Assembly (NCBI RefSeq): GCF_003574655.1
Contig: NZ_QNUM01000006.1
Coordinates: 372,001-436,000 of the forward strand
Direction of reading: 5' to 3'
From: Cohaesibacter haloalkalitolerans
GTDB lineage: Bacteria > Pseudomonadota > Alphaproteobacteria > Rhizobiales > Cohaesibacteraceae
Length of the DNA stretch: 64,000 bases
Shown here: positions 1-64,000 of the stretch, piece after piece
Numbering within the stretch: position 1 is the stretch's first letter
Layout of the letters: the number at the start of each line of letters is the position of its first letter
Notes under the pieces: model-generated
The model's database searches: none
Seen by the model: only the letters and a program-made list of their open reading frames with translations
What the model was told of the DNA's origin: nothing
Made by a program: the position numbers and the translations under genes

Positions 1-1611
1 GCCATTATCTCCGGCCACAACCTCGACCTGATTTTCCACCCTCAGACCAAAACCGTCTTCCAGATAGTAGCCCGGTTCGATCGTCATGATGTTGCCCGCC
101 TCCAGCCCGAAAGGGTTGGGCAGTTTGCCGAGGCGATGGGGATATTCATGTACCAGCAGATTGTGGCCCACGCCGTGGCCTGTGCCGTGGTCATAATCGA
201 GACCAAGCTGCCACAGATGCATGCGGGCCAGTGCATCCAGCTGGTGCGGAAAGGTTCCCTTGGGAAAGCACGCCATGGACAGGGATAGGAAGCCCCGCAA
301 CACCGCTGTCGCCGCCGTTTTCAAACCAGAGGGGCAGTCGCCGAAGGCAAAGGTGCGGGTTGCATCGGTTGTGCCGCTCTCATATTGGCCGCCGCAATCG
401 AGCAGATAGAGCGAGCCCGGCATGAGTGGCGTATCATTGCCCGGTGTCGGATTGTAGTGGCACATGGCAGCATTCGGCCCAACTGCAGAGATCGGCTTGA
501 AGCTGGGCTCCAGATAACCGGCCACAGCCTGTCGGAACTGATTGATCCGGTCGCCCGCTTCACATTCGGTCACCGGATTGCCAGCGGCGGCGCGTCGTGG
601 CACTTCAACGCTGAGCCAGTGGCAATAGGTCACCCAGGCGATCCCGTCCGCATGATGGGCATCGCGGTATCCCTTGAGCTCGGCGGCTGTTTTGCGGGCC
701 TTGCGCAGCATGATCGGGTTGGTTGAGGGCACCAGCTCGGCACCGGCCTTCCGGGCTGCGACCGTAACGGCATCCGGCGCAAAGACCGGATCGAACCCGA
801 CCCTCCTGCCTTGCGCCAGCTCTGCAAGTCGGGGGAGGAAGGCCTCGGGGGGCTCGGTCTTGACGGTCAGTGCGTCAAGACTGTCGTCCGCCAGTTTTGC
901 CGGATCAATGAACCAGCTGACGGCTCCGTCCATCGGAATGAGGGCAAAGGACAGCGGGACAGGGTGCATCGGAACATCACTGCCGCGCCGATTGAGCAGC
1001 CATGCGATTTCATCCGGACGGCTCTCAACCCACAGATCGATCTGCTCTCCGGCCATGTCCTTGCGTATCGTCTCCAGCTTCTCGCTGGCAGAAAGCCCGG
1101 ACAGGGCTTCGGGCATGACCCGCACCTTGCCCTTTGGCGCGGCAGGCCGGTCTGCCCAGATTGTGCTGAACGGGTCTGGCAGCGGCAAAAGCTCCGCGCC
1201 GCAAGAGGCGAGGGCCTTGCGCAGGTCATCAGCCTGATTGACCGACCAGAGCATGGGGTCATAGCCGATCCGCAAGCAGGGGTGCCCGGTCTCCCGAGCA
1301 ATCCATTTGCCCGGAGGGGTCTGGTGCAGGTGTGCAATTTGCCATAGCCCCGGATCGGCCTGCCTGCTTGCCTGAACCTGATAGCGACCATCCACAAACA
1401 GGACTGCCCCCTTCTTCAACACGAGCGCCCGGCCAAGCGAGCCCGAGAAGCCACTCAGCCAGTGCAGGCAGCGATCATGGCCGGGGCAATCCTCACTCTG
1501 GTGCGCGTCAGCGCTGGTAACGAGATAGGCATCCACCTGCTGCCCGCTCATCCAGAGGCGCAAGGCGGCGAGGCGGTCAGCATGGAACGTCAGGGTTGTT
1601 TCGGTGCTCAT
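1..1611 (-). CDS. pepP: Xaa-Pro aminopeptidase (M24B, aminopeptidase P), 3' end cut by window edge
   Basis: Open on the minus strand from an ATG at 1611 to the left edge, giving 537 residues of a family that is usually about 600 long, so only the C-terminal end is missing. It begins MSTETTLTFHADRL and carries the N-terminal creatinase-like segment SADAHQSE typical of the large eukaryote-like aminopeptidase P type. The C-terminal pita-bread domain shows the dinuclear metal ligands: the two Asp in LLDCGGQYESGTTDATRTF, the His in GTGHGVGHN and the two Glu in TIEPGYY and VENQVE. The enzyme removes an N-terminal residue preceding proline and is expected in the cytoplasm. It lies 76 bases after the peptide permease gene 1688-2641 on the same strand, so it probably digests imported Xaa-Pro peptides. 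Alternative M24 activities such as prolidase are possible but the length favours aminopeptidase P. Confidence 0.9.
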   Translation of the reverse strand, partial: MSTETTLTFHADRLAALRLWMSGQQVDAYLVTSADAHQSEDCPGHDRCLHWLSGFSGSLGRALVLKKGAVLFVDGRYQVQASRQADPGLWQIAHLHQTPPGKWIARETGHPCLRIGYDPMLWSVNQADDLRKALASCGAELLPLPDPFSTIWADRPAAPKGKVRVMPEALSGLSASEKLETIRKDMAGEQIDLWVESRPDEIAWLLNRRGSDVPMHPVPLSFALIPMDGAVSWFIDPAKLADDSLDALTVKTEPPEAFLPRLAELAQGRRVGFDPVFAPDAVTVAARKAGAELVPSTNPIMLRKARKTAAELKGYRDAHHADGIAWVTYCHWLSVEVPRRAAAGNPVTECEAGDRINQFRQAVAGYLEPSFKPISAVGPNAAMCHYNPTPGNDTPLMPGSLYLLDCGGQYESGTTDATRTFAFGDCPSGLKTAATAVLRGFLSLSMACFPKGTFPHQLDALARMHLWQLGLDYDHGTGHGVGHNLLVHEYPHRLGKLPNPFGLEAGNIMTIEPGYYLEDGFGLRVENQVEVVAGDNG

Positions 1612-1687
1612 GACAAAGCATCCTCTTGCAAAGTGTGTTTCCGGCGCGGGCGATCTTCCGGCCCGGGGCTGCTCAAGGCCTCGGCGG

Positions 1688-2641
1688 CTAGCGCATGCGT
1701 GGATCCAGAAGGGTATAGAGAAGGTCGACAATGATGTTGGCAATCACGATGAACAATCCTCCCAGCATCACCACACCGATGATGATCGGTCGGTCCTGAT
1801 TGGCCACCGCCTGCACGGCCAGCGCCCCAACCCCCTGCAGGCCATAAACCTGCTCGATGACAATGGAGCCGCCAAGCAGGAAGGCGATATCGGCGCCAAG
1901 CTGGGTGATCAGCGGGGTGAGTGTGGCACGCATGGCGTGCTTGTAGATCACCTTGCGCTCGGAAATCCCCTTGGCGCGGGCAGTCCGGATATAATCCTCG
2001 CCAAGCACCTGCAACAATTGTCCGCGGGTAAGGCGTGCATAGATCGCCGAGGTGACGAGCGCCAGCGTGGTCCATGGCAAAACGAGGTGCCATGCCCAAT
2101 CGAGGGGATTGTCCAGAAATGGCTTGTAGCCGCCAGCCGGGAACAGCATGAAGCCAGCCTTGCGCGGCAGGAAATAGAGACAATAGAGCGACAGCATTCC
2201 GAGCACGAAGGTGGGAAAACTGAGCCCGATCAGAATGAAGGTCTGCCCGAGCCGGTCCTTCCTTGTGCCTGCATTGCGGGCTGACATGACCCCGATGGGA
2301 ATGCCGATGGCCAGCCATACGATCACCCCACCGATAACGAGGGAAACGGTCGCCGGAATTCGGCGGGTGATGAGGTCGAGAACCGGTTGCTGGTTGCGAT
2401 AGGAATAGCCCAGATCGCCATGCAGTGCCTTGCTGACGAAACTGCCATATTGCACGACGATGGGCCGATCAAGGCCGAGATTCTCGCGAATCTGCACAAG
2501 CTGGGCTTCGGTTGCCTTGTCACCGGCAACCACGCGGGCCGGATCGCCGGGAGCGACGAAAAACAGGAAAAAGACGAACACCGACAGCGAGACAAGCACC
2601 AGACAGGCAAACAGCAACCGCTGCATCAGGTAACGGATCAT
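1688..2641 (-). CDS. Peptide ABC transporter permease, DppB type
   Basis: A 317-residue inner-membrane permease of the DppB/OppB family. The N-terminus is a hydrophobic segment (MIRYLMQRLLFACLVLVSLS) followed by the periplasmic stretch APGDPA and the region GLDRPIVVQY that is typical of the family. The EAA coupling loop is visible as DYIRTARAKGISERKVIYKHAMR, which contacts the ATPase. About six membrane segments can be seen. Its start overlaps the stop of the upstream permease gene by four bases (ATGA at 2638-2641), so the two are translationally coupled. It forms the heterodimeric channel with the DppC-type protein at 2638-3663. The substrate is probably a di- or oligopeptide; the exact one cannot be read from sequence. 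Confidence 0.93.
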   Translation of the reverse strand: MIRYLMQRLLFACLVLVSLSVFVFFLFFVAPGDPARVVAGDKATEAQLVQIRENLGLDRPIVVQYGSFVSKALHGDLGYSYRNQQPVLDLITRRIPATVSLVIGGVIVWLAIGIPIGVMSARNAGTRKDRLGQTFILIGLSFPTFVLGMLSLYCLYFLPRKAGFMLFPAGGYKPFLDNPLDWAWHLVLPWTTLALVTSAIYARLTRGQLLQVLGEDYIRTARAKGISERKVIYKHAMRATLTPLITQLGADIAFLLGGSIVIEQVYGLQGVGALAVQAVANQDRPIIIGVVMLGGLFIVIANIIVDLLYTLLDPRMR

Positions 2642-3659
2642 TGATTGGGTCCTCCCTCGGGTGTCTTTCTGCTGGTCAGCCAGCCTGACAGCACCGATTT
2701 CTTCTTTCTCGGCTTGATGCGGCGCCCCTTGGGGTCCAGCGCGTCGCGCAGCCCGTCACCAAGAATGTTGAAGGCAAGGGTTGAGGTCAGCAGGGCAATG
2801 CCGGGGAAGATGACCAGCCACCAGGCCACCAGATAGACTGAATTGGCCCCCGCGTCGGCCAGCATGCCGCCCCAGCTTGCCGTCGGAGGCGTGATGCCGA
2901 GACCCAGAAAGCTGAGCGTTGCTTCAAAGACAATGGAGCTGGGGATCATCATCGTGGTGTAGACGATGATCGGCACGGAAAGATTGGGGAGAATGTCCCG
3001 AATGAGGATCGATATGGGTCCGGCACCAAGGCTGCGGCTCGCTTCGATGAATTCGCGCTTGGTGAGAGAGGCCGTTTCGGCCCGGATCACGCGGCCCATG
3101 GTGGTCCAGCTGAAGAAGACAATCACGCCGATCGACAGGCCGAGCGATGGCCCGAATACAGACACCAGCGCCAGAGCGCACAACAGAAAGGGTACGCTCA
3201 TGACCAGATCCATGATGCGCCCCAGAACCACATCGACCCAACCGCCAAAAAAGCCGGAAATCATGCCGATCGTGATGCCGATCAGGGCCGAGGCAAGCGC
3301 AGCCAAAACCCCGACGGCGAGGGAAATGCGTGCCCCATAGGCAAGCCGCACCAGCACATCGCGGCCCAGTTGGTCGGCGCCCAGCAGGAACTCATGGTTG
3401 GGCCCCACCGGCAGGCCGAAGGGCGACATGCCGGTTTCGCGGAACTGGGTATTGGGATCATGGCCCGTCCAGTAGGCAACAAGCGGTGCGAAAACCGCAA
3501 AGAGCGTCAGCAGGACGATGAAAACCACCGCCGTCAGCAAGGCCGGGTCCTTGAGAATACGCCGCATGGTCAGCTCAAAGGAGCTGCGCTGCACCACCTG
3601 TTCGGAAATCTTTCCGTTGTCTGCGGAGGGCGCTTTCGGGTGCGTGGTCTGGTTGGTCA

Positions 3660-3663
<4 letters not shown>
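2638..3663 (-). CDS. Peptide ABC transporter permease, DppC type
   Basis: A 341-residue permease with the DppC/OppC layout: a long cytoplasmic N-terminus, a first membrane segment (LLTAVVFIVLLTLFAVFAPL), the periplasmic motif HEFLLGADQLGRDVLVRLAYG that marks the family, and the EAA loop EFIEASRSLGAGPISILIRDILPN. The C-terminus ends DPKGRRIKPRKKK, the usual DP-R tail with extra basic residues. It overlaps the DppD-DppF gene upstream by four bases (3660-3663) and DppB downstream by four bases, which points to one tightly coupled message. Confidence 0.93.
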
Positions 3664-5528
<1,865 letters not shown>

Positions 5529-5586
5529 GATCGGCGGCTTTCCGTTCGTCTGTTCATCGGGCCTTGCGCAAGGCATAGGGGCTTGC

Positions 5587-5604
5587 CGCCGGAAAAGACC
5601 GGCG
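5587..5604 (-). other. Intra-operon hairpin between binding-protein and ATPase genes
   Basis: A 6-bp perfect stem (CGCCGG/CCGGCG) closes a 6-base loop in the 149-base gap after the binding-protein stop codon. There is no T-run. Hairpins at this place in importer operons often protect the abundant binding-protein mRNA from decay, but that role is inferred. Confidence 0.35.
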
Positions 5605-5677
5605 ACAGACAGGGATGGATAGACAGGCCCGGGCCCGAAACGGGACCGGACCTGCCCTTGTTGCGATGAGAAGCGCC

Positions 5678-7447
5678 TTAGCGATCCAGCCAGATATTGG
5701 TGTAGTCACCCTGTGCGCTGAGCGCATATGGCTGGAAGTTCTGAACAGCCTCGCCGTGATACATGACGATATTCTCGCTGACCATCGGCACGACCGGGGC
5801 ATCCTTCATGACCAGCTCGTCCACCTGACCCCACAATTTGGCCGTCTCTTCCGGTGTGGTCGCATTGATGGCCGCCTTGGCCAGCTCCGTTGCGTCCGCA
5901 TTGTCGTAGTCGGTGTAGTTGTAGGTCTGATGGTTGCCATCAAAGGAGAACTGCGGCTGGAAGACAGAACGAGCCGCCCCGCCGACCCAGTCCGGAGACC
6001 AGCCTACAGGAGCAATGTCCCACGCACCTTCCTTGGTGTTGCGCTGGTTGGTCATGAACTTGGAATAATAGTCAGCCGGAGCAACCGGCGTCAGCTCCAG
6101 CGTGATGCCAGCTTTTGCCATGGAGGCCTGAACGGTCTGGGCAACGGCGGGCAGAATGCCCGAGTTGCGGTATGGCATCTTGAGGGTGATACCGTTCGGA
6201 TATCCGGCTTCGGCCAGCAGGGCCTTTGCCTTTTCCGGATCGCCCTTGGAACCATCGGACGGATAGAGGTCGAAGTCATGATAGCCCAGAACGCCGGGGC
6301 CGAAGATGCCATTCTGTGGCGCAGCAACAGCCGGGCCACCCATCTGCTGGACGATTGCGGTCTTGTCGATTGCATAGTTGAGGGCCTGACGGATCTTCAG
6401 GTCCTTGAGCGCACCCTTGTTGTTGTCCGAAACGGTGTTGATGAAGATGAAGGACGTGCGGCCCACACCCATGGTCATCAGCTTTTCGTCGCCCGTCATG
6501 GTCAACATCTGCAGGATGGCAGGCGGGATGATGATATCCCAGACCACATCAGCATCGCCCGCCTGAAGCTGCTGGATGGCAGCATCGGCCTGCAGCCCGA
6601 AGGTGATGTCGATGGTGTCGACATAGGCTGCACGCAGCGGATCGCTCTCGGCTTTCCACGACGGGTTGCGTTTCAGCACCAGTTTGCTGTCCGGCACATA
6701 ATCGACCGGCGTGTAAGGCCCTGAGGCGATATAATGATCGCGATAGTCCGGGCTGTCCGGCATGTAGTCGAGCACTTCCACTGGAGCGGGTGTGGCGCTT
6801 GGCAGCGACAGCATGTAGATGAAGTCGCCAGCCTTTTCCTTGAGCTTGAAGGTGACGGTCTTGTCGTCGACTTCGGTGATGCCGGAGATGTCGTTGCCCT
6901 GAATATAGGCCTTCATGGCGTCCACGGTCGGCTCGACCTTGGAGAAGCCTTCGCAGAAGCTGTCCATGCCCTCGATGAGGGAGGTGTAATAGGTCAGCGC
7001 GAAGGAGCCGAGCGCCGGATTGCACATGCGCTTGATGCCGCGTTCGACGTCTTCCGACGTGATCTGACGGGAACCGCCCGGAGCATTCCAGCTGGCACCA
7101 TCCCGGAGGGTGAAGGTGTAGGAAAGGCCGTCTTCGCTTGGCTGCGGCACGCCTGTCGCAAGGTCGCCGACCGGTGTGATCCGGACCGTCTCATCGGTCG
7201 AGGATTCGTAGCTGATCAGGGTGCGCTGGGTCGGGCGCAGGAAGTTGTTGGTGGTCACGAGACCGGCACTGGTCGGATCGAAGCGATCGATATCGGCGGT
7301 TCCGACGACCTTGAGGGTTCCTCCAGTTTTCGGGGCCGCGTTGGCCTCAAGGCCAACAGACAAGGTTGTTGCGGCAGCAACACCACACAGAAGCGTCCGG
7401 GTGATGGCACCGGAGAGGCTGCGAGTCTTCATACTGAACTGATACAT
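5678..7447 (-). CDS. Peptide-binding protein of ABC importer (SBP family 5)
   Basis: A 589-residue periplasmic binding protein. The N-terminus has basic residues and a hydrophobic core (TRTLLCGVAAATTLSVGL) ending in a signal-peptidase-like ANAA site. The mature part begins with KTGGTLKVVG and continues with the family 5 features DRFDPTSAG, the TFTLRDGASWNAPGG strand region (normally LR-GVKW-DG), and IRQALNYAIDKTAIVQ near the middle. It delivers peptides to the permease pair encoded downstream. The ATG at 7447 has AGGAG seven bases upstream; a second in-frame ATG five codons on is less well placed. It is separated from the upstream PLP-lyase gene by an AT-rich 176-base gap that probably holds its own promoter. 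Confidence 0.93.
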   Translation of the reverse strand: MYQFSMKTRSLSGAITRTLLCGVAAATTLSVGLEANAAPKTGGTLKVVGTADIDRFDPTSAGLVTTNNFLRPTQRTLISYESSTDETVRITPVGDLATGVPQPSEDGLSYTFTLRDGASWNAPGGSRQITSEDVERGIKRMCNPALGSFALTYYTSLIEGMDSFCEGFSKVEPTVDAMKAYIQGNDISGITEVDDKTVTFKLKEKAGDFIYMLSLPSATPAPVEVLDYMPDSPDYRDHYIASGPYTPVDYVPDSKLVLKRNPSWKAESDPLRAAYVDTIDITFGLQADAAIQQLQAGDADVVWDIIIPPAILQMLTMTGDEKLMTMGVGRTSFIFINTVSDNNKGALKDLKIRQALNYAIDKTAIVQQMGGPAVAAPQNGIFGPGVLGYHDFDLYPSDGSKGDPEKAKALLAEAGYPNGITLKMPYRNSGILPAVAQTVQASMAKAGITLELTPVAPADYYSKFMTNQRNTKEGAWDIAPVGWSPDWVGGAARSVFQPQFSFDGNHQTYNYTDYDNADATELAKAAINATTPEETAKLWGQVDELVMKDAPVVPMVSENIVMYHGEAVQNFQPYALSAQGDYTNIWLDR

Positions 7448-7623
7448 CAGTTTCTCCTCTGAAGATGGTGATTGGTTAGGTGTGTTTTTTATTTTTGTAT
7501 TCTAGCAGTATTATCATTGAATATTAATTCGTCAATGATTTGTATAATAATTGTCGACATATCATTTCGGCGCAGTTGAAACCTCCTTTCCGGGCCTGAC
7601 AATTCTGCTGAGGGTTAAGGCGA
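7448..7623 (-). promoter_or_regulatory. AT-rich presumed promoter region of the peptide importer
   Basis: The 176 bases between the PLP-lyase stop and the binding-protein start are sharply AT-rich between about 7480 and 7560, unlike the surrounding genes. The dyad-like TTGTCGACAT lies at 7551-7560. A very similar TTGTCGACA occurs in front of the GH127 gene at 9800. No firm -35/-10 pair is assigned. Confidence 0.35.
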
Positions 7624-8784
7624 TCAAGGCTTGTGTGCGGCGACAAGGGCACCGCTGAGGTCTTGCCAGAGCGCCTCGGTTCCTTCCAGACCGACATGCA
7701 GGCGCACCGATTGTGGCGATTGTCCAAAGGCGCGGGCGGAGTTGGGCTCGGACTTCTGCTGCAGCCCGACATCACCCGGCACGATCAGGCTCTCATGCCC
7801 ACCCCAGCTGACCCCAAGCTTGAACAGCTTGAGCGTGTTGCAGAAGGTGCGCATGTCAATGTCATCCGCAAGCACGATGGAGAACAGGCCGGTGGTTCCC
7901 CGCAAGCCCGCTGGCAGTGAGGCGAGGCCCGGATGATAGACGCAAGCTACCTCTTGCCGCTCACACAGGCGCCGGGCCAGCGTCAACGCGCTTTCCTGAT
8001 GGGCCAGCACCCGCTGGGGCAACGTGCGCAGCCCGCGCAGCAGCAGCCAGGCATCCATTGGCGCGATACGGCCGCCAAGATAGGGGTAGATCTCGCCTCG
8101 GATGCGGCCGATATCCTCTTTCGACCCGACGACGATCCCGGCCACGACATCGCTGTGCCCGCCGATATACTTGGAAGCCGAATGAACGACCAGATCAACG
8201 CCCAGCTCCAGCGGATTCTGGAAGATCGGCGTGGCCCAGCTGTTGTCAATGACGCTGAAAACCCCGTGCCGTCTGGCCATGGCAGCCAGAGCGCCCACAT
8301 CCAGAGCTTCCATCACCCAGCTCGTCGGGCTTTCCAGATAAAACAGGCGGGCGCCGGGCAGGGCTGCTTCGACAGCGTCGTGGTCGGTGCCATCCACATA
8401 GGTCACGGCCACCTGCATGCGCTTGAGATAGGTACCGAACAGCCGGAAGGCATCGGGATAGACATTGCGGACCACCACGATGCGGTCGCCCGGAGCGACA
8501 TTGGACAGCACCGCAGCCGAAATGGCGGCCATGCCGGAGGCAAAGGCGATCGCGTCTTCGGCCAGCTCAAGGGCGGCCATCTTGTCTTCCAGCGCCCGCA
8601 CCGTCGGGTTGAGGCCGCGACTGTAGACCGGGCGTTCCAGATCGCCACGATAGGTGGCGACCATTTCTTCATAGCTGCTGAAGGTGAATAGCGAAGTTTG
8701 CACAATGGGGGGAACAACAGCGTCCTGCGGATTGTGATCGTCATGGGCCAGGATCAGCTGTGCCCGTTCCACGCTTGAAGTCAT
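7624..8784 (-). CDS. PLP-dependent Cys/Met metabolism lyase (cystathionine beta-lyase-like)
   Basis: A 386-residue fold-type I PLP enzyme of the Cys/Met metabolism family (MetC/MetB). The substrate-loop motif YSRGLNPTVRALE lies near residue 54, the PLP phosphate-binding SGMAAISA near 83, DNSWATP near 180 and the Schiff-base lysine in SASKYIGGHSD is K205. It is expected to cleave the C-S bond of cystathionine or a related sulfur amino acid; gamma-synthase or methionine gamma-lyase activity cannot be excluded. Its start overlaps the regulator stop by four bases (8781-8784). Being in one cluster with peptide uptake and a peptidase suggests it works on a sulfur amino acid released from imported peptides, which is inference. 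Confidence 0.88.
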   Translation of the reverse strand: MTSSVERAQLILAHDDHNPQDAVVPPIVQTSLFTFSSYEEMVATYRGDLERPVYSRGLNPTVRALEDKMAALELAEDAIAFASGMAAISAAVLSNVAPGDRIVVVRNVYPDAFRLFGTYLKRMQVAVTYVDGTDHDAVEAALPGARLFYLESPTSWVMEALDVGALAAMARRHGVFSVIDNSWATPIFQNPLELGVDLVVHSASKYIGGHSDVVAGIVVGSKEDIGRIRGEIYPYLGGRIAPMDAWLLLRGLRTLPQRVLAHQESALTLARRLCERQEVACVYHPGLASLPAGLRGTTGLFSIVLADDIDMRTFCNTLKLFKLGVSWGGHESLIVPGDVGLQQKSEPNSARAFGQSPQSVRLHVGLEGTEALWQDLSGALVAAHKP

Positions 8785-9503
8785 GGTTTCATCATCCTGA
8801 TGTCGTCTTCGACCGAATTCAGAAGCTTTCGGGTCTCCTGTTCGGCTTTGTGAGGGTCCTGATCGCGTATCGCTTCGAACAGGGTCCGGTGATAGGGGAA
8901 GGAATTGGACGCAAAATCCGGTCGCCCATAGGGGCGTGTCCAGAAGCGCTGGAACAGGTCGCGAAACTGTTCCAGAAGCTGGCGAAACAGCGGATTGTGG
9001 GCGGCGTCATAGATACTGAGATGGAAGGCGAGGTCTGCCGGGCCGCTGCCGCCCTCCGGTTTGAACAGGCTTTCCATGTGCAGAAGCGCCGCTTCCATGC
9101 GGTGCAGGTCCTCCTCGGTGCGCCGCTTGGCTGCCGCAATGGAGGCCTCCACCTCGATGCCGCGCCGCACTTCCAGTGCTTTCAGAAGAAGGTCTTCAAG
9201 GCCGTCCGTATCCAGCGACAATGGCATGTAGACCGTGTCCGAAGTGATGGTGCGCAGAAGGAAAGTGCCCGATCCGATGCGCGGTTCCAGAATGCCAAGC
9301 GCCGCCAACTGGCTCACCGCTTCGCGGATGCTGGTGCGCGCCACGCCCAATGCTTCGGCAAGGTCGCGCTCGGGCGGCAGCCTGTCCCCCGGCACCATCT
9401 TCTGGCGGTCAATGAACTTGGCCAGCGCCTTGATGACTTGCTCGCTGCGCCCTTGTTGAGGAAGCGGTTTCAATCCTGCGATGGTCTTTTTGCGGTCTTT
9501 CAA
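8781..9503 (-). CDS. GntR family transcriptional regulator, FCD (FadR) subfamily
   Basis: A 240-residue regulator. An N-terminal winged helix-turn-helix (about residues 20-85) shows PGDRLPPERDLAEALGVARTSIREAVSQL, the standard GntR recognition region. It is followed by an all-helical FCD effector domain with the acidic and His residues expected for metal or organic acid binding (AFHLSIYDAAHN; YHRTLFEAIRDQD). The start codon is TTG at 9503, read from the pattern KDRKKTIAGLKPLPQQ; the ribosome site is weak. A near-perfect 17-base FCD-type operator lies 17 bases before the start, so self-control is likely. It probably controls the cluster down to the peptidase. Confidence 0.9.
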   Translation of the reverse strand: MKDRKKTIAGLKPLPQQGRSEQVIKALAKFIDRQKMVPGDRLPPERDLAEALGVARTSIREAVSQLAALGILEPRIGSGTFLLRTITSDTVYMPLSLDTDGLEDLLLKALEVRRGIEVEASIAAAKRRTEEDLHRMEAALLHMESLFKPEGGSGPADLAFHLSIYDAAHNPLFRQLLEQFRDLFQRFWTRPYGRPDFASNSFPYHRTLFEAIRDQDPHKAEQETRKLLNSVEDDIRMMKP

Positions 9504-9519
9504 CGAAGTGCTCTTTGGT

Positions 9520-9536
9520 AATAGGTCTGACCAATT
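9520..9536 (-). promoter_or_regulatory. Candidate FCD/GntR operator in front of the regulator gene
   Basis: On the minus strand the sequence is AATTGGTCAGACCTATT. It has the arms AATTGGT and ACCTATT around a 3-base centre, with one mismatch from a perfect dyad. It is very close to the known PdhR box layout (AATTGGT-N3-ACCAATT) and the FadR core TGG-N-CCGACCA. Position 17 bases upstream of the regulator start fits autoregulation. Confidence 0.55.
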
Positions 9537-9968
9537 TGAAGGAAACGAAACTGGGGATAACTTTGTCTCTTTTGCCGTTCAATCGGGCGTTTTACGGAGC
9601 CGTTTGGGGCAATCGGGAACCGGGTTTCTCCTTGTTCCGCTACGCAAACCAGGTTCAGACGGATGAACAGGTTTGTTAGCAGGATCGAAATTTAGTAATT
9701 AAAAACATCATCTTACAACTGGTAGTCGAGAGCCTCCGCAAGGCCACTTGCGCAAGCCTTCGAGGCTTTCGAGTCCAATTACACCGCATTGAATACTGTT
9801 TGTCGACACTGTGTAGACATTAATTTGTTCTGCGCTAAGCTGAACCGAACGCGAGCAGACCGGTGTCCGCCCGCAATCGAAAGTGACTTGAGCGGCATTG
9901 CTCCGGACTGGCTGAGGTCAGCCCGGTTGACTGCGAACAGGCTCCGAAGGGAATGCGAGGATAGCTTC
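9537..9968. promoter_or_regulatory. Divergent intergenic region, regulator / GH127 gene
   Basis: No gene is seen in this 430-base gap. It holds a compound inverted repeat at 9731-9767 (outer arms AGCCTC/GAGGCT, inner hairpin CGCAAG-gcca-CTTGCG) and, at 9801-9819, two copies of TGTMGACA spaced 11 bases (TGTCGACA, TGTAGACA). The pair may be a regulator site for the GH127 gene. Confidence 0.35.
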
Positions 9969-11915
9969 ATGAATAAGGGCAACCAGACCGGAACGACGCT
10001 TTTTTCCGGCGGCGCGGGGCGCTTTGTGCCGGTGGATCACGCTGCGGTGCATTTCACGGGCGGTTTCTGGAAAAGCTGGCAGGATACGGTGCGCGACATC
10101 ACCATTCCCACCCAGTATATGCGGCTGGAGGAGGAGAAGTTTCTTGAAGTCCTCGATTTCCGCAGCCCTCCCGGTCCGCTCGCCCGCCCCATTCAGCCCT
10201 CGGGCCTGTCGATGCAGCATTTCTTCGACAGCGACTTCGGCAAATGGATCGAGGCGGCGAGCTACATGCTGAAATATCGGCGCGACCCTGAAATCGAAGC
10301 CCGGATCGATGACATTGTCGCAAGGCTCGGTGACGGGCAGATGCCCGATGGCTATCTCAATTCCTGGTTCATCCGTCGCGAGCCGGAAAAGCGCTGGACC
10401 AATCTGCGCGACCTGCACGAGATGTATTCCATGGGCCATCTGCTTGAGGGGGCGGTGGCCTATTTCGAGGCCACGGGCAAGCGGGCCTTTCTGGATATCA
10501 TGCTCAAGGCCGTGGATCACATCATCGAAACCTTCGGCACCGAAGACGGCAAGCTCAGGGGCTATGATGCCCACGCCGAGGTGGAACTGGCACTGATGAA
10601 GCTCTATCGCCTGACCGGCGAGGAGCGCCATCGCCAGCTGGCCAGTTATTTCGTCGACGAACGCGGCCAGATGCCTTCCTATTTCGATGAGGAGGCCCGT
10701 CGGCGAGGGGAAGATCCTGACGATTATGTCTTCCATACCTACGCCTATTCGCAGGCGCACAAGCCGGTGCGCGAGCAGGAAGAAGTGGAAGGCCATGCCG
10801 TCCGCGCCACCTATCTGTTCAGCGCCATGGCTGATCTCGCTTTCGAGACCGCCGACCCGACGCTTTGGACGGCGCTTGAGAAGCTGTTTGCCCACATGAC
10901 GGCGAAATTGCTCTATGTCACCGGCGGCATCGGCTCATCGGGGGACAACGAGGGCTTCACCCGCGACTTCGACCTTCCGAACGAAACGGCCTATGCCGAA
11001 ACCTGCGCAGCGATTGCTCTGGGCTTCTGGGTTCACCGCATGGCGCAGATCGATCTTGATTCCTGTTATACCGACATCCTCGAACTGGTCGCCTATAACG
11101 GTGCCCTTTCGGGTATCGCGCGGGACGGGGAGCATTATTTCTATGAGAATGTGCTGGAAAGCCACGGTCAGCACAGGCGCTGGAAATGGCACTATTGCCC
11201 GTGCTGCCCGACCAATATCGCTCGCTTCATCGCCTCGCTTGGAGGATATGTCTACACCAGCAAGCCCGATGCTCTGGCCGTTCACCTCTATGCGGAAAGC
11301 GAGGCAAAGGTGATGCTGGGGGAACGGGCCGTTACCATCCGACAGGATACCGCCTACCCGTGGGATGGCGACATATGCCTCACCCTTGAGCCGGAAGAGG
11401 CCATGGACTTTGCCCTTTGTCTGCGCATCCCCGGCTGGAGCGATGAGGCTCGCCTCACGGTCAATGGCGAAGCGGTTGATCTGCCCGCCGTCATGGTCAA
11501 GGGCTATGCGACCCTGCAGCGCCACTGGCAACGCGGTGATGTGATCCGCCTTGCCTTGCCTATGCCTGTGGAGCGCCTTCATGCCCATCCGGATGTTTCG
11601 GACGCTTTCGGCCGCGTGGCCATCAAGCGCGGTCCGGTTGTCTATTGCATGGAAGAGACCGATATCGGCTTTCCGCCACAGCGGTTGCGCCTGCCGCAAG
11701 ACGCGAGCCTTGAAGCCCATTTTGACGAGAGCCTTCTGGGGGGAGCCACCATTCTCAAGGGGCACGCAATGGCCGCCGATGGCGCAGGCTGGAAAGACGG
11801 GCTCTATGCACGGCAGAAACCGGCGATGATAGAAACAGCCATCACCGCCATTCCCTATCACCTGTGGGCCAACCGGGAACCGGGGGGCATGCTGGTCTGG
11901 CTGTTGGAGGACTAG
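9969..11915 (+). CDS. Glycoside hydrolase family 127 (beta-L-arabinofuranosidase-like)
   Basis: A 648-residue protein of the DUF1680/GH127 family, which cleaves beta-L-arabinofuranosides by a cysteine nucleophile held by zinc. The active-site features can be seen: the Glu and Cys in AYAETCAAIA and the Cys pair in HYCPCCPTNIARF (characterised members use Glu, Cys, Cys, Cys as ligands and nucleophile). The N-terminus FWKSWQDTVRDITIPTQY and the (alpha/alpha)6-barrel region with GHLLEGAVAYFEATG follow the family. No signal peptide is visible, so it acts in the cytoplasm on imported arabinosides. The ATG at 9969 has GAGGA seven bases upstream; longer in-frame extensions upstream lack homology. It stands alone, divergent from the peptide cluster. 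Confidence 0.9.
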   Translation: MNKGNQTGTTLFSGGAGRFVPVDHAAVHFTGGFWKSWQDTVRDITIPTQYMRLEEEKFLEVLDFRSPPGPLARPIQPSGLSMQHFFDSDFGKWIEAASYMLKYRRDPEIEARIDDIVARLGDGQMPDGYLNSWFIRREPEKRWTNLRDLHEMYSMGHLLEGAVAYFEATGKRAFLDIMLKAVDHIIETFGTEDGKLRGYDAHAEVELALMKLYRLTGEERHRQLASYFVDERGQMPSYFDEEARRRGEDPDDYVFHTYAYSQAHKPVREQEEVEGHAVRATYLFSAMADLAFETADPTLWTALEKLFAHMTAKLLYVTGGIGSSGDNEGFTRDFDLPNETAYAETCAAIALGFWVHRMAQIDLDSCYTDILELVAYNGALSGIARDGEHYFYENVLESHGQHRRWKWHYCPCCPTNIARFIASLGGYVYTSKPDALAVHLYAESEAKVMLGERAVTIRQDTAYPWDGDICLTLEPEEAMDFALCLRIPGWSDEARLTVNGEAVDLPAVMVKGYATLQRHWQRGDVIRLALPMPVERLHAHPDVSDAFGRVAIKRGPVVYCMEETDIGFPPQRLRLPQDASLEAHFDESLLGGATILKGHAMAADGAGWKDGLYARQKPAMIETAITAIPYHLWANREPGGMLVWLLED

Positions 11916-12059
11916 GCTTGTTGGAGGGCTAGGCGGCCTCAAGCACTCGATCCTGAAGGCTTTGTGCTAGTGCCAGTTCTTTGCCTCTGATCTGTAGATC
12001 GGTGGTTGGGCCAAGGCCCGTTGGCCTCCCTCAGGCAAAGCCTTACCACGCAGCATTCT

Positions 12060-12087
12060 GAAGGGCCGCATGGTCATGCGGCCCTTC
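12060..12087. terminator. Long palindromic hairpin downstream of exported-protein gene
   Basis: A 13-bp perfect inverted repeat (arms GAAGGGCCGCATG and CATGCGGCCCTTC around GT) lies between the GH127 gene and the minus-strand gene that ends at 12107. Neither side has a T-run, so it may be a bidirectional transcript end or mRNA-stability hairpin rather than a classical terminator. Confidence 0.45.
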
Positions 12088-12106
12088 CTGTCATGACAGT
12101 GAAGGA

Positions 12107-12535
12107 CTAGTCGACCTTCTCTGCGTCCTTGACCAGCACCGTAGCCCAGCCATCCGTCAGCATGGAGACGGTGACCTCTTCGCCTGGGCGAAGGCATCGA
12201 TTGGCACTCATCCGGTGATTGTCGATCCCCGTCAGCTTGCTGCCGTCCGAGAGTTCAATCTCGTTGCGGCAGTGATTGATGCCCTCCTCGTCCGGAGCGC
12301 AATCGGTGTCAGTGAGGACTTTGGCCGTGACGGATTGGCCCGCCGCAGGCAGAGTGCCTTCCAGAATCTGGAGGGTGTATTTGCCGCCCGAACCGTTCTC
12401 GACCCAGGATGAAATACCGGCTCCGGTCGGGATGTCTGGCTGAGCGCTCATGGCTGCCGGGATGGTCAGGAGAAAGGCCACAATGCCAGCACCGACAAGG
12501 CCAGCCTGAGCAAGTTCAGTTGATCGTTTCTTCAT
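12107..12535 (-). CDS. Hypothetical exported protein next to copper genes
   Basis: A protein of about 142 residues with a clear N-terminal signal (MKKRSTELAQAGLVGAGIVAFLLTIPAAMSA) and a mature domain rich in Thr, Val and Gly that looks all-beta. It has three cysteines, in TDCAPDEEG, INHCRNE and NRCLRPG. Two adjacent ATGs at 12538 and 12535 follow GAGGAG; the second has the better spacing. It lies just after the EF-hand gene on the same strand (gap about 12 bases), so they share a message. I do not recognise the family; a periplasmic role in the copper island is inferred from position. Confidence 0.7.
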   Translation of the reverse strand: MKKRSTELAQAGLVGAGIVAFLLTIPAAMSAQPDIPTGAGISSWVENGSGGKYTLQILEGTLPAAGQSVTAKVLTDTDCAPDEEGINHCRNEIELSDGSKLTGIDNHRMSANRCLRPGEEVTVSMLTDGWATVLVKDAEKVD

Positions 12536-12546
12536 CATTATGCTCC

Positions 12547-12948
12547 TCAGTCCTGATTGTTGCTCTGTGACATAGGCATGCCACCCGCGTGATGGGCGGC
12601 AAACTCGGAAGCTTCCAGCTTGCCATCCTTGTTCTTGTCCATATAGGCGAACATGCGGGCATGCAGGCTCTGGAATTCTTCCAACGACAGGGAACCGTCC
12701 CCGTCTGTGTCCAGCATGACAATCATCATGTCAGGATTCATCATGCCGCCTCCCATCATGCCTCCCATCATTCCTGCGGACGCCTTGCCTCCGGACATCA
12801 TGGCGTTACCCATCATTCCTTCGGACATCATTTCGCCCTGCATCATCTGGGGGGACTGGTCCGGGTGATGCGCCGGATTGGCGAAGGCCGCTTTCATGCC
12901 AAGAGCAACGAGAAGGCTGGTTGTGGTGAAAAGAAGAAATTTACGCAT
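12547..12948 (-). CDS. Exported Met-rich EF-hand protein
   Basis: A 133-residue exported protein. The signal peptide is MRKFLLFTTTSLLVALGMKAAFA. It is followed by a Met/Gly-rich segment with repeated MM pairs (residues about 35-75: QMMQGEMMSEGMMG...SAGMMGGMMGGGMM), which could bind Cu(I) through thioether sulfurs. Two EF-hand loops close the protein: DTDGDGSLSLEEF and DKNKDGKLEASEF, both with intact Asp/Glu ligands for calcium. The ATG at 12948 has GGAGAG upstream. It precedes the hypothetical exported protein in a two-gene unit at the edge of the copper island. Role in periplasmic copper handling is inferred; EF-hand proteins with Met-rich linkers are common beside copper genes. Confidence 0.82.
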   Translation of the reverse strand: MRKFLLFTTTSLLVALGMKAAFANPAHHPDQSPQMMQGEMMSEGMMGNAMMSGGKASAGMMGGMMGGGMMNPDMMIVMLDTDGDGSLSLEEFQSLHARMFAYMDKNKDGKLEASEFAAHHAGGMPMSQSNNQD

Positions 12949-13140
12949 GGATCTCTCCGTAAAATAGTTGGTCTGATAGACGCCGGTCTGCTGTCGCCTG
13001 TTTTTTCCGATTGGGCGGAGTGGCAACCGGCCTGTATCCGGGGGTGCAGGGTAGCAACCCGGTGTGGTTGGTTGGGGGGGCCTCATCAAGACCTGTCGCC
13101 GCATGGAGCTGTGGCATCGAAAGGTTTGACAGGGCTGCTA

Positions 13141-13479
13141 TCAGAGCAAGAAATTCGGAGGTGGTGTTTCAGGCGGCGTATGCGCCCCAACAAGGTCGGC
13201 AATCCCCATCGGGTAGGGGGCAGGCAGCTCAAGATGAGCCCAACTATCAACCGCAGCCTTGATGATCAGGAAGGAGCAGACACCATCAGATGTGCAGGTC
13301 TGGTGCTGCATGGCTTTGTCGCATCCGGGCACCTCTGCTGCGACCGAGGCGAGTGCGACGGTTGCTTCACTGCAGGAGACCGGGTTTGACGGCCCAATCG
13401 CAGAGCCTTGCCCTGTTCCGGCGAAAAGCCCGAACAGCAAGATCACGGCAGCGATGGTGCTTTGCAGTTGGCGCGACAT
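13141..13479 (-). CDS. Small exported Cys protein behind a CueR-type promoter
   Basis: A 112-residue protein with an N-terminal signal (QSTIAAVILLFGLFAGTGQGSA), four cysteines in the middle (VSCSEA, GCDKAMQHQTC, GVCSF) and a proline-rich end TPPETPPPNFLL. It resembles the DUF2946-like small proteins found in copper islands and shares several features with the protein at 17289-17654 (AMQ-H-Q-C motif, D-L-x-A-H, Pro tail). Its ribosome site is weak. A CueR-type promoter at 13546-13576 points at it, so it is predicted to be copper-induced. Function is unknown. Confidence 0.7.
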   Translation of the reverse strand: MSRQLQSTIAAVILLFGLFAGTGQGSAIGPSNPVSCSEATVALASVAAEVPGCDKAMQHQTCTSDGVCSFLIIKAAVDSWAHLELPAPYPMGIADLVGAHTPPETPPPNFLL

Positions 13480-13545
13480 GGCGATGCTTGGTTCTACTCT
13501 GTCTTAAAGGCTTCACCGACTGGCGAAGCGCTCCCTTCAAACGCA

Positions 13546-13576
13546 AGCTTAAAGTTTCCAGCTGGTGGAAGGTCAA
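13546..13576 (-). promoter_or_regulatory. CueR-type promoter for the small exported protein
   Basis: On the minus strand TTGACC (13571-13576) and TAAGCT (13546-13551) are separated by exactly 19 bases that contain the dyad CTTCCACCAGCTGGAAA. A 19-base spacer with a dyad inside is the hallmark of MerR-family promoters, and ACCTTCC-N7-GGAA matches known CueR sites. It drives the minus-strand gene 13141-13479. Confidence 0.75.
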
Positions 13577-13613
13577 GCAGAAATTTATTTGGAACAAATT
13601 GCCCACGGCCCCA

Positions 13614-13644
13614 TTGACCTTCCAGTTACTGGAAACTCCATATT
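13614..13644 (+). promoter_or_regulatory. CueR-type promoter for the chaperone/copper ATPase genes
   Basis: TTGACC (13614-13619) and CATATT (13639-13644) lie 19 bases apart around the dyad CTTCCAGTTACTGGAAA. It is the mirror partner of the site at 13546-13576, so one regulator could open both directions. The predicted message has a leader of about 120 bases before the chaperone gene. Confidence 0.77.
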
Positions 13645-13768
13645 GAGGTCATCGAATGAGAAAACCCTTCGCGGCCATGGTGCAATTCCGGCTTCGGACG
13701 GGGAAAACAACAAAGCCCTGAAGTGCGAGACCAAGACAGTTCTGCGCCGAAGGATGGAGAGGATGACC

Positions 13769-14212
13769 ATGACCCAGACATCGAATGGCACATACCAACT
13801 GCAGGGCATGTCCTGCGGAAATTGCGCCCGGCACGCCGAGAAAGTGGCCGAGCACATTGATGGCGTTTCCAGTGCCACCGTCGACCTTGCCCATCAGACA
13901 ATTTCCCTTGCCTTTGATCACCCGATTGATGAAAGCCAGTTGTCGGAGGCTTTAGACAAGATTGGCTACTCTGCCGTCACATCACTGACAGAACTCGCCG
14001 TCGGTGGGATGAAGTGCAATGGCTGTGTCAGCAAGGTTGAGAGCGCCCTCAAAGCCACGCCAGGGGTTCTGCATACCAATATCGATCTGGCTGACGGCAA
14101 GGCAGCCATCAAATATTGGCAAGGTCGAACCGATCCCGCACAGCTTGCCGCCATCGTCAGCGAGCTTGGCTTTTCGGCAACCGTTGCCGAGCCGGAAGAT
14201 GATGCCGCCTGA
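13769..14212 (+). CDS. Copper chaperone with two HMA domains
   Basis: A 147-residue cytoplasmic protein made almost entirely of two heavy-metal-associated domains. The first has GMSCGNCARHAE and the second GMKCNGCVSKVE, each with the CxxC pair that binds Cu(I). The second has the usual GVLHTNIDLADGKAAIKY strand; the first GVSSATVDLAHQTISLAF. The ATG at 13769 follows AGAGG with six bases; in-frame ATGs at 13754 and 13763 are alternatives. It sits 70 bases before the copper ATPase, which lacks HMA domains of its own, so this protein may supply the metal to it as a detached N-terminal domain. Known CopZ proteins usually have one HMA domain. Confidence 0.85.
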   Translation: MTQTSNGTYQLQGMSCGNCARHAEKVAEHIDGVSSATVDLAHQTISLAFDHPIDESQLSEALDKIGYSAVTSLTELAVGGMKCNGCVSKVESALKATPGVLHTNIDLADGKAAIKYWQGRTDPAQLAAIVSELGFSATVAEPEDDAA

Positions 14213-14282
14213 TGCGTCGTTGGCGGAGCAGTTGGGGGGTAGCACACTCTTTTGAATGAAAACAGGATGACAGGAGGCCGTC

Positions 14283-16742
14283 ATGGCCAACCAGGAACAC
14301 ACGCATGAACACCCCGATCATGACGATCATCATGATCATAACCACATGATGCATGGCGATGGTCATGGTCATGAGCACCCCCATATGCACGACCATCACG
14401 ATGGGCATACCCATGGCCACCAGCACCATCATCATGGCCCGGCGGAACCGGGAGCTGAGGTGGCGACAGATCCGGTTTGCGGGATGCAGGTGACGGTGAA
14501 GGAGGGTGTGCGTTCCGAGCAGTACCAGGACCAGACCTTCTATTTCTGTTCCGATGGCTGCCAGGAAAAGTTCAAGGCGGATCCCTACTTCTATGCCTCC
14601 GGCAACGCCAGGGAGGCAGGGCAACAGACCCAGCCGGGCACCAAGTGGATCTGCCCGATGCATCCGGAAATCATCCGCGACGAGCCCGGTTCCTGTCCCA
14701 TTTGCGGCATGGCGCTGGAGCCGACGGTTCCCTCGGACGAACCGTCGGATGAGCTGGTCGACTTCACCCGGCGCCTTTGGATCAGCGTGGCAGCGGCCGT
14801 TCCGTTGATTATCCTTACCATGGGTGGCATGGTTGGTCTTCCCGTGCGGGAATGGCTCGGCCACCAGCTGTCCGCCTATATTGAATTTGTCATTGCAACG
14901 CCGATCGTCTTATGGGCGGCGCAACCCTTCTTCAAGCGCGGTTGGGACTCGATCCGCAATGCGTCGCCCAACATGTGGACGCTGATTGCACTCGGCGTTG
15001 GCGCGGCCTATATCTACTCGCTCTTTGCAACCTTCCTGCCCGGTATATTCCCCGAGCAGTATCGGAGCGGCGAAGGGGTTGGCACCTATTTCGAGGCCTC
15101 TGTCGTCATTGTTGCCCTCATTTTTGTGGGACAGGTGCTGGAGCTGCGAGCACGCGAGCGGACGGGCGATGCCATCCGGGCATTGCTAGACCTTGCCCCC
15201 AAGACGGCACGGCGTATCCTGCCCGATGGTACTGAATATGACGCGCCTCTGGAGAATGTGGTGGCGGGCGATTTGTTGCGTGTTCGCCCCGGTGACAGCA
15301 TTCCGGTGGACGGGGAAGTGACAGAAGGTCACTCCTCGGTCGACGAGAGCATGCTCACCGGTGAGCCTGTGCCAATCGAAAAGAACGAAGGCGACAAGGT
15401 GACCGGCGGCACCATCAACAAGAACGGCACACTAGCCATCCGCGCCACCCATATCGGGGCGGAAACCGTATTGTCCCAGATCGTCGGCATGGTCGCCAGC
15501 GCGCGCCAATCCCGCGCCCCCATTCAGGCGCTCGCAGACAAGGTGTCGGCGATATTCGTACCCACTGTTGTCAGCGTAGCGTTGCTCGCCTTTGTTGTCT
15601 GGTTGATCTTTGGTCCTGATCCAGCCCTTGCCTTCGCCATCGCAGCGGCTGTGTCGGTGTTGATCATTGCCTGCCCCTGTGCGCTTGGTCTGGCAACTCC
15701 CATTTCGATCACCACAGCTGCCGGGCGCGGTGCGCAGGCTGGTGTGCTGATCAAGGACGCCGAGGCGCTCGAACGCATGGCACGGGTTGACACCGTGATC
15801 GTCGACAAGACCGGCACCCTCACAGAAGGCAAGCCGAAACTGACCGATGTACTGTCGCTCGGCGACCTCGACGAGGGGGCCGTGTTGGCGATGGCGGCGG
15901 CTCTCGAAAGGGGCTCTGAACATCCGCTGGCGGAGGCCATTGTCAGCGGCGCAAGGGAACGTGGTGTGGAACGACTTGAGTCTTCCGACTTCGAGGCCAT
16001 GACAGGCAAGGGTGTGAAAGGCGCCGTGAAGGGCAGGGACGTAGCCCTTGGCAACGCCGCCATGCTTGACGCCCTGTCGATCGATACGGATGAAGCCGCC
16101 AGAAAGGCCGCCGCTCTTCAGGAAGGGGGCAAGACCGCCATGTTCGTGGCAATTGACAGCAAACTTGCTGGCATCGTGGCGGTTGCCGATCCAATCAAGG
16201 AAACGACAGCAAAGGCCATCGAGGACCTGCATGCGCTGGGGCTGACTGTCATCATGGCCACCGGCGACAACGAACGCACGGCCAAGGCAGTGGCCAGCAA
16301 GCTTGGCATTGATGAAGTGCGGGCAGGGGTTCTGCCGGAAGACAAGAAGGTGCTTGTCGAGGAGCTTCACAAGAAGGGCGCCTTCGTTGCCATGGCAGGC
16401 GACGGCGTCAACGACGCCCCGGCGCTGGCGGCGGCCGATGTCGGTATCGCCATGGGGACCGGTGCAGACGTGGCGATGGAAAGCGCAGGTATCACCCTTC
16501 TTGGTGGCGATCTCTCCGGTATCGTGCGGGCGAGAAAGCTGGCGACAAAGACGCTGCGCAACATCAAGCAGAATCTTTTCTTTGCCTTTGTCTACAATTC
16601 GGCGGGTGTGCCGCTGGCTGCCGGTATCCTCTATCCGGTGTTCGGACTGCTGCTCTCGCCGATGATCGCGGCGGCGGCCATGAGCCTGTCGTCCGTCTCG
16701 GTTATTGCCAATGCCCTCAGGTTAAGGCGGGTCGACCTCTAA
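14283..16742 (+). CDS. copA: Cu(I)-exporting P1B-type ATPase, CopA type, with His-rich N-terminus
   Basis: An 819-residue P-type ATPase. Residues 1-55 are strikingly rich in His and Asp. A YHS-type domain starts at DPVCGM (63-68) and includes [12 protein letters not shown]; a heavy-metal-binding domain follows (WICPMHPEI...[10 protein letters not shown], about 122-147). After the membrane segments come TGEPVP, the metal-transport CPC (464-466), the phosphorylation site DKTGT (508-512) and [10 protein letters not shown]. The helix 7/8 signatures [11 protein letters not shown] and MSLSSVSV match the Cu(I) group P1B-1. The protein pumps Cu(I) out of the cytoplasm. No HMA domain is present; the upstream gene supplies two. 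AGGAGG stands before the ATG at 14283. Confidence 0.95.
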
Positions 16743-16793
16743 CTATGGGGAATTGGATCCTCTGGCTGACCCCGGGAATGAAAGGATTGAACC

Positions 16794-16913
16794 ATGTATG
16801 GTAACGGAATGGGATTTGGAATGGGCTTCGGCTTTGGCGGCATCGGGATGTGGATCATTCTGATCATCGGTATCCTGATCATCGCAGCTCTCGTCAAATA
16901 TCTGCTGAAGTGA
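16794..16913 (+). CDS. 39-residue Gly/Met membrane peptide
   Basis: A short gene 51 bases after the copper ATPase. The product begins with a Gly/Met/Phe-rich head (MYGNGMGFGMGFGFGGIGM) and continues with one membrane helix (WIILIIGILIIAALVKYLLK). AAGGA lies seven bases before the ATG. The clean translation signal, the ordered composition and its place in the ATPase operon support a real gene. Similar tiny membrane proteins occur after copper ATPases in alphaproteobacteria to my recollection. It may be a small subunit or modulator of the ATPase; the Met residues could contact Cu(I). Confidence 0.65.
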   Translation: MYGNGMGFGMGFGFGGIGMWIILIIGILIIAALVKYLLK

Positions 16914-16954
16914 CGCTCTGCCTCTGCCTCTGCCTCTAAGGACCGGCACGTTCT

Positions 16955-17101
16955 TCAGTGTGGATGATGGCCCTCGGCAATCTTCAGGGGATGCCTCTGA
17001 TGATACGCGCCGATGGTCATCATACTGTAGAAGCCGAGCGCAGAAATCTTTGCAACGCCATCCGGCTCTGGCATGGGCTCTGGCATGGCGTCTGAATGCA
17101 T
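16955..17101 (-). CDS. Possible small protein of 48 residues, doubtful
   Basis: A minus-strand frame starts with ATG at 17101 and gives a Met/Glu/Pro-rich start (MHSDAMPEPMPEPDGVAK) and a His-containing end (HPLKIAEGHHPH). The frame stays open further upstream without a stop. The ribosome site is weak. It could be a small copper-island protein, the end of a decayed gene, or chance. Apart from this, the region 16914-17182 holds nothing I can name. Confidence 0.25.
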   Translation of the reverse strand: MHSDAMPEPMPEPDGVAKISALGFYSMMTIGAYHQRHPLKIAEGHHPH

Positions 17102-17182
17102 GTCGTCAGATCCAGAGGTGCCCAGTTCGTGTAAGCAAATAGACGGGAAATCCAGACCTGGGAGCGGCTGTAAAGTTGGGGC

Positions 17183-17213
17183 TTGACCTTCCCGCCACTG
17201 GAGCCCTTATGGT
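17183..17213 (+). promoter_or_regulatory. CueR-type promoter for the multicopper oxidase group
   Basis: TTGACC (17183-17188) and TATGGT (17208-17213) are 19 bases apart. The spacer carries the ACCTTCC half-site, while the right half (GGAGCCC) is more degenerate than in the two other sites. It precedes the small exported protein, the oxidase and the cytochrome c. Confidence 0.68.
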
Positions 17214-17288
17214 CTTTGCGAATTTATGACCCCGTTATGCATCATTTTGTGGCATGGTGCGGGTACTTCAGGCAACAGGACCCTTGGA

Positions 17289-17654
17289 ATGATGCGCCTT
17301 GCAGCTCGATTGAGATGGATTGGACGGATGCTCCTTATGATGAGCGTGCTTGGTCTCGTCTATTCGGGCGGCAGCTTCGCGCCCGCCAGCGCATCACAGA
17401 TGGCGAGCCCGATGATGGAGACAGACCATCACACAAGGGCAAGTCAGGCAACACGATATGAAGCTTTGCCCTGCCAAAGCTGTCCAGCGATGCAGGATGG
17501 GCATCAGATGCATTGTGGCGCACCAATGCTGGTTCTCAGCTCAGAGAGTGTCGTTCACCGACCGGTCCCCTTCTACGACGTCCCTGTGCACAATGCCCGC
17601 GATCTGATTGCACATATCTTTATACTCGATCCGCCGCCGCCGCGTATCGCCTGA
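17289..17654 (+). CDS. Small exported Cys/Met/His protein, first gene after a CueR-type promoter
   Basis: A protein of about 121 residues with a basic start, a hydrophobic core (MLLMMSVLGLVYSGGS) and a probable ASA cleavage site. The mature part has Met and His residues, a CQSCPAMQDGHQMHC cluster and a Pro tail DPPPPRIA. It resembles DUF2946-like small proteins and shares traits with the gene product at 13141-13479. Two ATGs (17289, 17292) follow AGGA; an upstream in-frame ATG at 17226 lacks a ribosome site and signal-like start. It probably binds copper in the periplasm or membrane; this is inference. Confidence 0.65.
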   Translation: MMRLAARLRWIGRMLLMMSVLGLVYSGGSFAPASASQMASPMMETDHHTRASQATRYEALPCQSCPAMQDGHQMHCGAPMLVLSSESVVHRPVPFYDVPVHNARDLIAHIFILDPPPPRIA

Positions 17655-17818
17655 CGCGTGACGGGCGTGCCGATCGATACGCTCTTGTTTCTTCGCCAAA
17701 ACCCATTTGATCTCTTCATCCTCTGCCCCTGATAGAGGGGGCGGAGATATTGTTATTGTTCGCAAACGGGAAAGCCGAAGCCGGTGCCCGCGCTGCGATC
17801 TACAATTGGAATAGACCC

Positions 17819-19222
17819 ATGAAGATCAACAGACGAGATTTTTTCCGGCTCGGTGCTGGCGCCACGGCGGCGACTGTCCTTGCCCCCTATCACTTTGCCC
17901 TTGCCGACGACGGCTTTTTGGAAATCCGGGCCGTGAAAGCCGCGCAATCGCTCTATCCGGATAGCCCGACATCAACCCTTTGGACCTATAACGGCACAGC
18001 ACCCGGCCCTGAAATTCGCGTCAAACAGGGCGAGCGGGTGAGGGTTCGCTTTATCAACGAATTGGAGGAGCCATCCTCGATCCACTGGCACGGTATCCGC
18101 ATCGACAACGCCATGGATGGCGTACCCGGCCTCACACAGGAGGCCGTCAAACCCGGTGAGCGTTTCGAATATGACTTCGTGGCGCCCGATGCCGGGACCT
18201 ATTGGTATCATGCCCACAACAAGAGCTGGAGTCAGGTTGGGCGGGGGCTTTATGGCCCGCTGATTGTGGAGGAGCCTTACCCGACATTTGATGCCGAGCA
18301 TGACATGACGCTGGTTATCGATGACTGGCTGCTCAATCAGAACGGCCAGTTCGATGAAGGCTCGATGGGCATGATGATGGATTGGAGCCACGGCGGCAGG
18401 CTGGGCAACTGGATCACTGTCAATGGCATCAGCCACCCGGAACTGACCCTGAAGGCCGGGGAGGCCTATCGTCTGCGTCTCATCAACGTCTGCAATGCCC
18501 GTACGCTGGAGCTGGATCCAAACCGTTTCGACGCGAAGATCCTGGCCTTTGACGGTCAGCCGTTGCCAGAGCCGATTGCCATGCCCTATGAGCCCTATCT
18601 GCTGTCCTCGGCCCAGCGCGTCGATCTGCTGGTCATCCCGAAACAGGGGCAGGATTTTGCCCTGGAAGAGCTTTCCGGTAACTCGCCTTTTCCTTTCCTC
18701 ACCTTCCGTGTGACGGGAACGGGCACCGGCACCGGGCCAGCCATGGTTCCGAAGCTCACGCCTAACCCGCTTGCAGAGCCGGATCTGGCGCAGGCAACGG
18801 TTCATCCTCTGCTGATCACCGGCGGTGCCATGGGGCGGTTTGACGGCATTACCTATCAGGGGAAGCCCCTCGGTCGGGCAAGCATGATGCAGAGCAGGCA
18901 ATTCTGGGCTTTCAATGGGGTTGCCAACCTGCCGGAGCAGCAATTCTTCACCGCCAAACGCGGAGAAACGGTCATCATCGAAATGGTCAACGACACCGCC
19001 TGGCCGCACGCGATGCATGTTCATGGCCATCACTTCCGCATCGAGGAGCGCGAGGGCAGCACAATCGATGAAGGACGACCGTGGAAGGATACGTTTCTGA
19101 TTGGTCCCAGTCAGACAACAAAAATCGCCTTTGTTGCGGATAATCCCGGCAAATGGCTGCTTCATTGCCACATGCTCGAACATGCCGCCGCTGGCATGAC
19201 AACTTGGTTTGAGGTGGTTTGA
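17819..19222 (+). CDS. Tat-exported multicopper oxidase
   Basis: A 467-residue three-domain oxidase. The N-terminus has a twin-arginine signal (INRRDFFRLGAGATAATVLA). All four copper-ligand blocks are present: HWHG (domain 1), WYHAHN, HAMHVHGHHF and LLHCHMLEHAAAGM near the C-terminus. They supply the type 1 site (with the axial Met) and the trinuclear cluster. It should oxidise Cu(I) or phenols and reduce oxygen to water in the periplasm, lowering copper toxicity. There is no long Met-rich insert like that of E. coli CueO, only a short EGSMGMMMDW. It lies 164 bases after the small exported protein and overlaps the cytochrome gene by one base. Confidence 0.93.
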   Translation: MKINRRDFFRLGAGATAATVLAPYHFALADDGFLEIRAVKAAQSLYPDSPTSTLWTYNGTAPGPEIRVKQGERVRVRFINELEEPSSIHWHGIRIDNAMDGVPGLTQEAVKPGERFEYDFVAPDAGTYWYHAHNKSWSQVGRGLYGPLIVEEPYPTFDAEHDMTLVIDDWLLNQNGQFDEGSMGMMMDWSHGGRLGNWITVNGISHPELTLKAGEAYRLRLINVCNARTLELDPNRFDAKILAFDGQPLPEPIAMPYEPYLLSSAQRVDLLVIPKQGQDFALEELSGNSPFPFLTFRVTGTGTGTGPAMVPKLTPNPLAEPDLAQATVHPLLITGGAMGRFDGITYQGKPLGRASMMQSRQFWAFNGVANLPEQQFFTAKRGETVIIEMVNDTAWPHAMHVHGHHFRIEEREGSTIDEGRPWKDTFLIGPSQTTKIAFVADNPGKWLLHCHMLEHAAAGMTTWFEVV

Positions 19223-19722
19223 TGGGGCGCAAGAAGACAAGCCGCGCGAAACGATCCATGCCAAAAGTTGTCACCTTGGCAACCATCCTGTCGGGCCTGC
19301 TTGCAGCAGGCCTTGGCGGGATGCTCTATGCAAGAGACCGGAGCCCTGCCGGTCTCTTGCGCCCTGATGACAAGGCGATTGTGGCACAAGGCAAGATCAT
19401 CTATGCCGAACAATGTGCCTCCTGTCATGGCGACAACCTCGAAGGCCAGCCCAACTGGCGCGAGGCCAATGAAAAGGGTCGCCTGCCAGCGCCACCGCAT
19501 GATGAAACAGGCCACACCTGGCATCATGCGGACGAGGTGTTGTTCGGGGTCACCAAATATGGCTTGGCCCAGATCGCCAACATGCCGGACTACCAGACCG
19601 ACATGCCGGTGTTCAAGGATGTGCTGAGCGATGAGGAAATCACTGCCGCACTCTCCTACATCAAAAGCCGCTGGCCAGCCCAGATCCGCCAGATGCACGA
19701 CCAGCGAAATGCGATGAAATGA
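19222..19722 (+). CDS. Membrane-anchored class I cytochrome c
   Basis: A 166-residue protein with an uncleaved-looking N-terminal membrane segment (VVTLATILSGLLAAGLGGML), a heme-binding CASCH and a likely axial Met in MPDYQTDMPVF. Its ATG overlaps the TGA of the oxidase by one base (TGATG), so translation is coupled. The pairing suggests that electrons pass between the oxidase and this cytochrome; that is an inference from position. Confidence 0.88.
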   Translation: MGRKKTSRAKRSMPKVVTLATILSGLLAAGLGGMLYARDRSPAGLLRPDDKAIVAQGKIIYAEQCASCHGDNLEGQPNWREANEKGRLPAPPHDETGHTWHHADEVLFGVTKYGLAQIANMPDYQTDMPVFKDVLSDEEITAALSYIKSRWPAQIRQMHDQRNAMK

Positions 19723-19806
19723 TGTTTGAACGCCGGGCAACGCCCGGGGTTCGAGCCTATTGGGGGCTCCGTTTTTGACGGCATGACAGCGTTCGGCTTT
19801 TCCTGC

Positions 19807-19955
19807 TCAATAGGTGCCGGGGTAGCCGCCCCCGTCGATCAGCAGATTTTGCCCTGTGATAAAGCCTGCCTTGTCAGAGCAGAGAAACGCAAAGTACGCT
19901 CCCACTTCCTCCGGCAGCCCTCTGGGTATGCAATTCCTTGTAAGGGTCATTGACG
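19807..19955 (-). pseudogene. C-terminal remnant of a short-chain dehydrogenase
   Basis: The minus strand reads PRGLPEEVGAYFAFLCSD then KAGFITGQNLLIDGGGYP and stops at 19807. This is the classic end of an SDR of the FabG type (PEEV...FLCSD...ITGQ-L-IDGG). Nothing of the N-terminal Rossmann part is found upstream. A short decayed remnant in an accessory region. Confidence 0.7.
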
Positions 19956-19996
19956 TTGCATGAATTTCACTGTGGGATATTTGTGTTCATTTCTTA

Positions 19997-20179
19997 TTTT
20001 GCGGCAGCCTGATTGGCTTTGAGTGGACTTCTGGCTCCAATAACAGCATCCAAGGCAAGTCCAGGAGAGATAAGGATCGCGGCGAGGCCTTTTATGACCT
20101 GCTGGACCTCTACCAACCCGGCTGGCTGCCGATCAAGGCCAAGCTTGATGATTGGGCCGAGGTGTTGCTCAACGAGTGA
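19997..20179 (+). pseudogene. Coding-like remnant, family not recognised
   Basis: An open frame without a plausible start reads RRDKDRGEAFYDLLDLYQP then GWLPIKAKLDDWAEVLLNE and stops at 20177-20179. The amino acid composition looks like a real protein end, but the start is missing. It sits between the SDR remnant and the restriction gene. I do not recognise the family. Confidence 0.4.
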
Positions 20180-20182
20180 GAA

Positions 20183-21100
20183 CTAGCCGAAGAAATCTTC
20201 ATCGACTTTCTTCAGGTGCAGGACTTCCTCGGTTCTGCAACCAATATTGTAGCGGATCATGAGAGCAGCTAGTTTCTGGCCATCGATCAGCACGATGCGC
20301 AAGCCGAGATCCTTGGCAGTTTGCGTTGCTGCAGGACTGAAACTAGATGTCGTGAAAAAGATGCCTTTGGTCGCTTTCTTGAGGTGGAGAGCTCCAAAGA
20401 AATCTCGAAGCTCACCGGCTCCGACATTGTTGCCTTCTGCATAACGCTTGGCTTGAACATAGATTTGATCAACACCGAGAGGATCCTGATCGATCACTCC
20501 ATCCACCCCGTTGTCGCCTGAGCGCCCGAGAGCATGCCCTGCCTCCTTGGATGTACCCCCATAGCCCATGCCAAGTAGAAGCTCGATGATGAGCTCTTCG
20601 AAGAATGTGGGACTAGCGCTTCTGACGCGTTCGAGAAGATCGTCAGCCAGGGATGCATTGATCTTGGTGTACGCCTCTCTGAGGACTTCATCAGGTGTTG
20701 AATGGTGCTCTTGTTCAGCGGGTAAAGGCGCTTCTGCCAAGCGTTTCTCGGTCATAGTGCCGGTTCTGCTTCGAAAATCCTGAAACGCAGAGAACTGCGA
20801 GAGAAATTCGTTGTCGATGCGTTGTGGCCCGGTTGAGAGAACTTGTCTCCCATTGTTTGTTGCAATGAAAAAGCCACGCTTGGTGTAGGTTACCAAACCT
20901 GCCTGCTTCAAATAGCCCTTAGCCCAAGCCACCCTATTGTCGAAACGCCTTTGCCGTCCGCTCGGAAGGAGCTCTTCTCGTTCATCTTCGGACAGCGAAA
21001 ACTCCTCGGCGAGTATTTCGACCACCTGCTTGGTGCTGATTTCTGAGTCGGCGGCCGTTTGCAGGACTGGGAGCATGAGTGTTTGATAATCGGGGATCAT
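20183..21100 (-). CDS. Mrr-type restriction endonuclease
   Basis: A 305-residue protein with an N-terminal winged-helix Mrr_N domain (residues about 1-90: MIPDYQTLMLPVLQ...WAKGYLKQAGLVTYTKRGFF) and a C-terminal Mrr catalytic domain. The catalytic pattern D-(x)n-QxK is visible in GDNGVDGVIDQD and IYVQAKRY, preceded by FFEELIIELLLGMGYGG. Mrr enzymes cut DNA with foreign methylation. The ATG at 21100 is chosen because the family begins there; an upstream ATG at 21166 would add an unrelated stretch. It stands alone, without a methylase, 238 bases from the tRNA-Ala 3' end, in a region of decayed genes that looks laterally acquired. Confidence 0.88.
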   Translation of the reverse strand: MIPDYQTLMLPVLQTAADSEISTKQVVEILAEEFSLSEDEREELLPSGRQRRFDNRVAWAKGYLKQAGLVTYTKRGFFIATNNGRQVLSTGPQRIDNEFLSQFSAFQDFRSRTGTMTEKRLAEAPLPAEQEHHSTPDEVLREAYTKINASLADDLLERVRSASPTFFEELIIELLLGMGYGGTSKEAGHALGRSGDNGVDGVIDQDPLGVDQIYVQAKRYAEGNNVGAGELRDFFGALHLKKATKGIFFTTSSFSPAATQTAKDLGLRIVLIDGQKLAALMIRYNIGCRTEEVLHLKKVDEDFFG

Positions 21101-21337
21101 GGGGATGCCTGAGAGTGGAAGCGAACGGCTCCACACTATCAAGGTGAAGATGTGGGGGCAACACAACCATTTGAGCGAGACAGCGCAGGAAAAGGGATGC
21201 TTCGGACCGACAGCGCTAGGAGAGGAGCGGCATTATCCACATGGGTACGCAATCTGGCTACGAACGTGGGTACGCAGTCAAAGTTCACGTCTGTCTAAGG
21301 GATTGATAACGTATAGAACATTCATGCAAGGAAGAAA

Positions 21338-21413
21338 TGGTGGAGCTAAGCGGGATCGAACCGCTGACCTCGTGAATGCCATTCACGCGCTCTCCCAACT
21401 GAGCTATAGCCCC
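21338..21413 (-). tRNA. tRNA-Ala (GGC anticodon)
   Basis: A complete 76-base cloverleaf on the minus strand. The acceptor arms GGGGCTA and TAGCTCC pair (one G-T), the D arm contains AGCTCAGTTGGGAGAGC, the anticodon stem CGTGA/TCACG holds the loop ATGGCAT with anticodon GGC, and the T arm has GGTTCGATCC. CCA is encoded at the 3' end. GGC reads GCC and GCT alanine codons. Confidence 0.95.
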
Positions 21414-21881
21414 ACTTCAAAGCGACATAATCGCTTCGTGGTGAAGCGGAACATATTGAAGCGCTTATGTGAAATCAATCCCCATTTTCATGAAAATGTG
21501 GATTCTTTCCCCAGTTTGATGAAGAAGCTGTCTGGCAGGAAACGGATCGCGCGGGTTTCTGCGGAGGAGGGCTCTCTTCCGGTTTCGAACAGAGCTGAAA
21601 ATACTGTTGGAAAACATCTTCCCGGAGACGAGGTGGCAGGCAGCTGAGGGCTTGACTTGTTGGTGGGCTGGGGAGCCGTAGACGGGAGAGGGCTTGTGCT
21701 CGTGATGGACAACAGGACGAGTTGCCAGAGGGCTGGCGGAAGAAAGAAGAGGGGGAACGTCTTGGTGCTACAACACCGCACAAACAAAAAGCGCAGCTGG
21801 TTACAGCCGCGCTTTTGAAAATGGACGCCCTGTCTTGTCATCCCGAGGGAAACCGACGGGCGCTTGTCGAAAGGGAGACGA
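21414..21881. other. Intergenic region without a recognisable gene
   Basis: Nothing coding can be supported between the tRNA and the FYDLN-acid protein gene. The only clear structure is the terminator at 21787-21820. Confidence 0.5.
21787..21820 (-). terminator. Hairpin terminator of the FYDLN-acid protein gene
   Basis: Arms AAAAGCGC and GCGCTTTT enclose a second stem GCTG/CAGC. The T-run after the stem exists on both strands, so it can end transcription from either side; the gene at 21882-22265 ends 62 bases away. Confidence 0.75.
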
Positions 21882-22265
21882 TTATTCTTCGTCTTCGCTC
21901 GGAACAGCCACGTCGAGGCCGATAGCGTCGAGGGCTTCCTCGTCTTCCTCGTCATCAAGGAAGACATCCGCGTCGTCACTGTCGTCATCGTCATCCAGAT
22001 CCGGAACGTCGATATCGGATGCCTGTTCGGCATCGGCGTCCTCAAGGGAGATGACATCTGCGTCGTCGTCGCTTGCGCTTGCGGCGGTCGCAGTCATGAC
22101 ATCATCGTCATGATCATCAATTTCCGCCACTTCGATTGCGGAAGGTTTGGTCATCTCGAAGATAGATCCGCATTTCGGGCAGACGATAGGATCGCGGTTC
22201 AGATCGTAATATTTAGCGCCGCAATCTGCACAGACGCGTTTGGTTCCAAGTTCTGGTCGTGCCAC
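21882..22265 (-). CDS. TIGR02300 family zinc-ribbon, acidic protein
   Basis: A 127-residue protein. The N-terminus carries a zinc ribbon with two CxxC pairs (VCADCGAKYYDLNRDP, IVCPKCGS) and the FYDLN-like motif that gives the family its name (here YYDLN). The C-terminal two thirds is a long run of Asp and Glu. The start codon is GTG at 22265 with AGAGG seven bases upstream. The family is widespread in alphaproteobacteria and has no assigned role to my knowledge; the layout suggests binding to a basic partner or nucleic acid machinery. It is divergent from aroA with a shared 256-base promoter gap. Confidence 0.9.
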   Translation of the reverse strand: MARPELGTKRVCADCGAKYYDLNRDPIVCPKCGSIFEMTKPSAIEVAEIDDHDDDVMTATAASASDDDADVISLEDADAEQASDIDVPDLDDDDDSDDADVFLDDEEDEEALDAIGLDVAVPSEDEE

Positions 22266-22422
22266 AGCTTTGCCTCTTCACCTAGCAAGGTTTTCGATTC
22301 TAAGAATTGACCAACTCCATTAGCTAACCTTGTACGGCCTGTCAAAAGCTAAAAGTCGAAAAAGGCCGCAAAAAACTCTTTTCTTCGGATGTTGGCGTGA
22401 CGTAGTGGGCAATATGGTGTAA

Positions 22423-23859
<1,437 letters not shown>

Positions 23860-23879
23860 AGCCGATATCGAGGAAGCCG

Positions 23880-24620
23880 ATGCGCGTGATTTCCCTTGTC
23901 CCCAGTTGGACGGAAACCCTGCTCGCCGCGGACATTGCCGTCGTGGGTCGTACGCGCTTCTGCATCCATCCATCAGCGACGGTCGGAGCAATCCCGGTCG
24001 TCGGTGGCACCAAGGACTGGAACTGGGACAAGGTGCTGGCCGTCAATCCGGACCTCATCCTGCTTGATCGGGAAGAGAATGCCTGTTTCATGGCCGAACA
24101 GGACGAGGTGCCCTGCCACGTTACCCATGTGTCTTCGCTTGATGACATGACCTTGGCGTTGGAGGGGCTTGCCGACCGCCTCGGCTCTGGAGGGCTCCGG
24201 GCCATGGCCGAGCGGAGCAGGGCGCTGCATGGTCTGAGCCGTGACCCCTGGCAGTCCGATCTGCCGCTGCCAGCCTTGATGGACTGGGGACGACGTCCCA
24301 CGCAGCCGATCCGCAAGATACTCTATCTTATCTGGCGCAAGCCATGGATGGCAGTGAGCAGGCAAAGCTTCATCGGCGACAGTCTGGCGCGGCTCGGCGT
24401 CGAGATCGAGGCCTTCGAAGAGAAATACCCGGTCATTGATCTTGCCGCTTTCGATCCGGAAACGACTCTCCTGTTGTGCTCCTCCGAACCTTACCCCTTT
24501 CTGGGACGGAAAAGGCAAATGGCGGAGCTGCCCTTTGCCCATGCCTTTGTTGATGGTGAGCGCCTGAGTTGGTACGGCATCAGAAGCCTTGAATTCCTTG
24601 AGCAATATCTTCGCCCCTAG
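23880..24620 (+). CDS. BtuF-like periplasmic-binding-fold protein without signal peptide
   Basis: A 246-residue protein with the helical-backbone metal/cobalamin receptor fold. The start MRVISLVPSWTETLLAADIA is the usual first strand of BtuF-like domains, followed by VGRTRFCIHP, VGGTKDWNWDKVLAVNPDLI and a C-terminal LLLCSSEPYPF. There is no signal peptide and no ABC permease or ATPase nearby. It follows aroA by 20 bases and may be cotranscribed. Cytoplasmic single-domain versions of this fold are known but have no fixed function, so the ligand is left open. Confidence 0.75.
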   Translation: MRVISLVPSWTETLLAADIAVVGRTRFCIHPSATVGAIPVVGGTKDWNWDKVLAVNPDLILLDREENACFMAEQDEVPCHVTHVSSLDDMTLALEGLADRLGSGGLRAMAERSRALHGLSRDPWQSDLPLPALMDWGRRPTQPIRKILYLIWRKPWMAVSRQSFIGDSLARLGVEIEAFEEKYPVIDLAAFDPETTLLLCSSEPYPFLGRKRQMAELPFAHAFVDGERLSWYGIRSLEFLEQYLRP

Positions 24621-24735
24621 GGCGTTTAGGGCGGCTTAACCATAGGAGGCAGAAGCTGGGGGTGGATCTGTGTGGTTAGAAAGTCTACACCCTGAGATTG
24701 TATTGTCTTCCCATTGCTTTTGATGGAGACGGCAG

Positions 24736-25503
24736 ATGTTGCGGATAATGTATTTCTCGGTCGGATTGATGGTCGGAATTGCCTGGATGGGACTGGGAGG
24801 CACGCCTTACAGACTGAGCCAGAAGGCCATGGAGCCTATCGCAGCTTCGTTTCGCCAAGAGATAGATCTTCACGCACCGGCCACATTGACCGCCGGATAC
24901 GATCAGCCGAGAAAAATATTTCTAGATGAAGATCTCATAAATACGTCGCTGAATTACACGTGGAATTATATCTCCGACAAGCCTTCCTATGGGGATGCAA
25001 CATGGATCCACTATGGATCCATCGGCGATGAAGACGAGCAATTTGTCTTGGGATATACATTGCCAAGCCCTCTTGGCGGACGCAAGAATGGCTTGCGCGC
25101 CTCTGTGTCCAAGCTGAATGAATTCAAAAACCGAAAAATCAGGCTGTCCTTCTGGGGACCTGACCGCAAGATTTCGACCAGTCTTGGAGACGTGGCTCTG
25201 GCGAGCTTTGGCTACAAGCACAGTGGGGTGAGTAAACTCTGCACGGCGTTTCAAAGCCCGGACTATCACAACGGCTTCTTGCTGGAGGGTTTCTATTGTG
25301 CTCCCGCGAAAATGGCGCCTCTGGATACAAGGATCGCCTGTCTCATAAACTCTGTAAAAATCTATGACGAGGCCTATTGGTTGGCACCCGACTCTGGTAC
25401 AGCTGAGCACAAATCCTGTGACCCGGCTCCGGATGAAGGAAACAATGAGGCCAAAGCCGCCGTTTCCTCAAAGGCCGGTCCTGTCGGCAAAAACGGGATC
25501 TGA
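24736..25503 (+). CDS. Hypothetical protein with N-terminal membrane or signal segment
   Basis: A 255-residue protein starting with a hydrophobic stretch (MLRIMYFSVGLMVGIAWMGLGG), followed by a soluble domain with aromatic residues, four cysteines (KLCTAF, FYCAPAK, IACLIN, KSCDPAP) and a charged tail. GGAGAC precedes the ATG at 24736. Base composition is more AT-rich than the flanking housekeeping genes. I do not recognise the family; it is probably secreted or lipid-free periplasmic. It lies between the BtuF-like gene and cmk and may be a lineage-specific insertion. Confidence 0.6.
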   Translation: MLRIMYFSVGLMVGIAWMGLGGTPYRLSQKAMEPIAASFRQEIDLHAPATLTAGYDQPRKIFLDEDLINTSLNYTWNYISDKPSYGDATWIHYGSIGDEDEQFVLGYTLPSPLGGRKNGLRASVSKLNEFKNRKIRLSFWGPDRKISTSLGDVALASFGYKHSGVSKLCTAFQSPDYHNGFLLEGFYCAPAKMAPLDTRIACLINSVKIYDEAYWLAPDSGTAEHKSCDPAPDEGNNEAKAAVSSKAGPVGKNGI

Positions 25504-25551
25504 CCGGAACCATAAGTCCGGGATGGGCAACACAAACCGGATGGACAAGCT

Positions 25552-26178
25552 ATGATCATCGCAATCGATGGCCCGGCGGCCTCTGGCAAAGGCACCTTGT
25601 CGCGCAAACTGGCCGAGCATTTCGCCTTGCCGCATCTTGATACGGGGCTGACCTTTCGTGCCGTGGCCCATGCGCTGCTGACCGCAGCCAAGCCTCTGGA
25701 TGATGAGGATCTGGCGGAGGCGGCTGCGCAGGCTCTTGATCTGGCGGCTCTCGATCGCTCGGTTCTGTCTGCCCATGCCATCGGAGAGGCTGCCTCGAAG
25801 GTCGCCGTGATGCCGCGCGTCCGGCAGGCTCTTCTGGAGGCTCAGCGGGCGTTTGCCAACCGTCCGGGTGGGGCCATTCTGGATGGGCGCGATATCGGCA
25901 CGGTTGTCTGTCCGGATGCCGACGTCAAGCTGTTCGTGACCGCCAGCGCCGAGATACGTGCCCGGCGCCGAACCGACGAAATCCTCGCCAGGGGGCAGGC
26001 TGCAGACTATGCGCAGATTCTGGAAGACGTGAAGAAGCGGGACGAACGGGACCAGACCCGCGCGGTTGCGCCGCTCATTCCGGCTGAAGATGCCCACTTG
26101 CTTGATACAACAAAATTGGATATAGAAGGCGCATTCCAGCAAGCTGTTAGGATTGTTGAGGAAACGCAGGAAAAATAA
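25552..26178 (+). CDS. cmk: Cytidylate kinase
   Basis: A 208-residue (d)CMP kinase that makes CDP from CMP and ATP. It shows the P-loop [21 protein letters not shown], the CMP-binding [10 protein letters not shown] (usually LDTGAMYRAVA), [20 protein letters not shown] and the lid region ARRRTDEI. The usual tyrosine in the DTG-YR motif is replaced by TFR. It precedes rpsA as in most proteobacteria, but a strong terminator separates the two. Confidence 0.95.
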
Positions 26179-26214
26179 AGGCACGTCAATCGGGGACCCG
26201 ATTGTGGCCTTTTT
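26177..26214 (+). terminator. Intrinsic terminator after cmk
   Basis: The arms AAAGGC...CAATCGGG and CCCGATTG...GCCTTT form a long stem with a GA turn and end in TTTTT. It overlaps the cmk stop codon, so rpsA must have its own promoter in the following 300 bases. Confidence 0.85.
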
Positions 26215-26510
26215 GCTATGCAATCAGTCGCAAGCATTCGGTGATTTCTTTTATCTATCAGTCTGTTGCGCTGGGGTGGTGCGCAGGCGGATTTGACTTT
26301 CCAGTTGTCCTTCCTGCTGTCTTGCCTCTGCGGGCCCTCTTCGGAGTGCCGTAAAAATTGAGCTCCCTACCGACCGCATACGCGCCGGACCACTCCTTTA
26401 TACCAAAGGATGGACTTGTCTTTTAATAGACATGGTTGGGACAGGAGCATGGTGAAACACGAACCAATTGGCGCGAAGGGCCCCGAAAACGGGGTTGTTT
26501 AGGAGTTTTT
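26215..26510 (+). promoter_or_regulatory. rpsA promoter and leader region
   Basis: No gene is seen here. The leader contains two short hairpins, TGTCT-N6-AGACA (26417-26432) and CCCC-GAAAAC-GGGG (26481-26494), the latter just before the AGGAG at the rpsA start. S1 represses its own mRNA in E. coli through leader structure, so these may serve control; this is inference. Confidence 0.4.
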
Positions 26511-28205
26511 ATGAGCGATCTTAATCCGTCCATGGAAGATTTTGCCGCCCTTCTTGACGCGTCCTTTAGTGAAACCGAGCCGCATGAAGGCTCAGTCATC
26601 AAAGGCACCGTTGTTGGCATCGAAAAAGACATGGCAATCATCGATGTTGGCTTGAAAGTTGAAGGCCGCGTCGCACTGAAGGAGTTTGGTGCGCAGGCAA
26701 AAGACGGTGGTCTTGAGATTGGCTCCGAGGTTGAAGTTTACCTCGAGCGTATCGAAAATGCGATGGGCGAAGCTGTTCTGTCTCGTGACAAAGCCCGCCG
26801 CGAAGAAAGCTGGGGCAAGCTGGAAAAAGCCTTCGAAGCAGAAGAAAAAGTTAATGGCACCATCTTCAACCAGGTCAAGGGTGGCTTCACCGTGGATCTG
26901 GACGGCGCCGTTGCCTTCCTGCCTCGCTCTCAGGTGGATATCCGTCCGGTTCGCGACGTGACCCCTCTGATGCACACCCCACAGCCTTTCCAGATCCTGA
27001 AAATGGACAAGCGTCGTGGCAACATCGTTGTTTCCCGCCGCGTCATTCTGGAAGAAACCCGCGCAGAACTGCGCACCGAACTGGTTCAGAACCTCAAGGA
27101 AGGCCAGACCGTCGAGGGTGTTGTCAAGAACATCACCGATTACGGCGCATTCGTGGATCTGGGCGGTATCGACGGCCTGCTGCATGTCACCGACATTGCA
27201 TGGCGTCGTATCAACCATCCGAGCGAAGTGCTGTCCATCGGCCAGACCGTCAAGGTTCAGATCGTTCGCGTCAACCAGGATACCCATCGTATTTCTCTGG
27301 GCATGAAGCAGCTTGAAGTTGATCCATGGTCTGAAATCGAACAGCGTTATCCGGTTGGTTCCAAGTTCACCGGTCGCGTGACCAACATCACCGATTACGG
27401 CGCATTCCTCGAACTGGAACCGGGCATCGAAGGCCTGATCCACGTTTCCGAAATGTCCTGGACCAAGAAGAACGTCCATCCGGGCAAGATCGTTTCTACC
27501 TCTCAGGAAGTAGAAGTGATGATCCTGGAAGTCGATCCTGTAAAACGCCGCGTGTCTCTGGGCCTGAAACAGACCCTCGACAACCCGTGGGCTGTCTTTG
27601 CAGAAACCCATCCGGCTGGCACCGTCGTAGAAGGCGAAGTGAAGAACAAGACCGAATTTGGTCTCTTCATCGGTCTGGAAGGCGAAGTCGACGGCATGGT
27701 TCACCTCAGCGATCTGGACTGGAACCGTCCTGGCGAACAGGTTCTGGAAGAGTTCAACAAGGGCGACGTTGTCAAGGCTGTCATTCTGGATGTGGATGTC
27801 GAGAAGGAACGCATTTCCCTCGGTATCAAGCAGCTTGAATCCGATCCGTTCGAAGACGCTTCTGGCGAACTGAAACGTGGCGCAATCGTATCTTGCGAAA
27901 TCACCGAAGTGAAAGAGAACGGTCTGGAAGTCAAGGTTGTTGGCTCTGACATGACCTCCTTCATTCGTCGTGCCGACCTGGCCCGTGACCGCGCCGACCA
28001 GCGCACCGACCGCTTCCAGGTTGGTGAAACGGTTGACGCCCGCGTTACCCAGTTCGACAAGAAAAACCGCAAGCTCGGCGTATCCATCAAGGCTCTTGAA
28101 GTTGCAGAAGAGAAAGAAGCCATTGCACAGTTCGGTTCCTCCGACGCTGGCGCTTCTCTCGGCGACATCCTTGGTGCTGCCCTCAAGGCTCGCGACGACG
28201 AATAA
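26511..28205 (+). CDS. rpsA: 30S ribosomal protein S1
   Basis: A 564-residue protein with six S1 (OB-fold) repeats. The repeats begin near GSVIKGTVVGIEKDMAIIDV, VNGTIFNQVKGGFTVDLDG, VEGVVKNITDYGAFVDLGG, FTGRVTNITDYGAFLELEP, VEGEVKNKTEFGLFIGLEG and VSCEITEVKENGLEVKVV. S1 brings mRNA to the 30S subunit. ATG at 26511 has AGGAG upstream. Codon use is visibly more restricted than in neighbours, as expected of a highly expressed gene. Confidence 0.98.
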   Translation: MSDLNPSMEDFAALLDASFSETEPHEGSVIKGTVVGIEKDMAIIDVGLKVEGRVALKEFGAQAKDGGLEIGSEVEVYLERIENAMGEAVLSRDKARREESWGKLEKAFEAEEKVNGTIFNQVKGGFTVDLDGAVAFLPRSQVDIRPVRDVTPLMHTPQPFQILKMDKRRGNIVVSRRVILEETRAELRTELVQNLKEGQTVEGVVKNITDYGAFVDLGGIDGLLHVTDIAWRRINHPSEVLSIGQTVKVQIVRVNQDTHRISLGMKQLEVDPWSEIEQRYPVGSKFTGRVTNITDYGAFLELEPGIEGLIHVSEMSWTKKNVHPGKIVSTSQEVEVMILEVDPVKRRVSLGLKQTLDNPWAVFAETHPAGTVVEGEVKNKTEFGLFIGLEGEVDGMVHLSDLDWNRPGEQVLEEFNKGDVVKAVILDVDVEKERISLGIKQLESDPFEDASGELKRGAIVSCEITEVKENGLEVKVVGSDMTSFIRRADLARDRADQRTDRFQVGETVDARVTQFDKKNRKLGVSIKALEVAEEKEAIAQFGSSDAGASLGDILGAALKARDDE

Positions 28206-28245
28206 GTCGCTATCCAAGCCTTCATGGCATTGGTAAAAATGACGA

Positions 28246-28278
28246 ATGCCGCAGGCGTTTTCTGCCTGCGGCATTTTT
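28246..28278 (+). terminator. Intrinsic terminator after rpsA
   Basis: An 11-bp perfect stem (ATGCCGCAGGC/GCCTGCGGCAT) with a 7-base loop and a T-run lies 40 bases after the stop codon. Confidence 0.93.
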
Positions 28279-28389
28279 GTTTGTCATGTATTTTCAAACT
28301 CTTTTTAGAATCCGCACCTATATTGACGTTGCAAATTAAGCCGTCGCGGGCGATAAACCACAGTGGAACAGCGTGAGGGAAGCACCACC

Positions 28390-29355
28390 ATGTCTTTCGA
28401 TTTGGATCATTTGATAGAGCGTCGCCAGCTCAGGCGCAAACTCTCGGTCTGGCGCATCATCGCTGTTATTGCGCTGTTCATTCTGGTGATCGGGTCTTCC
28501 ATGTCCCTCATTCTGGATGCCGCAGATCTGACCACCAAGAAAGACCAGATCGCCAAGATCGTCTTTGCTGGCACCATCGTTGGTCAGGAACGCAAACTGA
28601 AGCTGATCAAGGATCTGGAGAAGGACGACCACGTCAAGGGTGTGGTCGTCTCGATCAACAGCCCCGGTGGCGCAACGTCGGGCGGTGAAGCGATCTATGA
28701 TGCGCTCGTGGAACTGCGCAAGAAGAAGCCGGTTGTTGCCAGCATGGATGCCCTGGCTGCATCTGCCGGTTATATGATCGCCCTGCCGGCAGAACGCATT
28801 TTTGCCCGTCGCACTTCCATCACCGGGTCGATTGGTGTCCTGTTCCAGTATACCGACGTGTCCAAGCTGATGGGGACGGTCGGTGTCGAGATGAGATCGA
28901 TCAAGAGTGCGCCGCTCAAGGCCGAGCCAAACCCGTTCTCCGGCAAGAATCCGGAGGCCGAGGCAATGATTGCCAAGATGATTGATGATTCCTATCAATG
29001 GTTTGTTGACCTTGTTGCTGAAAATCGACCGTTTGACCGGGCGCGCGCCCTCGAACTGGCCGATGGTCGGGTGGTCACCGGTGGTCAGGCTCTGGAACTG
29101 CAGCTGGTCGACGAGCTGGGTGGACCGGAAGAAGCCAAGAACTGGTTGATTAAACAGCATAATCTCGATACAAATCTGAAGCTGGTCGAGTGGAAGCCGG
29201 AGCCGATAAGCCAGAGTTTTCCGTTCGGATTTGCCAGCAGGATGATGGCAAGCCTGTTGCCTCAACCAATTATTGACCTGTTTGCCCAACGAAATGATGC
29301 GGTTCAACTTGACGGACTGGTCTCAGTTTGGCAGGCTCAAAAAAACGAACAATAA
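28390..29355 (+). CDS. sppA: Signal peptide peptidase SppA (S49 family)
   Basis: A 321-residue single-domain S49 serine peptidase anchored by one N-terminal membrane helix (VWRIIAVIALFILVIGSSMS). The fold marks INSPGG (near residue 88), DALAASAGYM with the catalytic Ser, ITGSIGVLFQ and the general-base Lys in IKSAPLKAEPNPF are all present. It degrades leftover signal peptides in the inner membrane. ATG at 28390 follows GAGGGAAG. Confidence 0.94.
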   Translation: MSFDLDHLIERRQLRRKLSVWRIIAVIALFILVIGSSMSLILDAADLTTKKDQIAKIVFAGTIVGQERKLKLIKDLEKDDHVKGVVVSINSPGGATSGGEAIYDALVELRKKKPVVASMDALAASAGYMIALPAERIFARRTSITGSIGVLFQYTDVSKLMGTVGVEMRSIKSAPLKAEPNPFSGKNPEAEAMIAKMIDDSYQWFVDLVAENRPFDRARALELADGRVVTGGQALELQLVDELGGPEEAKNWLIKQHNLDTNLKLVEWKPEPISQSFPFGFASRMMASLLPQPIIDLFAQRNDAVQLDGLVSVWQAQKNEQ

Positions 29356-29439
29356 GAGCATTTTACGCATTTTATTTGGTCGGGATCTGCTCAATAATGA
29401 ATTCGAATCTGTAAGGGTAGCAATGAAGGGGAGCGGACG

Positions 29440-29733
29440 ATGATCAAGTCCGAATTGGTACAACACATCGCAGAACAAAACCCGCATCTCTATCAGAGAG
29501 ATGTCGAACATATTGTCAACGCCATTCTTGATGAGATTTCCGACGCCCTGGCGCGCGGTGATCGGGTCGAGTTGCGCGGCTTCGGGGCCTTCTCGGTCAA
29601 GAACCGTCCGGCTCGCGTCGGGCGCAACCCGAGAACGGGCGAAAAGGTTCCTGTGGCAGAGAAATATGTTCCTTTCTTCAAAACCGGCAAGGAAATGCGC
29701 GAGCGTCTCAACGACGGGGACGATAGCGAATAG
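29440..29733 (+). CDS. ihfB: Integration host factor subunit beta
   Basis: A 97-residue DNA-bending protein. It shows the HU/IHF fold with [43 protein letters not shown] and [13 protein letters not shown]. The proline in RNPRTGE is the residue that intercalates at the DNA kink. It forms a heterodimer with IhfA, encoded elsewhere. GGGGAG precedes the ATG. Confidence 0.96.
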
Positions 29734-29765
29734 ACCTGCCGATCAAGACTGGATATCTTTCGATT

Positions 29766-30155
29766 ATGAAAATAATCAAACGCTTTCTGCAGCTGATCGT
29801 TCTGGTGCCATTTGGCATCGTGATGATCTCGTTGGCCGTTGCCAACCGTCATGACGTCAAGCTTGCTCTGGATCCGTTTTCGCCGGAACAGCCGGTTCTG
29901 GATTTCACCCTGCCGCTGTATATGGTGATCTTCGGCGCGCTGCTTGTCGGTGTTTTCATTGGTGGATTCATGGCTTGGCTGAAGCAGGGCCGTCATCGCA
30001 AGGCTGCCCGTGAGAAACGATATGAAGCGCAGAGATGGCGTAACGAAGCGGATCGCCAGCAGAAGCGCCTTGAAAAGCTGGCAGCCGACCCGAAGAGCGA
30101 TGTTCCGGCATTGCCTGCGTCCGGCCCGACGGCCATCACCAAGGTGGCGATGTAG
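29766..30155 (+). CDS. LapA-domain inner-membrane protein
   Basis: A 129-residue protein with two membrane helices (LQLIVLVPFGIVMISLAVAN and LYMVIFGALLVGVFIGGFMAW) and a basic, probably coiled-coil, cytoplasmic tail. This is the DUF1049/LapA layout, in which members assist lipopolysaccharide assembly. It lies 32 bases after ihfB, probably in one operon, and is followed by a terminator. Confidence 0.85.
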   Translation: MKIIKRFLQLIVLVPFGIVMISLAVANRHDVKLALDPFSPEQPVLDFTLPLYMVIFGALLVGVFIGGFMAWLKQGRHRKAAREKRYEAQRWRNEADRQQKRLEKLAADPKSDVPALPASGPTAITKVAM

Positions 30156-30244
30156 GGATTGGCCGTTGCGCCGCCCAGTGCGTAAGCTGAAGTCTGGGCG
30201 GAGCGCGGAAGTAAGCGTAAGCTGTTCGATCTGACACAGAAGTG

Positions 30245-30268
30245 ATGCCAGCCCTGCGGCTGGCATTT
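30245..30268 (+). terminator. Intrinsic terminator between the LapA-domain gene and trpF
   Basis: A 9-bp perfect stem (ATGCCAGCC/GGCTGGCAT) with a CTGC loop is followed by TTCTGTTT, a moderate T-tract. It lies 90 bases after the LapA-domain gene and separates it from trpF. Confidence 0.78.
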
Positions 30269-30419
30269 CTGTTTGCCAGTCTGTTTGTGCGGCAAGTCGT
30301 GCAATATCCTGTCCGCACCCGGACCAGTCAGAACGGGTCGAAAGGGCTTGCTTCCATCGGGTGTAGGCTTTCGCATAAAGGGGCGACTAGACAAAGCCAT
30401 TGCAACAAGAGGGTTCCCA

Positions 30420-31073
30420 ATGTATGTAAAGATCTGTGGCCTGTCGACGCCAGAAACGATTGCGACGGGCCTGCAATGTGGTGCCAACTGGATTGGATTT
30501 GTATTCTTTCCGAAAAGCCCGAGGCATGTGGATTATGGGAAAGCGAAGGAACTGGTGGGTCCGGTACGCGGCAAAGCGTCCATAGTTGCCCTCACTGTCA
30601 ATGCGAGTGACGATGAGCTTGAGGCCATCGACCGGTCGATCAATCCCGATATCTGGCAATTGCACGGCACGGAAACGCCCGAGCGCGTTTCCCAGATCAA
30701 GGCGCTCTTCAACCGCCCCGTCATGAAAGCCCTGTCCATCCGGGATGAAGCGGATCTTGCCCCCATACCTGCCTATGAGGCTGTGAGCGATATCCTGCTG
30801 TTCGACGCCAAACCGCCACGGGACATGAACACTGAACTGCCTGGCGGCAATGGCATCACCTTCGACTGGCGCCTCATACAGAATCTCAAGCTCAAGAAGC
30901 CATTCGTCCTGTCAGGCGGGCTCAATCCGGCCAATGTTGCCGAAGCCATTCGCCTGACACGCCCGCAGGGAGTTGATGTCTCCTCGGGCATAGAGAGTGC
31001 GCCGGGGGTCAAGGACCGGCAGAAGATTATTGATTTCGTCCATGCCGCCAAGTCGGCTGCCGAACAACTCTAA
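30420..31073 (+). CDS. trpF: Phosphoribosylanthranilate isomerase
   Basis: A 217-residue TIM-barrel enzyme of tryptophan synthesis. The catalytic Cys is in VKICGLS at the first strand and the Asp in LFDAKPP. Phosphate-binding loops are seen in [16 protein letters not shown] and [16 protein letters not shown]. The ATG at 30420 has AGAGGG upstream; a longer frame reaching back to 30273 has no homology. It is followed after 68 bases by trpB. Confidence 0.96.
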
Positions 31074-31141
31074 GAGCCGCTCTGAGAGCCGCTCCAAGGG
31101 CGGCAGTCGGGCGTGGACAGCTTTTGAACGAGGAAGCATAC

Positions 31142-32374
31142 ATGACTGACCCGACTTCATTGCCCAACAGCGTCAGCCAGGGGCCTGATGACCGTGGCTT
31201 TTTCGGCATCTATGGCGGGCGTTTCGTCTCGGAAACCCTGATGCCGCTCATTCTGGATCTGGATGCCGCCTATCGCCAAGCCAAGGAAGATCCTGCGTTT
31301 CACGCCGAGCTGGCAGACCTGCACAAGAATTATGTCGGTCGCCAGAGCCCGCTCTATTTCGCCGAGCGCCTGACCGAGCATCTGGGCGGCGCGAAGATCT
31401 ATCTCAAGCGCGAAGAGCTGAACCACACCGGCAGCCACAAGATCAACAACTGCCTTGGCCAGATCCTGCTTGCCAAACGCATGGGCAAGACCCGCATCAT
31501 CGCCGAGACCGGTGCCGGTCAGCATGGGGTGGCAACGGCCACCGTCTGCGCCCGCTTCGGTTTCCCCTGTGAGGTCTACATGGGTGCAACCGACGTCGAG
31601 CGTCAGGCGCCGAACGTCTTCCGTATGAACCTTCTGGGCGGCGTCGTCCATCCGGTCACTGCCGGGGCTGGCACCCTGAAGGACGCCATGAACGAGGCCC
31701 TGCGCGACTGGGTGACCAATGTCGAGGATACTTATTACATTATCGGCACGGCAGCAGGTCCGCATCCCTATCCAATGATGGTGCGTGATTTCCAGTCGAT
31801 CATCGGTCAGGAAGTCAAGGAGCAGATCATGGCCGCCGAAGGGCGTCTGCCGGATATGCTCTGCGCCTGCCTTGGTGGTGGCTCGAACGCCATTGGCCTG
31901 TTCCATCCGTTCCTTGAGGACAAGGACGTGCAGATCGTTGGCGTCGAAGCGGCTGGCTATGGCCTTGATACCGACAAGCATTGCGCCTCGCTCAACGCTG
32001 GCAAGCCGGGTGTACTGCATGGCAACCGAACCTACCTGCTACAGGATCCGGACGGCCAGATCCTCGAAGGGCATTCCATTTCCGCCGGGCTCGACTATCC
32101 GGGCATCGGGCCGGAGCATTCCTACCTGCGCGACACCGGGCGGGTTGAGTATGTTTCGGCAACCGACACCGAGGCGCTCGAAGCCTTCCAGCTGCTCTGC
32201 CTGACCGAGGGCATCATCCCGGCGCTCGAGAGCTCTCACGCCATCGCCGAAGTCATCAAACGGGCTCCGACCATGGACAAGGACCAGATCATCGTCGTCA
32301 ACCTTTCCGGCCGCGGCGACAAGGACGTCAACACCGTGAGCAAGTTTCTCGGCAAGGGATCCCTTGCGGAATAA
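31142..32374 (+). CDS. trpB: Tryptophan synthase beta chain
   Basis: A 410-residue PLP enzyme. The Schiff-base Lys lies in HTGSHKINN, the PLP-phosphate loop in [10 protein letters not shown] and the catalytic Glu region in AETGAGQHG. It joins indole and serine to tryptophan and pairs with TrpA. GAGGAAG precedes the ATG at 31142; trpA starts 17 bases after its stop. Confidence 0.97.
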
Positions 32375-32391
32375 GGGGCAGGAGCAAGACA

Positions 32392-33222
32392 ATGGAAAAG
32401 ACACGCATTGATACCCGCTTTGCTGCCTGCAAAGCCGAAAACCGCGCCGCCCTTGTTGGTTTCATAACGGCGGGCGACCCGGATCTCGACACCTCGCTCG
32501 AAATCTTCAAGGCGTTGCCGAAGGCTGGCGTCGACGTCATCGAACTGGGCATGCCCTTCTCTGATCCGATGGCCGAAGGGGTACCTATCCAGCTAGCCAC
32601 GCAGCGGGCGTTGGCCGGTGGTCACACCATGGCAAAGACCTTCGACATGGTGCGCGCCTTCCGCAAGGAAGACAATGAGACCCCGATCATCCTGATGGGC
32701 TATTACAACCCGATCTATATCCGCGATCCGAAAGTCTTCGTGAAAGACGCCAGGGAAGCGGGCGTTGATGGCCTGATTGTTGTTGATGTGCCTCCTGAGC
32801 ATGATGATGAATTGTGCCTGCCCGCCCGCGATGCCGGCGTCAATTTCATCCGTCTGGCAACGCCGACGACTGATGAAAAGCGTCTGCCCAAGGTGTTGGC
32901 CAATACCTCCGGTTTTGTCTACTACGTCTCGGTCACCGGCATCACCGGCACCGGTGCGCTCGATGCTGACAAGGTGGCCATCGCCGTCAAACGCATCAAG
33001 GAACATACGGAATTGCCGGTTGCTGTTGGCTTTGGCGTCAAGACGCCGGAGCAGGCCGAAGCTGTTGGCCGCAATGCTGATGGTGTCGTGGTCGGGTCCG
33101 TGCTGGTCAATGCCATCAGGGACAGTCTTGATGGTGAGGGCAAGGCGACGGAAAAGACGGTTGCTGCGGTCACTGACATCGTCAAGGGTTTGGCTGAGGG
33201 GTGCAAACGCGCCAAGGCCTGA
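32392..33222 (+). CDS. trpA: Tryptophan synthase alpha chain
   Basis: A 276-residue TIM barrel that splits indole-3-glycerol phosphate. The catalytic Glu51 is in [11 protein letters not shown]. The second catalytic acid of E. coli TrpA (Asp60 in PLADGPTIQ) is Glu62 here (PMAEGVPIQ), and the usual GP pair is GV. The remaining phosphate site [13 protein letters not shown] is typical. GCAGGAGC precedes the ATG; an intrinsic terminator follows the gene. Confidence 0.96.
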
Positions 33223-33251
33223 TCCAGCGATGGTCAATTGGCAGTCATATG

Positions 33252-33280
33252 AAAAGCCCCGGCTCTGACCGGGGCTTTTC
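33252..33280 (+). terminator. Intrinsic terminator of the trpFBA operon
   Basis: The arms AAAAGCCCCGG and CCGGGGCTTTT form an 11-bp perfect stem with a 6-base loop and a TTTTC end, 30 bases after trpA. Confidence 0.93.
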
Positions 33281-33625
33281 TCTGTCAGCGGCTCTCCGGC
33301 TGACGCCTGCGCTGTGCCACTGTTAAGGGTGAGGCGAAAAAAAGCTGTGCGTGGTAAAATAGGGCGTGTCCTGACCACAATTGAGTGTTACTGCTGAAAC
33401 TCCGATGAATCCGTGCCAGAGCTTCTGCGGGTAGGGCTTTTGCTGGTAGGCGAGGCAATCGTCTGCCAGGCGCGACGGTTCAGCGGATGGGTGGCGAGGC
33501 CTAGACAAATATCGGACCTTGCGACCATCAGATTGCATCCCTTGTCGCAATGCGATAAGACAGGGTTGCAAATGTGGGGTCCTCCCCGTCAAGACTGTTT
33601 CAAGGCTCAAGTCAGGAATTGGTTC
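33281..33625. promoter_or_regulatory. Gap between trpA terminator and accD
   Basis: No gene is supported here. After the terminator, accD must be transcribed from a promoter in this stretch; I cannot assign its boxes. AGGAA is the ribosome site eight bases before the accD GTG. Confidence 0.4.
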
Positions 33626-34666
33626 GTGAACTGGATTAACACTGTCGTTCGACCAAAAATTCGTTCGTTTTTGAATCGCCGGGATGTCCCGGAAAATCTC
33701 TGGATCAAGGATCCGGTCACCGGTGAAATGGTGTTCCATCGTGATCTGGAAAACAATCAGTATGTCGTTCCCAATTCCAACTTCCACATGCGGATCAACG
33801 CGGCCCAGCGGTTCCAGTATCTGTTCGACGGTGCTGACTACACGCTTCTGGAAGCCCCGGAGGTCGTTGATGACCCGCTCAAGTTTCGCGATATCAAGCG
33901 CTATTCGGAACGCCTGAAAGAGGCGCGCTCCAAGACAGGCTACAAGGACGCCGTGCAGGTGGCACAGGGCGATGTTGAAGGCCTGTTCTTGACCGCAGCC
34001 GTCCAGGACCCGAATTTCATGATCGGCACCCTTGGCATGGCTGCTGGTGAAGCGCTGATCAAGGGCATGATGAAGGCCGTGGAAGACAAGACGCCTTTCA
34101 TTCTGTTTTCCGCTTCTGGCGGCGCCCGCATGCAGGAGAGCATCCTGTCACTGATGCAGATGCCACGCGTGACCATCGCCGTACAGGCGCTGCGCGAAGC
34201 AGGCCTTCCCTATATCGTCGTTCTGACCGACCCGACCACGGGGGGCGTGACCGCCTCCTATGCGATGCTGGGTGATATCCACATTGCCGAGCCGGGGGCT
34301 CTCATCGGCTTTGCCGGGCAGCGCGTGATCGAGCAGACCATTCGCGAAAAGCTGCCGGATGGATTCCAGCGCGCCGAATATCTCAAGGATCACGGCATGG
34401 TGGACATGGTTGTTCATCGCCACGACCTCAAGAAGGTCATTGCACGCCTTTGCCGCTTCTTTACCAATACCGATGTGCCCGAGGACCTCGCTGAAGAGCG
34501 GACATCGGATCAGGTTGCCATCGAAAAGGCCATGGCCGAACTGCCTGCCAAGGCCGCCGCTGCCGAAGGCGAGAAGAGCGCCGGTGCAGCCAAGGCCGAG
34601 GGTCGCGAAGCTGCTCCTGCTGGCAAGAAAGAGAAATCAGGCGACGCCGACAAGAAGGCCGAATGA
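33626..34666 (+). CDS. accD: Acetyl-CoA carboxylase carboxyltransferase subunit beta
   Basis: A 346-residue subunit that, with AccA, moves the carboxyl group from biotin to acetyl-CoA. The crotonase-fold core is clear: [54 protein letters not shown] and [20 protein letters not shown]. The N-terminal zinc ribbon of E. coli AccD (four Cys) is degenerate and has no cysteine here ([20 protein letters not shown]). The C-terminus is an Ala/Lys/Glu-rich tail of about 60 residues. The start is most likely GTG at 33626, giving [15 protein letters not shown], with AGGA eight bases upstream. Confidence 0.95.
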
Positions 34667-34767
34667 CGCCAGCACCATGGCGCCTCATGAAGCCGCTTTC
34701 CGGTGACCCTTATCGCGGCTGTGCTGGCTGTTCCATCGGCTGGCAGCCCAATCGAGATCAAGCAACG

Positions 34768-34800
34768 GAACATCCTGCGTTTTCAAAACTCAGGATGTTC
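34768..34800 (+). terminator. Hairpin after accD
   Basis: A 10-bp perfect inverted repeat (GAACATCCTG/CAGGATGTTC) with a 13-base loop is followed by a weak T-tract. It lies about 100 bases after accD and may reduce read-through into folC. Confidence 0.45.
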
Positions 34801-34942
34801 TTGATTCTGGGCCTCAGGGCTCAATGGGCCCCTAAAGGGCCTGACAAAAATGGCCAGTGACTCTGAGCAGGGCAGGGGAGCCCTCCCGATACCCCCTGTG
34901 CTCGCTGGGCTGACCGGTGCGACCTGAACAGTGACAAAGACG

Positions 34943-36253
34943 ATGACCGAAGAAACTGAAGCCATTCTGGAGCGCCTTGTTGGTCTCCATCCCAAGAGTA
35001 TTGATCTGGAGCTGGGCCGCATTGAGCGGTTGCTGGCCAAGCTTGGCAATCCGCAGCTGTCGCTGCCGCCGACGATCCATATTGCCGGAACCAATGGCAA
35101 AGGCTCCACATCCGCTTTTCTGCGCGCCATCGCCGAAGCGGCTGGCAAGACGGTTCACGTCTATACCTCGCCGCATCTGGTGCGATTCTGCGAGCGCATC
35201 CGTCTGGCTGGCACCCTTGTCAGCGAAGCGACGCTGCTTGATGCCTTGCGCCGTTGCGAGATTGCCAATGACGGCGAGCCCATCACCTTCTTTGAAATCA
35301 CCACCACCGCGGCCTTCCTGCTATTCTCGGAACACCCGGCCGATCTGTTGATCCTTGAGGTTGGTCTTGGCGGGCGGTTCGATGCGACCAATGTCATCGT
35401 GGATCCGCTGGCAACCGTCATCACCCCCATCGCTCATGATCATGAAGGCTTCTTCGGCTCAAAGATTTCCCGCATCGCCTGGGAGAAAGCCGGGATCATG
35501 AAAAAGGGCATTCCTGCCATATGGGCGCAACAGGAAGAAGAAGTGCGTGCAGTGCTGGAAGAGGAAGCGACCAAGGTTGGCGCAGGCCCTCTTGCCATCG
35601 GCGGGCAGGACTGGATGAGCTATGAAGAACACGGCCGTCTGCTCTTTCAGGGCGAAAGTGGCCTGATGGATCTGCCTTTGCCCCGCCTTGGCGGGCGGCA
35701 CCAGCTTGCTAATGCTGGCGTGGCCATTGCGACCACAAGGCAAGTCATGCCCGAAATTACCGATGAACAGATCGCCAAAGGGCTGACGTCTGTTGACTGG
35801 CCTGCACGCCTGCAGCGCTTGACATCGGGAGCCCTGTTGCAGCAACTGCCCAAGGATGTCGAGCTGTGGCTCGATGGCGGTCACAACCCTCATGCCGGGC
35901 TGGCTGTTGCGTCGGCCTTTGCTGATCTGGAAGAAAAGGCACCGCGCCCGCTGCATATGATTGTCGGCATGCTGAATACCAAAGATCCGGCAGGCTACTT
36001 TGCGCCCTTCAAGGGGTTGGCCAAGGACATCATCACTGTGCCGATCGTCGGCAATGACGCCGGTCGCGACCCGGTTGAGCTTGCCCAGATCGCCCAGCAG
36101 GCAGGGATCCCGGCTTCCGCTGCCGGTTCGGTGGACGAGGCGCTCAAGCGTCTGACGCTGATGAATTTGAAACCGGCTCCCCGAATCCTGATCGCAGGCT
36201 CCCTCTATCTGGCTGGCAACATCCTGCGTGACAACGGCACCCCGCCGCAATGA
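34943..36253 (+). CDS. folC: Folylpolyglutamate synthase / dihydrofolate synthase
   Basis: A 436-residue Mur-ligase-like enzyme that adds glutamate to dihydropteroate or folates. The P-loop is IAGTNGKGSTSAFLRAI, the omega-loop region is VYTSPHLVRFCERIRLAG, and EVGLGGRFDATNV and DGGHNPHAG are family marks. The ATG at 34943 is chosen; a GTG at 34931 in the same frame is possible. It follows accD in the order usual for alphaproteobacteria. Confidence 0.94.
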   Translation: MTEETEAILERLVGLHPKSIDLELGRIERLLAKLGNPQLSLPPTIHIAGTNGKGSTSAFLRAIAEAAGKTVHVYTSPHLVRFCERIRLAGTLVSEATLLDALRRCEIANDGEPITFFEITTTAAFLLFSEHPADLLILEVGLGGRFDATNVIVDPLATVITPIAHDHEGFFGSKISRIAWEKAGIMKKGIPAIWAQQEEEVRAVLEEEATKVGAGPLAIGGQDWMSYEEHGRLLFQGESGLMDLPLPRLGGRHQLANAGVAIATTRQVMPEITDEQIAKGLTSVDWPARLQRLTSGALLQQLPKDVELWLDGGHNPHAGLAVASAFADLEEKAPRPLHMIVGMLNTKDPAGYFAPFKGLAKDIITVPIVGNDAGRDPVELAQIAQQAGIPASAAGSVDEALKRLTLMNLKPAPRILIAGSLYLAGNILRDNGTPPQ

Positions 36254-36861
36254 CTGCATGAGTCACACGGCTCCTGCAAACCCAATCCTCCGTCCTGCGC
36301 TTCAATAGCAAGAGGCACCATGGCTGCGGCAAGCTGTTGCCGGGCAACAGCGAGCCATGTCTTTGCGGGAGGGCTGCACGCTTTGGTGCCGGAAAAGCGG
36401 TTTTGCACGTCAAGAACAAATAAAATTATATCGATGCAAATGCCTGATTTGCATTTTTGAGCCTGTGAATTGTCCGGATTGAGGGGTGCTGCAAAGCCGT
36501 TTTACCCTCTTTTGCGAAGCATTTGCACCGGACCAGAGGCGTACGGCATCCCAAATTGGTTGGCGGTGGAAAATACATAATCCATTGGTCGTAAGACGGA
36601 GAAATTTTAAGATATTGAAAAATAACAGTAAAATTCTTTATCTGGAAGGAACATGCGATTTATGCATGGCTAAAATTGCAGTTCCTATGGATTTGCATGA
36701 TCAACAAGACAGCTATGCAAACTTGGGGGGTGTAAAATTTTGAGCCATGATCTATATACATATTCATGAAAGCGATGAGGAACTTTAAAACGAAATACTC
36801 CGAAGCGCTTTCAAAAGCAGTAGAAACCAAACAAGCCACATAGCAACAAAGGATGACGACA
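36254..36861. other. Long AT-rich intergenic region with two hairpins
   Basis: A 608-base gap. The part from about 36420 to 36840 is much more AT-rich than the neighbours. An 8-bp hairpin lies at 36333-36351 (GCTGTTGC/GCAACAGC) and a terminator-like hairpin at 36434-36458. Frames of up to 85 codons exist but look random. The upstream part could encode a small RNA; the AT-rich part probably holds the promoter of the DUF1127 gene. Confidence 0.4.
36434..36458 (+). terminator. Terminator-like hairpin in the gap after folC
   Basis: The arms ATGCAAAT and ATTTGCAT with a 5-base loop are followed by TTTT. Stem is AT-rich, so strength is modest. It is 180 bases after folC and could end folC or a small RNA. 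Confidence 0.5.
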
Positions 36862-37017
36862 ATGATCAATACCGTTGTGAAGAACTACCGTCAGTGGCGC
36901 AACTACCGCGACACCGTTGAAGAACTGAACCGTTTGAGCAACCGCGATCTCAGCGATCTGGGTATCTCGCGTTCGGACATCAGCGAAATTGCGCGCGAAG
37001 CTGCTATCACTAAGTAA
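36862..37017 (+). CDS. DUF1127 small protein
   Basis: A 51-residue basic protein of the YjiS/DUF1127 type: an N-terminal helix (MINTVVKNYRQWRNYRDTVEEL) and the conserved LSNRDLSDLGISRSDI ending. AAGGA lies eight bases before the ATG. Small DUF1127 proteins of alphaproteobacteria have been linked to phosphate/carbon metabolism and RNA turnover; the role here is open. A terminator follows. Confidence 0.88.
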   Translation: MINTVVKNYRQWRNYRDTVEELNRLSNRDLSDLGISRSDISEIAREAAITK

Positions 37018-37140
37018 AAAAGTCTTTCGCTGACAACATGTCTTAGCGAAAGCCCCAGTTTCATAGAATTCAGGCTTTTCCTCCTCCCAAAGCCTGATAC
37101 GATCCAAAACTACCTCCTCCCAGTTTTGGATCCTCCAACG

Positions 37141-37175
37141 AAGCCCACCGGACCTCCTCCCCCGGTGGGCTTTCG
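37141..37175 (+). terminator. Intrinsic terminator after the DUF1127 gene
   Basis: The arms AAGCCCACCGG and CCGGTGGGCTT enclose a C-rich loop, followed by TTCGTTTG. It is about 125 bases after the stop and faces the end of trxA, so it may also serve the opposite strand. Confidence 0.75.
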
Positions 37176-37310
37176 TTTGTCTGGGCCTTGCCTTTGTGGT
37201 CGAAACGGCTCCTCTCTTCCCGCATTTTGCATGACACTCTGTTTCAAATACGAAAAACCCGGCCAATTGATATTGACCGGGTCGGGAATTCTTGTCGTAT
37301 GCGGGCGAAA

Positions 37311-37628
37311 TCAGGCGCCGGTTTCGATCCAGCGAACCAGGTCGTTCTTCGGAGCAGCGCCCACTTTCATCGCAACCGCTTCTCCGCCCTTGAAGAGCAG
37401 CAGGGTCGGGATGGACCGCACGCCAAACTGGGCTGCGGTGTTCGGGTTCTCGTCAACATTCACCTTGACGATCTTGACGCTGTCTTCCTTTTCCTTGGAG
37501 ATTTCATCCAGGATCGGAGCGATCATCTTGCATGGGCCACACCATTCTGCCCAGAAATCGACAACAACAGGAACATCGCCCTGAACTTCCTGAGTGAAGG
37601 TTGCGTCGGTTGCATTTACGATAGCCAT
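37311..37628 (-). CDS. trxA: Thioredoxin
   Basis: A 105-residue thioredoxin with the active site WCGPC (Cys30, Cys33) and the cis-Pro in [12 protein letters not shown]. It reduces cytoplasmic disulfides. AGAGG stands six bases before the ATG at 37628. It lies just downstream of addA on the same strand, a common arrangement in Rhizobiales. Confidence 0.96.
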
Positions 37629-37757
37629 CTTGTGCCTCTTTCCAATGCGCCCCACCGAACTCCACAAGCGAACGGATCCGGGCTGGTTTCTATCAATATT
37701 CATTGATATTTGAATATTGGGCTGTTGTTCTGAAGGTAGGTATTCGCCTTTCCTTCG

Positions 37758-40700
37758 TCAAGGAGCAATAGGTCGATTGACGCCAATCTCATCGAGAGCA
37801 GATTGCCGCAAGCCTTTGGAAACCTGCATTATGCTTGGCTCGGCAGTCCACAGCAACAGGGTTTCGACAGTCTTGCCCGGATAAAGTGGCTCCAACAGCC
37901 GGGCATAAAGCGCCATCTGGCTGCGATAGGCCAGGGGAATCGCCTCGGGCGACGGCGGTACGGAGCGATTCGTCTTGTAATCGACGATGATCACCCTGTC
38001 CTCAAGCACGACCAGCCGGTCGATCTGGCCGGAAACCGTGTGGTCCTCCCCAGCAACGGTTACAACACCGGCGATGGCCACTTCAGCAAGGCTGTCCGGG
38101 CTGAACAGATCAGCGAAATCCGGGTTGGACAAGAGCTGTAAAACCTCATCCAGAACGGCAATGCGCGCTGTCTCCGGCATGTCTTTGGCAACATGGGAAA
38201 GATACGAGAGACCCGCTATTTTTCGTTCATTTTCAGCAACTTGAGGAAGGTTCTCGATGAGGGCGTGAATGATCGTGCCCCGTCTACGCGGTTCCCAGTC
38301 ATACACGGGGCTGTGGCTGCTGCCACTGGCCACAAGCTGCGGACCACCGCGTTCGGCCTCGATCTTTTCTGCTGCCTTCGAAGGCTGCAACAGGGCCGTC
38401 GGGCGTGGTGGTTCACTCGCCTTGCGGAACAGCCAGTCGGGCAGCACTTCGCCGTCAGTGGCGCTGGAAGCCGGAGTCGTCTCAGTGGCCTCCCGGTCGC
38501 GGAAATTGCCTGCAAGGTGCCAGCGATAGATGGGGTCGCCGGTGACCGGGTGCGGCACTTCCTGCAAGTCTTCCGACAGTGCCCGGCGGGTGACCTCATA
38601 CCAGCAGTTCTCGGCCGGTGCCCGTACTCCGGTGTAGCCGGTAAGGTAAAGCCGGTCTTCGGCGCGGGTCATGCCGACATAGAGCAGCCGCAAATACTCC
38701 TCTTCTGCTTCCGCATCAAGGCGCGACAGCGCGGCGGCAACAGGCGCTGGCTGGTTGGCGGAAGAAGCCTTCCAGACCTTCAGATTCGGACTGCCATCGG
38801 GGGTCTCAAGGTCCACAAGATGCGGGTGATGTCTGGCATTGGCCGGTTTGCCAGTGCCGTCTACCAGAAAGACAATCGGTGCCTCAAGGCCCTTCGAGCC
38901 ATGCACCGTCATCACGCGGATCTGGCCTTCGGCAGCGCCCATGTCACGCTTGATCTCCGCACCGCCCTGACGCATGGCTGCAAGGAATGACTGCAGGTTT
39001 GGCGTCTGCTTTTTCTCGAAATCGAGAGCACGGGACAGCAACTCGTCAATGACCTCGTCGGCCTCCGGCCCGAGGCGTTCGATGAAGGCCCGGCGCTTGC
39101 CTTCGGGGCCAAGAATCTGGGCAAAGAAATCAAATGGTGGCTGGAAGTCGATCTGCCCCTGCCAGCGGCTGAGCTGGGCAAATATCGCGGCGAAATCCTC
39201 ATCACCCACAGCCCCCGCATCGGCGCGTTTTCGCAAGATATCCCAGAGGCTTACCGAGCGTCCACCCGCCTCATGGGCGAGGTCATACAGGCGCTCGTCC
39301 GACAGCCCGAACAGCGGGCTGCGCAGCACCGCAGCCAGCGACAGATCATCCTCAGGCAACAGCATGATGTCGCCCAGCGCCAACAGATCCATCACCGCGA
39401 TATGGTCGAGCAGCGCCAGCCGGTCGGCACCTGCCACCGGCAGTCCGGCCTCCTTCAGCGCCCGGTTGACGGCGTTGACGAACGCCCCGCGCTTGCGCAC
39501 CAGAACGAGCACGTCCCCTGCAGTTATCTTGCGCCCGTTGCCTTCCAGATGCTGACCGGTATCGAGCCAATGGCGTATGGTTCGAGCGATGTCCTTTGCC
39601 AACCGCACCTGCGGGTCGGCGTCGCCCTGTGCATCCAGCGGCTTGGCCCAGTCCTCGTCCATGGTTGGTTCGGTGCGCTCATAAAGTGGCCAGACCTCGA
39701 CAAGGCCGGGATCGCGCCCGCGGATCGGTTCATGGTCGGTTTTCTGCTTGTCCGAAGACAGCGCCTCATAGGTGGCTGCCGACGAGAAGACCTGATCGAC
39801 CGATTTGAGCACATGTGGCGTCGAGCGGAAGGACAGCCGCAGCTTGATATCATGGAAGGGCTTTCCCGCGCGTTCGGCCTGACGACCGAAGTGCCGGCGC
39901 ATGTCGGCGAACCATTTTGGCTTGGCACCCTGAAAGGAATAGATTGACTGCTTTTCGTCGCCAACGGCAAAAATCGTGCGATTGACGTCCCTTGCACTGT
40001 CGCCAGAGAAAAATTCTTCTCCGAGCTGCTGGATGATTTCCCACTGATGGGGGTTGGTGTCCTGCGCCTCATCAACCAGAATATGGTCGATGCCCTGATC
40101 CAGCTTATAATGCACCCAGGCCGCAGCCCGCACCGGGCGCAGCAGTTGGGCCGCCTTGAGGATCAGATCTTCGAAATCCATCAGCCCGCGGGCCGCCTTG
40201 GCCCGTTCGTAATAGCCGATCACCCCTTCGGCCAGCGTGAAGAGCGCCCGGCTGACTTCCAAAGTCACAAGAGCGTTGCGCTTGTCAAACAGCGCGTCGA
40301 GCCGTGTCTGCTCCCGCTCGATGGCACCCTCAAGGCCGAGGTCGCCTTCGATCGTCTTTTTCGAGGCCATGTAGGACAGGGCCTTGGCCTTGCCGTCCTT
40401 CTTGCGGAACAGCTCAAGCCAGAGGCTGATCTGCTCGCCAAGTGGTGGGTGGGCAAGAAGCGCGCGCATCAGCCCGGCCTGCGCCTGGTCCCGCTTGCCG
40501 CCGGTTTCAAACAGGGGTGCCAGCGCGCTGAGATAGCCTGCGGCAAAGTCCGGCCCGAACGGAATGGCAGCATCAAGCGAAGCCAGAGAGTCGCGCGCCT
40601 CAAGCCCGAGTGCCGCCGCCAGACTGGCTACCGCCGCCTCAAGGCCCGTGGAACCGGCTCCGGGGTCGGAGATTTCAGCACCTTCCATGAAACGGCCAAA

Positions 40701-41318
40701 GCCTTCGCGGTCACGCACCACCGAGATGAGCGCGCCCTGAATATCCATGTCGCCCATGTGATTGATCAGCAGGCCGAGTGCCGCCGTCCATTGGGGCCGG
40801 ATTTCGAGGCGGGCGGCCCGCATCACATGGGCGAGCGATGCATCCAGCAGCTCTGAGGCCAGCTGGTCATCGAGAATCTCGAAATGGGCCGGAACATTGG
40901 CCTCGAGCGGGAACTGATGCAAAAGCCGTTCGGCGAAGGCATGGATGGTCTGGATCTTCAGCCCGCCCGGCGTTTCCAGCGCCCGCGCAAACAGGCGACG
41001 CGCCCGCTGCAACTGCGGATCGCTGGGCCGCTTGCCGTCAAGGCTGGTCAGCTCCTGCCGCAGCGCATCGTCTGAGAGTTCGGTCCAGCCGCTGAGCTGG
41101 CGAAACACACGGTTCGACATCTCCGCCGCAGCCGCCTTGGTGAAGGTGAGGCAGAGGATCTTGGAGGGTTCGGTGCCTGCCAGCAACAGCCGGATGACGC
41201 GGCGAGCCAGCACGAAGGTCTTGCCCGACCCGGCATTGGCACTCACCCAGGCCGAGTTTTCCGGATCCGATGCGCGGGACTGGGCTTCCTGTGTCTCGAG
41301 AGGAATCTGCATGGCCAT
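37758..41318 (-). CDS. addA: Double-strand break repair helicase-nuclease AddA
   Basis: A 1186-residue UvrD/RecB-like helicase with a C-terminal nuclease. It shows the Walker A ANAGSGKTFVLARRV, LTFTKAAAAEM, the DEAQD Walker B (HILVDEAQDTNPHQWE), GDEKQSIYSFQGA, the TVHGSKGLEAPIVFLVDG motif and the RecB nuclease motif VIIVDYKTNRSVPP preceded by RGTIIHALIENLP. With AddB it resects DNA ends for recombination. The ATG at 41318 lies one base after the addB stop and has AGGAG upstream; an in-frame ATG at 41447 inside addB is less likely. Confidence 0.95.
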   Translation of the reverse strand: MAMQIPLETQEAQSRASDPENSAWVSANAGSGKTFVLARRVIRLLLAGTEPSKILCLTFTKAAAAEMSNRVFRQLSGWTELSDDALRQELTSLDGKRPSDPQLQRARRLFARALETPGGLKIQTIHAFAERLLHQFPLEANVPAHFEILDDQLASELLDASLAHVMRAARLEIRPQWTAALGLLINHMGDMDIQGALISVVRDREGFGRFMEGAEISDPGAGSTGLEAAVASLAAALGLEARDSLASLDAAIPFGPDFAAGYLSALAPLFETGGKRDQAQAGLMRALLAHPPLGEQISLWLELFRKKDGKAKALSYMASKKTIEGDLGLEGAIEREQTRLDALFDKRNALVTLEVSRALFTLAEGVIGYYERAKAARGLMDFEDLILKAAQLLRPVRAAAWVHYKLDQGIDHILVDEAQDTNPHQWEIIQQLGEEFFSGDSARDVNRTIFAVGDEKQSIYSFQGAKPKWFADMRRHFGRQAERAGKPFHDIKLRLSFRSTPHVLKSVDQVFSSAATYEALSSDKQKTDHEPIRGRDPGLVEVWPLYERTEPTMDEDWAKPLDAQGDADPQVRLAKDIARTIRHWLDTGQHLEGNGRKITAGDVLVLVRKRGAFVNAVNRALKEAGLPVAGADRLALLDHIAVMDLLALGDIMLLPEDDLSLAAVLRSPLFGLSDERLYDLAHEAGGRSVSLWDILRKRADAGAVGDEDFAAIFAQLSRWQGQIDFQPPFDFFAQILGPEGKRRAFIERLGPEADEVIDELLSRALDFEKKQTPNLQSFLAAMRQGGAEIKRDMGAAEGQIRVMTVHGSKGLEAPIVFLVDGTGKPANARHHPHLVDLETPDGSPNLKVWKASSANQPAPVAAALSRLDAEAEEEYLRLLYVGMTRAEDRLYLTGYTGVRAPAENCWYEVTRRALSEDLQEVPHPVTGDPIYRWHLAGNFRDREATETTPASSATDGEVLPDWLFRKASEPPRPTALLQPSKAAEKIEAERGGPQLVASGSSHSPVYDWEPRRRGTIIHALIENLPQVAENERKIAGLSYLSHVAKDMPETARIAVLDEVLQLLSNPDFADLFSPDSLAEVAIAGVVTVAGEDHTVSGQIDRLVVLEDRVIIVDYKTNRSVPPSPEAIPLAYRSQMALYARLLEPLYPGKTVETLLLWTAEPSIMQVSKGLRQSALDEIGVNRPIAP

Positions 41319-41319
41319 G

Positions 41320-44300
41320 TTAGTCCTCTCCTCCCTGTTGTTCCCATTCCTTGACGCGGGCCACATGATCATACGGGCTCTCGAAACGCTCAAACATCGG
41401 GCGGGCTCGCGATGGATAGGTTTTTGCCGGATCGTCATAGGCCGCAATCAGCCCCAGAAGGCGTTTGCCTACCAGCTCGACGACATCCTCGGCGGCATAG
41501 TCCTTTTCGACGCCGGGCTTGCGCTCGCCAGCGTCCCGTCCACCGGACAGGCGGATCCATTCCATGTTGCCGACTTCGATGCCGCGGGGGATGGTGTCAA
41601 ACCCACCGAGCTTAGCCATGTAGCCTTCCAACGCCAGCTGTGGGGCAAAGCCGAGCAGCACCTGCTTGGCGGAGGGCGGTTGGCCGGTCTTGAAGTCGAT
41701 GACTTCGAGCCTGTCGTCAACGGTAACATCGAGCCTGTCGGCACGGCCTCTGAGGATGAAGTCACCGCCGCGCATCGGCAGGGTGATGCGCCCGGAAATC
41801 TCGGCATGACGCCCGGCAATGCCATCGGCGCGGGGCGCCTCCCAGTCGAGCACGAACCAGCGGGCGATGCGCTCGAAGCGGGGCCACCAGAAGGCCAGAA
41901 GCTCGGGGAAATTTTCCCATTGGACAAAGGCCTCACGGCCAAGTTGGAGAAGGCGCTCGACGGCGCTGTCATCAAAGGGGCCGGTCCATTCTTCGGTGAA
42001 GGCCCCCAGAATGTCGTGAATGATCGAGCCCTTTTCCGCTCCCCCCGGAGCAGACCCTATGGGGTCGAGAACTTTCAAACCCAGCACATGCTTGGCATAG
42101 AGGGCATAGGGATCGCGCACCCATGTCTCGATTTCGGTGACCGAGAGCGAGCGGGGGCGTGCCTCGAGCGGCGGGCAGGGGGCGGGGCGCTCGATCGTGA
42201 CCGGCTGGCGCGGCGCATCCAGTTGCCGGGCCCAACGGGTGAGCAGGTCTCCCCGTTTGTGCATGGCGTCGCGCGCCTCGGGTCCGGCGACTGCTTCCAG
42301 ACGCTGTAGCCAGCGGCTTGGCACGCTCGGCGAGCCGCCCGTCTTGACAGCACGAACCAGCACGACTTCGCGCCGTCCCATGGCCTGGGCAAAGTCGTGG
42401 GCGGCGAGGCCAATCCGGCGTTCAGGCGGTTCCAGTTTCATCTGGGCGCGCATCGGCCGGGAAAGCCAGGCGTCGGTCTTGGTCTCGGCTGGCCATGAGC
42501 CCTCGTTCAGCCCGCCGATGACGACCCTGTCCACATCAAGCAGGCGCGCTTCCAGCGTTCCGAGCAGTTGCACCCGCTGGTCGCCTTCGCCGTGTGACAG
42601 CACCGTCTCGCCGGACATCAGGGCCACCAGAAACGGCTCCAGATCGCTGGGTGTCATGTCGGAGGCAATGGTAGCTGCCAAGGAGGCCCGGTCAAAGAAA
42701 TCCTGCATCGATCGCCCTGCGGCCTCGTCATAGAGCCGGTCGGGCGTCCCGTCCCGGTCCATCGCCACCGCCTCAAGGGCGGCAATCACGGATGCAAGCC
42801 AATCGGCAAAGGAAGGCTCCTCCTCGGCATCCACAAGGGCAAGCAGCGGGGCGACCGCTGCAACAAGCTGGTCGAGCAACTGCGCGGTGAGGGCCCAGGT
42901 TTCCGGCAGCGCCCCATCCGCGCCGAGCCGCTTCTGTTCAGCGTCGCGTTTGCGGGCAAATTCATCCAGCAGGGGCTTCTGGCCATCACCAAGGCGCGGC
43001 CCGCGCAGCACGCGCAATTCGAGAAAGCGGGCAGCCCGTCGCACATCGGCGCGGGGCATGCCGAACGAAGCCAGCGGATGCTTCATCAGTGCCAGCAGTT
43101 TGACCGGATCGAAGCCATTGACGACGCAATCGATCATCAGGCGCATCAGCAGCGCGGGCGGTGTTTCGGCCAGCGGCATGCCTGCGGTGTCTTCAACGGT
43201 GATCCCCCAGCGCTTGAGTTCGAGCAGAACCCGTCGCGCCAGCGCCCGATCCGGGGTGACAAGCGCCGTGCGGGCGCCGGGGCGTTCCAGCACCTCGCGC
43301 AGTGCAAGAGCGGCTATGCGCGCCTCTTCCTGTTCGTTGCCCGCCTCGGCCAGTGTCACGTTGTCGAGCGCCAGCGCCCGGTCAGCGTGGCTGATCGCTT
43401 CAAGGCTTGTCTGCCAGTGTTCGGTGGTTTCAGCCGGGCGCAAGGCCTCGCTGACCAGCCTCTCGCGCAGCGCGAGCGCGGAGGCGACGTCGGAGAGCTG
43501 GGTCACGTCCGCGCGCTGCAACGCCATGCGGTCAAGCAATTGCTTGAGGTTGAACTGGGGATGCCCGGCAGACGGTTCGGCTTCGCCGGTTTCAGGATGC
43601 AGACGGCCGATGGCCTGCCAGCTTGCCTCATCAAGACCGGTGTCGAGTCCGGGCAGAATGAGCGCTCCTTGCGGATGGCGGGCAACCGCTTCCAGCAGGT
43701 CGGCGGTGGCGGGAATGGAACCGGTCGAGCCCGCAGCAATGACCGGGCCGTCATATTGGCCGATCGCCATGATTTCCGCTGCCAGCACGGCATTGCGCCG
43801 CTCCACCGGATCGACAAGCTCCAGTGCCTTGAGATGCTCTGGCCATGTGGCGGTGGCGATTTTCAGGAAGTCGAGGCTCATCTGCCAGAAGGCGCCGTAA
43901 TCCTCAGGCACCAGATCGTTGAGATAGGCCCAATCGGAGCGCTCGCGGTGCACGGCATCGATAAGGGCAAGAAGATCAATGGCCAGATAGGCCGCATCAG
44001 TCGGGCGGGCCGAGACATGCAGTGGTTGATCCGGCGTGAGCCCCATCAGGGCGTGGTCAACCTTCTGCGCCCAGTGATGCACCATCCGGGTCATGGTCAG
44101 GCGGCGCTCGATGGAATCCATGGCGGTGGGCAGCTTGCGGAACGAAGCGTCGCTGCTGGCCGCCACCTTGAAGGGCAGCAGATCCTCATCCGCCTCGCCG
44201 ATGACGTGGATTTTCGGCAGAATGGCACTTTGCCAGCCCCGCTTGCGCAAATGCGGCAGAAAGGCTTCCTTGAGGGCGTCGGCGGTGCGGCGCGTCGGCA

Positions 44301-44442
44301 CATAGAGGATGGCGCGGCTGAGGTCGGACGGGTTCCTGGCGCTGAAGCCCTCGACCAGCCGTCCGTCGATCATCGCATCGATCAGGGTTTCCAGAAAGGA
44401 GCTGGAAGGGGAGATGGTAAAAACATTCGCCGCTCTGCTCAT
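41320..44442 (-). CDS. addB: Double-strand break repair protein AddB, alphaproteobacterial type
   Basis: A 1040-residue partner of AddA. It has an inactive helicase-like N-terminal part (ILYVPTRRTADALKEAFLPHL), central RVQLLGTLEARLLDVDRVVIGGLNEGSWP, and a C-terminal RecB-type nuclease domain with GSIIHDILGAF and VIDFKTGQPPSAKQ. The iron-sulfur cysteines of Bacillus AddB are not seen, as in other alphaproteobacteria. The start at 44442 (MSRAANVFTISPSSSFLE) is preferred to the ATG at 44535, which adds an unconserved leader. It starts the addB-addA unit. Confidence 0.93.
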   Translation of the reverse strand: MSRAANVFTISPSSSFLETLIDAMIDGRLVEGFSARNPSDLSRAILYVPTRRTADALKEAFLPHLRKRGWQSAILPKIHVIGEADEDLLPFKVAASSDASFRKLPTAMDSIERRLTMTRMVHHWAQKVDHALMGLTPDQPLHVSARPTDAAYLAIDLLALIDAVHRERSDWAYLNDLVPEDYGAFWQMSLDFLKIATATWPEHLKALELVDPVERRNAVLAAEIMAIGQYDGPVIAAGSTGSIPATADLLEAVARHPQGALILPGLDTGLDEASWQAIGRLHPETGEAEPSAGHPQFNLKQLLDRMALQRADVTQLSDVASALALRERLVSEALRPAETTEHWQTSLEAISHADRALALDNVTLAEAGNEQEEARIAALALREVLERPGARTALVTPDRALARRVLLELKRWGITVEDTAGMPLAETPPALLMRLMIDCVVNGFDPVKLLALMKHPLASFGMPRADVRRAARFLELRVLRGPRLGDGQKPLLDEFARKRDAEQKRLGADGALPETWALTAQLLDQLVAAVAPLLALVDAEEEPSFADWLASVIAALEAVAMDRDGTPDRLYDEAAGRSMQDFFDRASLAATIASDMTPSDLEPFLVALMSGETVLSHGEGDQRVQLLGTLEARLLDVDRVVIGGLNEGSWPAETKTDAWLSRPMRAQMKLEPPERRIGLAAHDFAQAMGRREVVLVRAVKTGGSPSVPSRWLQRLEAVAGPEARDAMHKRGDLLTRWARQLDAPRQPVTIERPAPCPPLEARPRSLSVTEIETWVRDPYALYAKHVLGLKVLDPIGSAPGGAEKGSIIHDILGAFTEEWTGPFDDSAVERLLQLGREAFVQWENFPELLAFWWPRFERIARWFVLDWEAPRADGIAGRHAEISGRITLPMRGGDFILRGRADRLDVTVDDRLEVIDFKTGQPPSAKQVLLGFAPQLALEGYMAKLGGFDTIPRGIEVGNMEWIRLSGGRDAGERKPGVEKDYAAEDVVELVGKRLLGLIAAYDDPAKTYPSRARPMFERFESPYDHVARVKEWEQQGGED

Positions 44443-44624
44443 CCCTGTTTCTCCCCCTTGAGTACCCCGTTGGGCGCTTGGTCGTTCGGCATTGGCCGCA
44501 AGACTCACGTCGTGCAAGGGCAGAACAAATGCCATCAGCTGACCGGAGCGCTCCGATCAGCCGATTCAATTGTCGCCCATTTGAGGACAGTTCGCCTCAA
44601 GACGCAAGGCAGGTCAAGGCAATT

Positions 44625-45368
44625 TCAGGGCAGGCGTCCACCGGTTGCGCTCTCGTTGAGGGCGCGTTCAGCCCAGCGGATATCCCGTGGCGTGCCGACA
44701 TGCATCCAGGTGCCATCCATGATCAGGCCATAGAGGCGACCCTTCTCGATGGCCTGGTCGAATTCCTTGTTGAGCGAGTGGACGTCTTTCTTGGAATCCT
44801 TGAATAGGCGCGGGTGCAGAATCGCGGCACCACTATAGACATAGGGCGAGACTTCGTGTGCCTTGCGACGGCGCAGGCGGCCATAGGGGTCGAGCAGGAA
44901 GTCGCCGCGGCCCTTGTAGCCGACGGCGGTGACGGTCGGAGCCAGCAGCAGCAGGCCATCCATGGTGTCGTCCATCCAGTAATGGGCCAGCAGATCAAGG
45001 TTTGGAACGGAGCCTTCCATCCAGAAGCTGTCGGAGTTCAAAAGATAGAATGGGTCTTCCCCCAGCAACGGCAGGGCATTGACGACGCCGCCGCCGGTTT
45101 CCAGCAGGGTGTCCCGCTCGTCGGAAATGACAATCTCGAAATCGTCATACTGACGGACGTGGACGTCGACAAGGTCGGCCAGATAATGCACGTTGATAAC
45201 GGTGCGGGTCACCCCGGCCCGAGCCAGCGCAGTCAACGGTCGGTCGATGATCGCTCGGCCACCCACGTTGATCAGTGGTTTCGGTGTAATCGCAGAAAGG
45301 GGGCGCATGCGTTTTCCCATTCCGGCGGCGAGGATCATTCCGGTTTTTGGGCGGTTGAGCGTGTTCAT
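44625..45368 (-). CDS. Nucleotidyltransferase, MurU-like (MurNAc-1-phosphate uridylyltransferase)
   Basis: A 247-residue single-domain sugar-phosphate nucleotidyltransferase. It has the nucleotide loop AAGMGKRMRPLS, the lysine region ITPKPLINVGG, LLETGGGV and the metal-binding NSDSFW. This short form, beside an aminoglycoside-kinase-like gene, matches MurU of the cell-wall recycling route found in Pseudomonas and alphaproteobacteria, which makes UDP-MurNAc from MurNAc-1-P. Substrate is assigned by context; GDP-mannose or glucose-1-P forms are possible but usually longer. Confidence 0.82.
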   Translation of the reverse strand: MNTLNRPKTGMILAAGMGKRMRPLSAITPKPLINVGGRAIIDRPLTALARAGVTRTVINVHYLADLVDVHVRQYDDFEIVISDERDTLLETGGGVVNALPLLGEDPFYLLNSDSFWMEGSVPNLDLLAHYWMDDTMDGLLLLAPTVTAVGYKGRGDFLLDPYGRLRRRKAHEVSPYVYSGAAILHPRLFKDSKKDVHSLNKEFDQAIEKGRLYGLIMDGTWMHVGTPRDIRWAERALNESATGGRLP

Positions 45369-45500
45369 GGTTCTGTCCGTGCTTTTGTCGTTATTGTCCC
45401 TCAGTGACGCAACAGGGGCACCGAGGCTCGGCTTGGGTTATCATGTTGAGCCTGATACGTCTTGGGAACCTTGGGACAAGGTCAAACGCATCAGGGCAGG

Positions 45501-47105
45501 TTAGTGGTCGGTTGCCGGTAGCAGGCCTTCGGCCTCGTACCAGCGCTTCAGGGCACCAAGGAGTGGGTGGTCAATGGCGCGTGAAAGATAGTCTAGACTG
45601 CGCGGCACATGGGCAAGATAGCCGGTCCGTCCAGCCTGATTGGCTGCCCGTGCAAACGCTCCGAGATTCTTGGAGGTGCGCTGGGCGGCAATGATGTGAT
45701 AGGTCTCGGTGAAGGTGGCAGTAGTTGCGGCATCAAAGCCGCGCAGGCTCACATAATGGGTGCGCATTGCCTGTTCCAGTGAGGCCGGGATGGTCACCCG
45801 GGCATCCATGGAAAGCGCGGCAAGGTCATAGGCCGCTGGGCCGATGAGGCAATCCTGAAAATCAATGAAGCCGATGGCCCCTTCGCCAGCATCTGCTCCG
45901 AGCCAAAAGCAGTTGGGATCCTGCACGTCGCGCAGCACGAGAACCTGCTCTGCGGCGGTGATCTGGTCGAGGAGCGGGAGCCAGAGCGCCTTGAATTCGG
46001 TGCGCTTCTCTTCCGGGCAGGCTCTGCCATGGACATGCGGCCAGTAATGGTCAAGGAAGACATCAAGCTCGATCTCGAAAGCATTGTGGTCGTAGCGAGA
46101 AAGCGTGTGGCTACCACCCGTGCCCTCGAACCGGGTCGGCAGGGGCTGCTGGTGCAGATGGGCAAGGGCCGAAACTGTTGCCAGATAGCGGGCATTGACG
46201 GGCTCTTCCGGGCCCTCGGCCAGCGTCACGCCGCCGAAATCCTCCCACAGCATCAGGCCGTCTTCAACGGAGGCCCCGAAGCGGTGAGGCACCCTGAGAC
46301 CCATGGCTTCCAGCCTCTCGGCAATCGATAGCATGGGGGCAAGGGCAGTGACCCGATGGGCGACCTGATCATAAAGCCTGCCGTCTGGCAGCAATGGCCC
46401 CGGTTGCCGCTCCGGCATGTCCATCAGGATTGCGGTCTGTTGCAGCTCTTCGGGATGATCCGATGTCTCGGCAAACGGATCCTGCGGGCGCAACACCCGG
46501 TCATAGCTGCGAGGGGAGAGGTCTGAGGCGATGGGGTGGCGCAGGGCATCGCCCCAACCGGCATCAATCAGCAACCGGCGTTTCTGGCAAAGGCGCATGA
46601 GCCGTTCCCGCCAGACATCATTGCCCACGATGGTCAGGGTGCGGGCCGCGTCGCTCTCTCCTGCCGCAAAGCACAGACAGAGGCATGAGGGCGGCAACAG
46701 ATCATCGGCGCGATCTGGCCACTCGACTAGCGCCGCGCCGGTTTCCCATGACTCTTCGAAGCCGATTTCGTAAAGCTCTTCGCTGTCGCTGATTCGATAG
46801 AGATCAAAATGGGCGATCTCAAGCGAGGTTTCCCCGTCTTCATCGGGCATGGCATAACCTTGCACCAGTGTGAAGGTCGGGCTGGGAACCTCAAGCCATG
46901 GATCACCGGCCCGGGCGCGCAAAAGGGCGCGGGCAAAGCTGCTCTTGCCCATGCCCAGATCGCCGGAAAGCGCAACAACATCACCACAGGCGAGCAGGGG
47001 CGCAAGATCGGACGCCAGCGCCGCACTTGCTGCTTCCGACAGCCGGTCAAACACAAAGGACCAGCCGTGGGTCTCTTGAGACGGTAAGGATGTTCGGTCA
47101 GCCAT
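45501..47105 (-). CDS. TsaE-phosphotransferase fusion (tRNA t6A ATPase + AmgK-like kinase)
   Basis: A 534-residue two-domain protein. Residues about 1-155 are TsaE, the ATPase that drives the t6A tRNA modification complex: Walker A SGDLGMGKSSFARALL (near 48) and VPSPTFTLVQGY, HFDLYRI, VEWPDRA. Residues about 190-534 are an aminoglycoside-phosphotransferase-like kinase with LRDVQDPNCFWL (where APH kinases have HxDxxxxN) and FIDFQDCLIGP (the DFG-like metal site). The second domain matches AmgK, which phosphorylates MurNAc/GlcNAc at the anomeric position. ATG at 47105 starts the conserved part. The MurU-like gene lies 132 bases downstream on the same strand, giving both steps of the recycling route. 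Confidence 0.88.
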   Translation of the reverse strand: MADRTSLPSQETHGWSFVFDRLSEAASAALASDLAPLLACGDVVALSGDLGMGKSSFARALLRARAGDPWLEVPSPTFTLVQGYAMPDEDGETSLEIAHFDLYRISDSEELYEIGFEESWETGAALVEWPDRADDLLPPSCLCLCFAAGESDAARTLTIVGNDVWRERLMRLCQKRRLLIDAGWGDALRHPIASDLSPRSYDRVLRPQDPFAETSDHPEELQQTAILMDMPERQPGPLLPDGRLYDQVAHRVTALAPMLSIAERLEAMGLRVPHRFGASVEDGLMLWEDFGGVTLAEGPEEPVNARYLATVSALAHLHQQPLPTRFEGTGGSHTLSRYDHNAFEIELDVFLDHYWPHVHGRACPEEKRTEFKALWLPLLDQITAAEQVLVLRDVQDPNCFWLGADAGEGAIGFIDFQDCLIGPAAYDLAALSMDARVTIPASLEQAMRTHYVSLRGFDAATTATFTETYHIIAAQRTSKNLGAFARAANQAGRTGYLAHVPRSLDYLSRAIDHPLLGALKRWYEAEGLLPATDH

Positions 47106-47446
47106 CAGGCATCCTGCAATCTGCGCGAAGAAAAGCAAAGCTGCGTTCGAAGCTATGCTCGAACCTTTGTTCTGGCCACTGGATATAGCAGGAAAGGGCC
47201 ACTTGTCGACTCTTATGGTGAAAAACTAAGGGCGCATTGGTGGAATGAGAGCCATGAGTGAGGCGCGGGTCTCGCAAGGTGTGGGCAACTGGCTGCAGAA
47301 GGCTACCCGGCAGGGCGACTGACCCGGAAAAGACCTTACGGGCAGTCTACGCGAAGGGTCATCAGAAGGGCCATCAGAAGGGCCAAGAGCTTGCCATGAA
47401 AAAAGGGCCGTGATGGCCCCGATTTCAGTGTCGCGCTGTCGCCGGG
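47106..47446. other. Intergenic region without a gene
   Basis: Besides the kinase terminator at 47399-47420 and a short direct repeat (two copies of ATCAGAAGGGCC, about 47360-47385), nothing is seen. The promoter of the TsaE fusion gene should lie here. Confidence 0.45.
47399..47420 (-). terminator. Intrinsic terminator of the histidine kinase gene
   Basis: On the minus strand GGGCC-ATCAC-GGCCC is followed by TTTTTT, 27 bases after the stop codon. Confidence 0.88.
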
Positions 47447-50194
47447 CTATTCAGCTGCGGCGGTGGTCGAGCGGGCGTCTATTTTAGGTTCAATGGGAAA
47501 GCTACAGGTTACGCTCGTACCCTTTCCCTCGTTGCTGGCGATGGTCACCTTGCCACCATGCAGTTCGACAAAACTCTTGACGATGGAGAGGCCGAGACCG
47601 GCGCCACCACGGCCATTGCCGGAAGCCCGGCTTTCAAAACGGTCAAAGGCGGAATCGAGATAATTTTCCGGCATGCCACAGCCCTTGTCGCTGACCGTGA
47701 ACAGGATGTCCATCGGTGTCCGTTCTGCCACAATGGAGATATCTGAATCCGGGTCCGAGAAGGCAATGGCGTTGGAAATGAGATTGAACAGCACCTGCCG
47801 CACCCGCTTCTGATCGCCGGTGAACTCGCCCATATTCTCGGCAACCGATATGTCGAGACGGATGTTCTTTTCGGCAAGCCGGTCCTGCAGGCCCTCTGCT
47901 GCAGCCCGGATCGAGTCGACCGGGTCCACCTGATCAAGATCAAGCACGACGATGCCCGCATCGATGGTCGCCAGATCGAGAATGTCATTGACGATGGCCA
48001 GCAGCGACGAACTGGAGGTCATGATGTGGTCGGTATATTCGCGCTGGCGTTCGTTGAGCGAGCCGAAAGATTCGCTGGTCAGAAGCTCGGTGAAGCCGAT
48101 GATGTTGGTCAGGGGCGAGCGCAACTCGTAGGACACATGCTGGATGAAGGTGTTCTTGAGCTGGTCGGCGGCGAGCAGGGCTTCGTTGCGTTCCTGCAGG
48201 CTGCGTTCGACGGTGACATTGCCGGTGACATCGACAAAGGTCATCATGGTCGCGCCGTCGGGCAGCGGGATGGAGGCATAATCGAGGAACCGTCCGTCAA
48301 CGCATTCCATCCGGCCGATCACGCCCTCGCGCTTGTCTTCAAGGCCGACAACACTGCCGATGAGGGTCGCCCAGACCTTGGTGGAATCATATTTCCGGCG
48401 GCACAGTTCCAGCACGGCAGCCACATGGGGCTGGCCTTCGAGCTGATCATTCTGGAAGTCCCACAGGCGACTGAAGGCGGGGTTGGACATGCGCAAGCGG
48501 CCATCGGAACCAAACACCACGACGCCGTCGTTGAGATGGTCGAGCGTCTCGCTCTGCATGCGGATGAGGGCGTTGTAGCGTTTTTCAAGGTCCAGACGTT
48601 CGGTCACATTCTCGAAGATATAGATGACGCCTGCGTCCGGATTGGGAGCGGCAATGACGCGCAGCGACTGGCCGTCGGGCAGGTGCCACCAGTGCTCGTG
48701 TGCTTCCACGTCGCGATAGGAGGAAAGGAACTTCTTCTTCCACTCGTGGAAATTGGCCTGTTCCGGCAGGCTGCGGTTGATGCGCAGCTTTTCAAGGATC
48801 GCATTTTCGTCCGGATTGGTGTCAAGGAAGGCCGGGTCCAGCTTGAACTGGCTGCTGTAGGCGGCATTGTAGAATTGCAGCTGCTGTGAGGAATCAAAGA
48901 TCGCAACCGGCGTCGTCAACTGGTCCAGCGTGTTGGCATAGAACAGGTGCATGCGATCAAGGGCCTTCTCGGCGTCCTCCAGATCGGAAACGTCCGTTGC
49001 GATACCGACAGAACCCGGGTGCTGATAGATGTCCGTGACGTCGAAGATCTTGCGCTTGCCTTCCGCAATGATCGGCAGCCGCTTGACGGCCAGATCCTTA
49101 TTGCCACCCGACTGGCTACGGCGCTCGTGAATCTGAAGAACCGCCTCCCGGCCTCGCTGATCCAGAAGTTCGATCTGATCTTCAAGCACAGCCTCAAGGG
49201 ACTTGCCGTCGACGGCCCGCACATAGGCATCATTGGCCCATGTCAACTGGCCATCTTCATCGCGAGACCAGACCGGCATCGGCATGCTGTTGAGCAGGGT
49301 GGCAAGACGCGACAGTTCCTTGCGCTGGCGGGCGGCCTCATGTTCCATCCGCACACGGTCGTGCTCGTCGCCTTCCAGAATGCGCAGCTGGACGAGCGCC
49401 CGTCCGCCGGATGTGCGGCCACGAAATTCCACCAGATTGCCATTCAGCGTCTGGGCCGACTGGACAAAGCGCTGTCCGGTCGCGCGCAGGGTGCCGATGG
49501 CTTTTTCGATGTCCTGAACGCTGTCCACCTGTAGCCAGTTGCCAAAGGCCAGAATGGCGTTGCCGACCGGCACGAGATGATCGTTGGTCACCAGATTGCC
49601 GGTGACAATCGGCTGCTGGTCCTTGCCGTTCCAGATGATCAGCAACTGGTCGGTCGCGTTGAGAAGACTTTCGGAGCGATCCAGTTTGGTCTGCAATGTC
49701 TGGATGGCTTCCATGGCCGACATCAGGCGGGTGCGACTACGACGGCGCTCGCGGATGACAGCCCAGCCGGCAATCAGCACGAAAATCGCCAGAGCGCAGA
49801 TCAGTGCCAGCCCGAGCAGTTCCCACTGCATCGGATTGCCGCCGAAAGATTCGGTCAGGGAATTGGTCGGGCGTTCGATCAGTGCCGGGATTGACGGCAG
49901 CAACTCTCCGGCCAGCAGATTTTCGCTAGCGCCTTCCGCTTCGGGTAGGGACTGACTTGATACACCCGCCAGCACAATGACAGGAAGCGTCAGCGAGAGG
50001 GCAAGGGAAAGAGACAGGGACAGCGGCAGAGAGGTGAGAAACTGCGCCGGGTGCAGGAGGTTGGAAAGAAGGGAACTGGACAGGATTTCCGTTGCCTGTG
50101 CGTCGGTCTGGTCGTCCTGATCAGGCGTGCCGTCCGTAAAAGGATCGGGACGATGGGGTTTTGTTATGTTTCCGAACAGGCCGTTTTTCGGCAT
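47447..50194 (-). CDS. Membrane PAS-domain sensor histidine kinase
   Basis: A 915-residue membrane kinase. The N-terminal part has a Leu/Ser-rich membrane segment (LPLSLSLSLALSLTLPVIVL), a periplasmic stretch and a second helix (LLGLALICALAIFVLIAGWAV). Then come several PAS-like domains (WANDAYVRAVDG; FYNAAYSSQFKLD; MSNPAFSRLWDF). The transmitter has the phospho-acceptor His in FIQHVSYELRSPLTNIIGF, the N box NLISNAIAFSD, DKGCGMP and GGAGLGLSIVKSFVELHGG. No receiver domain is attached and no response regulator is adjacent. ATG at 50194 (MPKNGLFGN) has AAGGA upstream; an ATG at 50299 in frame is less well placed. Its place between the TsaE fusion and ahcY is seen in many Rhizobiales. Confidence 0.9.
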   Translation of the reverse strand: MPKNGLFGNITKPHRPDPFTDGTPDQDDQTDAQATEILSSSLLSNLLHPAQFLTSLPLSLSLSLALSLTLPVIVLAGVSSQSLPEAEGASENLLAGELLPSIPALIERPTNSLTESFGGNPMQWELLGLALICALAIFVLIAGWAVIRERRRSRTRLMSAMEAIQTLQTKLDRSESLLNATDQLLIIWNGKDQQPIVTGNLVTNDHLVPVGNAILAFGNWLQVDSVQDIEKAIGTLRATGQRFVQSAQTLNGNLVEFRGRTSGGRALVQLRILEGDEHDRVRMEHEAARQRKELSRLATLLNSMPMPVWSRDEDGQLTWANDAYVRAVDGKSLEAVLEDQIELLDQRGREAVLQIHERRSQSGGNKDLAVKRLPIIAEGKRKIFDVTDIYQHPGSVGIATDVSDLEDAEKALDRMHLFYANTLDQLTTPVAIFDSSQQLQFYNAAYSSQFKLDPAFLDTNPDENAILEKLRINRSLPEQANFHEWKKKFLSSYRDVEAHEHWWHLPDGQSLRVIAAPNPDAGVIYIFENVTERLDLEKRYNALIRMQSETLDHLNDGVVVFGSDGRLRMSNPAFSRLWDFQNDQLEGQPHVAAVLELCRRKYDSTKVWATLIGSVVGLEDKREGVIGRMECVDGRFLDYASIPLPDGATMMTFVDVTGNVTVERSLQERNEALLAADQLKNTFIQHVSYELRSPLTNIIGFTELLTSESFGSLNERQREYTDHIMTSSSSLLAIVNDILDLATIDAGIVVLDLDQVDPVDSIRAAAEGLQDRLAEKNIRLDISVAENMGEFTGDQKRVRQVLFNLISNAIAFSDPDSDISIVAERTPMDILFTVSDKGCGMPENYLDSAFDRFESRASGNGRGGAGLGLSIVKSFVELHGGKVTIASNEGKGTSVTCSFPIEPKIDARSTTAAAE

Positions 50195-50722
50195 CTTGCT
50201 CGTCCTTTCGCCGCTCCGAAAGACCGATTCCCGGTCGTTCATTCTTTCACCCGTCGCGCCACGCCTTCCCTCAGGAAGGGCACTGCGCATGATCGGCATG
50301 CACCGATCACTCTGCCCATTTGGTCCTTGAAGGTGCCCAACACACCATGACCGGAACGCACTTTCACACTCGTCTTTGCAGTAACAGCAGTCACGTCATT
50401 GGCAACCGGAATCCGGAAAAGACTCAGACTCCTCCATCGGCCCCTGAATGAAACAAACAGAGGAAAAGCCTCAGGCCCAACATATCGGATACTGCTTGAA
50501 ACTACGCCATTTCGGGATTTGAACCGGGGCCTCCTCCGATCCAAATCGAATCACTTTACATTAACCTTTCCGCGACTCGGGCAGAAGAGTCCGCGTGAAA
50601 ATTTGGCCAAAAAAAAGCGCCCTTTTCACATCGGAATAGGGGCGCTTCATTTCAAATGATTGCTGTTAAGGCGTTAACCCGTTGGATTTTCGCCATTCCT
50701 TAACATTTCGTTAAGGATGTGC
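50195..50722. other. Gap between kinase and ahcY, without a gene
   Basis: The gap holds the ahcY terminator at 50609-50647 and about 400 bases in which I see no coding signal. The kinase promoter should lie here. Confidence 0.5.
50609..50647 (-). terminator. Intrinsic terminator of ahcY
   Basis: On the minus strand AAGCGCCC and GGGCGCTT form an 8-bp stem with a 17-base loop and a run of eight T. It lies 76 bases after the ahcY stop. Confidence 0.88.
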
Positions 50723-52114
50723 TTAATAGCGGTAATGGTCCGGCTTGAACGGTCCTTCCACAGGCACGCCGATGTAATCGGCCTGTTCCTTGCTGAGCTT
50801 GGTCAATTTGACGCCCAGTTTTTCCAGATGCAGCATCGCAACCTTCTCGTCGAGAGCCTTTGGCAGCACGTAAACGTCCTTGCCATACTGGTCGTGACGC
50901 TGGAACAGCTCGATCTGGGCGAGGGTCTGGTTGGTGAAGCTGGCGCTCATCACGAAGGACGGGTGGCCGGTGGCGCAGCCAAGGTTGACCAGACGCCCTT
51001 CAGCCAGCACGATGATGCGCTTGCCATCGGGGAATTCCACTTCATCGACCTGCGGCTTCACATTGTGCCACTTGTAGTTTCTGAGCGCGCCGATCTGGAT
51101 CTCGCTGTCGAAGTGGCCGATGTTGCAGACGATGGCGCGGTCCTTCATGGCGCGCATATGGTCGTGGGTGATGACATCCTTGTTGCCGGTGGTGGTCACG
51201 AAAATGTCGCCCTTCGGAGCGGCGTCTTCCATGGTGACCACTTCATAGCCCTGCATGGAGGCCTGCAGGGCGCAGATCGGGTCGATTTCGGTGACCACGA
51301 CGCGGGCTCCCTGGGAACGCAGGGACTCAGCCGAACCCTTGCCCACGTCGCCAAAGCCGGCAACGACGGCGACCTTGCCGGAAATCATCACGTCGGTTGC
51401 GCGCTTGATGCCATCAACGAGGGATTCACGGCAGCCATAAAGATTGTCGAACTTGGACTTGGTGACCGAGTCGTTGACGTTGATCGCCGGGAAGGGCAGA
51501 TCGCCAGCCTTGGCCAGATGATAGAGACGGTGAACGCCGGTGGTGGTTTCTTCGGAAACACCGAGGATTCCGTCACGGATCTTGGTGAACCAGCCCGGGG
51601 TGGCCTTGGCGCGCTTCATGATCTGGGCCTTGACCACTTCCTCTTCCTCGTTGCCGGGGTTCGGGATGATCTCTTCACCGGCATCAGCCTTGGCACCGAG
51701 CAGAACATACATGGTTGCGTCGCCGCCATCGTCGAGGATCAGGTTCGGGCCTTTTCCATCCGGCCAGTCGAAGATGCGGTCTACATAGTCCCAGTATTCC
51801 ACGAGGCTCTCGCCCTTGACGGCGTAGACCGGCACGCCGGTGGCAGCAATCGCGGCGGCTGCGTGGTCCTGGGTGGAGAAGATGTTGCAGGTGGCCCAGC
51901 GCACTTCAGCGCCCAGTGCCGTCAGCGTCTCGATCAGAACTGCGGTCTGAATGGTCATGTGCAGGGAACCGGTGATCCGTGCGCCCTTCAGCGGCTGCGA
52001 CGGGCCATATTCGGCGCGGGTCTGCATCAGGCCGGGCATTTCGGTTTCGGCGATGGTAATTTCCTTGCGTCCCCAGTCAGCCAGGGACAGATCTTTGACG
52101 ACAAAATCAGCCAT
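50723..52114 (-). CDS. ahcY: S-adenosylhomocysteinase
   Basis: A 463-residue NAD-dependent enzyme that splits S-adenosylhomocysteine into adenosine and homocysteine, removing the product of methylation. Family features are [16 protein letters not shown], the substrate stretch [13 protein letters not shown], the NAD-binding [29 protein letters not shown] and the C-terminal KPDHYRY. GAGG stands seven bases before the ATG. The leader has two conserved-looking hairpins. Confidence 0.98.
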
Positions 52115-52131
52115 TGTAATACCTCAAGTCC

Positions 52132-52209
52132 TGGACCATACACTCGTGGACGGGTCCAATTGATCTCTGCGAGCAGGCCGGGCATCATCAGCGCCGGATT
52201 GCCTGCTCG
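52132..52209 (-). promoter_or_regulatory. Structured leader of ahcY
   Basis: Upstream of the ahcY start, two hairpins are seen. The distal one has 9-bp arms (CGAGCAGGC/GCCTGCTCG at 52170-52178 and 52201-52209) plus an inner CCGG stem; the proximal one has arms TGGACC/GGTCCA (52132-52137, 52153-52158). There is no T-run. It does not match the SAH or SAM-II riboswitch cores I know, so a control role is only possible. Confidence 0.35.
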
Positions 52210-52531
52210 ATTTTGCAACAGCTATACCCTGCATCGAAGTACAAGGCAATAAGGATATAAAGAATTCTTTATATGACTGAAGGGATATGATTGAGGGAGT
52301 ATGAAGCCGTTCATCGAAAGACCGGACGCCACCCGCTGGCCACTGCCTTATTGGCACCATTTTTGTGCAGCCATGATCAACCATTCGAAGGTCCGCACAA
52401 AAAGATCTTGAGTTCCCCGTCCGGGACCGCCAGCATTGTCCCGCCTTGGTCTGTCGACGTCATAACCGGTTTGCCAGCACCATATTTTTCTGGACAGACA
52501 CCACTATTGCCAAATTCAAGGAGAGCCACTC

Positions 52532-53239
52532 ATGAAACATTGCATCATTTCCGGAGCCAACAGAGGCGTCGGTCTGGCGCTCGTCAGTCATTATCTCGCC
52601 GAGGGAAACTGGCATGTCCATGCCTGCTGCCGCCAGCCGGAAAAGGCAGACGCCCTGCGCGCGCTGGTTCCGGCGAATCTTGGCCGGATCACGCTGCACA
52701 CGCTCGACGTGACCGATCAGGCTTCGGTTGACGCTCTGGCCGAGGCTCTGGCCAAGACTCTGGATGGTCAGCCGGTCGACCTGTTGATCAATAATGCGGG
52801 CATCAAGGGCAGCAAGCACCAGTCGCGGGATGACATGGATTATGATGCATGGGCCGAGACTTTTGCGGTCAACGCCATGGCACCTCTGCGGGTGACCGAA
52901 GCCCTGCTGCCCCAGCTCAAGGCCGCAGACGGTGCCAAAATCGCGACCATCTCCAGCCAGATGGGGGCCATCTGCAACGAGGGCACCGGGCAATATGCCT
53001 ATCGCTCGTCCAAGGCCGCCGTCAACAAGGTGATGTCTATCCTGGCTCAGGAAGTGGCCGCCGACGGACTGATCTGCATTCTCCTGCATCCGGGCTGGGT
53101 GAAAACCGACATGGGCGGACCATATGCCCAGATCACCCCTGCTGAAAGCGCAGCAGGAATCGCCGCCACCATTGAGAAGGCCACACAAGCCGACAATGGC
53201 GGCTTCTTCAAATGGAACGGCGAACCCCATGGCTGGTAG
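52532..53239 (+). CDS. Short-chain dehydrogenase/reductase
   Basis: A 235-residue classical SDR: the cofactor loop ISGANRGVGLALV at the start, NNAGIKG, the catalytic Ser in TISSQMGAI and YAYRSSKAA with the catalytic Tyr and Lys, then HPGWVKTDMGG. It resembles the CsgA/sniffer-like SDRs; substrate unknown. AAGGAG precedes the ATG. The next gene starts four bases after its stop. Confidence 0.9.
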   Translation: MKHCIISGANRGVGLALVSHYLAEGNWHVHACCRQPEKADALRALVPANLGRITLHTLDVTDQASVDALAEALAKTLDGQPVDLLINNAGIKGSKHQSRDDMDYDAWAETFAVNAMAPLRVTEALLPQLKAADGAKIATISSQMGAICNEGTGQYAYRSSKAAVNKVMSILAQEVAADGLICILLHPGWVKTDMGGPYAQITPAESAAGIAATIEKATQADNGGFFKWNGEPHGW

Positions 53240-53242
53240 ATC

Positions 53243-54040
53243 ATGATGGGAACCGCCTTTTTCATTCTCTCCAAGATTGTCGGCCTTTTGCTGCTGGTCG
53301 AGAGTTGGCTGTTTCTGGGCTCCCTGTTCAGCCTGATCGCGCTCTTCTCCGGTGCCATTGTGCCAGCCAAATGGCTGTTGGCGATCACCTTTGTCATTCT
53401 GGCGCTGGCCCTGTCTCCGTTGACGGATGTTGTGCTGGCACGGCTCGAGACCGCCTATCCGGCCAACCCTGACCTGACCGACGGCAAGCCGGTGGACGGC
53501 ATCCTCGTGCTCGGGGGCAGCATCATCACCAGCCACTCCGAACACTGGCAGCAGCCGGAATTCAACCACGCCGGAGAACGCATCACGGAAGCCGTCCGGC
53601 TTGCCCGGATGTTTCCTGATTGTCCGATCCTGATTTCGGGGGGCAACGCTTCGCCCCTTGATCTCGTGCTGGGCAACGATGGCGCCAGCGAGGCGGAAAT
53701 GACCCGTGACCTGCTGGTCGAAATGGGGGTGCCGTCTGAGCGTATCCTGATCGAGACCAAATCACGCAACACGGCTGAAAATGCTCTCTTTTCCTCCCGT
53801 CTCATGGGGGAGGACAGGCACAAACGCTGGGTTCTGATCACCAGCGGCTTCCACATGCTGCGCGCCATGAACAGCTTCGAGACGGCAGGCTGGACCGATC
53901 TCATTCCCGATCCGGTCGACCATCGCACCAACCTGTCCAGCCAGCCATTCAGCTGGTATCCCGGCGGCAAGCTCGAACGGGCAGATCTGACGATCAAGGA
54001 ACTGGTGGGCCTGCTGGCCTATTCCCTGACGGGGCGCTGA
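53243..54040 (+). CDS. DUF218 (YdcF/ElyC-like) membrane protein
   Basis: A 265-residue protein with two N-terminal membrane helices (FILSKIVGLLLLVESWLFLG and LLAITFVILALALSPLTDVV) and a periplasmic DUF218 domain: DGILVLGGS, ILISGGNAS, ETKSRNTAENALFSS and VLITSGFHMLRAM. Members such as ElyC and SanA affect cell envelope integrity and carrier-lipid use. Spacing of three bases after the SDR gene suggests one transcript. The exact role is not shown by sequence. Confidence 0.88.
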   Translation: MMGTAFFILSKIVGLLLLVESWLFLGSLFSLIALFSGAIVPAKWLLAITFVILALALSPLTDVVLARLETAYPANPDLTDGKPVDGILVLGGSIITSHSEHWQQPEFNHAGERITEAVRLARMFPDCPILISGGNASPLDLVLGNDGASEAEMTRDLLVEMGVPSERILIETKSRNTAENALFSSRLMGEDRHKRWVLITSGFHMLRAMNSFETAGWTDLIPDPVDHRTNLSSQPFSWYPGGKLERADLTIKELVGLLAYSLTGR

Positions 54041-54378
54041 TCGTCTGACGGGGCGCCGGTCTGCGGATTGCGCCCTTTCCTTCTTCTGCGTGCCTATTCG
54101 CGATGTCAGTCCCCCTTGCGGGGCTGTTGCGGATTGCTGATGCGCGGCTTCTGTTGCGTTTTGCAACCGGGTCTGTTTTTGTCAGTACATCGTTAAACCT
54201 AAAATCAGAACGGTTCGATTATCATTCTGTTAATCATGTTGCGTAACCGAATATTTTTTAAAACCAACTAATACTCACTCACTGGGACGGGATCGAATAA
54301 ACGGTATTCTGGGATGGAGTGTCTACCGGTGCGGCGATCATCTCCCGAGGTTTTCGGGAGTTAACAGGTATACAGTCA
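54041..54378 (+). promoter_or_regulatory. Presumed promoter region of the polysaccharide operon
   Basis: No gene is seen. The stretch 54170-54290 is AT-rich, which contrasts with both sides and fits a promoter. No -35/-10 pair is assigned. Confidence 0.35.
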
Positions 54379-55794
54379 ATGACAGAAACGGCTCAATTGC
54401 CCCTCTCGGGGATAAGGCTAAAAATCCGGCAACTGATGGGAAACAGGGACGCGCGTGGCATTTTCGGCACCATGGTGTTGAAGGTCGCGAGCGCCGGTAT
54501 TGCCTTTGCGCTGTTTTCATTGGCGGCCAACGCCGCCGGGGCCGAGGAATTCGGGCGCTTCTCCATTCTCTTTTCTGCCTTGTCGATTCTGTCGATCGTG
54601 GCGGCCTCCGGTCAGGAAATGCAGGTTGTCCGGTCCTGGAGTGAATATCTCTCCGACAACAGACCCGGTCTGGCGCTGGGAGCCCTGCGTTATGGATGGT
54701 ATGTCTCCATCGGGGGCGTCGTGTTCATTTGCACCCTGTTCTGGGTTGCGTTCGAAATGGACACCAACATTTTCAGAGAGACGATCAAGACAGGGCACAT
54801 GATGGCCTTTGCCTCCATAGCCTTTCTGGTTGGCAACACCCTTGCCCTCTACAGCTCACACGCCACGCGGGCGATTGTTGGCATCCGCATGGCCGATGGT
54901 CACTACGAGTTCACCTGGCGCGCATTTGCCGTGGTGTTCCTGATCATCAGCCTGTTTGTCGGCCATCCGGTTACCAGCACCGAAATTCTCGCTGTCTTTG
55001 CTCTTGGATTGGCCTTTGTGGTTGCCACCCAGGCCTTCGCCGTCAGCAAAGAGGTCAAAAAGCAGATCGGAGATGATGTCGTCGCTGACTATGATGTCAA
55101 GCAATGGACACCGCGCTCCGTTCGCTTCTGGCTGGCTTCCATCATGGAAGTTTCCAACCAGCATATGGAGGTCTTCATCATCGGCATGCTGCTTGATCCG
55201 ATCTCGGCAGGGGCCTATTTCGTGGCCGTGCGGCTGGCCAATGCCTTCGCGCTGGCGACCAGTGGCCTTTATACCTTCGGAACGCGGCGGGTGCCATCGC
55301 TCTATTTCTCACGCAACATCCCCGAACTCAAGCACACGTTGAACCTGATGGCAGGCATGAGCCTGATCGTCGTGCTTGTCGGCATGTCCGCCGTTGTCAT
55401 TGGCGGCGACTATATGCTGATGATTTTCGGGCGATCCTATGCCGACTATTACTGGATCTTCCTGATCCTTGCGATCGGAACGGGTATGACGGCGGCCAAT
55501 GGCGCAGCGCCTGCCCTTTTGATGCTGACCGGCCACGAGGGGCGCTATGTCACCATTGTCACGGCCTCGGTCATCTTGCGCGTCGCCGGTTTCTTCATCG
55601 TTGTGCCGCATTTCGGCATTCTGGGGGCGGCTGTGGTTTCCTGCGTGGTCATGGTCGTCATGGCCTGGCTGACCAATTATTTCTGCCGTAGCCTCACTGG
55701 CATGGATTCCTCCATCATGCGGTTCATCGTCGAGAGCAGAGATGAGCCGCCAACCCGGTTTCAAGAAGCAAATCATATTCCTGACAGCCAATGA
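54379..55794 (+). CDS. Polysaccharide flippase (Wzx/MOP-like)
   Basis: A protein of about 471 residues with 11-12 membrane helices, of the polysaccharide-transporter family. It starts with a soluble segment, then GIFGTMVLKVASAGIAFALF and EEFGRFSILFS, the typical first two helices. The C-terminal half has GILGAAVVSCVVMVVMAWL. It likely flips lipid-linked exopolysaccharide units across the inner membrane. The ATG at 54379 is preferred; a GTG at 54319 would add 20 residues. It opens the operon; its stop is nine bases before the glycosyltransferase start. Confidence 0.85.
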   Translation: MTETAQLPLSGIRLKIRQLMGNRDARGIFGTMVLKVASAGIAFALFSLAANAAGAEEFGRFSILFSALSILSIVAASGQEMQVVRSWSEYLSDNRPGLALGALRYGWYVSIGGVVFICTLFWVAFEMDTNIFRETIKTGHMMAFASIAFLVGNTLALYSSHATRAIVGIRMADGHYEFTWRAFAVVFLIISLFVGHPVTSTEILAVFALGLAFVVATQAFAVSKEVKKQIGDDVVADYDVKQWTPRSVRFWLASIMEVSNQHMEVFIIGMLLDPISAGAYFVAVRLANAFALATSGLYTFGTRRVPSLYFSRNIPELKHTLNLMAGMSLIVVLVGMSAVVIGGDYMLMIFGRSYADYYWIFLILAIGTGMTAANGAAPALLMLTGHEGRYVTIVTASVILRVAGFFIVVPHFGILGAAVVSCVVMVVMAWLTNYFCRSLTGMDSSIMRFIVESRDEPPTRFQEANHIPDSQ

Positions 55795-55803
55795 GGTACT
55801 CAT

Positions 55804-56982
55804 TTGACCAACATGGCCCAATCATTGACCGAAACGTCTCCGGATGCGACGGCTGAAGCTGCGCAGGCGGAACGCCCGATCAGGCTTCTCTTCATCCAGA
55901 CACAGGCCGAAAACGCCGGTGCACAGGAGATCTCCCGTCTGTTGGGGGAAGGCTTAACGCCCAAGGGCTATGACATCCATCACCTGTTTTTCTATCGCAA
56001 GACCGACGCTTTCGACGATGCCCCGGATACATCCTTTACGGTGGAGAAACGCCCGCGCAATCCCTTTGCGCTGCTCATGTTTCTGATCAAGCTGATCTTC
56101 CAGATCCGGGCATTGAAGCCGGATGTGGTGCTGACCTTCCAGCATTACGGCAATCTGTTCGGTGCCCCGGCGGCCCGCCTTGCCGGTGTGCGTCATGTCA
56201 TCGCCAATCAGGTCTCGGCTCAGGCGACCATGAACGACACCATTCGCCGCATCGACAAGCTCTGGGGCCGTATCGGGCTCTATGATGTCATCACGGTCAA
56301 CTCGGTCGATACCGCAGGGGAATACAAGGATTTTCCTGCTGCCTACACCCGGCGCATCATTCACGTGCCGCATGGGTTCAAGGACAAGAGCTCCCAGTTG
56401 AGCAAGGCGGAGGCTCGGGCCCGCTTCGGTCTGCCCGATGATGTCATCATGCTGGGGTCGGTCGCCCGACTGAACCGGCTCAAACGGCTGGATGTCGCCA
56501 TTCACGCCCTGACTTTCAACGAATGCTGGCACCTGGTCCTTGGCGGGCAGGGGCCGGATGAAATGCGCCTTCGGTCCGTTGCCCGCGACCTTGGCGTGGA
56601 AGATCGAACTCATTTCACGGGGGAAATGGAGTCCGAACAGGTTGGTGATCTGCTTGCCGCCATGGACATCTTTCTGTTTCCGACCGAGGCAGAAACCTTT
56701 GGACTTGCGGCTGTAGAGGCGGCTCAGGCAGGACTACCGATTGTATGTAATGACATTCCAGTGCTAAGAGAGGTTATGAAAACCGATCTGGGCCCCTGTG
56801 CCCTGTTTGCAGACAGCAATAATCCGGACAGCTATGCGGAACCGATCCGCAAGCTGCTGCGGGACAAGACGCTGGTCGATCAACTGACGGAAGCGAGCCG
56901 TGCGCTGAAGACCCTCTATTCCATGGGGGCCATGGTGGCGCGCTATGATCAGCTCGTATTGGATATGACCGAAGCGAACTAA
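55804..56982 (+). CDS. Glycosyltransferase family 4
   Basis: A 392-residue GT-B fold enzyme. The donor-binding half shows LGSVARLNRLKRLDVAIHAL, LVLGGQGPDEMRLRSVA and the E-x7-E motif in EAETFGLAAVEAAQAGLPIV. The acceptor half has LLFIQTQAENAGAQEISRLL. The start is probably TTG at 55804: GAGG lies seven bases before it, whereas the next ATG (55813) is too far from the site. It adds a sugar to the carrier-linked unit; the sugar is unknown. Confidence 0.88.
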   Translation: MTNMAQSLTETSPDATAEAAQAERPIRLLFIQTQAENAGAQEISRLLGEGLTPKGYDIHHLFFYRKTDAFDDAPDTSFTVEKRPRNPFALLMFLIKLIFQIRALKPDVVLTFQHYGNLFGAPAARLAGVRHVIANQVSAQATMNDTIRRIDKLWGRIGLYDVITVNSVDTAGEYKDFPAAYTRRIIHVPHGFKDKSSQLSKAEARARFGLPDDVIMLGSVARLNRLKRLDVAIHALTFNECWHLVLGGQGPDEMRLRSVARDLGVEDRTHFTGEMESEQVGDLLAAMDIFLFPTEAETFGLAAVEAAQAGLPIVCNDIPVLREVMKTDLGPCALFADSNNPDSYAEPIRKLLRDKTLVDQLTEASRALKTLYSMGAMVARYDQLVLDMTEAN

Positions 56983-57006
56983 TTCAAATTGGGGGATTCG
57001 AGGTCA

Positions 57007-58533
57007 ATGAGATATTGCCTCTATTTTGACCCGTCATGCAGCCGAAGTTGGCACAGGCTGCTGGTTGAACGGATGTCAAAGAAATTTCAGGCAGAGGCTC
57101 ACACCTGTCGGTCCGCTGCCGCAGGTCAGCCGTCGCGCATTGCACGTGTGCTGGATTTCGAAAATCATTACCTGTTCAAGGGGAAGCCGCATGCCGCATC
57201 GCCCCTGCCGCCAGAGATGCTGGAAGCCGTAGCGCCCGCTGCCGATCGGTCTGCCGGGTTCGATCTTGTGATCGATCTGGTGGGTGATGGCAACGCGCCT
57301 CGGGGCAAGACCACTCTCACCTTGCTGTTCAACGGCTTTCCGTCTGAAAAGGCCCTCATTGGGTCGATCATGCACGGGGGAATGCCGCAGATTGCCCTTT
57401 CTGATCAGACTGGCGCGATTGTCGCAACGGGCAATCCGTCACCGGAACTGGCCAAGGGGCTCTCCGGGGCGATGGAACAGACCTATGCAAGGGTCATTAC
57501 GCTTATACTGGCTTACATCAACCATCCGGACAGGTGGCTCCATCCGCTCAGCAAGGTAGAAGCCGACTGGCCAGGCCTGAAGGATGTGGCCAAGTGGATC
57601 TTCAAGATGGTCGTCACCCGCTTCGTTAAGCAGATCTACTATCGCCTGTTCCTGCCAAGCCATTGGCGTGTGGGGTGGCGCTGGGTGACCGGTCAGGACG
57701 TCTGGAGCAGTCTGTCGCTTGACGGCGAGCCCTGGAGCGTGCTTGACGATCGAAACAACCATTTTTATGCGGATCCTGTCCCCTGGAAAAAGGGTGGCAA
57801 CCATTACCTGTTTTTCGAGGATCTGGATCACAAGACCCAAAAGGGCATCATTTCAGTCGTCAAGATGGAGAAGAATGGCCCCGCTGGCCCCATAAAGCCA
57901 TGCCTTGAGGAACCGTTCCATCTCTCCTACCCCTTCCTTATCGAGTATGAGGGAGAGACCTACATGATCCCGGAAACTTCGGCCAACCGAAAGATCACGC
58001 TCTACAAGAGCAGCAACTTTCCCTTCGGCTGGAAGCCCTTCAAGACGATCCTGAGCGACATCGACGCAGCCGATGCGACCATCACCAGACATGAGGGACG
58101 CTGGTGGCTGTTCTGTGTGACGCGCGATGGCGGCGGCGGATATTCCGATTGCCTGTCGATTTTTTACGCCGAGGATCTGTTCGGCCCCTGGCTGCCCCAT
58201 GCGCAGAACCCGGTGCTTGTAGACAGGGCAACAGCCCGTCCGGCAGGGAATTTTGTCATCCGCAACGGCAGGCTCTGCCGCCCGGTGCAGGATTGCAGCC
58301 ATTCCTATGGCTGGCGTATGCAGCTGGTCGAGGTGACCGAACTGACGCCGGAGAAATATGAGCAGCAGAGCATCACGAAGCTGACGGCCAATGACTTGTG
58401 GCCGGGGCGCAAGCTGCACACGTTGAACCGGGCCGGTAATCTGGAAGTCATCGATGGTGCCGTGCTGCGGCCGCGGTCGCACTATTTCAAACCCATCACC
58501 AACTGGCTCTACCGCCCCGCATCGGACGACTGA
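57007..58533 (+). CDS. GINT1-N-like (glucosamine inositolphosphorylceramide transferase family) protein
   Basis: A 508-residue protein. The C-terminal 270 residues have the five-bladed propeller-like domain named after plant GINT1: FYADPVPWKKGGNHYLFFED, EPFHLSYPFLIEYEGETYMI, PETSANRKITLYK, GRWWLFCVTRDG and RPAGNFVIRNGRLCRPVQDC. The N-terminal 230 residues look like the formyltransferase-like half found in similar bacterial proteins (WHRLLVERMS, FDLVIDLVGDGN). ATG at 57007 is chosen. Being in a polysaccharide operon it may transfer or modify a sugar, but bacterial members are uncharacterised to my knowledge. Confidence 0.75.
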   Translation: MRYCLYFDPSCSRSWHRLLVERMSKKFQAEAHTCRSAAAGQPSRIARVLDFENHYLFKGKPHAASPLPPEMLEAVAPAADRSAGFDLVIDLVGDGNAPRGKTTLTLLFNGFPSEKALIGSIMHGGMPQIALSDQTGAIVATGNPSPELAKGLSGAMEQTYARVITLILAYINHPDRWLHPLSKVEADWPGLKDVAKWIFKMVVTRFVKQIYYRLFLPSHWRVGWRWVTGQDVWSSLSLDGEPWSVLDDRNNHFYADPVPWKKGGNHYLFFEDLDHKTQKGIISVVKMEKNGPAGPIKPCLEEPFHLSYPFLIEYEGETYMIPETSANRKITLYKSSNFPFGWKPFKTILSDIDAADATITRHEGRWWLFCVTRDGGGGYSDCLSIFYAEDLFGPWLPHAQNPVLVDRATARPAGNFVIRNGRLCRPVQDCSHSYGWRMQLVEVTELTPEKYEQQSITKLTANDLWPGRKLHTLNRAGNLEVIDGAVLRPRSHYFKPITNWLYRPASDD

Positions 58534-58789
58534 CGGGACAGGGAGGGGCCAGAGACCTTTGCACGGACAGCTCTTGGAGCTGCCCTGATCCATGTGACAT
58601 CACCGGGACAAGTGGCGTGGAATACAGCTTGTCCGGGCACACGCAGGCCGCCGCACCATCCTGCGACTACGCGTGATTGCGGCTTATGGTTAACTAAAAC
58701 TCAATACCATCCCTTCATACTTGAGCGAGACGGAAGTGGGAGTCTGCCCGTCTTCCGGTTGCAATTGTATAGAGTCGCAGGGATTGTTC

Positions 58790-61339
58790 ATGTTCGGACG
58801 CAAAAAAAAGAAATCTGATCTGGATTGGCAGCCGGATGGTGAGCCGGTTGCCGCAGATGTTGCTTTCTCTTCTGCCGAAGATGGCAAAAAGGCAAGGAAG
58901 AAGGCGCGAAAAGCTACCGCAAAGGCGGCGCCAACGGTCACGCCGCATGCCTCCTTTTCCCCCTCGATCCAGACGGGTGTTCCTGCAAGTGATGTCTGGA
59001 GCGGATTGGTTCATCCGCGAGCGATCCTGCGTTTCCTGCGCCAGCAGTTTGTGCTGATTACCCTTGTCATGCTCCTTGTCGTTGGCGCGGGGCTGACTGC
59101 TTACAACCTGCTGCCAAGCAAGTTTGCCTCGACGGCACTGGTTCTGGTTGATCCGCGCCAGCCCCGGATCACGGATTCCGACACCGTCGTGTCCGGCATC
59201 GGTGGCGATGCGGCTGCTCTGACCAGCTATGTGCAGATCATGAAAAGCGGCGGCTTCCTTACCAAGGTCGTTGATGAACTGGGGGTCAAGGATGACCCGG
59301 ACTATGCCGGAGCCCAGAACCAGACCGCTCTTGTCGGCATGTTCCAGAAGAATATCTCCGCCAACCGTCAGGGCGCGACCTATATCGTTGAGGTCAATGC
59401 CGTATCGGGTGACAAGGAAAATGCTGCCAAATATGCCAACGGTGTAGCCGCTGCCTTTGTGCGCGACCAGAAGGACTATCGCAGCAACGCCAACGAGGAG
59501 GCCGCGCAATGGCTGTCCGAACGGCTGCAGTTGCTGCATGGCAATCTGAAGAAATCCGAAGAGGCTGTGGCGGCCTATCGTGCCAGGAACGGCATCGTCG
59601 ACGCCGGGTCGCAAGGCACCCTCGACAATCAGCAGCTGACCTCGCTGATCTCGCAGATCGGCGCGGTGACCACCGAGCTGGCCGACTCCAAGGCTCGCTA
59701 TGATCAGGCCCGCAAGGACGGTGTGCCGGGAAGCGCCCGCGCGACCCAGAGCGGCGAATTCACCAACCTCGATCAGCTGATGCAGGAGCAGGACCGCCTG
59801 CGCCGCGACGCTGCCGAACTGAGCCAGACCCTTGGCAGCCGCCATCCCCGCATTCTGGCAAACCGCGAGCAGCAGTCGATCATCGCCGGTCAGATTACCC
59901 GCGAACGCAGCCGCCTCGTCGAGCGCGCCAAGCAGGATTACGAAACCACGCTTGCCAAGAAACAGGCGCTGGAAGGCCAGTTGGCCGATCTGCGTCAGCG
60001 GTCCATCCAGCTCAACCAGGCCAAGGTGGAACTGGACAACCTTGAGCGGGAAGCGACCGCCAACCGCAATCTCTATGAGCAGTTTCTGGCCCGCTACAAG
60101 ATCACCGACGAACAGGCACAGTTCAATTTCAACGAAGCGCGAATCGTCTCCAAGGGCGTCGTGCCTTTGAAATCGACCAAACCTTCAATCAAACTGGTTG
60201 GGGTCGCGCTGGTCGTCCTCGGGTTTGTGCTCGGGTTGCTGGTTGCCCTCATCCGGGTTGCCTTTGCCGCGCCGGAACGGGGGAGAGAAAGCGACTTTGA
60301 CGGCTTTGCGAGAGGGCCGAACGGTCCACTCTCTCCGGCCCCTGTCGACGTGTCGGCACATTTTGCGAGCAACTATCGCTTTGCCGGCGTGGCCTACGCG
60401 CCCGGGAGCTATCCTGCCTCGGCAGAAAGCGCTGCCCCATTCGCGGCCACCCCGTTCAGCTTCACGCCAACCGGTGCGGCGGCCAATGCAGCTCCCGTTG
60501 TGGCCGCTGCCGTCGCCAGCAAGTCCGTTGATGATTTGGAGGAAGCCGAATCTGAAGCTTTGGCAATGGATCCTGCAGAGGGCACGACGCAAGAGGTCGC
60601 AGCATTGCAACCGGCTGAAGAGCCTGAAGCGCAGGTCGCCAGCGAAATCATGGGCGATGACGCCCAATCCGGCCTAACGGCTGTCAGTACGTCTGGGCAA
60701 CCGTCCGGCGGTTCGGCCGATCCGGTGATCATCCGTCTTCCGAACGCCCCGACGGAAGGGGGGCGTTTGCCCGCGACACCGCCACAGACCAACATGTGGT
60801 TCAAGGCCCTTGATGGCTTTCTCAAGGATGGACTGGCCGAAGAAAATCTGAGCCTGCTGGTAACGGCAGCCCAGCCCGGAGAAGGCCTCAATGTCACCGC
60901 CGATCTGGTGCGCAGTTTCGCGGTTGACGCCGGGTTCCATCCGGTTGTCATCTCGCTTCAGGGGCAGCCAAACCAGCCGATGACGGCAAATGCCGGTGGT
61001 GCGATGCAAAGGCCGGTTGCCAGAATGGAGCAGTTCGAGGACTACGACCTGATCCCCTTCTATGGCGCGTCCGGTTTTGACAGTGCCGAAGGGCTGAGCC
61101 TGGCACTCGCCGAAGAACTGGCAGGTCTCATTGATCTGTGCTCGGAAACCTATGGCTTCGTGATCCTTGAGGCAAGGGAGCTGCTCGACCCGGGCACCCT
61201 TGAAGACCTGATGGATCTGGTCGATCACAGCATCGTCGTTCTGCAAAACGAGGTGCTGGAAGAGGACGATCTGGCCGATTGGTGCGACTGGGCCAGCGAA
61301 TGCGGCGCCGGTCTCGTGCTGGATCAAACTCTAAGTTAA
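58790..61339 (+). CDS. Wzz/GumC-type chain-length protein with degenerate tyrosine-kinase domain
   Basis: An 849-residue co-polymerase. Two membrane helices (near residues 85-105 and 467-487) bracket a long periplasmic coiled-coil part with Wzz features (STALVLVDPRQPR; ATANRNLYEQFLARYK). An Ala/Pro/Glu-rich linker follows. The C-terminal domain has the place of a BY-kinase, but its Walker A reads QPGEGLNVTADLV (GEG at 697-699) where active kinases have GEGKST, the next strand lacks the DxDxR signature and Walker B reads FVILEARELLDP. No Tyr-rich tail is present. It should control chain length without ATP use. ATG at 58790 follows AGGGA. Confidence 0.85.
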   Translation: MFGRKKKKSDLDWQPDGEPVAADVAFSSAEDGKKARKKARKATAKAAPTVTPHASFSPSIQTGVPASDVWSGLVHPRAILRFLRQQFVLITLVMLLVVGAGLTAYNLLPSKFASTALVLVDPRQPRITDSDTVVSGIGGDAAALTSYVQIMKSGGFLTKVVDELGVKDDPDYAGAQNQTALVGMFQKNISANRQGATYIVEVNAVSGDKENAAKYANGVAAAFVRDQKDYRSNANEEAAQWLSERLQLLHGNLKKSEEAVAAYRARNGIVDAGSQGTLDNQQLTSLISQIGAVTTELADSKARYDQARKDGVPGSARATQSGEFTNLDQLMQEQDRLRRDAAELSQTLGSRHPRILANREQQSIIAGQITRERSRLVERAKQDYETTLAKKQALEGQLADLRQRSIQLNQAKVELDNLEREATANRNLYEQFLARYKITDEQAQFNFNEARIVSKGVVPLKSTKPSIKLVGVALVVLGFVLGLLVALIRVAFAAPERGRESDFDGFARGPNGPLSPAPVDVSAHFASNYRFAGVAYAPGSYPASAESAAPFAATPFSFTPTGAAANAAPVVAAAVASKSVDDLEEAESEALAMDPAEGTTQEVAALQPAEEPEAQVASEIMGDDAQSGLTAVSTSGQPSGGSADPVIIRLPNAPTEGGRLPATPPQTNMWFKALDGFLKDGLAEENLSLLVTAAQPGEGLNVTADLVRSFAVDAGFHPVVISLQGQPNQPMTANAGGAMQRPVARMEQFEDYDLIPFYGASGFDSAEGLSLALAEELAGLIDLCSETYGFVILEARELLDPGTLEDLMDLVDHSIVVLQNEVLEEDDLADWCDWASECGAGLVLDQTLS

Positions 61340-61399
61340 GTTTTTTCTGATAACACCTGACCTGAATAGACCTGTGTCTTCTGTCTTCAGAGGTGTTTG

Positions 61400-62158
61400 A
61401 TGAACGATATCCCGAAAATCACGGTTGGCGGTTTGCCTATTGCAGTCGAGGACTGCGATGGCGCCGCCCGCACCATGCTTGAGCATGCCTATGACAGTCG
61501 GGGCAAGGGGCGCAAGCCGCTCTATGTCACCTCCGCCAATGGGCAGGTCCTCTCCATGTGTGCCAGTGACAGTGCGATTCGGGAGCTGTTTCTGAAGGCC
61601 GACCTCATTCATGCCGACGGCACACCGCTCGTCAAGGCCGCCAGGCTGTTGGCCAAAACGCCTCTGCCAGAACGCGTGGCCACCACGGATCTGGTACACA
61701 ATGCCGCCCGGATGGCGGAAAAGGAAAAGGCCAGCTTCTACTTCCTCGGCGCTACTCAGGAAGGCATTGAGAAGGCGGTCGCCAACATGAAGCGGCTTTA
61801 TCCCGATCTGATCTTTGCCGGCTATCGCAACGGCTATGTCTCGGCAGACGAGGAACAGGGCGTGATTGACGAGATCAATCGGGCGGCGCCCGACATTCTC
61901 TGGATCGGCATGGGCGTGCCGCTCGAACAGCGCTTCGTGGCGCGCAATCTGGAAAAGCTGACCGGCGTCGGGGTGGTCAAGACCTCCGGTGGCCTGTTCG
62001 ACTTCCTGTCCGGCAAGAATTCCCGCGCCCCGCAATGGATGCAGGATGTCGGCCTTGAATGGGCCTACCGGATCTATCAGGAGCCGGGGCGCCTGTTCTG
62101 GCGCTATCTGACCACCAATCCGCACGCTGTCTGGTTGCTACTGACCCGTACACGCTGA
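61400..62158 (+). CDS. WecG/TagA/CpsF family glycosyltransferase (GT26)
   Basis: A 252-residue transferase with the family marks TSANGQVL, the catalytic Asp in LIHADGTPLVKAARLL, YFLGATQEGIEKAVANMKRLYP, GYRNGY, WIGMGVPLEQRFV and GGLFDFLSGKNSRAPQWMQ. These enzymes add the second sugar (for example ManNAc or glucose) to a carrier-linked one. AGAGG stands six bases before the ATG at 61400. It acts in the same operon as the flippase and the GT4. Confidence 0.93.
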   Translation: MNDIPKITVGGLPIAVEDCDGAARTMLEHAYDSRGKGRKPLYVTSANGQVLSMCASDSAIRELFLKADLIHADGTPLVKAARLLAKTPLPERVATTDLVHNAARMAEKEKASFYFLGATQEGIEKAVANMKRLYPDLIFAGYRNGYVSADEEQGVIDEINRAAPDILWIGMGVPLEQRFVARNLEKLTGVGVVKTSGGLFDFLSGKNSRAPQWMQDVGLEWAYRIYQEPGRLFWRYLTTNPHAVWLLLTRTR

Positions 62159-62188
62159 TCCCTATGGTTTGACCGGGAGGGGGCCTGA

Positions 62189-63421
62189 TTGACTTATTTT
62201 TCAAAGAAAGCCGTGAGGCGCCTTGTCGAGGTCTCTTTGTTGTTCGGAGCAATTGCGCTTTTTCTCTTCTACTATCTTCCCATGAAGGAAGAAGACGTGA
62301 GATTGGGGACCGGGATAGCTGAACGGATGGAGAGCGCAGACGGAACGTTTCGTCGTGGCTTATCCCAGTGCCCAGCTGGACATCCCCTCTCGACAAATGG
62401 GAGAGATAGTCGTCTGGCCAGAGGTCTTAATTTTCCAAATTGGAGAGTAAAAAATCCGGACTTGAAACCAGATGATGATCTGCTAGGAAAGCTGTTTAGC
62501 GAAGGCTTTACGCATATTCGATTGCCGATAGAGCCTGTCATGGTTATGGAACCGTTTGCTTCTCCCGAAGAGATCAATCAGTACATGAGCGAGCTGGAAG
62601 GCATGCTTGGAAGGCTAACCGGTATGGGGTATGCCGTCAGTATTGATATGCATCCTTCAAGCGCGGTTATTGCAGAATTATACGAACGGAATCATGAGCT
62701 CGCATTTAAATTGCTGACCCAGGCTTGGGAAGGTTTGGCATCAAAGCTGAAAAATTGGCCATTTGACGATGTCTATTTCGATCTGTTGAACGAGCCAACA
62801 GATCATGGCCAATGGTGGCCGGCAGCTCAAGTTTTAGTTTCGCGGCTGAATTCGATTGCCCCGGGTCGCAGATTGATTGTTGGTCCTGGTATCTGGCAAA
62901 GATATGAGCCTTTGCTTCAATCACAACCGCTCAATGGCAATGACCTGATTTACGCCATTCACTTCTATAGCCCGATGGTTTTCACCCATCAATCGATGAA
63001 CTGGGATGAAGGGTCTTCTTTATCGGCGATTTCTAATGTTCCATTTCCTGCAAGTATCAACCACCCTTCTGTTATGAACCAAATCATCCAGCTGAAATCT
63101 GCAGGCAAATCAAAGGCAGCTGAAGAGCTCAGCAAAGCTTATGAAGAACCATGGAATAGCGAGCGCATTGGCAAAATCTTCAAGCAAGTTGGCCAGTGGG
63201 CTTCAGCCCATAATGTCGCAGTTATAGTGAATGAATTTGGTGTGTTGGATTTTACCGTCGGTATGGAAGATCGAGGAAGATGGATAAGAGCTGTTCGTGA
63301 AGGCGCGGAATTAGCATGTGTTGGATGGGCATATTGGGACGTGGGGCCCGATGGCTTTGGGTTGATAGATGACAAGACGCGCAATGTTACGCCATATGCT
63401 ATCGATGCCTTGTTGCATTAA
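62189..63421 (+). CDS. Membrane-anchored glycoside hydrolase family 5 (endoglucanase-like)
   Basis: A 410-residue GH5 glycanase. The N-terminal helix (LVEVSLLFGAIALFLFYYLP) anchors it or serves as signal. The acid/base Glu202 is in LLNEPTDHG and the nucleophile Glu349 in VNEFGVLD; DMHPSS, IHFYSP and GWAYWDVG are further barrel marks. The start is most likely TTG at 62189: GGGAGGGGG lies five bases upstream and the first ATG (62282) would remove the helix. Base composition is clearly more AT-rich than the other genes of the operon. It may trim the exopolysaccharide or have come with a transfer event. Confidence 0.87.
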   Translation: MTYFSKKAVRRLVEVSLLFGAIALFLFYYLPMKEEDVRLGTGIAERMESADGTFRRGLSQCPAGHPLSTNGRDSRLARGLNFPNWRVKNPDLKPDDDLLGKLFSEGFTHIRLPIEPVMVMEPFASPEEINQYMSELEGMLGRLTGMGYAVSIDMHPSSAVIAELYERNHELAFKLLTQAWEGLASKLKNWPFDDVYFDLLNEPTDHGQWWPAAQVLVSRLNSIAPGRRLIVGPGIWQRYEPLLQSQPLNGNDLIYAIHFYSPMVFTHQSMNWDEGSSLSAISNVPFPASINHPSVMNQIIQLKSAGKSKAAEELSKAYEEPWNSERIGKIFKQVGQWASAHNVAVIVNEFGVLDFTVGMEDRGRWIRAVREGAELACVGWAYWDVGPDGFGLIDDKTRNVTPYAIDALLH

Positions 63422-63435
63422 TCGCTTCCCATAGC

Positions 63436-63690
63436 ATGCCATGCCACGGAAGGCGGTTCACGATCCTGAGCGTCATTGATGGCTTTAGCCGAAGTGCTTG
63501 GCATCCGTTGTTGATACGAGCCTGTCGGGCCTTGGCGTTGCCAGAGAGCTTGATGCCATCGCTGAGTGGGGGGGTGGGAGGCCACCCTTGTTTGGTTGTC
63601 AGTGACAATGGACTGAACAGACCCCGAATGCGATCCTGAACTGGCAGAACCACCTCCTTGTTTGGTTTGTCTCTCCCTCGATCTCTCGGG
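63436..63690 (+). mobile_element. Remnant of an IS3-type transposase with frameshift
   Basis: One frame reads GRRFTILSVIDGFSRSAW and later HPCLVVSDNG, the block order of the IS3 orfB integrase core (RRFR-L-V-DD-SRE...IVSDNGTE). The frame then stops at 63639, but another frame continues with TPNAILNWQNH, matching the TSNAIL-W region that follows in such transposases. So the gene is shortened and frameshifted. No inverted repeats were found. Confidence 0.6.
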
Positions 63691-63734
63691 GCTCCTTAGA
63701 TGCTTTTTCGACGCCCCCAATCATGCAGACGAGT

Positions 63735-64000
63735 TCAGGACGCATCTGTTTCAAGATATCCCAAAGCCCGGGAAGCATTAAGGCTGGCTGTCTTTAGCAG
63801 CGCAACATACTCTGCCTTTTTGGTTTCATCGAACCGGAATAGTGGAAAAGATATGCTCATGGCAGCAACCGATTTACCGAGATGGTCACGGATCGGAGCG
63901 GCCATGCAACGCACTCCGGCTTCGCTTTCCTCGATTTCCTCAGCATAGCCCAAATCTCGAGCCGTTTTGAGTTGCTCCAGATATTGCTCTCGATCGGTTA
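63735..64000 (-). CDS. IclR family transcriptional regulator, C-terminal part
   Basis: The window edge cuts the gene; about 88 residues of the effector-binding domain remain on the minus strand. It reads REQYLEQLKTARDLGYAEEI, EESEAGVRCMAAPIRDHLG and SVAAMSISFPLFRFDETKK, the usual IclR C-terminal order (GYA-D--E---G--C-A-PI-D--G). The target cannot be guessed because no neighbour is visible. Confidence 0.88.
   Translation of the reverse strand, partial: TDREQYLEQLKTARDLGYAEEIEESEAGVRCMAAPIRDHLGKSVAAMSISFPLFRFDETKKAEYVALLKTASLNASRALGYLETDAS

Follow-up and report, generated by a model that had tools for sequence, protein, structure and literature searches.

A Wzc-like polysaccharide co-polymerase of Cohaesibacter haloalkalitolerans with a fused acidic domain of predicted BY-kinase fold and no catalytic motifs

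Introduction

In the textbook account, capsule and exopolysaccharide assembly is switched by cycles of Wzc phosphorylation. Within the same bacterial order as the locus considered here, PssP2 of Rhizobium leguminosarum is a polysaccharide co-polymerase (PCP) whose long cytoplasmic domain at the C-terminus resembles Wzc/Etk; the excerpts of its description report that it is without Walker A, A', B and the Tyr cluster, appears unphosphorylated and is involved in chain length (PMC4182512). Fused PCP-BY-pseudokinases (SMc01795, BCETI_6000729, Mlr8439, VV1_2305) are named in the excerpted text of a further study, according to which EcpK of Myxococcus xanthus (with EpsV) contacts its PCP and is required for polysaccharide, and HfsB of Caulobacter crescentus stabilises HfsA (PMC12004946). 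No activity was detected for CapB1, a BY-kinase of Staphylococcus aureus, and the excerpts of its report discuss it as a pseudokinase (PMC3795738). The idea of a pseudokinase fused to a co-polymerase is sound, and it is already in print in the excerpts of PMC12004946 and PMC4182512.

Here we consider one such candidate from the marine bacterium Cohaesibacter haloalkalitolerans. It is encoded in a stretch of 64,000 nucleotides (the window) on contig C21, which is part of a 5.01 Mb genome; its product is called the window protein below, and the C-terminal part of it the window domain.

Judged by the excerpted descriptions, the fused proteins SMc01795, BCETI_6000729, Mlr8439 and VV1_2305 are like the window protein in having a PCP and a BY-pseudokinase in one chain (PMC12004946), whereas PssP2 is unlike it, with 586 aa, a shortened periplasmic part and a Pfam AAA family that is still recognised (PMC4182512). 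EcpK, a proposed PCP-2 scaffold, resembles the window domain in its BY-kinase fold (predicted for the latter) without Walker motifs or a Tyr tail; however, it stands alone and its C-terminal helix is basic, whereas the window domain is acidic and tail-less (PMC12004946, excerpts). HfsB is likewise a BY-pseudokinase of an alphaproteobacterial Wzx/Wzy pathway, but a stand-alone one, the window domain being fused (PMC12004946, excerpts). Wzc of Escherichia coli (PDB 7nhr, 3la6) shares the PCP-2a architecture and the modelled C-terminal fold (Z 13.3, 163 residues), but it is an active kinase with a Tyr tail and a short linker (PMC8285477, excerpts). Finally, CapB1 (PDB 4jlv) is the best PDB sequence match of the window domain; unlike the latter, it stands alone, and it was crystallised with ADP-Mg bound (PMC3795738, excerpts). 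Neither the acidic, long-tethered form nor a genome with two dead co-polymerases is described in the excerpts of PMC12004946, PMC4182512 and PMC3795738, and no description of the window protein was found among the papers listed on Cohaesibacter exopolysaccharide (by title) or on degenerate or inactive BY-kinases.

Architecture of the co-polymerase

The open reading frame runs from an ATG at 58790 to a stop at 61339 and encodes 849 aa. An in-frame TTG at 58721 was considered as the start and is unlikely, because the head conserved among the orthologs begins at 58790. The gene and the parts of its product are as follows.

58790..61339, + strand: Wzc-like polysaccharide co-polymerase (PCP-2a) with a predicted C-terminal BY-pseudokinase domain, 849 aa (ORF, Pfam, NCBIfam, model, Foldseek)
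58790..58834, + strand: conserved N-terminal head, residues 1-15 (MFGRKKKKSDLDWQP); MFGR[KN][KN]K in 14/16 and LDW[QR]P in 16/16 orthologs
59021..59281, + strand: Wzz domain, residues 78-164 (Pfam PF02706)
60032..60259, + strand: GNVR domain, residues 415-490 (Pfam PF13807)
60269..60715, + strand: acidic linker, residues 494-642, predicted disordered and poorly conserved (pLDDT <50; dN/dS 0.22-0.52)
60782..61336, + strand: predicted BY-pseudokinase domain, residues 665-849, net charge -27 (profiles, AlphaFold model)
60878..60898, + strand: Walker A place, residues 697-703 (GEGLNVT), with L700 at the Lys position (alignment)
60944..60970, + strand: Walker A' place, residues 719-727 (VVISLQGQP), with S722 at the Asp position
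61157..61174, + strand: Walker B place, residues 790-795 (FVILEA), with E794 at the Asp position
61277..61291, + strand: DWCDW, residues 830-834; W831 and W834 invariant in 16/16 orthologs

Wzz and GNVR, both above the Pfam cut-offs, are the only Pfam matches of the protein at E<=1, with no kinase or AAA family among them. The NCBIfam families for exopolysaccharide transport and chain length match the same Wzz/GNVR part below their cut-offs. The AlphaFold model contains helices 87-106 and 467-492, presumably membrane helices, and a helical middle part, and Foldseek matched it to Wzc and WzzE. On the model, the protein is thus classed as a PCP-2a, with Wzz and GNVR between two putative membrane helices and a domain of predicted BY-kinase fold fused C-terminally. 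The full-length monomer model (pTM 0.32) does not define the position of this domain relative to the membrane part. The conserved head sits within an N-tail that is otherwise loose among the 16 orthologs, and that is modelled with low confidence and without a confident contact.

Gene neighbourhood

The gene belongs to a same-strand run in the order flippase-like, GT4, GINT1_N, co-polymerase, WecG/TagA, GH5.

54319..55794, + strand: Wzx-like flippase, below family cut-offs (Pfam, NCBIfam)
55804..56982, + strand: GT4 glycosyltransferase (Pfam)
56989..58533, + strand: GINT1_N-domain protein, putative glycosyltransferase (Pfam)
61397..62158, + strand: WecG/TagA/CpsF-type glycosyltransferase (Pfam, NCBIfam)
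62189..63421, + strand: GH5 (cellulase family) hydrolase (Pfam)

This order is repeated around the orthologs in genomes G001, G010, G015 and G017. G004 shares its downstream part, the WecG gene there being recognised by its start sequence. In G054, which is more distant within the order, the flippase, GT4, the GINT1-type gene and the co-polymerase recur, with a Wzy_C protein approximately 4 kb further on. The Pfam scan found no polymerase among the scanned neighbours in the window, and an export protein and an initiating transferase are encoded on another contig, beside a second PCP. The pathway is probably of the Wzx/Wzy type.

Two of the neighbours deserve a separate mention. The GINT1_N domain, the name of which comes from a plant sphingolipid glycosyltransferase, is seen here in a bacterial polysaccharide operon and is kept in G054 too. 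The GH5 protein shares only 46-47% identity with the corresponding proteins of G001 and G004, both close relatives, but 50% with the one from G015, which is more distant. The neighbours of its gene, by contrast, are 86-96% identical to G001; judging from these identities, the GH5 gene seems to have been replaced.

Fold of the C-terminal domain and loss of the catalytic motifs

When a profile was built from the 16 orthologous domains, its best match in the PDB was CapA1B1 (E 5e-5), with BY-kinases making up 6/10 of the matches at E<=10; the hhalign comparison of the orthologous domains with seven canonical BY-kinase domains gave a probability of 88 (E 3.2e-6). The AlphaFold model of the domain, built from the 16-row alignment, has pLDDT 75.5 and pTM 0.74. 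When it was compared with known structures by Foldseek and VIA-align, BY-kinases came first (Wzc, Etk, VpsO, CapAB, BceF), and in the best VIA-align row residues 1-185 of the model pair with Wzc 504-700 (Z 13.3, 163 residues, 3.5 A). The window protein stops where this pairing stops, without a tail. SRP GTPases, which are to be expected of P-loop folds, also appear in the VIA-align list with Z about 10 to 12, BY-kinases being ahead by about 1. Residues 665-849 are therefore assigned, on the sequence profiles and the model, the BY-kinase fold. The sequence-only reading had called the domain kinase-like, in the place of a BY-kinase; the prediction, with Wzc as its first match, agrees with the former, while the latter holds only in part, since the predicted-disordered residues 494-642 part the domain from the second membrane helix.

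The same reading had noted that the P-loop Lys, the Walker A' Asp, the Walker B Asp and the Tyr tail are lost, and all of this was borne out across the orthologs. None of the 16 has Lys at the Walker A position; the Walker A' Asp is replaced by S (n = 13), T (n = 2) or L (n = 1), and the Walker B Asp by E (n = 13), K (n = 1) or V (n = 2). The last 30 residues contain no Tyr in 15/16 orthologs and a single one in L016. The E..R pair, which is part of the ring-contact interface motif EX2RX2R (PMC3795738, excerpts), is present in 0/16 orthologs vs 7/7 canonical domains. With the Walker A/A'/B residues, the Tyr-rich tail and E..R all absent, the domain does not appear to be an active BY-kinase. 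We class it, relying on the modelled fold, as a BY-pseudokinase tied to a PCP, since it would combine this fold with missing catalytic motifs and Tyr tail in the same chain as a PCP-2. The earlier description of a pseudokinase fused to a chain-length protein is hence retained, the predicted fold being kinase-like and the motifs absent.

Retention in the genus and the probable role of the domain

The gene is full length and open in 16 orthologs from 16 of the 18 Cohaesibacter genomes; no ortholog was found in G005 (64% complete) and G008 (90% complete). Compared with 397 genomes of the order, the domain profile matched 20, 16 of them strongly (the orthologs) and 4 others weakly. For nine ortholog pairs, a simple counting method yielded dN/dS of 0.04-0.19 in the domain (where the synonymous distance is >=0.8 in three of the nine pairs), 0.02-0.09 in the co-polymerase part and 0.22-0.52 in the linker, the domain evolving faster than the co-polymerase part in 8/9 pairs. 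The values for the domain imply that it is kept by selection. As the kinase parts are lost and selection nevertheless keeps the domain, the co-polymerase probably runs without a phosphate switch.

By analogy with the described pseudokinases, we favour the explanation that the domain is a phosphorylation-independent binding or scaffold module of a Wzc-like co-polymerase, and consider it fairly probable. A fused cytoplasmic BY-kinase domain would have turned into a pseudokinase that acts through contacts. By docking on the cytoplasmic base of the subunit that carries it or of adjacent ones, or else on a partner from the pathway, it would guide co-polymerase assembly without tyrosine phosphorylation, as proposed for EcpK and HfsB. 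A second fused co-polymerase without Walker A in the same genome (see below) favours this reading; the faster change of the domain relative to the co-polymerase part, the lost E..R and the long linker speak against it, as does a full-length model that leaves the domain unplaced. Of the initial suggestion that a structural or docking role replaces phosphorylation control, the non-catalytic part fits both the purifying selection and the fact that no intact BY-kinase was detected in the own genome. No binding partner of the domain was found, and the structural part, that is, docking or scaffolding, is what we infer.

Long linker and acidity

Between residue 490 and the Walker A site, the 16 orthologs have 182-289 aa vs 76-141 aa in 29 motif-intact relatives; L017 (from G054) has 90 aa, and six of the 45 other relatives without Walker A have more than 200 aa. 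The predicted-disordered linker would thus be approximately twice the usual length, mostly about 100-190 residues longer. With a linker of this kind and no E..R, the domain may lie elsewhere than in a ring under the membrane, its place in Wzc, and the ring contact of the canonical domains seems not to be kept in the window protein.

The net charge of the domain ranges from -19 to -31 in 16/16 orthologs vs -8 to +7 in 7/7 canonical domains, and the linker is negative in 16/16 orthologs. Per 100 aa, the window domain has -14.6 vs -3.9 to +0.8 in nine other window proteins. Over the common span, the median charge per 100 aa is -13.6 in the orthologs, -4.8 in other domains without Walker A and -0.6 in the intact ones. 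The acidity is strong but not unique, because other domains without Walker A reach -14.5 per 100.

These charges could have a function of their own. The acidic domain and linker might permanently replace the negative charge that Tyr phosphorylation gives to Wzc, which we regard as unlikely; that the cytoplasmic side of the octamer then stays loose and cycles without a kinase, with the basic N-terminal head as a possible contact, seems equally unlikely. The constancy of the negative charge in the domain and linker of all orthologs, and the gap to the canonical domains and to the other window proteins, speak for such a role. However, comparable acidity in some other domains without Walker A may point to drift or to a general feature, the basic head is missing in 2/16 orthologs, and the low-confidence N-tail makes no confident contact in the model.

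A more far-reaching reading, which we put forward tentatively and regard as rather unlikely, is as follows: Cohaesibacter of this kind would build its polymers without a tyrosine-kinase switch, both fused co-polymerases found in the genome being kinase-dead, the window domain would be a permanently charged, tethered interaction module with invariant Trp, and the N-terminal head would be a possible docking partner.

That the domain is instead a decaying relic without function is quite improbable. Indeed, all catalytic parts are gone and the domain outpaces the co-polymerase part in 8/9 pairs, but dN/dS remains low in 9/9 pairs, the reading frame is open in 16/16 orthologs, and there are invariant residues, e.g. 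the two Trp. Moreover, co-polymerases without a kinase domain occur in the order, 16/96 having <150 aa after the PCP part and hence no room for one (L091 and L103 run off the fetched end); outright loss is therefore possible, though it has not happened in the 16 orthologs.

Search for an active kinase and a second dead co-polymerase

The canonical BY-kinase profile matched four places in the own genome. By NCBIfam, two of them are nearest to ParA (below the cut-off), one is RepA and one ApbC (over the cut-off), and no TIGR01007 match exceeded its cut-off; no intact BY-kinase was found in this genome by these searches. The separate active kinase that the sequence-only reading had left room for was, accordingly, not detected. 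Within the genus, TIGR01007 is above the cut-off in 2/18 genomes (G005, G017); the match in G015 lies just below it with motifs intact, and that in G008 is an edge fragment. The low-molecular-weight phosphatase gave five matches in the own genome, 0 of them on the window contig.

It is very improbable that a separate active BY-kinase phosphorylates the window protein or pairs with it: motif-intact BY-kinases do exist in three genus genomes (G005, G015, G017), but the profile matches in the own genome are ParA-like, RepA and ApbC, and there is no Tyr tail for phosphorylation. Just as improbable is a residual regulator that serves as a sensor through some atypical form of nucleotide binding, since, although the fold is kept in the model and the window protein's own loop is still GEG, the Lys and both Asp positions are lost, and the loss of the Walker A-loop glycines in several orthologs makes it less likely that nucleotide binding is conserved.

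Searches with the window protein, Wzz and GNVR each gave one place in the own genome. The window protein was considered as the only co-polymerase of the genome, and this was rejected, as a second fused PCP adjoins the match of an export protein.

L045:10265-12061, contig C20: second fused co-polymerase (598 aa), with a short export protein and a WcaJ/HfsE-type initiating transferase next to it

More divergent co-polymerases may still be missed by such searches. The 598-aa protein has no Pfam family at or above the cut-off. Its C-terminus, aligned over 14 genus members, matched the canonical domains with a probability of 97 (E 3.4e-11), and against the PDB the C-terminal profile gave BY-kinases as 9/9 matches at E<=0.01. 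Among 17 genus rows, GK[ST] at Walker A is present in 0/17 and the Walker B Asp in 17/17, and every row has <=2 Tyr in the last 40 residues. The second co-polymerase was matched in 17/18 genus genomes, the proteins of G005, G008, G010 and G017 being of a larger, more distant type. The hhalign comparison of its domain with the window domain gave a probability of 5, and because this direct likeness is small, the two domains seem to have decayed separately. With both detected fused co-polymerases kinase-dead and the domain kept by selection, the genome offers a natural test of whether the main job of the domain is structural.

Two further observations concern other loci. A third type of fused co-polymerase in Cohaesibacter (L084, L090, L098 and L099 from G008, G005, G017 and G010, respectively) has lost Walker A and A' and keeps the Walker B Asp. 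Contig C11 of the own genome carries a separate capsule-type locus (L046:9519-19319) with an SLBB export protein and a Capsule_synth protein, which also encodes a 1001-aa protein with glycosyltransferase and sulfotransferase domains.

Fused co-polymerases in the order

The survey was seeded with the window protein as the query, and, its members having been found in this way, leans towards relatives of that protein. It comprises 97 loci (L017-L033, L059-L138) with one duplicate (L032 = L061), that is, 96 loci from 46 genomes; it leaves out matches truncated at contig ends (G052, G045, G051), the weak match G042:C1215 and additional segments of a gene already represented. Apart from the loci with no room for a kinase domain, there are 80 non-orthologous fused co-polymerases, 51 without GK[ST] at Walker A and 29 intact. 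The BY-kinase profile matches 46 of these 51 at E<=1e-3, the exceptions being L022, L063, L079, L111 and L133; L065, L074 and L102 have a Lys at the Walker A place, though not in a GK[ST] context, and L087 runs off the fetched end, so that its alignment columns are unreliable. The form without Walker A is thus the commoner one among the sampled relatives (51/80, in a sample biased to relatives of the window protein), and to annotate such proteins as "tyrosine autokinase" would often be a mistake.

In a tree of 112 rows, built by a quick method and with long branches, there are at least 8 changes between the Walker A-intact state and that without it, hence the states changed several times. The 16 orthologs form one clade (support 100) near L017 and L022.

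We also considered whether the losses are linked, using 91 domains: the 16 orthologs, the 46 profile-supported ones without GK[ST] and the 29 intact ones. A Tyr-rich tail (>=3 Tyr in the last 40 residues) is missing in 62/62 domains without GK[ST] vs 10/29 intact ones, and E..R in 58/62 vs 4/29. A claim of linked losses across the tree was dropped, as the supported branches provide no more than 5 independent pairs, too few for the test (sign test, p 1); the association is hence descriptive. One member of the survey, L093 from G020, has the A' and B Asp intact and GEG kept, with Ala replacing the Walker A Lys, and perhaps represents an early step of the motif loss.
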